From Terriglobales bacterium (GTDB lineage: Bacteria > Acidobacteriota > Terriglobia > Terriglobales > Acidobacteriaceae), in contig DASSIZ010000025.1 of the NCBI GenBank assembly GCA_035691485.1, positions 1 to 36,400 on the forward strand: 36,400 bases of DNA. Direction: 5' to 3'. Made by a program: the position numbers and the translations under genes. Below, one piece after another: positions 1 through 36,400 of the stretch (position 1 is its first letter; every line of letters begins with the position of its first letter). The notes beneath the pieces were generated by a model. The model ran no database searches and was not told the DNA's origin. It saw only the letters and a program-made list of their open reading frames with translations.

Positions 1-223
1 TCGCAGCAATCCCGCACAAGTCACAAATGTGGAAGAGAGAATTCGTTCCCGCGCGTATGAACTTTTCGAAAAGCGCGGAGGCGAGCACGGCCGTGCTCTG
101 GACGATTGGCTGCAGGCGGAGGCGGAATTGCTTCGCAGCAAGCTCGGCCCTACGCCGGTGGCGACGAAGCCCCTTCGTACTGAGCCGGCGCCACGAGTTG
201 GTGTGAAACGCAAAGGCACTTAG
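1..223 (+). CDS. DUF2934 family protein, 5' end cut by window edge
   Basis: The frame encodes a short hydrophilic helical protein with the pattern IRxRAYELFExRGGEHGRALDDWLQAE, recognisable as DUF2934, a small family of unknown function. A GTG at 29 could start a 64-residue product, but no ribosome binding site lies ahead of it and the same frame stays open to base 2. Members usually carry a short basic tail before this motif, so the true start probably lies left of the window. The C-terminus is basic and proline-rich. The stop is at 221-223. The family call is good; the function is unknown. Confidence 0.75.
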   Translation, partial: RSNPAQVTNVEERIRSRAYELFEKRGGEHGRALDDWLQAEAELLRSKLGPTPVATKPLRTEPAPRVGVKRKGT

Positions 224-288
224 CTGCCGCGGCTCCTGTTCGCCAGGGACCGCGGACGTCTGCTGCCTGCGGCATTCCGCAATCCCCT

Positions 289-1137
289 CTATTCGAGGCT
301 CTTGAGCAGCTTCAACCAACGCTGCCACCCGTCATCGTGCGCCTTCTTATTAGGCCCCGAGGCCTGCGGATCTTCGCCGGCGCGCATGAAGCCGTGTCCT
401 GCGCCCTCGTAGACGACCGGCTCGTATTTCTTTCCCGCTGCTTTCATCGCTTTTTCGGTGTCGGGAATCGTGGCATCGATGCGCGCATCATTGCCGGCAT
501 AGAAGCCGTACACCGGCGCGGTGATGTTCGCCAGCGCGCCGGATGGGGGCGGCGGACCGTAAAAAACAAAGGCCGCACCCAGGTCCTTGCGCACGGTCGC
601 GAACTGGAACGACATGCCTCCGCCCCAGCAGAAACCCGACACCGCCAGTTTGCCGTTCGAAGCAGGGAGCTTCTTGGCGTAGTCGGCGACAGCGTTGAGG
701 TCGGCCATCACCTGGTCGGGCGGGAGCTTGGAGTTGGCCTCGCGGGCCGCATCGCCGCTGGGGAACGAATCACTGCGGCCGCCGTTGGGTCCCATGCCGG
801 AGAGCAAGTCGGGCGCGATCGCGATATATCCGTGCGCGGCGAGCTGATCGGCAATGTCGCGGGCCCAGTCCGTCATCCCGAATATTTCGTGAATGACGAT
901 GACCACCGGCGCCTTCTTTTTGACTTCCGGATAGACGACGAATGCCTGCACGCTGCGGCTGTCGTGCTTGACGGTGATCCATTCGCCATGACGCGGACTC
1001 TGCGCCAGCTTGGCCTTGGCCCATTCGGGGTCGCCCATGGATGGCTCGCGATGCGGCGCGGAGGTCTGCGCCATCTCCGGCACCGCGGAAAGGGTCAACA
1101 AGAGCAGCAGGGAAGCGGCGATTCGGATTCGTCTCAT
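289..1137 (-). CDS. Exported dienelactone hydrolase family protein
   Basis: The 282-residue product is an alpha/beta hydrolase of the dienelactone hydrolase family. It starts with a Sec-type signal peptide (MRRIRIAAS, then a run of leucines, ending near AQT), so it is probably periplasmic. The nucleophile elbow is GFCWGGG, with Cys in place of Ser as is usual in this family, and the catalytic His sits in GAGHGF near the C-terminus; a FGMTDWARDIADQLAAHGY segment is typical of the fold. The frame is open to 1197, but the start at 1137 is chosen because the signal peptide begins there and the longer form would overlap the upstream cupin gene. It lies 37 bp downstream of that gene and is probably co-transcribed with it. 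The substrate cannot be told from sequence. Confidence 0.85.
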   Translation of the reverse strand: MRRIRIAASLLLLLTLSAVPEMAQTSAPHREPSMGDPEWAKAKLAQSPRHGEWITVKHDSRSVQAFVVYPEVKKKAPVVIVIHEIFGMTDWARDIADQLAAHGYIAIAPDLLSGMGPNGGRSDSFPSGDAAREANSKLPPDQVMADLNAVADYAKKLPASNGKLAVSGFCWGGGMSFQFATVRKDLGAAFVFYGPPPPSGALANITAPVYGFYAGNDARIDATIPDTEKAMKAAGKKYEPVVYEGAGHGFMRAGEDPQASGPNKKAHDDGWQRWLKLLKSLE

Positions 1138-1174
1138 GAGCCTAAGGATGCCGCTTCCCGGCAAAGGTTTCCCG

Positions 1175-1681
1175 TTACTTCTTCTTGCTGGGATCATCGC
1201 TCGGATTCACATAGTTGAATTGCAGGGGAGAAGGCCCGTGGATCTGCACCACCGTCGCCCCCTTCATTTTGACGTAGTGATGCATGTCGGGATCCAGGTA
1301 GCCAAAGCTCCCAGCCGGCAGCATGGTCATATTCTTCTCGTCGAACTTGTCGCCCATCCCCAGTGCCATGGCGCCGGAGATGACGGTGACGTTCTCGCGC
1401 TTGGGATGCCAGTGCGGCGGCACCACGTACCCGTCCGGAGTTTTCACGCGCACGGTGAAGTCACCGGTACTTGCCGTGGGATCGCCTTCCAGCACCGCAA
1501 GCTGCGCGCCCGGCGGCACGAACGGCGGCGCCGGTCCCCACTGCACGTCCTTGGGCGTGTAGGCGTGCCGGGCTTCCGTCTTTGCCGGTTGGGACTTGGT
1601 GTCTGCCGATTTCTTGGTGGCCTGTTGCGCCATGGCGGCGACAGCCAGCACCACAAGTAAGGTGATCGAGATACGACGCAT
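1175..1681 (-). CDS. Exported cupin-domain protein
   Basis: The 168-residue product has a signal peptide (MRRISITLLVVLAVAAMAQ) followed by a single cupin barrel. The first cupin motif appears as HWHPKRENVTVISG, giving two His and a Glu as likely metal ligands, and the second as GYLDPDMHHYVKMKG with a further His. The start at 1681 is set by a strong AGGAGG about 7 bases upstream; the open frame runs further up without support. It is the first gene of a likely two-gene unit with the dienelactone hydrolase-like gene, so the pair may act together on a small molecule in the periplasm. Small exported cupins of this kind are often of unknown function. Confidence 0.85.
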   Translation of the reverse strand: MRRISITLLVVLAVAAMAQQATKKSADTKSQPAKTEARHAYTPKDVQWGPAPPFVPPGAQLAVLEGDPTASTGDFTVRVKTPDGYVVPPHWHPKRENVTVISGAMALGMGDKFDEKNMTMLPAGSFGYLDPDMHHYVKMKGATVVQIHGPSPLQFNYVNPSDDPSKKK

Positions 1682-1702
1682 GCCATCCTCCTGATGTGGG
1701 CG

Positions 1703-1732
1703 AGGATACGGGAGCGGGGAAGTACGGGTCAA
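1703..1732 (-). promoter_or_regulatory. Putative sigma70 promoter for cupin/hydrolase unit
   Basis: On the minus strand TTGACC (1732-1727) and TATCCT (1708-1703) are separated by 18 bases. Transcription would begin near 1697, leaving a leader of about 15 bases that holds the AGGAGG of the cupin gene. The match to consensus is good but is by eye only. Confidence 0.5.
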
Positions 1733-1756
1733 GTTGCGGTCCGGCGTCGAGAAATG

Positions 1757-1784
1757 TCGCAACTCGCAACCCGGGACTCGCAAC
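1757..1784. repeat. Heptameric tandem repeat, unit TCGCAAC
   Basis: Four adjacent 7-base units are seen: TCGCAAC, TCGCAAC, CCGGGAC, TCGCAAC. They lie in the intergenic space between the divergent cupin gene and the membrane-protein gene starting at 1794, taking the place where a ribosome binding site would be expected. It is one of several period-7 loci in the window. Confidence 0.75.
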
Positions 1785-1793
1785 TATTGCTCC

Positions 1794-2243
1794 ATGACTG
1801 CACGTAATCGTCGCAACTGGTGGGGCAGACATTCGCTGACCCTGGTGGCCGGCGGAATTCTCCTGTTGTGGATTGGGATGTACGCTGGCTCATCGCCGCA
1901 GACCCACCTGGGTTCGTTTTTTGGCAACGCCATTGCTGACTGGAGCGGCGTGGTGGTAATGGTGCTGGCGACCAAGCGCCTGTACGAAAAAGGCTCGGCA
2001 GAAAGCAAGCAGCCAGCGGGTATCCTGCCGGGCCGGGTGGAAGAAGCATTGCGCGAGCACTCGCTGAGCATCTTCCTGCTGATCACAGGCGCGCTGTGGG
2101 TGGCCCTGTTCGTCCACATGGACGCGCAAGGAAAATGGGGGCAGGTGGTGGGGAATATCGTTTCCGAGTGGACGCAGGTGTTGGGCCTGGTGCTGATGAC
2201 GAAGAAGTTGGTGGAAGCCGGATCGAAGGAGAGCAAGAAGTAG
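1794..2243 (+). CDS. Small membrane protein with internal tandem duplication
   Basis: The 149-residue product consists of two similar halves, each beginning with HSL and ending in a K-rich segment (TKRLYEKGSAESK and TKKLVEAGSKESK). Each half contains two hydrophobic helices separated by a short loop with GN-I-(A/S)-(D/E)-W, so four membrane segments are predicted. Start at 1794 (ATG, MTARNRR) is chosen because upstream residues look untranslated; no clear Shine-Dalgarno precedes it and a heptad repeat fills the space. It is transcribed away from the cupin gene. I do not recognise a family; low-homology membrane proteins with this two-fold layout can be channels or sensors, but nothing here shows which. 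Confidence 0.7.
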   Translation: MTARNRRNWWGRHSLTLVAGGILLLWIGMYAGSSPQTHLGSFFGNAIADWSGVVVMVLATKRLYEKGSAESKQPAGILPGRVEEALREHSLSIFLLITGALWVALFVHMDAQGKWGQVVGNIVSEWTQVLGLVLMTKKLVEAGSKESKK

Positions 2244-2300
2244 ATGAATTCGCGGACAAAGCGGCCAGCGTGGCACAGCGCGATCTGGCGCTCGAGGGCG
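2244..2300 (-). pseudogene. Relic of the 3' end of a zinc-ribbon membrane protein gene
   Basis: About 55 bases directly after the stop of the preceding plus-strand gene repeat, with mismatches, the sequence at 2378-2432 inside the neighbouring minus-strand gene. Read on the minus strand the relic encodes ERQIALCHAGRFVREFI against ERSLALFHARRFVREFI in the intact gene, 12 of 17 residues alike. The relic is in a different frame from the intact gene, so it is not an extension of it. It looks like the leftover end of a second gene copy. Confidence 0.5.
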
Positions 2301-2328
2301 AGCGCTCTCCATACAACTATGCAGCGAG

Positions 2329-3267
2329 CTACCTCGGGGTTGCGGCTACGGCCATGTGGGCGGTGCCGTCTTCGGGGATGAATTCGCGGACGAAGCGGCG
2401 GGCGTGGAACAGGGCGAGCGAGCGCTCCAGCAGCAGGATGAAGGCCACGAACCCCACCGCGATCCAGAGGTCGGCTTTCTTCTGCGCGGCGGATGCGGCG
2501 AAGGCGCCAACCATCATCAGCAGGAAGTAAAGGAAGACGAAGCTGTCGGTGATGGCGTGAAGCACCCCCATGCCGGTCTGGCGGGCGTAGAAGTAGGCGG
2601 CGCCGGGAATGAAGGTGCGCCACCACAGGGAATCCTCGCTGCGGAACTTCTGGCCGCATCCGGAGCAGGCGTACTGGCGCTCGACCAGGGCGGCGCCGCA
2701 GGTGGGGCAGAGCGGTTGCATGGCCTGGGCGTGTCCCTGGCTGGCGGCGGCCGAGATCAGCTTGGGCAGCAGGGCCTGGAGCTTGGCCTTGTCGCGCGAC
2801 TTCAGCGCCCAGTAGGACTCCTTCTTGGCGTTGGCGTACACGAGCTTGAGGTAGCGGACGATCCAGCCGGTGAGCTTGGCGGAGCGCAGGTCGCCGAGCG
2901 AGCAGCCGCGGACGCTCTGTCGCCACTTGCCGTCGCTGTTGACGCGGAAGGCGAGCAGGCGCTGGTTGGTGAAGACAAGGACGGCGCGGCTGACGAACTG
3001 GGCGAAGTATCCGAAGCTGTACTGCTCGAGGAAGCCCATGGGCGCGCAGGCGCCGGCGACGTAGACCACGAACTCGTCTTTCTTGAGCAGCCGCTGCAGC
3101 GCCGGGCCGAGCTTGTTCAGCGCCTTCTCGGCGTCCTTGCGGATGGCTTTGTTCTCCACTCCGGACTTGTCGGTGAAGGCGATGTCGGTGCGGGTGGGCA
3201 CGCCCTCGACGGTGCGGACCTGGGGCGTGGTGGCGGTTTCGTGGACCAGCGTCTGCTGCATGAGCAT
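2329..3267 (-). CDS. Membrane protein with PH-like domain and zinc ribbon
   Basis: The 312-residue product has three parts. Residues about 55-165 resemble a bacterial PH-like domain (VFTNQRLLAFRVN, then a strand-rich segment and an amphipathic helix). A double-CxxC zinc ribbon follows (CPTCG, 11 residues, CSGCG). The C-terminal third holds two to three hydrophobic helices (FIPGAAYFYAR, DSFVFLYFLLMMVGAF, LWIAVGFVAFILLLE), so it is membrane-bound with the soluble part at the N-terminus. Start at 3267 (MLMQQ) is preceded by GAGAGG at suitable distance; the frame is open to 3333 without a site. No function can be assigned. A decayed copy of the 3' end lies just downstream. Confidence 0.75.
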   Translation of the reverse strand: MLMQQTLVHETATTPQVRTVEGVPTRTDIAFTDKSGVENKAIRKDAEKALNKLGPALQRLLKKDEFVVYVAGACAPMGFLEQYSFGYFAQFVSRAVLVFTNQRLLAFRVNSDGKWRQSVRGCSLGDLRSAKLTGWIVRYLKLVYANAKKESYWALKSRDKAKLQALLPKLISAAASQGHAQAMQPLCPTCGAALVERQYACSGCGQKFRSEDSLWWRTFIPGAAYFYARQTGMGVLHAITDSFVFLYFLLMMVGAFAASAAQKKADLWIAVGFVAFILLLERSLALFHARRFVREFIPEDGTAHMAVAATPR

Positions 3268-3420
3268 GGCGGACCTCTCGGTTGTTGTGGGGGGAGAGGG
3301 CTCCATTGTTGGGCGAATCGCGATGGCAGGCAAGTGGATTGGCGGGGACGAGGGTGTCCGGTGGGAGTAGAACGAAGGTCACGAAGTCGTGCGAACACCG
3401 CAGTGGCCGCGGGGGTTGTG

Positions 3421-3441
3421 AGTCGACGGTCGATGGTCGAC
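3421..3441. repeat. Heptameric tandem repeat, unit GGTCGAY
   Basis: Three adjacent units (AGTCGAC, GGTCGAT, GGTCGAC) lie just upstream of the small membrane-protein gene at 3459. Fifteen bases, 3423-3437, recur exactly in reverse complement inside smc at 16172-16186. Confidence 0.7.
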
Positions 3442-3458
3442 AATTGAACGTCTCGAAT

Positions 3459-3746
3459 ATGAACGTCCCAGACGAACTCGTCATTGTGCCCATGCTCCTG
3501 GGGCTGGCTTACGTTGTGTTCGTCAAGGTGGCGGAGAATTTCCTCCTGGTTGAGTTGTGGCCTCGCGTATTCGGTCCACGAGCGCGCCCACTCGCGGTGG
3601 CGAGTTTCTTATTCGGTGTTGGCCTTTCTTTCGCGGGCGTTAAATACGACCAATTCGACGACCCCGCTGCGAGATTCTACATGCTCAGCGGGTGGTCGCT
3701 GATGGTGCTCGGGGCGTGGCTGTGGCTGCGGCGGAACAGGTCTTAG
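3459..3746 (+). CDS. Small membrane protein, function unknown
   Basis: The 95-residue product starts at ATG 3459 (MNVPDELVIVPM) and has about three hydrophobic stretches: VPMLLGLAYVVFV, PLAVASFLFGVGLSF and YMLSGWSLMVLGAWLWL, ending in RRNRS, which suggests a cytoplasmic tail. The frame is open further upstream but that part passes through a heptad repeat and looks non-coding. No Shine-Dalgarno is obvious. It does not resemble a family I can name; size and hydropathy are the main support for it being a gene. Confidence 0.55.
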   Translation: MNVPDELVIVPMLLGLAYVVFVKVAENFLLVELWPRVFGPRARPLAVASFLFGVGLSFAGVKYDQFDDPAARFYMLSGWSLMVLGAWLWLRRNRS

Positions 3747-3824
3747 CTCCTCCCAGTTCCGCTAATACGACATCTGTTCCTCCCGCTACTATATGGCGCT
3801 TACAAGGGGCGCATCCGCACAAAG

Positions 3825-3852
3825 AAAAAAGCCCCGCTCTTGCGAGCGGGGC
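3825..3852 (-). terminator. Rho-independent terminator of groEL
   Basis: GCCCCGCTC (3831-3839) and GAGCGGGGC (3844-3852) form a perfect 9-bp stem with a 4-base loop. Read on the minus strand it is followed by six T residues, ending groESL about 45 bases after the groEL stop. On the plus strand CTGGTTTTT follows, so it may also serve the convergent gene. Confidence 0.9.
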
Positions 3853-3862
3853 CTGGTTTTTC

Positions 3863-3897
3863 GCTAGCCATTAACTACTGGCCGCTAGCTGCTGCCT
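3863..3897. repeat. Heptameric repeat between groEL stop and terminator
   Basis: Period-7 units GCTAGCC, ATTAACT, ACTGGCC, GCTAGCT, GCTGCCT fill exactly the space between the groEL stop codon and its terminator. The units are degenerate but share a GCTAGCY-like pattern. Confidence 0.5.
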
Positions 3898-5649
<1,752 letters not shown>

Positions 5650-5982
5650 CTAGCGCCGTGCGCCGGCCTTTTCTTCCTTTTCCTTGCGCGCGCCGGAGAG
5701 GATGCCGAGAACTTCTTCCTCGCGCATGATGATCAGTTCCTCGCCGTCGATCTTGATTTCCGTGCCCGAGTACTTGCCAAACAGGACGCGGTCGCCTTCT
5801 TTCACGTCCAGGGGACGGACCTTGCCATCTTCGTTGACCTTGCCTTTGCCCACCGCGATGATCTCGCCTTCCTGCGGTTTGTCCTTGGCAGTGTCGGGAA
5901 TGATGATGCCGCCGCGGGTGGTTTCTGCCTCTTCTACCCGGCGGACCAAAACCCGGTCATGCAGGGGGGTGAATTTAGCCAT
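5650..5982 (-). CDS. groES: Co-chaperonin GroES (Hsp10)
   Basis: The 110-residue product caps the GroEL cavity. It begins [33 protein letters not shown], with the mobile loop (ETTRGGIII) that docks on GroEL, and ends with the typical [15 protein letters not shown] strand. The last dozen residues ([11 protein letters not shown]) are an extra charged tail beyond the usual 95-97 residues. AAGGAGGT lies 8 bases ahead of the ATG. It is the first gene of the operon and is preceded by a 148-base leader with a hairpin and the CIRCE operator. Confidence 0.98.
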
Positions 5983-6031
5983 GAAAATGACCTCCTTGTT
6001 GGTCGAACAGACAATGGGTTGTGGTTCTTGA

Positions 6032-6059
6032 GTTTGGAGCTAAGCCATTAGCTACAAAC
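6032..6059. promoter_or_regulatory. Stem-loop in the groES 5' leader
   Basis: GTTTGGAGCTAA (6032-6043) and TTAGCTACAAAC (6048-6059) pair over 12 positions with one mismatch around a GCCA loop. It lies in the transcribed leader 50 bases before the groES start and is separate from CIRCE. No T-run follows on the minus strand, so it is not a simple terminator. The spacing of GCTAA/AGCTA motifs suggests it grew from a heptad repeat. Confidence 0.55.
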
Positions 6060-6110
6060 CACATAGCAAGAGCAGCTCAAGTCGTACGAGAGGCTACTCC
6101 GGGCCGAGTG

Positions 6111-6137
6111 TTAGCACTCTTGCCGATCGAGTGCTAA
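6111..6137. promoter_or_regulatory. CIRCE operator (HrcA binding site)
   Basis: A perfect CIRCE element: TTAGCACTC, a 9-base spacer, then GAGTGCTAA. HrcA binds this inverted repeat and represses groESL until heat stress. It starts within the -10 hexamer of the groES promoter and covers the predicted transcription start, the standard arrangement for repression. hrcA itself is not in the window. Confidence 0.97.
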
Positions 6138-6165
6138 GTCTAAATGGGGAGGTTGCGTTTGTCAA
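6137..6165 (-). promoter_or_regulatory. sigma70-type promoter of groESL
   Basis: On the minus strand TTGACA (6165-6160) is separated by 17 bases from TAGACT (6142-6137). The -10 shares one base with CIRCE, and transcription would start near 6130, inside the operator. Confidence 0.9.
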
Positions 6166-6211
6166 TACATCTTCGCGGATGGGCCGCAAACCCCCGGGCT
6201 ACGGAAGGGGG

Positions 6212-6287
6212 ATGACAACCAGAGATACTAATAGGTAATCTCATGTTGAAGCTGACTAATGCAGGAGCAACAGCGGAACTGTTGCTC
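6212..6287 (+). promoter_or_regulatory. Possible promoter and leader hairpin for M48 gene
   Basis: ATGACA (6212-6217) and TAATCT (6236-6241) are 18 bases apart, a mediocre promoter match. Downstream a perfect 9-bp hairpin follows (GAGCAACAG 6265-6273, loop CGGAA, CTGTTGCTC 6279-6287) without a T-run, so it would be a leader structure and not a terminator. This stretch together with the groES control region makes up the 322 bases between the two divergent genes. Confidence 0.35.
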
Positions 6288-6304
6288 TAACGAAGCCGCG
6301 CAGA

Positions 6305-7588
6305 TTGAAGGCGCGGCAGTCCGAATCGGCTGAGAAACGGTGCACCGTGCGGGTTCCTGGGTCCTATCTACTCGCCCTCCTCGCTGTGAAGCCAACCCAA
6401 TTGCAAAACGCCGCGCGTCAGGCAGCATGCGCCGGCTTGCTGGCATTAACGGTGGCGATTCCGGCATGGAGCGGGGAAGGGACAGCAGGACCGGAGACTA
6501 CGACTCCTCCCAACGTGCAGGCGATCGAAATTCGCGAACTGGCCCATGTGAGCCAGAGCCCGCCCTTCCTGGGAGTGTTATCGCCGCAGCAGCAGACTCC
6601 AAGTCTGCAGCTCTCGGACAAGAGCAATTCGATGCTGGCGGAAGCGCCGACACAACCGCGGCCGCCGGCGGCCGCTTCTCCTCCGGTGACCCCTCACCGG
6701 GTAAAGCCGCTCGCCGAAAAATACGATATCGCGAAGATCGGCGACCGGCATGTAGGACGCGGCTTCGATCTCTACTCGCTCGAGAAAGAACAGGCGCTCG
6801 GCAAGCAGTTGGCCGCGCAGGTGGAGCAGAGGGCAAAGCTGGTGCGCGACCCGGTGATCACGGAGTACGTAAATCGAATTGGGCAGAAGCTGGTGCGAAA
6901 TTCCGATGCCCGCGTGCCCTTCACGATCAAGGTAGTGGACGATGACGAGGTGAACGCGTTTGCGCTGCCGGGAGGATTCTTTTACGTCAACACCGGTCTG
7001 ATCCTGGCCTCCGACAATGAGGCGGAGTTGGCGGGCGTAATGGCACACGAAATCGCGCACGTGGCGGCACGCCATGCCACCCGGAATGCGACGCGGTCGG
7101 AGATCTTCAACCTGGCATCGCTGCCATTGATCTTTATCGGCGGCCCCGCCGGATACGCGGTGAGGCAAGCGGTGGGATTGGTCATGCCCATGTCATTTCT
7201 GAAATTCAGCCGGGACGCCGAGCGCGAAGCCGACCTGCTCGGCCTGGAGTACCAGTACGCCAGCGGCTATGACCCGGAGGAATTCGTCAAGTTCTTCGAG
7301 AAGCTGCATAGCCAGGAGAAAAAACAAAAGCACGGATTCATGGCCAAGGCATTTACGACCCATCCCATGACCGGCGACCGCATCAAGCGCGCGCAGGAGG
7401 AGATTGAGAAGTACCTGCCGGCAAAGGACGAGTACATTGTGGACACCAGCGAGTTCGCCGAGGTGAAAGCGCGGCTGGAGGGCATGGAAAACGCGCATCG
7501 CATCGACGGCACTGACGCGGTCCATCCGACGCTGCGGAGGCGCGGCTCGGAAGCGGATGAAGGCAGACCGCGGCTGCAGAGAAAATAG
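6305..7588 (+). CDS. M48 family zinc metalloprotease, exported
   Basis: This is a periplasmic or membrane-attached M48 peptidase of the BepA/LoiP type, which degrades misfolded envelope proteins. The active site is HEIAHVAARHA, with zinc ligands His248 and His252 and catalytic Glu249 counted from the TTG at 6305, and the third ligand in EREADLLG. A conserved FALPGGFFYVNTGLI strand precedes it and THPMTGDRIKRAQ follows, as in the family. The N-terminus holds a hydrophobic signal-like segment (AACAGLLALTVAIPAWS) and then a proline-rich linker of about 100 residues. The start is unsure: TTG 6305 lacks a ribosome site, and GTG at 6386 would begin MKPTQLQN directly before the signal peptide. The protease call is firm. 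Confidence 0.88.
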   Translation: MKARQSESAEKRCTVRVPGSYLLALLAVKPTQLQNAARQAACAGLLALTVAIPAWSGEGTAGPETTTPPNVQAIEIRELAHVSQSPPFLGVLSPQQQTPSLQLSDKSNSMLAEAPTQPRPPAAASPPVTPHRVKPLAEKYDIAKIGDRHVGRGFDLYSLEKEQALGKQLAAQVEQRAKLVRDPVITEYVNRIGQKLVRNSDARVPFTIKVVDDDEVNAFALPGGFFYVNTGLILASDNEAELAGVMAHEIAHVAARHATRNATRSEIFNLASLPLIFIGGPAGYAVRQAVGLVMPMSFLKFSRDAEREADLLGLEYQYASGYDPEEFVKFFEKLHSQEKKQKHGFMAKAFTTHPMTGDRIKRAQEEIEKYLPAKDEYIVDTSEFAEVKARLEGMENAHRIDGTDAVHPTLRRRGSEADEGRPRLQRK

Positions 7589-7622
7589 GTTCAGCATTCC
7601 AGGGTGAAACCCGGAAGCAGGA

Positions 7623-7907
7623 TCAAAACATATCCGGCCACCGCTGAGCCCCGTGATAGAGCGCGAGGACCACAATGTTTTGAGCTTGGACTTTGTAAGC
7701 GACAATGAACGGCATATTGGAGATCACCAGTTCTCGCGTTCCCGCTACCCGGCCGGGCCGGCCCAACAGGGGAAAGGCCATTAGCTGTTGAACTTGATTC
7801 GCGATGTTGCCAGCAACATTGGCAGCGACCTGCTCTGAGTTCGACAGGGCAATGTACTGCTCAGCACGGTCCAATTGGTCGACCGCCTGCTCGGTCCAAT
7901 AGATCAC
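7623..7907 (-). CDS. parE: RelE/ParE-type toxin
   Basis: The 94-residue product matches the ParE/RelE toxin fold: an N-terminal WTEQAVDQLDRAEQYIA helix, a central FPLLGRPGRVAGTREL segment and C-terminal strands FIVAYKVQAQNIVVLALYHGAQRWP. Proteins of this family inhibit gyrase (ParE) or cleave mRNA on ribosomes (RelE); the sequence favours the ParE side. It overlaps the antitoxin gene by 4 bases (ATGA type), so translation is coupled. The gene symbol is by family and not by orthology. Confidence 0.85.
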   Translation of the reverse strand: MIYWTEQAVDQLDRAEQYIALSNSEQVAANVAGNIANQVQQLMAFPLLGRPGRVAGTRELVISNMPFIVAYKVQAQNIVVLALYHGAQRWPDMF

Positions 7908-8155
7908 GCCTGCTTGCGGCGCCTCGACTTGCGCCGTTTTAGCACCTCCTCATGAGTCAGGAGACGGCCTTTTCGCATTTGCCGAAGGCCATTACGGACG
8001 AGAGCATCCTGATAGGCGTGCAGCTCGATGTAATTCACGAGTGCCTCGTTGAGGAGATAGCTCCGCGGGCGATCTTTTGCCGTGGCGAGAGTGTCGAGCG
8101 CTGCAATGTTGTTGGTATCGGCGCGGAAGCTGATCATCTTGTCGAGCTTCTTCAT
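7904..8155 (-). CDS. Ribbon-helix-helix antitoxin (ParD/CopG type)
   Basis: The 83-residue product begins with a ribbon-helix-helix DNA-binding segment (MISFRADTNNIAALDTLATAKDRPRSYLLNEALVNYI), which should dimerise and bind the operator, while the charged C-terminal part (LRQMRKGRLLTHEEVLKRRK) would wrap the toxin. The ATG at 8155 lies only seven bases past a TATACT box, so the transcript may be leaderless; an internal Met at 8137 is another possible start. It precedes the toxin, the usual order for an autoregulated pair, and sits directly downstream of the amidase gene on the same strand. Confidence 0.85.
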   Translation of the reverse strand: MKKLDKMISFRADTNNIAALDTLATAKDRPRSYLLNEALVNYIELHAYQDALVRNGLRQMRKGRLLTHEEVLKRRKSRRRKQA

Positions 8156-8161
8156 ACATCT

Positions 8162-8192
8162 AGTATACCTCGTATTGCGCTGTATTACGAGG
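8162..8192 (-). promoter_or_regulatory. Promoter and palindromic operator of the toxin-antitoxin pair
   Basis: The inverted repeat CCTCGTA (8168-8174), 11 bases, TACGAGG (8186-8192) lies directly upstream of a TATACT -10 box (8167-8162, minus strand). The arms would occupy the -35 region, where no good hexamer is seen, which fits repression by the ribbon-helix-helix antitoxin. The element ends 2 bases from the amidase stop codon. Confidence 0.6.
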
Positions 8193-8194
8193 CC

Positions 8195-9844
8195 TTACAC
8201 CCTCAAGTCCGCCGTGGGTGCGAACTGCGGCGGCTTGCGGTGATGCGTGGCCTGCTCGAATGCATACGCGATCCTGATGAGCACGGCTTCGGACCAAGCC
8301 CGGCCGAAAAACGAAATCCCCACCGGTAGCCCGTACACGAACCCGGCCGGCACGGTGATGTGCGGATACCCGGCAGCGGCCGGCAGGCCGGAACTACCGC
8401 CGCGCGAGCGATCGCCATTGAGCAGGTCGGTGGTCCAGGCAGGGCCGCCGGACGGTCCCACGATCGCGTCCAACTGGTTCTTGTCCATGGCCGCGTCTAT
8501 GCCTTTGGTGCGCGAGAGGTCGCGGTTCTTCTCCATCGCCGCCAGGTAGTCTTTGTTGGACAGCGGCCCCTTTTCCTCCGCCTTCTCGAACAAGTCCTGG
8601 CCAAAGTAAGGCATCTCCTCCCGGCGATGTTTTTCGTTGAACTCGATGACCTCCTTGAGCGAATGCACCGGCGCCGACGGGCCGAGGGCGGCCAGGTAGG
8701 CGTTCAAGTCCGCTTTCAGTTCGGTCAGAAAGACCTCGAGAATGGACTCTCCGATCTGGGTTGTGGCCACCTCGACGGGATCGATCAGCACGGCGCCCTG
8801 GCGCTTCATCTCCGCCAGCGCGTCCTCCATCAGCCGATCGACAGCGTCGCTGAAACCGAAATTCTTGCGCAACACTCCAATGCGCGCGCCGCGCAGGCCA
8901 CTGCGGTCGAGGGAGCGCGTGTAATCCACCGCGGGCTTGTCGCGCAGTGGTTCCGTGGCGCTGTCCTGCGGATCGTAACCGGCGAGTACGGTCAGCAGAA
9001 CGGCGGCGTCGGCGACGGTGCGTGCCATTGGTCCGGCGGTGTCGTGAGTGTGGGAGATGGGGATCACCACCGAACGGCTTACCAGGCCAACGGTGGGCTT
9101 GATGCCCACAATGCCGTTCGTGGTCGAAGGACATATGATGGAACCGGAAGTTTCCGTGCCGACGGCGGCCGCGCACAGGTTGGCCGAAACGGCGACGCCG
9201 GAGCCGGAACTGGAACCGCACGGATTGCGGTCCAGGACGTAGGGATTACGAGTCTGGCCGCCGCGCCCGCTCCATCCGCTGGTGGAGCGGTTGGAGCGAA
9301 TGTTCGCCCACTCGCTCAGGTTGGTCTTGCCGAGGATCACTGCGCCGGCCGCGCGCAACTTGGCGGCAACGGTTGAATCCCTCGGCGGAGTGGAGCCGAG
9401 AAGGGCGAGTGAACCCGCGGTCGTCATCATGCGATCGTGCGTGCCGATGTTGTCCTTGATCAGGACCGGGATGCCGTGCAGGGGCCCGCGGGGCTTGCCT
9501 CGGTCCTTGTCGAGCGCGTCGGCGATCTGGAGAGCATCCTTGTTGATTTCGATGACGGCGTTAACCGCGGGACCACGTTTATCGAGCGTGTCGATGCGCG
9601 AGAGATAGCTTTCCGCCAGGCTGCGGGCAGTGAATTTACCCGAGGCGAGACCCTTCTGCATCTCGGCAATGGTAAGTTCTTCGAGGTCGAAGGCCGCCGG
9701 TTTGAGCGAGGACCAGGGAGCGGGCGGCGTTTCGGTTGCAAGCGCCGGGCGAATCATGGCCGCTCCGGCGGCGGCTGCGGCGGTCTTCAAGAAAGTTCGG
9801 CGATTCGGGTGCGGGGACGAGCTGCGATTTTCCGGCTGCTTCAT
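8195..9844 (-). CDS. Tat-exported amidase (amidase signature family)
   Basis: The 549-residue product is an amidase-signature hydrolase that cleaves amide bonds through a Ser-cisSer-Lys triad. The catalytic Lys is in GIPVLIKDNIGT, and the glycine/serine-rich signature is NPCGSSSGSGVAVSAN followed by GTETSGSIICPS, holding the cis-Ser and nucleophile Ser. The N-terminus has a Tat signal (NRRTFLKTAAAAAGAA), so it is folded before export to the periplasm. The C-terminal AAGYPHITVPAGFVYGLPVGISFFG segment is typical. GGAG precedes the ATG by about 7 bases. It is divergent from the cysteine desulfurase gene. The substrate is unknown; glutamyl-tRNA amidotransferase is excluded by the Tat signal. Confidence 0.92.
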   Translation of the reverse strand: MKQPENRSSSPHPNRRTFLKTAAAAAGAAMIRPALATETPPAPWSSLKPAAFDLEELTIAEMQKGLASGKFTARSLAESYLSRIDTLDKRGPAVNAVIEINKDALQIADALDKDRGKPRGPLHGIPVLIKDNIGTHDRMMTTAGSLALLGSTPPRDSTVAAKLRAAGAVILGKTNLSEWANIRSNRSTSGWSGRGGQTRNPYVLDRNPCGSSSGSGVAVSANLCAAAVGTETSGSIICPSTTNGIVGIKPTVGLVSRSVVIPISHTHDTAGPMARTVADAAVLLTVLAGYDPQDSATEPLRDKPAVDYTRSLDRSGLRGARIGVLRKNFGFSDAVDRLMEDALAEMKRQGAVLIDPVEVATTQIGESILEVFLTELKADLNAYLAALGPSAPVHSLKEVIEFNEKHRREEMPYFGQDLFEKAEEKGPLSNKDYLAAMEKNRDLSRTKGIDAAMDKNQLDAIVGPSGGPAWTTDLLNGDRSRGGSSGLPAAAGYPHITVPAGFVYGLPVGISFFGRAWSEAVLIRIAYAFEQATHHRKPPQFAPTADLRV

Positions 9845-10021
9845 CTTGCGCTCCAGGAAAGCGGCGAATTATACCCGAGCGCGCCTCCTCAGCCGCGCGG
9901 ACGATTAAAGTCCCGTATTGATGCGGACTTCGTTATCCTTGGTTGAGCCGTGCCTTGACGCCATGACATCTAAAAAGTCAGGCAAGTTAAAAGAACCTGA
10001 GCCGAGAGCTAAGAGTTGTCC

Positions 10022-11176
10022 ATGCGCCGCGCCTATCTCGACAATAACGCCACCACGCCGCTTCTGCCGCCGGTGCTGGAGGCGATGCAGCCGTACTTCA
10101 TCGAGCAGTTCGGCAACGCGTCGTCCATCCATCATCACGGCCAGCAGACGAGGGCGGCGGTGGAGCGCGCGCGAGAGTCGGCGGCAGCCCTGCTCAATTG
10201 CCGCGCGTCGGAGATCGTGTTTACCAGCGGCGGCACGGAGTCCGACAACCTCGCCCTGTTCGGCATCACGCGCCCGGGGGACCACATCATCACCAGCTCG
10301 ATCGAGCACCATGCCGTGCTCAATGCCTGCAAGCGCCTGGAAGCCCTCGGCTGCGAGGTGACGTGCATTCCGGTGGACGGGCAGGCGCTGGTTTCACCTG
10401 ACGATGTGAAGCGCGCACTGCGGCCCAATACGCGGCTCATCAGCATCATGATGGCCAACAACGAGACCGGCGTGGTGCAAGCGGTGAACGAGATTGGCGC
10501 CATTGCCGCCGAGGCGGACGTTTACTTCCATACCGACGCCGTGCAGGCCGCCGGCAAAGTGCCGATTGACGTGAGCGCCATCCGCTGCGACCTGCTGTCG
10601 ATTTCCGGGCACAAAATTCACGCCCAGCAGGGCATCGGCGCGCTTTATGTCCGCAAGGGAACGCTGCTGCAGCCGATGCTCTACGGCGGACGCCACGAAC
10701 GCGCGCGCCGGGCGGGGACAGAGAACGTCGCGGGCATCGTGGGTCTCGGCAAGGCGGCGGAGATGGCGCTCGCCGGTTTCACCAATGGCGAGGTGGAGCG
10801 CATTCGCACCCTGCGCGATCGCTTGGAGCGCGTCATCGTCGAGACCATCGATGCGGTCGGCGTGAACAGCGCTCGGGCAACGCGCGTGCCCAATACCAGC
10901 AGCATCTACTTCGATTTCATCGAGGGCGAGGCGCTGGTCATTGCCCTGGACCTGAAGGGGGTTGCGGTTTCCACCGGCGCCGCCTGCTCCTCCGGTGCGA
11001 TCGAACCATCGCACGTGCTCACCGCCATGGGTCTGTCGCCCGACCGCGCCCGCGCCAGCCTGCGTTTCTCCATCGGCAAGCAGAACACCGGCGAAGACGT
11101 GGACCTGCTGCTCTCCGTGCTGCCGGAAACCGTTGCGCGGCTGCGAGAGCTATCGCCGGTTTACAATAAAGCTTAG
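10022..11176 (+). CDS. iscS: Cysteine desulfurase (IscS/NifS family)
   Basis: This PLP enzyme takes sulfur from cysteine as an enzyme persulfide and passes it to acceptors. The PLP lysine lies in SISGHKIHAQQG (Lys198 from the ATG at 10022), the PLP-stacking His in SSIEHHAVLN, and the active-site Cys in STGAACSSG (Cys322). The length, 384 residues, is normal. A TTG at 10016 would add two residues; the ATG is preferred. The stop is 56 bases before mnmA, so the pair probably forms an operon like yrvO-mnmA of Bacillus, in which the desulfurase feeds tRNA thiolation. No iscU follows, so Fe-S cluster assembly is not its evident local role. Confidence 0.93.
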   Translation: MRRAYLDNNATTPLLPPVLEAMQPYFIEQFGNASSIHHHGQQTRAAVERARESAAALLNCRASEIVFTSGGTESDNLALFGITRPGDHIITSSIEHHAVLNACKRLEALGCEVTCIPVDGQALVSPDDVKRALRPNTRLISIMMANNETGVVQAVNEIGAIAAEADVYFHTDAVQAAGKVPIDVSAIRCDLLSISGHKIHAQQGIGALYVRKGTLLQPMLYGGRHERARRAGTENVAGIVGLGKAAEMALAGFTNGEVERIRTLRDRLERVIVETIDAVGVNSARATRVPNTSSIYFDFIEGEALVIALDLKGVAVSTGAACSSGAIEPSHVLTAMGLSPDRARASLRFSIGKQNTGEDVDLLLSVLPETVARLRELSPVYNKA

Positions 11177-11231
11177 CCGCAGATTTGCGCAGATGAACGC
11201 AGATCCATGCTGGTCTGCGTTGGTCTGCGGC
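11176..11231. repeat. CGCAGAT dispersed repeat with nested inverted repeats
   Basis: The space between the desulfurase and mnmA is filled by three CGCAGAT units (from 11179, 11188, 11198) followed by two TCTGCG units in the opposite sense. Outer arms GCCGCAGA (11176-11183) and TCTGCGGC (11224-11231) and inner arms AACGCAGA (11196-11203) and TCTGCGTT (11214-11221) can pair. Elements of this look are common between genes in several GC-rich phyla. There is no T-run, so readthrough into mnmA is expected. Confidence 0.65.
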
Positions 11232-11232
11232 C

Positions 11233-12363
11233 ATGGTTTCTGGAACGATCGCCTTGAGCCTTGCGCCTATTGCCGTAGCCATGTCGGGCGGTGTGGATTC
11301 CTCCACCGTCGCGGCCATGCTGCGCGCCGAGGGCCGGCAGGTGATCGGGCTGACCATGCAGCTGTGGAACCAGCGCCGGCTGGCAGGTCACAACGGCATG
11401 CCCGAAACTGTCACCGGGCGTTGCTGCTCGCTCGATGACGTGTACGACGCTCGCCGCGTCGCCGAGACGCTGGGCATCCCTTACTACGTGGTGAACCAGG
11501 AGCGCCGCTTCGAGGACGAGGTCGTGCGCCCGTTCGTCGGCGAGTACCTGTCCGGACGCACGCCGATTCCGTGCAGCCTGTGCAACAACCACCTCAAGTT
11601 CGACCAGTTGCTGATTACGGCGCGCCAGATCGGCGCCGAGCAGCTTGCGACAGGGCACTACGCGCGCGTGGAGTTTGACGTCGCGCGGGATCGTTGGCTG
11701 TTGCGCCGGCCTGCCGACTTGAGCAAGGACCAGACTTATTTCCTGTTTGGCCTGACGCAGGAGCAGCTTTCGCGCACGCTGTTTCCGCTGGGGAATTTCC
11801 GCAAGCCGGAAGTGCGGGAACTGGCGCGGCAGCACGGATTGGCATTGGCCGAGAAGCCGGATTCGCAGGAGATATGCTTTGTCCCCGGCGGCGACTACAA
11901 GCAGTTCATCGATGCCTATCTCGCGGAACAGGGTGAGTCGCTGCCCGACACCTCCGGTGAACTGGTCACAACCAGCGGTGAGGTGATCGGCGCGCACCCC
12001 GGCATTCATAACTTTACCGTCGGCCAGCGCAAGGGCCTGGGCGTTGCCACCGGCTCGCCCCTCTACGTGCTGGGCATCAATGGCGGCAATCGCCAGGTGG
12101 TAGTGGGCAGCGGGGAAGAGCTGTGCTCCAAGGCATTGCGCGCGCGACGGCTGAACTGGATTGCGGTGCGCGAGCTTGAGGAAACGATGAGAGTCGCGGT
12201 GAAGATCCGCCATCGCCACGAGCCGGCTCCTGCCGTGCTCGAGAGGATCGGAGACGATGAAGTGCTGGCCACCTTCGATGAGCCGCAGCGCGCCATTACT
12301 CCCGGTCAGGCGGCAGTGTTCTACGACGGCGACCTGGTGGTCGGCGGCGGCTGGATCACATAG
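11233..12363 (+). CDS. mnmA: tRNA-specific 2-thiouridylase MnmA
   Basis: The 376-residue enzyme adenylates U34 of tRNA-Lys, -Glu and -Gln and replaces its oxygen with sulfur. The PP-loop is SGGVDSS at residues 18-24. The two cysteines that carry the persulfide and form the transient disulfide are in IPCSLCN (Cys117) and SQEICFVPGG (Cys215). The central GHYAR motif, QTYFLFGL and the C-terminal beta-barrel beginning near HNFTVGQRKGLG are all present. The first ten residues before the PP-loop strand are a little longer than usual, so the start could be the internal region, but ATG 11233 is adequate. It is placed after cysteine desulfurase, its likely sulfur donor. Confidence 0.97.
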   Translation: MVSGTIALSLAPIAVAMSGGVDSSTVAAMLRAEGRQVIGLTMQLWNQRRLAGHNGMPETVTGRCCSLDDVYDARRVAETLGIPYYVVNQERRFEDEVVRPFVGEYLSGRTPIPCSLCNNHLKFDQLLITARQIGAEQLATGHYARVEFDVARDRWLLRRPADLSKDQTYFLFGLTQEQLSRTLFPLGNFRKPEVRELARQHGLALAEKPDSQEICFVPGGDYKQFIDAYLAEQGESLPDTSGELVTTSGEVIGAHPGIHNFTVGQRKGLGVATGSPLYVLGINGGNRQVVVGSGEELCSKALRARRLNWIAVRELEETMRVAVKIRHRHEPAPAVLERIGDDEVLATFDEPQRAITPGQAAVFYDGDLVVGGGWIT

Positions 12364-12413
12364 TCAACGCCCACTCAAGCCAAAAGAGTGGTGCGCCGGA
12401 AAAATTCACCTCG

Positions 12414-13163
12414 CTACGGTCTCTTGCTGACGCTCAACTGCAGTGTTCCCTCGATGTCGGCGATGCGATCGGTGGTGACGTCGAACAGAAGCTCTCTTCC
12501 GGTCAGCGCATTGCGCATGTACATCTTCGAAATCGTGTAGGTGTTCATGCCATTGCTATGGATGCGAACAATGTAATCCACCCTGGTGAGGACCAGCGGG
12601 CGCTTCTTCCACGACACGATGTAAGGACGGCCAGCATCGGTCTCGGCAACCATGTCCTCTGACTTCGGAAAACCGTGCGACAGCATAATGGTGCTCAGCC
12701 GCAGGCGGGTGCCGTCGTCCAGAGTGTAATCGCCGGTGATGCGGCGGCCGACCGCTTCCATCTGTATGCCGGAAGAGCACAGGTCGCCGAATAATTTCGT
12801 GCGCCAGAATTTTCGATCAAGGGCGACGCCTTGCGCTTGCGCGGTCGCCTCCACCGCTGCCGACCATTCATCGCTCTGGCAGGTTTCGGCTGCGCTCGCC
12901 GGCGATCCGCTGTCGCCGGGCTGATCGGTGGTCGTCTTCTCATTGGGCTTTTCGTTCGCTTCACCGACAATGTTGATGCCGCCCTTGATGTTCTCAACAT
13001 CTTCGTTGGTCCAGACACGATGCGCTTTCCGGGGCGTGGTGTCTTCCTGGGCAGGGGACGCGGAATCGCTGTTCGGGGCGGGTTCGCTCGACTGCGCGTG
13101 AGCAGCCTGACCCAGTGCAGCCAACATCGTCACACCCAAGACCCATCCGATGCCGCGCTTCAT
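12414..13163 (-). CDS. Exported protein of unknown function
   Basis: The 249-residue product starts at 13163 with a signal peptide (MKRGIGWVLGVTMLAALGQ, cut near AHA-QS); GAGG stands 6 bases before the ATG. A low-complexity Ser/Pro/Asp region follows, then the short motif RKAHRVWTNEDVENIKGG, then a structured C-terminal half with two Cys residues (ETCQSDEW and GDLCSSG) that could form a disulfide in the periplasm. The end is strand-rich (LVLTRVDYIVRIHSNGMNTYTISKMYM). I do not recognise a family. It is convergent with mnmA and divergent from the TPR gene. Confidence 0.7.
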   Translation of the reverse strand: MKRGIGWVLGVTMLAALGQAAHAQSSEPAPNSDSASPAQEDTTPRKAHRVWTNEDVENIKGGINIVGEANEKPNEKTTTDQPGDSGSPASAAETCQSDEWSAAVEATAQAQGVALDRKFWRTKLFGDLCSSGIQMEAVGRRITGDYTLDDGTRLRLSTIMLSHGFPKSEDMVAETDAGRPYIVSWKKRPLVLTRVDYIVRIHSNGMNTYTISKMYMRNALTGRELLFDVTTDRIADIEGTLQLSVSKRP

Positions 13164-13189
13164 GGTTGCCTCGCTGAGGTTTTGGCCGC

Positions 13190-13217
13190 AGGATACTATG
13201 GTTTCGAAAAGGCGCAA
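13190..13217 (-). promoter_or_regulatory. Putative promoter of the exported unknown protein gene
   Basis: On the minus strand TTGCGC (13217-13212), 16 bases, TATCCT (13195-13190). The start of transcription would fall near 13183, giving a 20-base leader with the GAGG site. It lies 20 bases from the start of the divergent TPR gene. Confidence 0.45.
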
Positions 13218-13236
13218 GTTCCGATCGTAATCACCC

Positions 13237-13584
13237 ATGTCCGACGATTCGTTTTTCCGCCGCATCGCCGACCAAGCCCTGGACGAGGAAACCGCCCGCC
13301 AGGTCGAGGGGCAAAGACGCGCGCTCGAGCAGAATCCGGAGTGGGCGGAAGGTTACTACCAACTGGCGCAGCTTCTGCGCGTCCAGCACCGGCGCGAGGA
13401 AGCCAAGCGCCACCTGCTGACGGCGCTGGAGAAGAAGCCAACCCTTGCGGACGCCCATGTCGCGCTGGGGGAGATTTATATTGCGGAAGGCGATTTCGAT
13501 CGCGCCCGCGTGCATGCCGAGTTCGCCGCTGCCTGCGGCAATTCCCGCCTGCTGGAGCAAATGCAGCGCAACCAGGCGCTCTAA
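13237..13584 (+). CDS. Small tetratricopeptide-repeat protein
   Basis: The 115-residue product is cytoplasmic with two to three TPR helix pairs. Recognisable units are NPEWAEGYYQLAQLLRVQHRREEAKRHLLTALEKKP and the following DAHVALGEIYIAEGDFDRARVHAEFA. No signal peptide or membrane helix is present. No good ribosome site is seen before ATG 13237, and the space to the divergent gene is short. It ends 135 bases before the M20 peptidase. TPR proteins of this size usually act as adaptors; the partner is unknown. Confidence 0.75.
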   Translation: MSDDSFFRRIADQALDEETARQVEGQRRALEQNPEWAEGYYQLAQLLRVQHRREEAKRHLLTALEKKPTLADAHVALGEIYIAEGDFDRARVHAEFAAACGNSRLLEQMQRNQAL

Positions 13585-13719
13585 TCCCATCCCGGTACTC
13601 TCTTTTCCCGGGGTTGATTGCGTTCCGCCCTGCCCACGCGCCTGCGATGTATACTTTTTGGTTTGCTGGAATGTTTTGAGCTTCATAGCTGGTTTGCGCC
13701 AGCAGAGGAGAGATCCACG

Positions 13720-15120
13720 ATGGCTACCGCCGCGACATCCACCGCGCTCAATTACGCTCGCGAAAATCAGAAGCGGTTCCTGGAAGAGTTGAAGAACCTG
13801 CTGCGAATCCCCAGCATCAGCACCCTGGAAGAGCACAACAAAGACACCGAAAAAGCTGCCCAGGTCTGCGCCGACGACCTGAAGCGGATTGGCTTCGAGC
13901 ACGTGGAAATCATTCCCACGGCAACCAAGGAGCGACCCAACGCGCACCCGCTGGTTTATGCCGACTGGCTTCATGCAGCCGGCAAGCCGACGGTCCTTTG
14001 TTACGCCCATTACGACGTGCAGCCTGCCGAGCCGCTTGACGAGTGGAAGACGCCGCCGTTTGAACCGACCGAGCGCAATAACAACATCTACGCCCGCGGC
14101 GCGGTGGACGACAAAGGCCAGCTCTGGATGCAATTGAAGGCCTTCGAGTCGCTGATGAAGCCCGAGGGCAAGCTGCCGATCAACGTTCGCGTCATCCTGG
14201 AAGGCGAAGAAGAGGTGGGCGGGGAATCGATCGCTGACTACGTTCGCCTGCACAAGGACAAGCTGAAGGCGGACTTCGCGCTAGTCACCGACACCGAGTT
14301 GTTCGCGCCCGACCTGCCTACGCTGTGCGTGGGTCTTCGCGGCCTGGTGTACACCGAGATTGAGGCGCAGGGGGCCATGACCGACCTGCATTCCGGCATT
14401 TATGGCGGCGCCGCGCCCAATCCGCTGTTTGCGCTGGTCGAGATCATCAGCAAGCTGAAGGATGCCAATGGCAGGATCCTGATTCCCGGTTTCTACGACA
14501 AAGTCAAAGAGCCCACCAAGGCCGAGTTGGAAGCCTGGAAGCGCCTGCCGTTCAATGAAGAGGAGTACCGCAAGAAAGAGGTCGGCTCCAACGTGCTCAC
14601 CGGCGAACCCGGCTATTCGGTGCTGTATCGCACCTGGGCGCGTCCGACGCTGGAGGTGCATGGCATGCCCGGCGGCTTCGTCGGACAAGGCGCGAAGACG
14701 GTGATACCGGCGCGCGCTTCAGCCAAGGTATCCATGCGCCTGGTGCCGGACCAGGAACCCGAGGACATTCTCAAGAAGTACACCAGCTACGTGAAGAGTC
14801 TCGCGCCGAAGGGCGTCAACATCAACATCAAGGTCCACAGCAAGGGTCCGGCGTGCGTGGTCTCCACCGACAACAAGTACATCAAGGCTGCGACCGACGC
14901 ACTGCACGAAATTTTCAGCAAGGACACGGTTTACATCCGTTCGGGAGGATCGATTCCGATTGTCTCCGATTTCGAGAACGAGCTGAAAATTCCGAGCGTG
15001 ATGATGGGCATGGGCCTGCCCGACGACAACCTGCACGCCCCCAATGAGAAGTTCCACATCCCGAACTTCTACCGGGGGATCGAGTCCATCATCCGCTTCT
15101 TCCAAATCCTGGGACAGTAA
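13720..15120 (+). CDS. M20 family metallopeptidase (dipeptidase-like)
   Basis: The 466-residue product is a di-zinc M20 peptidase of the carnosinase/CNDP-like dipeptidase group. Metal and catalytic residues are in AHYDVQPAEP (His97, Asp99), GAVDDKGQ (Asp130), LEGEEEVGGES (Glu164, Glu165), TDTELF (Asp191) and the C-terminal LPDDNLHAPNEKF (His). The inserted dimerisation domain begins near LRGLVYTEIEAQG, and SGGSIPIV is a family motif. AGAGGAGA precedes the ATG at 13720; the frame is open to 13618 but without a start site. A TATACT box at 13650 may be a -10 element. No signal peptide, so cytoplasmic. A strong terminator follows. Confidence 0.92.
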   Translation: MATAATSTALNYARENQKRFLEELKNLLRIPSISTLEEHNKDTEKAAQVCADDLKRIGFEHVEIIPTATKERPNAHPLVYADWLHAAGKPTVLCYAHYDVQPAEPLDEWKTPPFEPTERNNNIYARGAVDDKGQLWMQLKAFESLMKPEGKLPINVRVILEGEEEVGGESIADYVRLHKDKLKADFALVTDTELFAPDLPTLCVGLRGLVYTEIEAQGAMTDLHSGIYGGAAPNPLFALVEIISKLKDANGRILIPGFYDKVKEPTKAELEAWKRLPFNEEEYRKKEVGSNVLTGEPGYSVLYRTWARPTLEVHGMPGGFVGQGAKTVIPARASAKVSMRLVPDQEPEDILKKYTSYVKSLAPKGVNINIKVHSKGPACVVSTDNKYIKAATDALHEIFSKDTVYIRSGGSIPIVSDFENELKIPSVMMGMGLPDDNLHAPNEKFHIPNFYRGIESIIRFFQILGQ

Positions 15121-15135
15121 AGCATTCGGACTGGT

Positions 15136-15164
15136 CGGGGGCGCTCTGCCGCCCCCGGTTTTTT
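15136..15164 (+). terminator. Rho-independent terminator after the M20 peptidase
   Basis: CGGGGGCG (15136-15143) and CGCCCCCG (15150-15157) form a perfect 8-bp stem with a CTCTGC loop, followed by GTTTTTT. It ends 44 bases after the peptidase stop. Confidence 0.93.
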
Positions 15165-15583
15165 GCGTCCAGTATCCGAAAAGCAATTGCTTCGTTGCAC
15201 CGATTGCGCTACAGTTCCATTTGCTCCGGGCAGTCTCCCGCCTCCTTCCTTCTTCCAAACCAGTGGACTGTTCGTGATGCGTCGCCTGCTGTGTGCAACA
15301 CGGGTGCGATATGCTGGGTTCTTCCACAGGGTGCCCCAATATATAGCGTTTTCTATCTTGACGCCGCCCCCCTGCAACGGTACATTGGCTTCAAATCCGT
15401 GCTACCCGGCCTTACCGGGAAGAGAACTTGGAGCGGCGTCTCTTCCAGCCAGAACGCGCCGCGTCGCCTGCAACCGCGGGCTGAACGCAACGTTGTGGGA
15501 CCAGCCAATGGAGCGTCCCGGCCAGCTTGATTTTTGCTTGTTGGCGCGACTACACGCCGGCCTAGCAGTTGAAGGAGTTGACG
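15165..15583 (+). other. Long gap before smc with a possible promoter
   Basis: No convincing gene lies in this stretch of about 420 bases; open frames here translate to Cys/Arg/Pro-rich sequence without family features. TTGACG (15358-15363), 17 bases, TACATT (15381-15386) is a fair promoter for smc and would give a leader of about 190 bases. The segment 15400-15540 is GC-rich and could fold, but I recognise no riboswitch core. Confidence 0.45.
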
Positions 15584-18500
15584 TTGCTTAAACTCAAGAA
15601 GCTCCACATCCTCGGGTTCAAATCGTTTTGCGACCGCACCGAACTGAAGTTTCACGGCGACGGCATTGCCGCCATCGTCGGCCCCAACGGTTGCGGCAAA
15701 TCCAACATCGGCGACGCCATTGCATGGGTGCTCGGCGAGCAGTCCGCGCGCACCCTGCGCGGCACCCGCATGGAGGATGTCATCTTCGCCGGCACGCGCG
15801 ATCGCAAGCCGACCGGCATGGCTGAGGTGTCGCTAACGCTGATCGATCCCGACGTTTACGACGGTCCCGATGCCCAGGCCGCGCCTGAGATCGAGATCCA
15901 CGATGAAATGTCGGAAGCGGATTGGGATGAAGCTGCGTTGCGCGAAAAAGCCGCCGCGGAAACTGAAGAGTATTTGAGCGAAGTGCAGCCGGGGCCGGGG
16001 GAAGCGGTTGACGGTCTGCGGTCTGCGGTCGAGGTGGAAAACGGGTCCGAGGCCCACGCCAAACAAGAATTTGCGACTGCTCACGAGTCGGGGGGCCGCG
16101 CCTCAGACGATAACGGCGTCACTGATGGTTCCGGGCTCTCTACCACGCAGGAAGGCGAACCGTCGGCCGCCGGCCATCGACCGTCGACAGTGGTGCTGAA
16201 AATTCGCCGGCGCAAGTTCAAAGCCAGCTTTCGAGCCGGGGAAGTCGTGGTCACGCGCCGCCTGTTTCGCTCCGGTGACAGCGAATACCTGCTGAACGGC
16301 AAGCTGTGCCGTCTCCGGGATATCCAGGACATTTTTATGGGAACAGGGCTGGGTCCGGAGTCCTACGCGATTATTGAGCAGGGAAGGATCGGTCAGATCC
16401 TGTCCAGCAAGCCGACCGACCGCCGCGCCATCATCGAAGAAGCCGCGGGAATCACCAAGTACAAGACCCGCAAGCGCCTGGCAGAAGCGCGCTTGGAAGA
16501 AGCCAAGCAGAACCTGTCGCGGGTCAACGATATTTTCGAGGAAGTCACGCGGCAGATGAACTCGCTCAAGCGCCAGGCTGCCAAGGCGGAACGCTACGCC
16601 CGGGTGCGCGATGAAATGCGCGGCAAGCTGCGCCTGGTGCTGGCCGGCAAGTTCGCCCAACTGCGTCGCGAGACAGAAGAGCTGGACACAACTCTAAGCC
16701 AGCTGGCCGAAGAGCTGCGCGCGAAAACGCAAATTGTCGGCGAGTTGGAACTCGAGCAGGCGGAAAGCACGCAGCGCGGCTACTCCATCGAGACCGATGT
16801 TCGCAACAATCACGAGCGCATTTCGGCCCTGACGCGCGAGATCGACCGCGCCTTTTCCCGCCAACGCACCAACGAAGAGCGCTGCGCGGAGCTGACGCGC
16901 CGCGCCGAATCGGCGGCCGCGGAGCTGACGCAGACGCGGACCCGCCTGGTCGGCATCGAGGCGGAACGGGAATCCTACCGGCGGAGCCTGGAATCGGCGG
17001 AAAGCGAGCTGGAAGCGGCACAGATGCAGGCTGCCGGCGCGCAGCAGGAAGCGGCAACCGCCGCGACGGCCCTGTCGGAGGTCGAGCGCCAGCAGGAGTT
17101 CCGGCGCGCCGCCATCATGGAGGCGGTCGCGGCCAGTTCCTCCGTCCGCGATCAGGTCACGCGGGCGCAGGAGAAAATCACCGGGCTGGAACGTGAGCTG
17201 CGCCGCCTGAACAATGAAATCGAATCCGGACGGCTCCAGATCGACACCTTCGGGGACCAGCGCGGGCAGATCGCTTTCGAGTTTGAGAGCGCCTCCGGGC
17301 GCGTCAAGTCGCTGGCGGAAGACATCGAGCAGACGCGCGCCGCGATCACCGAAAAACGCGCGGCGGAAACGGAATCCAAGCGCCACCTTGACACGCTGCG
17401 CGCCGAGTACGCCACGGCGCTGGGCAAGAAAGGATCGCTGGAGGCGGTGATCGCCGAGCACGGCTATTCGACCGAGTCGGTGCGCCGCCTGTTCCAGTCC
17501 GGCGCGCTGAACCACGGCTTCGCGCCCGCCGGAGTGCTCGCCGACTTCCTGGAGGTGGAAGACCGTTTTGAGCATGTCGTGGAAGACTACCTGCGCGACG
17601 AGCTGAATTACATCGTGGTGAAATCGTGGGACGCAGCCGATGAAGGCATGCGGCTTCTGCGCACCGATGTGGACGGGCGCGCGACCTTCCTGGTCCATCC
17701 CAGCGACTCGCAGGCACGCTTCTCGTTTGTGCTCGACGAAGCCGCGCACCAGGCGCCGCATCACGCGCAGCAGGTTCGTCCGCTGAAGCAGACCATTCGC
17801 GTGCTCAACGGCTTCGGCAAGTCCCTGGAAGTGATCTTGCCGAAGCTGCGCGACGGTTACATCGTTCCCGACCCGGGTGTGGCGCGCGAGCTGGCGCTGG
17901 AAAATCCGGATGCGTTCTTCCTCTCCGAATCGGGCGAGTGCTTCCACAACGTCACCGTCACCGGAGGCAAGCAGCGCAGCGAAGGCCCGCTCTCCATGAA
18001 GCGCGAGCTGCGCGATGTGATGCGCGTGCTCTCCGACGTGGAACGGGCGCTTGGGGAGGAAGAGCGCCGTGCCGCGGCGCTGGCGCGCGAAATCGCGGAC
18101 CTCACATCGCTGCTGGAGCGCCTGGAAGCGGAGAGGCGCGAGGCCGACACGGCCGCCCTCACCACCGGGCACACTCTTCGCCAGCTGGAAGGAGAAGTCG
18201 CGCGCATTGCGGAGCGGGTGGAGCTGGCCGAACGCGAAGCGTTGCACATCTCCACCGAACGGGCTGCCAACGCGGCGCTGGTAGCCGAGAAGCAGGTCGA
18301 GCTTGCGGACTGCGACGGCCGCCGCGGGTTGCTGGAGTCGGAAGCGGCTGCCGCGCAAGAGAGCCTTGCCGGACTGCGCGCCGCACGCGACGCGGCGGCG
18401 CAACTGGCGTCGGAGATGAAGGCCCAGGCGGCGGCCGTAGAAGAACGGCGCCGCGCTGCCTCGGCGGCGGTAGCGCGCGTGGAAACCATGGTGGCCGACA

Positions 18501-19552
18501 TTGCGTCGCGCGTGGAGGCCTTGGAGTCGCAGCAGCAAATGGCCGCCGCGGAACAGGCGCAACGGGAGATCGAAAACCTTCAGATCGCGGAGCAGCTGGT
18601 GGCGCTCACCGCCGACAAAGAGCAGGCGGAGGTGCACGAAACCGAACTGCAGGCCGAATCCGAGCAGGTCCGCGGACGGCTGGTCGAGATTGAGCACCAA
18701 CTGCGCGCCGCGAGGCAGGAGATGGATACGGTACGAGACCGCCGCGGCGAACTTTCCGCGCAAGTCGCCAAGTTGCAATCCGATCAGCAGCACATGAGCG
18801 AGACTGCGATGAACGAGCTGGGCGTCACCGCCGACACCCTGCTCGGTGACGGGACGATTGCGCAGCTCGTCGGGGAACAACTGGACCTGGAAGAGTCTGC
18901 CTACCGCGAGTTGCGCACGAAGCTGGACAACATGGGCCCGGTCAACATGATGGCGCTGGAGGAGTACCAGGAAGCGGCGCAGCGGCATTTATTCCTGGAA
19001 ACGCAACGCAAAGATTTGATGGACTCCATCGAAAACACGCAGAACGCAATCCGCGAGATCGACACCATTTCGCGGCAGAAATTCCAGGAAGCCTTTGCCG
19101 CGATCAATGTAAATTTCCAGGCGGCCTTCCGTAAACTGTTCGGAGGCGGCAACGGGTTCATGCGGTTGACGGACGAGGAGAACGCAGCCGATAGCGGTAT
19201 CGACGTAGTGGCCTCGCCTCCGGGAAAGAAGCTGCAGAATGTCCTGCTGCTATCCGGTGGAGAGAAGGCGCTCACCGCGCTCGCGCTCCTGGTCGGCATC
19301 TTCCAGTATCAGCCCAGCCCGTTCTGCATTTTGGACGAAGTGGACGCGCCGCTGGACGAGACCAATGTCGGCCGTTTCACCGAATTAGTGCGCGAAATGA
19401 GCGACACCACGCAATTCATTCTCATCACCCACAGCAAGAAAACAATGGGCGTGGCTCCGGTGATGTACGGCGTCACCATGCAGGAGCCCGGGGTGTCGAA
19501 GCTGGTGTCCGTGCGCTTCCACGAGAACACCCCGGCGGCGGCCAGCGCTTGA
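15584..19552 (+). CDS. smc: Chromosome segregation ATPase SMC with head insert
   Basis: The 1322-residue protein compacts and segregates chromosomes as a dimer with ScpA/ScpB. The N-terminal head has HILGFKSFCDRT and Walker A GPNGCGKSN (residues 33-41); two long coiled coils flank a hinge near residues 630-780; the C-terminal head has the signature LLSGGEKALTALALL and Walker B PFCILDEVDAPLDE. AAGGAG lies 6 bases before a TTG at 15584, which is taken as the start. Between MAEVSLTLID and VVVTRRLFRSGDSEY there are about 130 residues where other SMCs have 15-20: an acidic, low-complexity insert (residues about 89-220) ending in a basic stretch (KIRRRKFKASFR). The hinge also departs from the usual glycine pattern. 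Length of about 1190 residues is typical elsewhere. Confidence 0.97.
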   Translation: MLKLKKLHILGFKSFCDRTELKFHGDGIAAIVGPNGCGKSNIGDAIAWVLGEQSARTLRGTRMEDVIFAGTRDRKPTGMAEVSLTLIDPDVYDGPDAQAAPEIEIHDEMSEADWDEAALREKAAAETEEYLSEVQPGPGEAVDGLRSAVEVENGSEAHAKQEFATAHESGGRASDDNGVTDGSGLSTTQEGEPSAAGHRPSTVVLKIRRRKFKASFRAGEVVVTRRLFRSGDSEYLLNGKLCRLRDIQDIFMGTGLGPESYAIIEQGRIGQILSSKPTDRRAIIEEAAGITKYKTRKRLAEARLEEAKQNLSRVNDIFEEVTRQMNSLKRQAAKAERYARVRDEMRGKLRLVLAGKFAQLRRETEELDTTLSQLAEELRAKTQIVGELELEQAESTQRGYSIETDVRNNHERISALTREIDRAFSRQRTNEERCAELTRRAESAAAELTQTRTRLVGIEAERESYRRSLESAESELEAAQMQAAGAQQEAATAATALSEVERQQEFRRAAIMEAVAASSSVRDQVTRAQEKITGLERELRRLNNEIESGRLQIDTFGDQRGQIAFEFESASGRVKSLAEDIEQTRAAITEKRAAETESKRHLDTLRAEYATALGKKGSLEAVIAEHGYSTESVRRLFQSGALNHGFAPAGVLADFLEVEDRFEHVVEDYLRDELNYIVVKSWDAADEGMRLLRTDVDGRATFLVHPSDSQARFSFVLDEAAHQAPHHAQQVRPLKQTIRVLNGFGKSLEVILPKLRDGYIVPDPGVARELALENPDAFFLSESGECFHNVTVTGGKQRSEGPLSMKRELRDVMRVLSDVERALGEEERRAAALAREIADLTSLLERLEAERREADTAALTTGHTLRQLEGEVARIAERVELAEREALHISTERAANAALVAEKQVELADCDGRRGLLESEAAAAQESLAGLRAARDAAAQLASEMKAQAAAVEERRRAASAAVARVETMVADIASRVEALESQQQMAAAEQAQREIENLQIAEQLVALTADKEQAEVHETELQAESEQVRGRLVEIEHQLRAARQEMDTVRDRRGELSAQVAKLQSDQQHMSETAMNELGVTADTLLGDGTIAQLVGEQLDLEESAYRELRTKLDNMGPVNMMALEEYQEAAQRHLFLETQRKDLMDSIENTQNAIREIDTISRQKFQEAFAAINVNFQAAFRKLFGGGNGFMRLTDEENAADSGIDVVASPPGKKLQNVLLLSGGEKALTALALLVGIFQYQPSPFCILDEVDAPLDETNVGRFTELVREMSDTTQFILITHSKKTMGVAPVMYGVTMQEPGVSKLVSVRFHENTPAAASA
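16006..16037 (+). repeat. GGTCNNN heptad repeat inside the smc insert
   Basis: Adjacent units GGTTGAC, GGTCTGC, GGTCTGC, GGTCGAG, then GTGG. Seven-base units in a coding frame give a 7-codon cycle, read here as AVDGLRSAVEVE. The units match the intergenic repeat at 3421. Confidence 0.75.
16160..16193 (-). repeat. Second GGYCGAY heptad repeat inside the smc insert
   Basis: Read on the minus strand the units are TGTCGAC, GGTCGAT, GGCCGGC, GGCCGAC, GG. Fifteen bases match the repeat at 3423-3437 exactly in reverse complement. It encodes part of the low-complexity end of the insert (PSAAGHRPSTV). Confidence 0.75.
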
Positions 19553-19770
19553 TGAAGAATTGAAGAACCAGGGATGGGAGATTGACGCGCCGCAAAATCT
19601 GTCCGACGCCGAATGCCTGATCGGCCATCGAGTGCAACCATTCAAAGTTTCTGATTTCCACATTCCCCGCTCTTCAAAGCGGCCACGGACGCCGGTTTCG
19701 CGTAAACGGCTCGGCTGTCAATATTTTTCTTGGTGCTGTTCCGCGCTCCGCTTGCCATTGTGACAGGCCG

Positions 19771-19798
19771 TTGACAAAAAAGTTTGGTCGACTAGAAT
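19771..19798 (+). promoter_or_regulatory. sigma70-type promoter of purC
   Basis: TTGACA (19771-19776), 16 bases, TAGAAT (19793-19798). Transcription would start near 19805, about 25 bases before the GTG of purC. The frame of purC is open through this element, but a TTG start there would place the promoter in the coding region. The remaining 218 bases between smc and this site hold no gene I can see. Confidence 0.75.
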
Positions 19799-19830
19799 AC
19801 GCGACGTTCTCTAACAATACTTTTTCTGTC

Positions 19831-20748
19831 GTGACCCATTCCCCACAAGACGTCCTGTTGCAGACAGACTTCCCGGACCTCGAACTCTATGCGAGCGGGA
19901 AAGTGCGCGACCTCTACCGCGTGGACAATGAGCACCTGCTGTTCGTCGCCACCGACCGTATCTCGGCGTTTGACTACGTGCTCGCCACCGGCATTCCCAA
20001 CAAAGGCCGCGTGCTGACGCAGCTTTCGCTGTTCTGGTTCGACTTCCTGAAAGGCATTGTTCCCAATCACCTGGCCACCGCCGACGTGGACCGCTTCCCG
20101 CAGCATGTGCGCAAGTACAGCGGGCAACTGCGCGGACGCTCCATGCTCGTGGTGCATGCCGACATGGTTCCGGTGGAGTGCGTGGTGCGCGGATATGTCT
20201 CCGGTTCGGCCTGGAAGGAATACCGGGAAAAAGGTTCGGTGTGCGGCATCACGTTGCCGCATGGCTTGCGCGAATCCGAGAAACTGCCGCAGCCGATTTT
20301 TACCCCCGCCACCAAGGCGACCACCGGACACGACGAGAACATATCCTACGCGGAGATGAAGAAAATCGTGGGGCCGGCGCTCAGCGAGCAATTGCGCGAC
20401 CTCAGCTTGCGCATCTACCAGGCGGCCGCCGACTACGCCGCCGCGCGCGGCATCATCATTGCCGACACAAAATTTGAATTCGGCCGCACCGCTGCCGGTT
20501 TGGTGCTCGCCGACGAGGTCCTGACTCCTGATTCTTCGCGATTCTGGCCCGCAGACAGGTATGTGCCGGGACGCGGCCAGGAGTCGTTCGACAAGCAGTA
20601 CGTCCGTGATTACCTGGAGAAGATCCATTGGGACAAGAGGCCGCCGGCGCCATCGCTTCCGCCGGAGGTGGCCGACAATACCAGCGTGAAGTACATGGAA
20701 GCGTATCGCCGCCTGACCGGCAGGGAACTGCAGGTACAGGCGGCATGA
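19831..20748 (+). CDS. purC: SAICAR synthetase (PurC)
   Basis: The 305-residue enzyme joins aspartate to CAIR with ATP in purine synthesis, giving SAICAR. Motifs seen are ASGKVRDLYRV with ATDRISAFD (ATP site), PVECVVRGYVSGSAWKEY, ATKATTGHDENIS and GIIIADTKFEFG. It is the roughly 300-residue form, longer than the 240-residue enteric type. GTG 19831 is chosen because the promoter lies just upstream; there is no Shine-Dalgarno sequence, so initiation may be weak or near-leaderless. It leads a unit with cvpA 24 bases downstream, an association also known from the purF operon of E. coli. Confidence 0.96.
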   Translation: MTHSPQDVLLQTDFPDLELYASGKVRDLYRVDNEHLLFVATDRISAFDYVLATGIPNKGRVLTQLSLFWFDFLKGIVPNHLATADVDRFPQHVRKYSGQLRGRSMLVVHADMVPVECVVRGYVSGSAWKEYREKGSVCGITLPHGLRESEKLPQPIFTPATKATTGHDENISYAEMKKIVGPALSEQLRDLSLRIYQAAADYAAARGIIIADTKFEFGRTAAGLVLADEVLTPDSSRFWPADRYVPGRGQESFDKQYVRDYLEKIHWDKRPPAPSLPPEVADNTSVKYMEAYRRLTGRELQVQAA

Positions 20749-20772
20749 GGAACAGTTGGCGAGAATGGCCGC

Positions 20773-21342
20773 ATGACCGGCATTGACTGGCTGATCGTGG
20801 CCGTCATTTTGTTGTCGGCGCTGGTCGCGGCTTCCCAGGGATTGGCGTACGAAGTTTTTTCCCTGGGCGGAGTGGTGGCAGGGTATCTGCTTGCGGCTTG
20901 GGGATACGGACAGGTGGCCCCCTGGTACTCGCCGTACGTGAAGACGCCGTGGGTGGCGGATCTCTGCGGGTTTGTTACGATTTTTTTTGTGGTCGTTCTG
21001 CTGGCGGGAGCGATTGGGCGCATCGCGCGGTTCGGAATGAAAGAAGTCGGACTGCGCTGGTTCGATCGCTTGCTGGGCATGATGTTCGGGCTGGTGAGAG
21101 GGGTCTTGGTAGTGATGATTTCACTGCTCGCGGTGGCTTCGTTCTCGCCGGATTCCACGCTGCTGGCCCGCTCGCGCACCGCGCCTTATCTGCTGGTGCT
21201 GGCGCGGGCGGCGATTTGGGTGGCCCCATCGCAGGTACGGCAGCAATTTCGAGCGGGCATGAAAGCCATTGGCAACATCCGCGAGGGCGCGCCTGCAAAT
21301 CGAAATGCTGCTCCCGGACCGGGCTTGGGCCCGGGTAAATAG
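20773..21342 (+). CDS. cvpA: CvpA family membrane protein
   Basis: The 189-residue product has the CvpA pattern: four hydrophobic helices (DWLIVAVILLSALVAA, FSLGGVVAGYLLAAW, FVTIFFVVVLLAGAIG, LLGMMFGLVRGVLVVMISLLAV) with the conserved GLVRG segment and a short soluble tail. CvpA proteins affect colicin V secretion, envelope integrity and biofilm; the biochemical role is not settled. The tail ends in a Gly/Pro-rich stretch. It starts 24 bases after purC and ends 33 bases before the small helix-turn-helix gene, so all three are probably one transcript. Confidence 0.9.
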   Translation: MTGIDWLIVAVILLSALVAASQGLAYEVFSLGGVVAGYLLAAWGYGQVAPWYSPYVKTPWVADLCGFVTIFFVVVLLAGAIGRIARFGMKEVGLRWFDRLLGMMFGLVRGVLVVMISLLAVASFSPDSTLLARSRTAPYLLVLARAAIWVAPSQVRQQFRAGMKAIGNIREGAPANRNAAPGPGLGPGK

Positions 21343-21375
21343 CAACGTTCGGACGGTTATAAAAGGAGAGGTCCC

Positions 21376-21654
21376 GTGAAAGACCAACTGGAAGCCCTGG
21401 TCCTACAGATGTTCAAAAGCGGCATTCTCTATTCGGAAGCGGTGCGGGAATTCAAGAAGCGATTCATTCTGGCCGTGCTCCAGGAAAACCAGGGAAACCA
21501 GTGCAAAGCCGCCCGCCAGTTGGGCATGCACCGCAACACGCTCAGCCGCACCATCACCGAACTGAAGGTCGATGTCCGCAGCCTGCGCGACGGCGCTCGA
21601 CGTCCTCCCCGCAGCGCGCGTCCTCTTGCTTTGGAGAAAAAGGCGGCGCGGTAG
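21376..21654 (+). CDS. Fis-type helix-turn-helix protein
   Basis: The 92-residue product starts with GTG after a strong AAGGAGAGG. Residues about 28-62 form a Fis-family helix-turn-helix (FILAVLQENQGNQCKAARQLGMHRNTLSRTITEL), the same module found at the end of NtrC-type activators, here standing alone with an N-terminal helix (MKDQLEALVLQMFKSG) that may dimerise. The C-terminus is Arg/Pro-rich. It could be a nucleoid protein or local regulator. Its place after purC and cvpA recalls the dusB-fis coupling of a regulator to a housekeeping operon, but no target can be named. Confidence 0.85.
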   Translation: MKDQLEALVLQMFKSGILYSEAVREFKKRFILAVLQENQGNQCKAARQLGMHRNTLSRTITELKVDVRSLRDGARRPPRSARPLALEKKAAR

Positions 21655-21665
21655 CCGTCATCGAC

Positions 21666-21698
21666 AAAAAGAAGGGCCCAGCTTCCGCCGAGCCTTTC
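21666..21698 (-). terminator. Terminator of the exported TPR protein gene
   Basis: Read on the minus strand a 12-position stem (21698-21687 with 21682-21671; one mismatch and two G-U pairs) closes a GGAA tetraloop and is followed by CTTTTTG-like T residues (21670-21666). It lies 28 bases past the gene's stop. On the plus strand the stem is weaker and lacks a proper T-run. Confidence 0.75.
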
Positions 21699-21726
21699 TG
21701 GTTTCTGTTGCTCCCGATATGCGTTT

Positions 21727-23049
21727 CTAGGTTCCCGGCTTTCTCCGCGCCGGAGGCTTGCGCGCCGGAGGCTTGGCAGCCTTGGGAGGCGGCCCGACGA
21801 ATGCCCCGCTGGTCATGTGAATCATGAACGGGTTCGGGTCGTAGGTAGCCGGCGTGCCTTGCACTTTCGCCATGGCGCCTTCTTTCGGCACCAGCGAAGC
21901 CGCGATGGGGGATTCAAACGTCAACTCGACGTCCGCCTTGTTGTTCTGGATATCGTCAACCGTCGCGGCCAGCTGCAGCGAATTCTTGGTGGTGCTGATC
22001 ACCTTGCCTTCGAACGCGATCGGCTTGCCCTTGATTGCGCTCCATACCTTGTCGGCAGCCTGCTGGTTTCCAGAAGTCAGGATGAGCTGGAATTCGTCAA
22101 ACGACATCTGGTCCACCGGCTTGGTGTTGGCCAGGGTTGCCGCCTGCTCCGCGGGAGTGGGCGCCGTCTTGATGGCAAATCCGGCCGGCGGATCCTGGGT
22201 GGTCTTGGTTTGCGCCAGCAGCTGGTCCCAGCCATCATCGCCGCCGTGATAAACGGTGTACGCGCGCTTGCCGTAGGCCGTGATCTGCGCTGCTGCCGGA
22301 GTGCCAGCAGCGAGGTTGGCGGCGCGCGCGATATACCACAAGCCGCGCACGTCCTGCGGCTTCTGCTGCAAATACGCCAGCGCCAGAGGGTAAACATTGC
22401 GCAGATCGTTGGGCTGGGCCTGAGCCGCGATGGTCAGATACTTTTCTGCGTTCGCGTAGTCCTTCTGCTGCAGCGCCGCCATGCCGGCCGCTCCGGCGAA
22501 GATTACCGCCGTCTGCGTCTTTAATTTTTCCCAGTCTGCCGGCGAAAGTTCAGCCGGCTTGGGAGCAGTTTGCACTATCTGCAAGCCTTTTTGGGCGACC
22601 TGCGCTGCCTGCTGCAACGACTGCGCGGCATTAGCTCCGCCGGATTCGGCTTGTTGGCGATAGAGGTAGGTCAGCAGCGCCAGCGCTCGCAGGTTATTGG
22701 GATCGGCCTGGAGCAACCGGTTCGCGGCGTCGGTTACTTTTTGCGAATTGCCCAGTTGCTGGTAGGTGGCCATCAGCAATTCAAGCGCGCTTACCTTCAC
22801 CACGCTATTGGGGTACTGCTGCAGGAAGGTTTCCAGCGCCTGCGCCTTGGTGGTGGGATCGGACTGGTTGAGCGCGGTAACGTAGGCGTTGTATTCAGCC
22901 GGGTCCTTGATGGTGGGTCCAGTGGGCGCGGCCTGTCCGGCCTGCGCGGTTTGTCCGCCCTGTGCCGACTGGGCCTGCGGGTCGGCGCTCGTCTGCGCCA
23001 TGGCTACGGCGCCAAGCACCAGCACAAATAGGATGAGCGACTTCTTCAT
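21727..23049 (-). CDS. Exported TPR-repeat protein
   Basis: The 440-residue product has a clear signal peptide (MKKSLILFVLVLGAVAMAQ), a Gln/Ala/Gly-rich linker, then TPR-like helix pairs from about residue 50 to 260 (ALETFLQQYPNSVVKVSALELLMATYQQLGNSQK, RLLQADPNNLRALALLTYLYRQ, NAEKYLTIAAQAQPNDLRNVYPLALAYLQ). A separate C-terminal domain (KPIAFEGKVISTTKNSLQLAATVD, then LTFESPIAASLVPKEGAMAKVQG) looks like a small beta-fold, and the tail is Pro/Lys/Arg-rich. AAGGAG precedes the ATG. Probably periplasmic scaffolding; no enzymatic motif is seen. It has its own promoter and terminator. Confidence 0.82.
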   Translation of the reverse strand: MKKSLILFVLVLGAVAMAQTSADPQAQSAQGGQTAQAGQAAPTGPTIKDPAEYNAYVTALNQSDPTTKAQALETFLQQYPNSVVKVSALELLMATYQQLGNSQKVTDAANRLLQADPNNLRALALLTYLYRQQAESGGANAAQSLQQAAQVAQKGLQIVQTAPKPAELSPADWEKLKTQTAVIFAGAAGMAALQQKDYANAEKYLTIAAQAQPNDLRNVYPLALAYLQQKPQDVRGLWYIARAANLAAGTPAAAQITAYGKRAYTVYHGGDDGWDQLLAQTKTTQDPPAGFAIKTAPTPAEQAATLANTKPVDQMSFDEFQLILTSGNQQAADKVWSAIKGKPIAFEGKVISTTKNSLQLAATVDDIQNNKADVELTFESPIAASLVPKEGAMAKVQGTPATYDPNPFMIHMTSGAFVGPPPKAAKPPARKPPARRKPGT

Positions 23050-23225
23050 GCGATGGCTCCTTACGTCGATTCCGCGGGAAAATCAGAGACGTCTGTTCAC
23101 GCACGCCAGGAAGGCGAAGATGATACGCGCCTGTAAACCTGCCGCACGCCCGGACCCGAACGGCAAATTCCTACTACCGCCAGCCATGGTTCTGCTTCTA
23201 AAGAGCAGAATGCACAAGGCAAGGG

Positions 23226-23254
23226 ATTATAAGAATGTACCTCGTCCAAGGCAA
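23226..23254 (-). promoter_or_regulatory. sigma70-type promoter of the exported TPR gene
   Basis: On the minus strand TTGCCT (23254-23249), 17 bases, TATAAT (23231-23226). Start near 23219 gives a leader of about 170 bases, which contains a small 7-bp hairpin (TTCTGCT with AGCAGAA). This fills most of the 325-base gap between the divergent TPR and SDR genes; I see no further gene in the gap and no clear promoter for the SDR gene. Confidence 0.75.
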
Positions 23255-23374
23255 GTTGCGTTTCGATTAAAGATTTTCCCGCCTGATTTGATGCGGGTTT
23301 CCTAGCTGCTGGATGCTTTGCGGCATGCGCCGGCGCTCCTGAAAACGGCCACTGGCGCGGAGAAGAGGCTCGGC

Positions 23375-24103
23375 ATGACGGATCACGGCACCTTACTACT
23401 GCGCGACCAAATCGCCGTCGTTACCGGCGGCGGTCGCGGGATAGGGCTTGCAATCTCCATGCGCCTGGCGGAAATGGGCGCCAACACCATCTTGTGCGGC
23501 CGGTCGCAGGCGACCCTGGATTCCGCGTCGCAACAGATTCGCTCAGCCGGCGGGCAATGCGAGGCAATGGTTTGCGATGTCGCCGACCTTTCCTCCGTGG
23601 AAACCCTTGCGGCGCGCGTTCAGAAGACATTTGGCCGCGCCGACATCCTGGTGAACAACGCCGGCGTCGGCGATTTCAGCCGCCCCCTGCACCAGCTTCC
23701 GCCCGGCGACTGGGAGCGAATCCTCAACACCAACTTACGCGGCGTGTTCTACACCATCCGCGCCTTCGCTCCCATGATGATCAGTGCCGGGCAGGGCGAT
23801 ATCATCAACATCTCCTCGATCGCCAGCAAAAACCCTCTGCCAAACGGCGCCGCTTACGCGGCTTCGAAATGGGGCCTGAACGGACTGAGCTATTCGGTGG
23901 CGGAAGAGCTACGCCGGTACAACATCCGCGTGTCCGTGGTTTGCCCCGGCAGCACGCAATCCGAGCTCAGTCCGCACGAGGGCAGGGACGCAGGCAAAAT
24001 GCTGCGTCCGACGGATGTTGCGCACGTCGTTGCCATGATCGTGACACAGGCGCCGCACTCGTATGCCAGCGAGATCGTACTGCGCCCAACGCAGAAACCG
24101 TGA
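23375..24103 (+). CDS. SDR family NAD(P)-dependent oxidoreductase
   Basis: The 242-residue product is a classical short-chain dehydrogenase. The cofactor motif is TGGGRGIG, with DVAD and NNAGVG as later cofactor-fold markers, and the catalytic residues are Ser in INISSIAS and Tyr/Lys in YAASK. The Arg after the second strand (LCGRSQ) suggests NADP preference. ATG 23375 is preceded by AGAGG; the frame is open to 23318 without a site. It resembles FabG-like and sepiapterin-type reductases, but no substrate can be assigned and it stands alone between repeats. Confidence 0.9.
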   Translation: MTDHGTLLLRDQIAVVTGGGRGIGLAISMRLAEMGANTILCGRSQATLDSASQQIRSAGGQCEAMVCDVADLSSVETLAARVQKTFGRADILVNNAGVGDFSRPLHQLPPGDWERILNTNLRGVFYTIRAFAPMMISAGQGDIINISSIASKNPLPNGAAYAASKWGLNGLSYSVAEELRRYNIRVSVVCPGSTQSELSPHEGRDAGKMLRPTDVAHVVAMIVTQAPHSYASEIVLRPTQKP

Positions 24104-24108
24104 GAATG

Positions 24109-24178
24109 AATGAAGAATGCAGAATGGAGAATGAACAATGAGTCCGCACAGGCACCATTTGCCCGATTCTGCATTCTT
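24109..24178. repeat. AATGNAG heptad repeat with inverted copy
   Basis: Five units AATGAAG, AATGCAG, AATGGAG, AATGAAC, AATGAGT run from 24109, five bases after the SDR stop. AAGAATGCAGAAT (24113-24125) has an exact inverted copy at 24166-24178, 40 bases away. The arms could form a hairpin in SDR mRNA. The space to ytxH holds no other element I can name. Confidence 0.7.
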
Positions 24179-24271
24179 ATTTTGTCTACATTGGACATGT
24201 CCCTTTGCTCCTTGCCGCGTGATTGCCACGGGTGCTAACATCGCCAACTTCAGGAATAGTCTGGAGGTTTT

Positions 24272-24571
24272 ATGTCGGACAATGACGGAAATGGCTTCCT
24301 CTGGTTCCTAACCGGTCTTGGCATCGGCGCTGCACTGGGCGTGCTCTACGCTCCGAAATCCGGCCGCGAAACGCGCGAAGTCCTGGTCAGACAGGCCGAA
24401 GAAGGACGCAATCTGGTGATGGAACGCGCGCAGCGCGCCAAGGAGCAGGCCAACCAGTGGGTGGACAAAGGCCGAGATGTGATCAGTCAGCAGAAGGAGC
24501 AGTTCAAGTCGGCTTACGAAGCGGGACGCCAGGCCTATCGCGAAGCCACCGAAGGAGAAAGCAAGGCGTAA
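24272..24571 (+). CDS. YtxH domain-containing protein
   Basis: The 99-residue product has one N-terminal membrane helix (FLWFLTGLGIGAALGVLYAP) followed by the family motif KSGRETRE and an amphipathic helical tail rich in Lys, Glu and Gln. This is the YtxH (formerly GvpP-like) pattern of small stress-related membrane proteins of unknown function. GGAGG lies shortly before the ATG. It is 18 bases from the next gene, with which it probably forms a unit. Confidence 0.85.
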   Translation: MSDNDGNGFLWFLTGLGIGAALGVLYAPKSGRETREVLVRQAEEGRNLVMERAQRAKEQANQWVDKGRDVISQQKEQFKSAYEAGRQAYREATEGESKA

Positions 24572-24589
24572 GCGCGCCGGCGATCAATC

Positions 24590-25090
24590 ATGGAAACGCG
24601 CTTTACAGTCCTGCTCGTTGAAATCGGCGTAGCGCTGGCGTTGCAGCTCGGGATCCTGCTCGCCATCCTGGCCACGGTGAAGAAGAGTTCCGCGCGCATG
24701 CAGTCGCTTGCCGAGGAAGTGCAGCGGCGTGCCCTGCCCACGCTGGAAGCCGCGCAGTCCTTGATTCAGACCACCAAGCCGAAAATCGAGGAACTGGTGG
24801 CCGACGCCGCCGCTTCCACTGCCACGATCAGGGCGCAGGTGGAACGTCTGGACGCAACCGTTTCCGATGTCATCGATCGCACGCGCCTACACGTCATACG
24901 CGCGGACGAAATCGTTACCCGGACGATGGACCGCGTGGAAGAAACAACCGACATCGTGCATCACACGGTGATTTCGCCAGTGCGCCAGATCGCCGCCGTG
25001 GTCCAGGGCTTCACCGCCGGCCTGGGCACGCTGATGGGCCGCCGCGCCCGCAATCACTCCGGACAACCGCAGGACGAGATGTTCATTTAA
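24590..25090 (+). CDS. DUF948-like membrane coiled-coil protein
   Basis: The 166-residue product has one N-terminal membrane helix (LLVEIGVALALQLGILLAILATV) and then about 110 residues of helix with heptad spacing (LAEEVQRRALPTLEAAQSLIQ, IRAQVERLDATVSDVIDRTR), ending in a small Gly-rich segment and polar tail. This resembles DUF948 proteins, which often follow ytxH in Bacillus-type and other genomes. The pairing supports a joint envelope or stress role. The stop runs directly into an AAAGTGA heptad repeat. Confidence 0.75.
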   Translation: METRFTVLLVEIGVALALQLGILLAILATVKKSSARMQSLAEEVQRRALPTLEAAQSLIQTTKPKIEELVADAAASTATIRAQVERLDATVSDVIDRTRLHVIRADEIVTRTMDRVEETTDIVHHTVISPVRQIAAVVQGFTAGLGTLMGRRARNHSGQPQDEMFI

Positions 25091-25173
25091 AGTGAAAAGT
25101 GAAATCGGGTAATTGAGGAAAGTAGAAGGTAAATTGATCTGTCTTACTTTTTACTTTATCCAATTACCCGATT
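25089..25173. repeat. Heptad repeat and long-loop inverted repeat between convergent genes
   Basis: Two AAAGTGA units (25089-25102) are followed by looser period-7 sequence to about 25138. AATCGGGTAATTG (25103-25115) has an exact inverted copy at 25161-25173, with 45 bases between. The right arm overlaps the last codons and stop of thiO, the left arm lies after the DUF948-like gene, so the hairpin could end or protect both mRNAs. Confidence 0.75.
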
Positions 25174-26237
25174 CCCCTTTTTGTGAACCTGCCCGGCGAA
25201 TACGCGCTGAGTTCGAACTCCGGCGGTAAGCCGCGAATCACCTGGGTCATCACTAGGGCGGTTACCGGCGCGAGCAGGATCCCATTGCGATAGTGCCCGG
25301 TCGCCACGAAGTACCCGTCGGTTTCGCCGCGTCCCAGGATTGGCAAGCCGTCCGGGGTGCCGGGCCGCAGTCCAGCCCATGCCTCCAGCATGCGTGCTTC
25401 GCCCAATTCGGGCACCAGTTCAGCGGCTTTCTGATGCAGGCGCTGGACCGTGTCCGGGATTACCCGCTTGTCGAAGCCGGCTTCTTCTGTCGTCGATCCA
25501 ACCAGAATTCGCCCATCGCTGCGCGGTACCAGGTAAACTTCCGGGCCGCGCACCACGTGATGCAGCAGGTCTCGTCGCGGCGCAATCAATGCCAGCATCT
25601 GGCCTTTAACCGGCCTGGTCGGAATGCGCACGCCGCCGGCAAGCTCGGCGGCCCACGCGCCACAGCAATTCACTACCACAGGCGCATGGAAGGCGGTCTT
25701 GGCGGTTTTCACGCCCTCCACGACAGCATTGCTCATCATCAGCTCGGTGGCCGGGGTTCCCGAAGAGACGTCGATGTCTCGATGTTTTGCCGCTTTCAAT
25801 AAAGCCGTCGTCAGCGCCCTAGGATCGACGCTTCTCTCTTGCAGCAGCACCGCGACGCCGGTATAAGCCAGGCAGGGTTCCAGCGACTTGAGTTGGTCGC
25901 CTTCAGTCATACCCGCCGCGATCGTACCCAAGGCAAAGTTCGACTCAGGAAAATAAATCGTTCCCGACTCGCGCAAGTCCACGTTCACGCCGGACTCGTC
26001 CTGCAGTTGGTGAACGAACTCCGGATACATCAGGGCGCTAGCCACTGCGAGCGGACGCAACGCTTCGGGCGTATGCGGATCCAGATCGGCCAGCATACCG
26101 GCCGCGGCATATGATGCTTCCCGCGCCGGTTCGGCGCGCTCCACTACCAGCACCTTGGCCCCATGCCGGCGCAGCGACAACGCCAGCGACATCCCGATGA
26201 TCCCGCCGCCAACAATGATTGCGTCCCAGGTCTTCAC
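25164..26237 (-). CDS. thiO: FAD-dependent glycine oxidase (ThiO-like)
   Basis: The 357-residue product is a DAO-type flavoenzyme. The FAD-binding motif is VGGGIIGMSLALSLRRHGAKVLVVER at the N-terminus, followed by ASYAAAGMLA, and the C-terminus has EAWAGLRPGTPDGLPILG and FVATGHYRNGILLAP, the typical ThiO segments with the substrate Arg. ThiO oxidises glycine to an imine for the thiazole of thiamine. No other thi gene is next to it, so a broader amine oxidase role is possible. The start is GTG with no clear ribosome site. The last codons overlap an inverted repeat. Confidence 0.85.
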   Translation of the reverse strand: MKTWDAIIVGGGIIGMSLALSLRRHGAKVLVVERAEPAREASYAAAGMLADLDPHTPEALRPLAVASALMYPEFVHQLQDESGVNVDLRESGTIYFPESNFALGTIAAGMTEGDQLKSLEPCLAYTGVAVLLQERSVDPRALTTALLKAAKHRDIDVSSGTPATELMMSNAVVEGVKTAKTAFHAPVVVNCCGAWAAELAGGVRIPTRPVKGQMLALIAPRRDLLHHVVRGPEVYLVPRSDGRILVGSTTEEAGFDKRVIPDTVQRLHQKAAELVPELGEARMLEAWAGLRPGTPDGLPILGRGETDGYFVATGHYRNGILLAPVTALVMTQVIRGLPPEFELSAYSPGRFTKRGIG

Positions 26238-26268
26238 GAAGGCATTTTAGACCGGTGCCCGGAAGGAA

Positions 26269-26985
26269 CTATTGCGCGGTGCTCGCCCGCACCGCGTCCG
26301 GCTGTTCGCCGATAAGCTTGGAAAAGACTACCAGGCGTTTTGGCGCCGGGCCGATGTAGTAAGTCGGGTAGCATGTGATCAGGGTCAACTCGCTGTCCTT
26401 GGCCGGGCGGACCACCGACATGTCGTCGGGTTCGACGATCTTCTTGCCCACCACCTGGTAGCGGAAAGTCTTGCCCTCGCGCTGCACCATGACAATGTCG
26501 CCCTTTTCGAGTTCATGAATGTGGCGGAAGAATGTATCGCGATGACCGGTGATCACAGAATTTCCGGTCTCTCCCGGGGCGGGCGTTTCTTTCATGTGAC
26601 CAGGGCCCAGTAACAGTGACCGGTAGGTGGTGCCTTCCACTACCACCGAGTCGAGGTCGATCTTGGGGACGGAAAGCCGGGTCAACCCGTCTTGAGTGAC
26701 TGTCGTTGAGGCTGGGTTCGCCACGGCAGCGTGTGGCGCCTGCTGCTGTTGCTCCCATGCCCGCGCCAGCTGATGCTGCTCATAAAACATCTCCCCGTAC
26801 TGCCCACCCACGTAGCCGAGAAGCACCGCGCCCACAATCACCAGCATGGGCGAAATCGCCTGCCGCAAGTTTCGGTCCTTGCGGAACTCTCGCGCGTGCT
26901 GCACTCCAGCACGCAGAAAGGCACGGAATCTGTCCATGGAGCGTCGTGCGATGTTCTGCCAGAACTGCAGGTCCACATTGATCAA
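26269..26985 (-). CDS. Sortase family transpeptidase
   Basis: The 238-residue product has a membrane helix at about residues 46-62 (MLVIVGAVLLGYVGG) and a sortase domain with the full triad: His148 in VITGHRDTFF, Cys205 in TLITCYP and Arg217 in APKRLVV. The LSVPKIDL start and the short beta6-beta7 loop fit class D/E sortases. These enzymes cut a C-terminal sorting motif and join the protein to an amine, normally in Gram-positive walls; here the host appears to be a diderm. TTG 26985 follows GGAGAA; GTG 26976 and ATG 26937 are other starts. It lies downstream of a small exported protein with a sorting-like tail, beyond a terminator. Confidence 0.9.
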   Translation of the reverse strand: MINVDLQFWQNIARRSMDRFRAFLRAGVQHAREFRKDRNLRQAISPMLVIVGAVLLGYVGGQYGEMFYEQHQLARAWEQQQQAPHAAVANPASTTVTQDGLTRLSVPKIDLDSVVVEGTTYRSLLLGPGHMKETPAPGETGNSVITGHRDTFFRHIHELEKGDIVMVQREGKTFRYQVVGKKIVEPDDMSVVRPAKDSELTLITCYPTYYIGPAPKRLVVFSKLIGEQPDAVRASTAQ

Positions 26986-27099
26986 GCGCGCGTTCTCCGG
27001 CGTAAATGGATTGCAAGTGAATCGGGGCCTGTCTGTGTAAGATGCCCAAATCCAGCATCTCGGAACCCGGGGACCTCAATCGGGATGGCTGGAAGCGGC

Positions 27100-27128
27100 A
27101 AAAAGAGAGACACGGTTGCCCGTGCCTC
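27100..27128 (-). terminator. Terminator between the exported protein and sortase genes
   Basis: On the minus strand GAGGCACGG, GCAA loop, CCGTGTCTC form a 9-bp stem with one G-U pair, followed by TCTTTTTG. It lies 22 bases after the stop of the upstream gene, so the sortase is expressed by readthrough or from a separate promoter in 26986-27099, where none is obvious. Confidence 0.8.
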
Positions 27129-27150
27129 AGCACGCCAATAGAAACCGGAG

Positions 27151-27756
27151 CTACCGCGGCCTGGTCTTCATCGCCGAAGCAATTCCGCCCAGCAGTACGC
27201 CAAAACCGATAACCGAAAGCAGCGGGAGCGCCCCGGCAGCCGACGGCGGTTCGTCATCGGTGGATTGATCCTTGGGTTGCTCCACCCGGAAAGCGGCTTG
27301 AATCATGCTCGGGCTGTGATGCCGCAGAGCGATCGCCGCACCCGGAGTGGGCCCCGGTTGTACCACGACAAAGGGCACTTCGCTGCTCGCTCCCGCAATG
27401 GGGGTCCCATTGGCGTCCACCAGTTGCACCACAACCGTATGCGCTCCCGGCGTCAGTCCGGTAAACGTGTAGCTCGTCGAGTTGGTTGTGACTGGATCCC
27501 GGCTGTCGAGCTTCACCCGGAAAGTCGGCACGCCGGCAGCCGAGGCTCCGCCGTTGGTAAGTTCAAATTGCACGTCGACGGACGTCTGTTGCACGTGCGC
27601 GCCCGGCTTCGGCGAGGTGATCCTAAGCACATTGCCAGTAGGCGTTCCCCCCTGGCCAGCCCCCTGGCTCGGGGCAATCCCGGCATTTTGCGCGTACACC
27701 TGGACCGGCAACAGCGCCACGGATACAAGTAAGACCCTAATGATGGTTGATTTCAC
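27151..27756 (-). CDS. Exported Ig-like protein, probable sortase substrate
   Basis: The 201-residue product has a signal peptide (MKSTIIRVLLVSVALLPVQ, cut near YAQ), a Gly/Pro linker and one beta-sandwich domain at about residues 43-132 (LRITSPKPGAHV, YTFTGLTPGAHTVVVQLVDANG). The end is tripartite: PPSAAG at 170-175, a 20-residue hydrophobic helix (176-195) and the basic tail MKTRPR. That is the layout of a sortase sorting signal, with PPSAA in the place of LPXTG or LPNTA. GTG start after GGGGGAG. The gene is immediately upstream of the sortase gene on the same strand. If not a substrate, it is a C-terminally anchored membrane protein. Confidence 0.7.
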   Translation of the reverse strand: MKSTIIRVLLVSVALLPVQVYAQNAGIAPSQGAGQGGTPTGNVLRITSPKPGAHVQQTSVDVQFELTNGGASAAGVPTFRVKLDSRDPVTTNSTSYTFTGLTPGAHTVVVQLVDANGTPIAGASSEVPFVVVQPGPTPGAAIALRHHSPSMIQAAFRVEQPKDQSTDDEPPSAAGALPLLSVIGFGVLLGGIASAMKTRPR

Positions 27757-28148
27757 TTCGCTCCCCCCAAGTTATCCACCCTAGATAAAGTGAAAATTTA
27801 TGCTTCAACGTAGTCCCCACCTGCCAACAGTTGGAAGTTCCCGCCCCGCTTCTCTGTCGGCCAGCTCTGCCGGATATTACGGCGCTGGGCCTAAGAGGAT
27901 GTGTGTCTTACGTGGCGGCACTCTATTGCCGTCTATCCAGGGGTACTTCTGCTGCTGATGAGGTGTGCAATTGTCAAACCAAAGCAGCACCTTAACCCGC
28001 TGTTTTTCTTCAGTTCACCTGACGATGCCGGGCTTAACCACATATCTGTCCGGAGCGTCCCGGAACTCAGAACTCGAGAACGTGTTCATTGACAGTGCAG
28101 GGCTTCTGCTTAACAATTACTCATCCTTCAACTCAGGTCAGGAGAATT
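27757..28148. other. Intergenic region between divergent genes
   Basis: No gene is convincing in these 392 bases; short frames translate to unpatterned sequence. It holds the 11-base palindrome CCAACAGTTGG (27824-27834) about 70 bases before the exported-protein gene, a possible operator, and at the other end the promoter listed separately. I do not see a recognised riboswitch core. Confidence 0.5.
28089..28117 (+). promoter_or_regulatory. sigma70-type promoter of the coiled-coil/DUF421 unit
   Basis: TTGACA (28089-28094) is followed after 16-17 bases by TAACAAT (28111-28117). Transcription would start near 28124, giving a 25-base leader that holds the AGGAG of the gene at 28149. Confidence 0.75.
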
Positions 28149-28982
28149 ATGTCCGAAGAACATGATGACCAAGGTGTAAGCACCGGCTCAGGCGGCAACT
28201 TGCTGCGCTATGTGCTGCTGGCAGTCGCGATGGTTTATGTGATCGCTTCGCTTTATTTCATTGTCGATTCGCGCGGGCGCATCGACAAGCTGGAAGCGGG
28301 GCAGACCGCGGCTAAGGCCGAGAACGCGCAACTGCTGAAGCGTCTTGGCATTGCTGAATCCAGCCTGAAGGCAGAAACGCAGGTTCTGGCGGAAAAAGTT
28401 GGCTTGACCCAGAAGGAAATCGCCTCGCGCTCCGCCGCTCTGCAGCGGGAGCAGAGACAGGCCGAGCAGCGCATCACCGAGCAGACCCAGAAACAGGTCG
28501 GCGCTGTCAGTGGGGAAGTGGCTGGTGTCAGGACCGATCTTGGCGGGGCCAAGAGCGACATCGCCGCCACCAGGACTGAGTTGGAAGCGACCAAGTCGAA
28601 GCTGGAGCGCGTCATGGGCGACCTCAACGTGCAGAGCGGCCTGATCGCGCACACCCGCGACGATCTGGAGGTCTTGAAGCATCGCGGCGACCGCAATATT
28701 TACGAATTCTCATTGCAGAAGGGCGGCCGGCCGACGCCGGTTTCCACCGTCAGCCTGCAGCTCAAGAAGGTGGACGGCAAGAAAGGCAAGTTCACCCTGA
28801 ACGTCATGGCCGACGATCGCACCATCGAGAAAAAAGATCGCACCTTGTTCGAACCGCTGCAGTTCTATACCGGGCGTGACCGCAACCTGTACGAGGTTGT
28901 GGTGATGTCGGCGGACAAGAACAAAATCACCGGGTACCTGAGTGCGCCCAAAGGAGCGCCCGTTCCGACTGTGCAGCAATAG
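28149..28982 (+). CDS. Membrane-anchored coiled-coil protein, function unknown
   Basis: The 277-residue product has a short acidic N-terminus, one membrane helix at about residues 19-38 (LLRYVLLAVAMVYVIASLYFI), a coiled coil of about 130 residues (rich in Gln, Glu, Ala, Lys with regular Leu/Val) and a C-terminal beta-rich domain of about 90 residues (NIYEFSLQKGGRPTPVSTVSLQLKKVDGKKGKFTLNVMADD, LYEVVVMSADKNKITGYLSAPKG). With a single anchor the coiled coil and domain should face the periplasm. AGGAG lies 5 bases before ATG 28149. The DUF421 gene follows after 2 bases, so they are co-translated. I do not recognise the family. Confidence 0.8.
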   Translation: MSEEHDDQGVSTGSGGNLLRYVLLAVAMVYVIASLYFIVDSRGRIDKLEAGQTAAKAENAQLLKRLGIAESSLKAETQVLAEKVGLTQKEIASRSAALQREQRQAEQRITEQTQKQVGAVSGEVAGVRTDLGGAKSDIAATRTELEATKSKLERVMGDLNVQSGLIAHTRDDLEVLKHRGDRNIYEFSLQKGGRPTPVSTVSLQLKKVDGKKGKFTLNVMADDRTIEKKDRTLFEPLQFYTGRDRNLYEVVVMSADKNKITGYLSAPKGAPVPTVQQ

Positions 28983-28984
28983 AG

Positions 28985-29524
28985 GTGTGGTCGTACTCTC
29001 TCATGTACCCAGGCGGCGTCGTTCTCGTACAGATCGTGGTTCGCACGCTGGTCATCTACCTCGTCGTGCTGCTCGGCGTTCGGCTGAGCGGCAAGCGCGA
29101 GGTCGGCCAGATGACGCCCTTCGATCTCACCCTGCTCCTGTTGATCAGCAATTCGGTGCAGAACGCCATGACCGGTCCCGACACCTCGCTGCTCGGTGGC
29201 GTGGCCGCGGCGGTCACCTTGTTGGTGGTCAACTACATTGTCGCGGAAGTCTCCGGCTTGAATCGCCGTTTTCGCCGCCTCATCCAGGGTTCGCCGTCGC
29301 TGCTGGTGCACAACGGTGAAGTGATTGCTCCCCACATGGCGCGCGAGCACGTGTCGAATGACGAATTAATGCGCGCCCTCCGGGAGCACGGCATCTGTAA
29401 TGTGACAGATGTTGCCCTCGCTGTGCTCGAGGTCGATGGCTCCATCAGTTGTTTGAAATACGACGATGTCCCAGCCGGCGCGCAGCCTCACAAGCGGTTG
29501 AAGTTCCTGCACAGAAATCAGTAA
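28985..29524 (+). CDS. DUF421 (YetF/YcaP-like) membrane protein
   Basis: The 179-residue product has three N-terminal membrane helices (VLVQIVVRTLVIYLVVLLGVRL, DLTLLLLISNSVQNA, LLGGVAAAVTLLVVNYIVAEV) and a C-terminal soluble DUF421 domain. The family motif GKREVGQMTPFDLTLLLLIS is clear, and the soluble part has the expected VHNGEVI and ALREHGICNVTDVALAVLEVDGSIS. Members of this family are linked to sporulation and stress in Bacillus but have no proven activity. The start is GTG 28985, two bases past the upstream stop; ATG 29003 is possible. The end overlaps the convergent sigma factor gene by 7 bases. Confidence 0.88.
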   Translation: MWSYSLMYPGGVVLVQIVVRTLVIYLVVLLGVRLSGKREVGQMTPFDLTLLLLISNSVQNAMTGPDTSLLGGVAAAVTLLVVNYIVAEVSGLNRRFRRLIQGSPSLLVHNGEVIAPHMAREHVSNDELMRALREHGICNVTDVALAVLEVDGSISCLKYDDVPAGAQPHKRLKFLHRNQ

Positions 29525-30039
29525 TTGCGCTTGGAATCCGCCTGCAGCTTGCCAACCGCGCGGCTGAAGGTGCGGGCAATGGCCTCTTCGGAATCGTACA
29601 GGATCATGGCGACGGTTCGCAGCGCGAGGCGCTCGGCCGACTTGAGGGTGAACACCAGCCGTTCGCGGTCCGACAACGCCGGAAACTGCCGGTCTGACTT
29701 CAGGCCTGGAGTTCCCACGGTGTCCGGGGTCCGTTGCAGCCACTGCTCGGCCGCGATCTGATACAGCCAAACGTACACCGACTCTGTCTTGCGGCGCGGC
29801 AGGTTGCGATACGCAGCCAGGAAGACGGCGCGGCACAGATCGAGCGCCTCGGTCTCACACTCCGTCAGGTGAAGGAGCAGCGACAGGATTGCGCGGTCGT
29901 AACGCGAGGAAAGCACTTCGAACGCGGACACGCTTCCCATCTCTGCTTCTCCCACCAGCGCCAGGTCATCATCCCCGGCGACAAAGGAGCCTGCTGCGGG
30001 CGGGCACGCGGCCGCGCGAATTGAGCTTCGGGACGACAT
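29518..30039 (-). CDS. Divergent ECF-like sigma factor
   Basis: The 173-residue product has the two-domain layout of an ECF sigma factor. Region 2 is at about 28-100 (LALVGEAEMGSVSAFEVLSSRYDRAILSLLLHLTECETEALDLCRAVFLAAYRNLP, then VYVWLYQIA), and a region-4-like helix-turn-helix is at about 120-168 (ALSDRERLVFTLKSAERLALRTVAMILYDSEEAIARTFSRAVGKLQ). The DNA-melting and recognition parts are poorly conserved, so it may have special promoters or have lost polymerase binding. It is last in the signalling operon, 13 bases after the PP2C phosphatase gene, and no anti-sigma gene is adjacent. It overlaps the DUF421 gene at its end. Confidence 0.7.
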   Translation of the reverse strand: MSSRSSIRAAACPPAAGSFVAGDDDLALVGEAEMGSVSAFEVLSSRYDRAILSLLLHLTECETEALDLCRAVFLAAYRNLPRRKTESVYVWLYQIAAEQWLQRTPDTVGTPGLKSDRQFPALSDRERLVFTLKSAERLALRTVAMILYDSEEAIARTFSRAVGKLQADSKRNY

Positions 30040-30052
30040 GCGTTGTTCTCAA

Positions 30053-30940
30053 CTACTGGCGTCGATCTTTTGCTGGTCGAATCACCAGCACGCTGACATC
30101 GTCCTGTCGTGTCGTGTCGCCGGCAAAATCCTGCACCGCACCGAGAATGGAAAACAAAATTGCCCGCGCCGAATCGTCGGCGTGCTTTCGCGCCTGGGTG
30201 ATGACGCGCGTGTACCCGAAGTCTTCGTCCTTTTCGTTGTGACACTCGAGGACCCCGTCAGAGCATCCCAGCAGTAAGTCGCCCGCGCCAAGCTCGACGC
30301 GCCCGGATTCGTAGGTGGCGCCGCTCAATACGCCGAGCAGCGGGCCGCCGACTTCGAGCCGCTCTACTTGACCGTCGCGACGCACTGCCAGCGGTGACGG
30401 ATGCCCGGCATTGCAGTATTCGATTGGCCGCGCTGAGGAATCAATCGCCAGCAGGACCATCGCAGTCAGTGGTGGCGATGGTTGCAGCCCGCACAGGTCG
30501 CGGTTGACCCTGGTCATGACCGAGGCGACATTCATATCCGCGAGCGCATGACAGCGAATCAGGCTCACCAAGTGCGTAAACCACATGGCCGCTGCCAGTC
30601 CCTTGCCTTCGATGTCGCCGAGTGCGATCCAGACTTGCTCTTTAATTTCGATCGTGGTGATGAAGTCGCCCGCGAGGTGGCGGATAGGGAAAACTTCGCT
30701 GGCGATTTCAAAGCCGGCGCGCTCGACGTGTCGCGCCCCGCTCAACCGGCGCTGGACCTGCGCCGCCTCGAACAATTCCTGGTAGACCTGCCGCCGGTCC
30801 TGTTCCAGCGCCGCCACCTGCACTTCCAAAGCTTCGGCGCTTACTTTGCGGACGCGTTTGCTTTCTCGCGGCGCGACCGTGTTCAGCGCGATGGCCAACG
30901 GTTCCGCCTGCATCCGCTGCTGGATCCTGCTGGTTGCCAT
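30053..30940 (-). CDS. PP2C (RsbU/SpoIIE-type) serine phosphatase
   Basis: The 295-residue product has an N-terminal coiled coil (VSAEALEVQVAALEQDRRQVYQELFEAAQVQRRL) and a PP2C-type phosphatase domain. Metal-binding aspartates are seen in LAGDFITT (Asp92), LGDIEGKG (Asp109), GCSDGVLE and QDDVSVLVI. The usual GGDYYD is AGDFIT here, yet the Asp is kept. Such enzymes dephosphorylate anti-anti-sigma proteins in partner switching. No sensor domain is attached, so the input may come from the kinase and regulator upstream. GGAGAC precedes the ATG. It is 28 bases after the regulator gene and 13 before the sigma factor. Confidence 0.88.
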   Translation of the reverse strand: MATSRIQQRMQAEPLAIALNTVAPRESKRVRKVSAEALEVQVAALEQDRRQVYQELFEAAQVQRRLSGARHVERAGFEIASEVFPIRHLAGDFITTIEIKEQVWIALGDIEGKGLAAAMWFTHLVSLIRCHALADMNVASVMTRVNRDLCGLQPSPPLTAMVLLAIDSSARPIEYCNAGHPSPLAVRRDGQVERLEVGGPLLGVLSGATYESGRVELGAGDLLLGCSDGVLECHNEKDEDFGYTRVITQARKHADDSARAILFSILGAVQDFAGDTTRQDDVSVLVIRPAKDRRQ

Positions 30941-30968
30941 AAGTTGTCTCCAGCGTGCCTTTCACGCG

Positions 30969-31652
30969 TCAGCCGACAAACTTGTATCCGACACCATGCA
31001 CGGTGAGGAAGTATTGCGGTTGCTCGGGATTCGGCTCCAACTTTTGCCGCAGCCGAACGATGTGAGCGTCCACGGTGCGAGTGGTCGGAAACCGCTCGTA
31101 CCCCCAGACGTCGCTGAGCAGGCGATCCCGGCTCAGGGTTTCTCCGCTGTGGCTGATGAAATACTTCAGCAGCTCGAATTCTTTCGCCGAGATGTCCAGC
31201 ATCTTGCCCCGGCGGCTGACGCGGCAGCTCTTCAGGTCCACCGACACGTCCGAGAACCCCACGCGATCACCGTTGTGGCTGCCGTGCTGCACGCGCCGCA
31301 GCACGGCCTTGGTGCGCGCGATCAGTTCGCGGATGGAAAACGGTTTGGTGACGTAATCATCGGCGCCCAATTCCAGGCCGACGACCTTGTCCACCTCTTG
31401 CCCGCGCGCGGTGAGCATGATGATCGGCACCGACGGCCGCTTCACCTTGAGCTGCTTGCAGACGTCGAGGCCGCTCATCTTGGGCATCATGACGTCCAGC
31501 AGCACCAGGTCAGGCGAGTCTTTCAAGGCTCGCTCCAGGCCCTCGACCCCGTCATAGGCGGTAAGGACCTCATAACCTTCAAACTCAAAATTGTCGCGCA
31601 GGCCGGCGACCATGCTGGGCTCGTCTTCGATGATCAGGACCTTCGTCATCAC
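30969..31652 (-). CDS. OmpR/PhoB-type response regulator
   Basis: The product has a receiver domain with acidic pair IIEDEP, phospho-acceptor Asp53 in LLDVMMP, Thr81 and Lys103 in VTKPFS (counted from the GTG at 31652; one less from the ATG at 31649), and a winged-helix C-terminal domain (ISAKEFELLKYFISHSGETLSRDRLLSDVWGYERFPTTRTVDAHIVRLRQKLEPNP). The start overlaps the kinase stop (TGATG), so the two are translationally coupled. The most likely role is to receive phosphate from the kinase next to it and act on DNA; its target may include this operon. The exact start, GTG or ATG, is not decided by the sequence. Confidence 0.95.
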   Translation of the reverse strand: MMTKVLIIEDEPSMVAGLRDNFEFEGYEVLTAYDGVEGLERALKDSPDLVLLDVMMPKMSGLDVCKQLKVKRPSVPIIMLTARGQEVDKVVGLELGADDYVTKPFSIRELIARTKAVLRRVQHGSHNGDRVGFSDVSVDLKSCRVSRRGKMLDISAKEFELLKYFISHSGETLSRDRLLSDVWGYERFPTTRTVDAHIVRLRQKLEPNPEQPQYFLTVHGVGYKFVG

Positions 31653-33346
31653 GCCACCCCCACGCCCTGGCTGATATCAGGTTTGCTGTTCTGCACCACC
31701 GCGACCGGAGGCTGCACCGGCAGCAGCAGGCTGAACTTGCTGCCCTTGCCGGGCACACTCTCCACCTCGACATTGCCCCCGTGCGCATGGGCGATGTGCC
31801 GCACCAGGCACAGCCCCAGGCCGCTCCCCTTGGTGTTGTGCACCAGTGGGTCGCAAACGCGGTAGAACTTTTCAAAAATCTTCGAGTGCTCTTCGCGCGC
31901 GATCCCGATTCCGTGGTCCACCACTTCCAGCTTCACCGAGCCGTTGCTGCGTTGCAGGTTCACGCCCAGGTAACGGTCGTCGGAGGAGTACTTGATGGCG
32001 TTGTTCACCAGGTTCAGCAGCGAGCGCGCAATCGCCTCCCGGTCCACCATCACGGGCGGAATATCGTCCGCGATCTTTTCTTCGAAGCGGAATCCCTGCT
32101 GCTCGATCTGGTAGCGATACGCTTCCAGCGTTGTCCGCACCAGCTCCGGCAAGTTGGTCTCGCGGAAGTCGTACTCCTTGCGGCCCGCCTCGATGCGCGA
32201 GAAATCCAAAATGTTATTGATCAGGGCCGTCAGCCGCTCGCTTTCCTTGCGGATGGTGCAGTAATAATCCTGCTGCTTGTCCTTTTGCGGCACTCGCCCC
32301 AGTTCCAGCGTCTCGGCGTACAAACGGATCAACGCCAGCGGCGTGCGCAGCTCATGGGAAACGTTGGAAACGAAGTCGGACTTGATCTTCGCCAGCTCCA
32401 TTTCCTTGCGCACCCCGCGATAAGTGAACACCATGCCGGCTGCCAGCAGCAGCGACAAACCGCCCAAGACCAGGAAACTGGTACGCAGGAACTTCTGCCC
32501 GATCGCCTCCACCGTGGTGCCCTTGAACTTCATTGCCAGCATCAGCCCCGGGAAACCGGCTTCGAGTTTGCGCTCCATTTCCGGCATGCCGCCGTCCCAA
32601 TCCGAGCAGGTCGCCATCGCCGGTTCCTTGGGCGCGTGAATCATCATCACCGCCTCCGAGTGGCCGTTGTTGTTGCTGCGCGACTCGTATTCGCTCTCGG
32701 CCATCATCGTGTTCATCATCTCGGGAAAAAACTTGCCCTGCAGGAACTCGGGATCGAACACCACTCCGCCGATGCCCGCTTTGTTTTCTTTCAGCGGAAA
32801 GAAAACTACCGCCTGGTAGACGCCCTTTCCATTGCGGTTGATCCACTCGCCTGACGGCAAATAGGGACGCTCGCCCTTGCTCGCCAGCTTTTCCATTTTT
32901 TCAACCAGGCCTCCGCCTTCCATGTCGAACCAGCCCGTGATCATGGCACCCAGCTTTTCTCCCTCGACCTTGACCTCGGGGATTTCGGCGTAGCGGGACT
33001 GCGAGCGCACCACCGTTCCTTTTCCCTTACTCCAGGCGAACACGTGCGAGAATTCAGCATGCTGGTCGAGAAGCGCCTGCAGCCGCGAGCCGGCATCGGA
33101 ATCGTACGGGCAAGGCACTTTCTCCTGGACCACCTCCACCATGTCGTATGCCTTGCGAGCCATGCGTTTTTCCGTGATCGCCATCATGTGCTGGAAATCC
33201 CGCTGGATCGCGGCCTCGATCGCACGGTCGCGCTGGATCGAACGCAGGTGCAGGACGCTGAACCCGATCAGCGCCGCGGCCGGAAACACTACGAATCCAA
33301 GTGTCACCAGCAGTCTGAACCGTTCGTTTTTCCCTCGCATCGCCAT
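31649..33346 (-). CDS. Sensor histidine kinase
   Basis: The 565-residue product has membrane helices at about residues 11-31 and 289-308, enclosing a periplasmic sensor of about 250 residues (with two Cys, PCPYDSDAG and TCSDWDGG, and a Met-rich stretch EMMNTMMAES). The cytoplasmic part has the H-box SNVSHELRTPLALI (His331), the N-box LLNLVNNAIKYS, the G1 box DHGIGI and the G2 box GSGLGL. GGAGGT lies just before the ATG. A TTGACA at 33414-33409 on the minus strand is a possible -35, but no convincing -10 follows. It is first of four genes with the regulator, PP2C phosphatase and sigma factor. The signal sensed is unknown. Confidence 0.95.
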   Translation of the reverse strand: MAMRGKNERFRLLVTLGFVVFPAAALIGFSVLHLRSIQRDRAIEAAIQRDFQHMMAITEKRMARKAYDMVEVVQEKVPCPYDSDAGSRLQALLDQHAEFSHVFAWSKGKGTVVRSQSRYAEIPEVKVEGEKLGAMITGWFDMEGGGLVEKMEKLASKGERPYLPSGEWINRNGKGVYQAVVFFPLKENKAGIGGVVFDPEFLQGKFFPEMMNTMMAESEYESRSNNNGHSEAVMMIHAPKEPAMATCSDWDGGMPEMERKLEAGFPGLMLAMKFKGTTVEAIGQKFLRTSFLVLGGLSLLLAAGMVFTYRGVRKEMELAKIKSDFVSNVSHELRTPLALIRLYAETLELGRVPQKDKQQDYYCTIRKESERLTALINNILDFSRIEAGRKEYDFRETNLPELVRTTLEAYRYQIEQQGFRFEEKIADDIPPVMVDREAIARSLLNLVNNAIKYSSDDRYLGVNLQRSNGSVKLEVVDHGIGIAREEHSKIFEKFYRVCDPLVHNTKGSGLGLCLVRHIAHAHGGNVEVESVPGKGSKFSLLLPVQPPVAVVQNSKPDISQGVGVA

Positions 33347-33489
33347 TCGCTACCTCCGGGCATCTATCACGGGACAGCCGACAACATAGCCAATTGCTCC
33401 CCGCCGTGTGTCAAATGGGGGTAAAAATTCGTAAAAAGTTGTGAATTCGCAAGCGCTTAGCCCCCCACACTGCCGATAAGAACGCGCCA

Positions 33490-34386
33490 TCAGAACCTCA
33501 TAAGATCCTTGCCGGCGACGACTTCGCCGTCGAAGACCTTCTTCGCTCGTCGGACGATCTCGCCCGCGCCTTCGGGAGGAATGATGTGCGTGAATAGAAT
33601 CTTCTTAACGCCGGCTTTGGAGGCCAGTTCTCCCGCCTGCTCCGGCGTGCAGTGATACCGTTTCAGCCGCTCCGCTGACTCCGGCTTTCGCACCCGGTCA
33701 AAGTACTCCGGAAGATAGGCCTCACTCACCAGCACGTCCGCGCCCTTCACCGCGCGCACCGTGTCCTCGTGCGGGTGGTAATCGCCGCTGAAAACGATCA
33801 CGCGCCCATGCGATTCGAACCGGTAGCCGAACGCCGGGATTACCGGCGCATGATCGACCGTGAAAGCAATGATCTTCACCTCGCCATCGTCGTACACAAC
33901 ACCCGGTTGGATGACGTGCGTGCTGATCTCAGCCCCAGCGCCGGGAAGCATCTCAGTCAAGTCGCGGCGGATGTGGATGTCCTCGGCCAAGAATTGCTTC
34001 ATGCCGTCGGCGAGCTCCGCGACACCTTTTGGACCGTAAAGTTCGAGTGGCCTGCTGCGGCCCATGATCCATGTGGTGGTGAACAGGTCGGGCAAGTCCG
34101 CCGTGTGATCAGAATGCAGGTGCGTGAGAAAGACGGCGTCGATACGCGACGGTCGCCTCTGCAGCGCCGCCAAACGCATGGTGACTCCCCGCCCGGTATC
34201 TACAATGAACACCTTCTCACCCACAAGCACCGCATTGGCGGGTCCCGCGCGTTCGGGATCAGGCGCCGGGAATCCCGTCCCCAGCAGTATCCCCTGCATC
34301 ACCACCGAGGCTTGGGGCGCTGATTGCGCCTCGCTTATGCCAACCGCAAGTACGAGCACACAAAGAACAGCAATCTGTAATCGCAT
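33490..34386 (-). CDS. Exported metallo-beta-lactamase-fold hydrolase
   Basis: The 298-residue product has a signal peptide (MRLQIAVLCVLVLAVGISEA) and an MBL fold of the RNase Z/arylsulfatase-like type. The metal motif is THLHSDH (residues 88-94), with later ligands in DHAPV, SGDYHPHEDT and FTHIIPP. Being exported, it is unlikely to process tRNA and may hydrolyse an ester or sulfate in the periplasm. AAGGAG lies 4 bases before the ATG. The gene stands between the kinase operon, in the same orientation, and a membrane-protein gene, with gaps of over 100 bases on both sides. Confidence 0.9.
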   Translation of the reverse strand: MRLQIAVLCVLVLAVGISEAQSAPQASVVMQGILLGTGFPAPDPERAGPANAVLVGEKVFIVDTGRGVTMRLAALQRRPSRIDAVFLTHLHSDHTADLPDLFTTTWIMGRSRPLELYGPKGVAELADGMKQFLAEDIHIRRDLTEMLPGAGAEISTHVIQPGVVYDDGEVKIIAFTVDHAPVIPAFGYRFESHGRVIVFSGDYHPHEDTVRAVKGADVLVSEAYLPEYFDRVRKPESAERLKRYHCTPEQAGELASKAGVKKILFTHIIPPEGAGEIVRRAKKVFDGEVVAGKDLMRF

Positions 34387-34532
34387 GCGCTCCTTCTTGC
34401 CTGAGGCCCTGTTCCACTCGGGCGAGTTTGCAACTAACGACCGGGTGATAGGGACAGAACACCAGGTGTATCGGGCCGGAAGTCATTTCGGGGTCGCGCG
34501 ACGACCCAAGAATACAGAGAACGACGGACAAC

Positions 34533-36400
34533 TTACGGTCCGACCGCCGAGATAGCTCTTTCGCCGCCCCGTTCTGCCGCCAATCTCCACGCCAATAACG
34601 GCCACAGCATCAGCGCCACTGCCGCTAAGGCGACAATCACCCCGTTCACCTTGAAATACGTATTTGGCTGCTTCGCAAGTTCCACTGCAGTCGCCACCAA
34701 TCCAGGCAAAGCGGCGATCAGGAAATAAGCTAGGGTATTGAAGCGTACCAAGCCTCTTACTCCGGCCCATACAACGCCTAGCAGCACAACTTGGATCACC
34801 AGGCGCTTCACGAAATCCGCCGGGCTGCCCCAGTCACCCACCAGGGCCGCCGCCCCGCCCACCAGCAGTGCCGACTGCATCCAGCGCTTTCGCAGGTAGC
34901 AGGCAATAAAACCGGTTATCAAACCAACCGCGCCGGTGACCAGGATTCCAGTGCTCAGTGCGTGCCCGAGTGCGCTCGCCGCCGGCGCAAAACCATCCAG
35001 GCGTGACGGCACCGTTGCCGGGAAAGAGCGCATCATCGTGGGCAACGCGCGCGACGCAAGTTGCGCCAGCCGCTGCAGTCCGGCCAAGGCCGCCGTTCCG
35101 CCCAGGGCGATGACGAGCGCGTCGCGGTAGTACGTGGCGGGCATGCCGCTCCATGCCGAGAGCCTCTCCTCGCCATAGCTCCGCGCCAAGAAAAACCATG
35201 CCAGTCCCAACAGGAAGTACGCCAACGTATACGACAGAAGAGTCGCGAGAAACAGCGACACGCCGGAGATCGCCTCGAAGGTGCGCAACGGGATCGCGGT
35301 GGGGTAATTCGCCAACAACTGTGGGATGCCGGTGATCGTCACCAGCGCGGTCCCAGCCAGCGCCACCAGCGCCCACTTCGACAGGCGCTTCCACGGCACC
35401 GTCTGCCGCTGCAGGTTTCTGAAAAACAAGACCAGCGCGCTCACCGCGAGGGCGGCGATTAACAGGATCTGCCACACCAACTGCAGCACCCGCGCCAGGG
35501 TGCGCTTCTGCTGGTCCCGCTCCCACTGCTCGGGAATCTTGAAGAAGACCCGGTAGCCGGAGACTTCGTTGCCCTGGACTTTCAGTTCCATGCGCACGTA
35601 CGCCGCATCCGCGCTTGAGCCCGCTGCCGCTTGCTTTTCCTCCCACACGAAACGGTGATCGGTGCGTGCCGGACGCGCATCGGCCGAGGAATCCACCAGC
35701 TTCCATTTTTCCAAGTCCACTTGTTTCTTCTCGCGCAGATACTTCTCGGCTAGAGCCTGCGCTTCCTCGCGCGACAGCTTTGCGCCGAACGCTTTTTCTT
35801 CCAGGGTGTGGTGAACCGCGTGCACGGCGCCGTCCGGACGCAGCACGACCGCGTACTCATCCTGCTCACCGTCGCGGAAGTAGCGCACCCGCCACAACGC
35901 GAGCGGCACCTTGTCCTGATACAAACGGTCCACTCCTGCTGTCCCCAGCCTGCGGCGGAGAAATTCGTTGGCGTACGGATTCGAGCGATCGACCAGGGTG
36001 GCGACGCGATGATATCGTTCCGGATGGACGCCACGGGCGCGCAGTTCCGTGTCGCCACGCTCCGCCGCCTGCGCGGCATTGACGCGGAAGCGCAGGAAAG
36101 CGCCAATCTGCGGCGGATGAGTCAGGATCACCAGCAGCAATCCAGCGATGCCGCATCCTATAAGCAGTTGGATACGCGACGCGGTGAGCGCCTCGACCGC
36201 GGAAGTTGCGTGCGCAACTGGAGCCTCGACTTCAGCAGTGGATTCCCTCAGCGGTTCGACGCGGTTTAATAGCGGTTCATCAGGCTCAAACCCTCGCCGC
36301 GCCAGGTAGAAGCCCCCGGAGATGATCAATGGAACCAGTGCGCCCGCCGCCACCAGCGCGCCCGAGGCGCGGAAGTACGCATTTCCGGAACGCAGAAGAA
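34533..36400 (-). CDS. Large polytopic membrane protein, 5' end beyond the window
   Basis: The frame is open to the right edge, and codons upstream of the first GTG (36353) continue in a plausible membrane sequence (SGNAYFRASGAL), so the N-terminus lies outside. The visible 622 codons show one or two N-terminal helices, a soluble region of about 220 residues with two YkyA/PepSY-like looking alpha-beta segments (LRPDGAVHAVHHTLEEKAFGAKLSREEAQALAEKYL), then about ten membrane helices with a conserved-looking SYGEERLSAWSGMPATYYRDAL loop. It recalls the multi-domain CPBP/CAAX-type membrane proteins of acidobacteria, but the EExxxR protease motif is not clear here. The stop is at 34533. Confidence 0.65.
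   Translation of the reverse strand, partial: LLRSGNAYFRASGALVAAGALVPLIISGGFYLARRGFEPDEPLLNRVEPLRESTAEVEAPVAHATSAVEALTASRIQLLIGCGIAGLLLVILTHPPQIGAFLRFRVNAAQAAERGDTELRARGVHPERYHRVATLVDRSNPYANEFLRRRLGTAGVDRLYQDKVPLALWRVRYFRDGEQDEYAVVLRPDGAVHAVHHTLEEKAFGAKLSREEAQALAEKYLREKKQVDLEKWKLVDSSADARPARTDHRFVWEEKQAAAGSSADAAYVRMELKVQGNEVSGYRVFFKIPEQWERDQQKRTLARVLQLVWQILLIAALAVSALVLFFRNLQRQTVPWKRLSKWALVALAGTALVTITGIPQLLANYPTAIPLRTFEAISGVSLFLATLLSYTLAYFLLGLAWFFLARSYGEERLSAWSGMPATYYRDALVIALGGTAALAGLQRLAQLASRALPTMMRSFPATVPSRLDGFAPAASALGHALSTGILVTGAVGLITGFIACYLRKRWMQSALLVGGAAALVGDWGSPADFVKRLVIQVVLLGVVWAGVRGLVRFNTLAYFLIAALPGLVATAVELAKQPNTYFKVNGVIVALAAVALMLWPLLAWRLAAERGGERAISAVGP

Follow-up and report, generated by a model that had tools for sequence, protein, structure and literature searches.

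A class-D-like sortase of an acidobacterium and its operon-linked exported protein with a threonine-less sorting-signal-like tail

Introduction

Sortases usually cut their substrates after a threonine and then tie the protein to the cell wall; this threonine, at position P1 of the sorting motif, is the residue whose carbonyl the enzymes attack. Among the closest described systems to the locus presented here is the pair formed by SrtD and an LPXTA protein in the Bacillaceae (NCBIfam models NF058671, TIGR04383 and NF058670). At three Bacillaceae loci which we fetched, a protein of 326-336 amino acids ending in LPDTAS is encoded directly upstream of the sortase. The published systems that follow are described from the extracts of the papers that concern them. 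In Bacillus cellulosilyticus one sortase type accompanies several LPXTA proteins, the host being a monoderm and the cargo carbohydrases (PMC3617157). SrtB of Clostridioides difficile, a class B enzyme, is likewise a single sortase with several substrates; its motif, (S/P)PXTG, can open with proline and keeps the P1 threonine (PMC4155245). Sortases of diderms include class GN of the Proteobacteria (TIGR03784). For Solibacter a sortase count is given in a table line (PMC3174227), and among the papers listed in our literature searches none dealt with sortase function or substrates in the Acidobacteriota.

With respect to specificity, the extract of PMC8361268 names P4, P3 and P1' as the motif positions which vary between sortase classes, P1 not being among them. 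For one SrtB substrate of Listeria the motif is given as NPKSS, and BasE of B. anthracis (LPNAG) behaved as SrtA-dependent in an assay that the authors called too sensitive, BasE not being immunoblotted (PMC3208642, extract). The laboratory-evolved S. aureus enzyme eSrtA(4S-9), which carries A118T and eight further listed substitutions, takes LPEXG where X is A, C or S, and the specificity at motif position 4 is described as jointly set by residues 104, 118 and 182 (PMC9126251, extract). In S. pyogenes SrtA the alanine two residues before the catalytic histidine (His-2) is faced by the methyl group of the P1 threonine (PMC9520033, extract).

The window, a stretch of 36,400 nucleotides from a soil member of the Terriglobales (Acidobacteriaceae), encodes a sortase and, directly upstream, a small exported protein. 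Judged by sequence comparison, gene order and class D affinity are known ground, matching the Bacillaceae pair: the enzyme passes NF058671 and its best PDB sequence match is 2ln7, titled B. anthracis SrtD. The window differs from that pair in reading PPSAA instead of LPXTA, in its diderm host and in its cargo. With C. difficile SrtB it shares the opening proline (PPSAAG), and with the engineered, class A eSrtA(4S-9) a threonine at His-2. What is new is the linked signal without threonine, confined as sampled to one acidobacterial group, together with the way in which linked tails part from unlinked ones.

The sortase

A sequence-only reading of the window had proposed a sortase with His148, Cys205 and Arg217, and the enzyme is a genuine one. 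The three residues lie at these positions and are invariant in 30/30 aligned relatives, and a Pfam search gave PF04203 across residues 104-224 (E 6.2e-34). In the AlphaFold2 model (mean pLDDT 86.6) the sortase domain is preceded by a long N-terminal helix; the best Foldseek match of the model among solved sortases is 4d70 (E 1.1e-14), and VIA-align against the PDB returned Z scores of 16.3-19.5 among the 50 matches listed. Membership in PF04203 follows from the His/Cys/Arg residues together with this fold. The reading frame opens with TTG, its start position being tentative.

As to class, the LPxTATN-specific class D model NF058671 is passed narrowly (143.3 bits, cut-off 140), while the general class D model NF033746 (128.7 bits, cut-off 165) and the class GN model TIGR03784 (105.9 bits, cut-off 158.25) are not. 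Putative LPXTA-type substrates for a class D enzyme exist in the genome in the form of two unlinked LPQTAS proteins. POTRA-domain proteins are also found in the genome, consistent with a diderm host. The pair is flanked by genes for a membrane coiled-coil protein (28089-28982, plus strand) and a ThiO-like oxidase (25164-26237, minus strand), both of which keep their place in the same-genus genomes G012 and G255.

The linked exported protein

The upstream gene starts with GTG and ends 165 bases before the sortase on the same strand. Everything which the sequence-only reading had described here was seen again: a small exported neighbour whose single Ig-like domain is followed by PPSAAG, a stretch of hydrophobic residues and a basic end (Table 1). 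The model shows a single Ig/FnIII-like sandwich at about residues 44-131 (block pLDDT 79-97; PDB matches with Z up to 10.5, which carry no functional information), then a disordered linker and a C-terminal helix, the last two at low confidence.

PPSAAG comprises residues 170-175 (27232-27249). In the fetched sortase loci the tail of the upstream protein consists of seven residues followed by LPLL or similar, without gaps, and in this gapless alignment the PPSAAGA site is position-homologous to LPxTG/LPxTA plus two residues. The protein has the architecture of TIGR01167/PF00746 (motif, hydrophobic helix, basic C-terminal end), and it reads PPSAA where Leu-Pro at P4-P3 and Thr at P1 would be found; the motif had rightly been called non-LPXTG. 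No NCBIfam model, TIGR04383 included, matched the protein at E up to 10, nor did PF00746 in Pfam at E up to 1.

Table 1. Features of the sortase and of the linked protein (positions in the window)
Feature	Position	Strand	Basis
Sortase, 238 aa, class-D-like, single N-terminal membrane helix	26269..26985	-	PF04203, NF058671, predicted fold
Sortase membrane helix, residues 46-66	26788..26850	-	Hydrophobic run within predicted helix 38-82
Catalytic His148	26542..26544	-	Alignment of relatives
Thr146, His-2 residue of the sortase	26548..26550	-	Column comparison of paired sortases
Catalytic Cys205	26371..26373	-	Alignment of relatives
Catalytic Arg217	26335..26337	-	Alignment of relatives
Linked exported protein, 201 aa	27151..27756	-	ORF; orthologue alignment
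Probable signal peptide, residues 1-22	27691..27756	-	By eye
Ig/FnIII-like domain, residues 44-131	27364..27627	-	Predicted structure, fold matches
Thr-less sorting motif PPSAAGA, residues 170-176	27229..27249	-	Gapless tail alignment
Tail membrane helix, residues 177-196	27169..27228	-	Hydrophobic stretch, predicted helix
Basic C-terminal tail KTRPR	27154..27168	-	Sequence

Distribution of the pair among relatives

Among 92 distinct sortases a same-strand tail lies within 3.5 kb upstream in 59 and is absent in 31, the contig being cut in the other two. The 31 sortases closest to that of the window by profile score (>284 bits) include 22 with a homologous tail upstream on the same strand, eight without a tailed neighbour and one at a contig cut. 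Because the homologous tail recurs in 22 of 31, the pairing is beyond chance, and the neighbour with a sorting-signal-like tail is indeed a recurrent one. The expectation that homologous sortases would keep such a neighbour holds for these 22; it fails for the eight and for the sister family f2, where the linked tail is absent in all ten members with enough upstream DNA (one more is cut).

In the tree, all 20 Thr-less linked tails fall inside one weakly supported group of 43 rows (81/55), which contains f2. The remaining rows are two with Thr tails (L009, LPETAS; L079, LPQTAS), 19 without a tail and two that are cut. Three changes are required to place Thr and Thr-less linked tails on the tree. 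Deeper-branching acidobacterial sortases (L130-L163) often have a protein of about 250 amino acids of the LPKTAS type some 1 kb upstream, with a gene-sized gap between. Some relatives (e.g. G104, G119, G081) possess two or three sortases, the extra ones being about 31-42% identical to that of the window.

Across 300 genomes of the family a sortase is present in 78 of the 83 with a tail, and in 106/300 overall. Of the five tail-bearing genomes in which no sortase was found, the three that were inspected (G209, G224 and G237) have broken motifs, with Lys, Asn or Ala at P1; the Lys and Asn cases break the G/A/S pattern described below, the Ala case does not.

Four genomes of the same genus were compared. 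That of the window has both the sortase and the Ig gene, and G022 has neither. G255 retains a sortase (69% identical) and an unlinked LPQTAS protein, and is without the Ig gene. In G012 the Ig gene is kept but encodes a protein devoid of the sorting tail, and a search of the rest of this genome at E up to 0.01 returned no other tail. Aligned as DNA to G255, its sortase gene retains both ends and is missing about 500 bases between them; this remnant is clear as DNA and weak as protein (score 56 versus a shuffled maximum of 50). From this comparison, the tail goes with the sortase in the genus and the Ig domain can outlive both. Two other genomes speak against such coupling, namely G237, with a tailed Ig protein and no sortase detected, and G189, with a sortase and an Ig protein devoid of the tail.

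Loss of the P1 threonine

The P1 threonine is missing in 20 of the 22 linked tails of the window's clade and present in 37/37 linked tails outside it. In the genomes of the clade, 60 of 65 unlinked tails have it (55/60 + 5/5), the exceptions being L053 of the window's own genome (LPAGGS), L192 and L232 (LPASGS), L223 (LPHSAS) and L231 (LPASAS). The difference between linked (2/22 with Thr) and unlinked tails gives a Fisher p of 4.5e-13, relatedness being ignored. The unlinked tails were chosen among the matches listed in the tail search, from genomes with a sortase of the 43-row group; at least eight of the 65 adjoin, or may belong to, a second sortase, and without the eight the threonine is found in 47/52. 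Tail model A1 does not explain the threonine of the unlinked tails, since 11 of its 16 rows are Thr-less and would favour the finding of Thr-less ones.

The sequence-only reading had looked to conservation of PPSAAG among orthologues. As a string it is not conserved, there being 18 strings in the 20 Thr-less loci; its position, the pattern LPx[GAS][GASN][SG] and the helix behind it are. In the 18 distinct Thr-less motifs leucine occupies P4 in 14 and proline P3 in 16, and Gly, Ala or Ser is found at P1 in 17, at P1' in 16 and at P2' in 17, against a background of 0.33 in the 30 preceding linker residues. Even the LP is absent from two of the clade's linked tails (L004, VTDSSTS; L092, EVRGAAA). 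Across the 17 distinct tails compared, the helix does not vary at its P, G, G, GG, SA and R positions, and its small residues are spaced four apart. Pooled over nine close pairs (of 14 computed, some members being shared between pairs), the motif has a pN/pS of 0.20 and the helix one of 0.09; for the pair L058/L072 the pN of the motif exceeds pS. The loss of the threonine, as these figures portray it, is not random decay: LP is mostly kept, G/A/S residues follow, and purifying selection appears in close pairs.

All linked frames in the 20 Thr-less loci are open. Several linked proteins are just 79-116 amino acids long. A scan of 399 further genomes of the class returned strong tail matches (E <1e-12) in the window's own family alone, so that no independent Thr-less origin was found among these matches.

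The His-2 residue of the enzyme

Thr146 of the window sortase corresponds to A118 of S. aureus sortase A, in which the catalytic histidine is His120. His-2 is Thr or Ser in 20/20 sortases paired with a Thr-less tail (one sequence is truncated just past it). In 39 sortases paired with a Thr tail it is Ala in 32, Thr/Ser in six and Val in one; among the latter are the two clade members with linked Thr tails, L079 (LPQTAS) with Val and L009 (LPETAS) with Thr. Thr/Ser also occurs in the eight close tail-less sortases, whose genomes have Thr-type proteins alone. Phylogenetic contrasts yielded two independent pairs on supported branches, about one agreeing and none opposite, with which a sign test is unable to reach 0.05; the correlation of His-2 with the Thr-less tail is close to one evolutionary event. 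Several other columns split the groups at least as well, and four of these (49, 61, 62, 65) belong to the sortase membrane helix or adjoin it. Gly/Ala at His-1 (147) was considered as a correlate and rejected: the Thr-less group has Ala in 15 and Gly in four (one truncated), the window itself has Gly, and Ala occurs in 5/39 of the Thr-type sortases.

Candidate substrates

The window's genome is 98.5% complete, and one sortase was found in it. A profile model of 16 tails located three unlinked exported proteins with related tails. L051 (354 amino acids) and L052 (117 amino acids) end in LPQTASPLPL.., and L053 (353 amino acids; a weaker match, E 0.002) ends in LPAGGSILPL... When the unlinked proteins were searched against Pfam and NCBIfam, TIGR01167 matched L051, L052 and L165 weakly (14.4-16.2 bits, cut-off 15.9) and L053 not at all. 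LPQT[AG]S-type proteins are also encoded elsewhere in 8/8 genomes whose close sortase has no tailed neighbour.

Since the only sortase found shares its genome with three unlinked tailed proteins, it more likely serves several proteins than one. The one-enzyme, one-substrate system which the sequence-only reading had inferred is not supported, given these other sorting signals (LPQTAS, LPQTAS and LPAGGS) in a genome where one sortase was found.

L051 and L017 are long Ser/Thr/Gln-rich exported proteins with canonical tails and a short QGCLSGSxGNxTLT segment, which bears a weak likeness to DUF5818 (E 0.014 and 0.1). The gene for L053 is found on contig C27 at about 21.6 kb, no more than a few kb from a 1050-amino acid POTRA frame with several such domains (17.5-19.0 kb).

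Possible functions of the linked tail

What the alignments give is homology of the site to LPxTA/LPxTG, clade-wide loss of the P1 threonine, which the unlinked tails have kept, and a tail under purifying selection. The explanation that we favour, tentatively and short of calling it probable, is a natural shift of P1 specificity, whereby this sortase lineage would accept the Thr-less site of its operon partner and would still serve LPQTA proteins. The class-D-like enzyme would act on a linked protein whose derived signal, LPx[GAS][GASN][SG] (here PPSAAG), precedes the helix and the basic end. This protein would be exported and remain anchored in the inner membrane through its tail, where the window sortase would cleave it between Ala173 and Ala174; the acyl-enzyme would then be resolved by an amine of periplasmic peptidoglycan, at a guess from general biology that of the stem diaminopimelate. 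Thr or Ser at His-2 (Thr146) might accommodate the shift, the same enzyme also serving the unlinked LPQTA(S) proteins. Against cleavage stands the size of some linked proteins, which would leave a mature piece of just 25-50 residues or so. Were specificity shifted, the lineage would exhibit a natural route of P1 change in an enzyme that shares a residue with laboratory evolution, and its sortases would be of use for ligating after Ala, Gly or Ser.

The main competitor, though unlikely, is that the linked protein is no longer cut and remains near the sortase through helix packing. Its tail would be a pseudo-substrate or an anchor in the membrane that presents the Ig-like domain or just a short linker, and it may position the enzyme or adjust its activity. 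The threonine is, after all, missing specifically in the gene which adjoins the sortase, and the helix, with its invariant positions and pN/pS of 0.09, is the most conserved part. Proteins of 79-116 amino acids are odd as anchored cargo and natural as membrane partners, and in G237 an Ig protein with such a tail persists with no sortase found. Columns 49, 61, 62 and 65, which belong to the sortase helix or adjoin it, rank with those that tell the groups apart best, although this may reflect shared ancestry. A plain anchor, however, needs neither the LP nor the run of G/A/S residues which are constrained here; in G012, where the sortase is internally deleted, the Ig protein has survived without its tail; and the eight close sortases which persist without a linked tail argue that the partner is not obligate.

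More doubtful still is the joint claim of a dedicated, non-cleaved pseudo-substrate, an inner-membrane protein with Gly, Ala or Ser in place of the scissile Thr, sometimes barely two hydrophobic segments and a linker, which would occupy the active site but not react, and would lay its conserved small-residue helix on that of the sortase; it would thereby keep in place or adjust the enzyme responsible for anchoring the LPQTA proteins of this diderm. An uncut protein would constitute an unusual sortase-linked membrane partner. With either cleavage or an uncut partner, sortase function in the Acidobacteriota is opened to simple peptide assays.

A vestigial linked protein, once a substrate but now with a drifting motif and a gene that survives by chance, is an improbable reading. 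The 18 different motif strings and the repeated loss of the linked gene or its tail (eight close sortases; the tail-less Ig gene of G189) would suit such an origin, but purifying selection on helix and motif, the restricted residues from P1 to P2' and the open frames in the 20 Thr-less loci run counter to it. Handling of the tail by another C-terminal sorting enzyme, such as the exosortase-family protein of this genome (PF09721, 5.0e-11), is very improbable, for the tail shows homology to LPxTG tails, contains no PEP motif and adjoins the sortase gene in the 20 Thr-less loci. Rhomboid-type matches in the genome fall below the rhombosortase cut-off.

As a separate observation on this genome, the exosortase-family protein (L265) and an exported peptide (L054) ending in VPEIDSATAVSAITLIAGAVLVIKARKK are both encoded on contig C60; this shared contig suggests that a second system for C-terminal sorting may operate in the genome.
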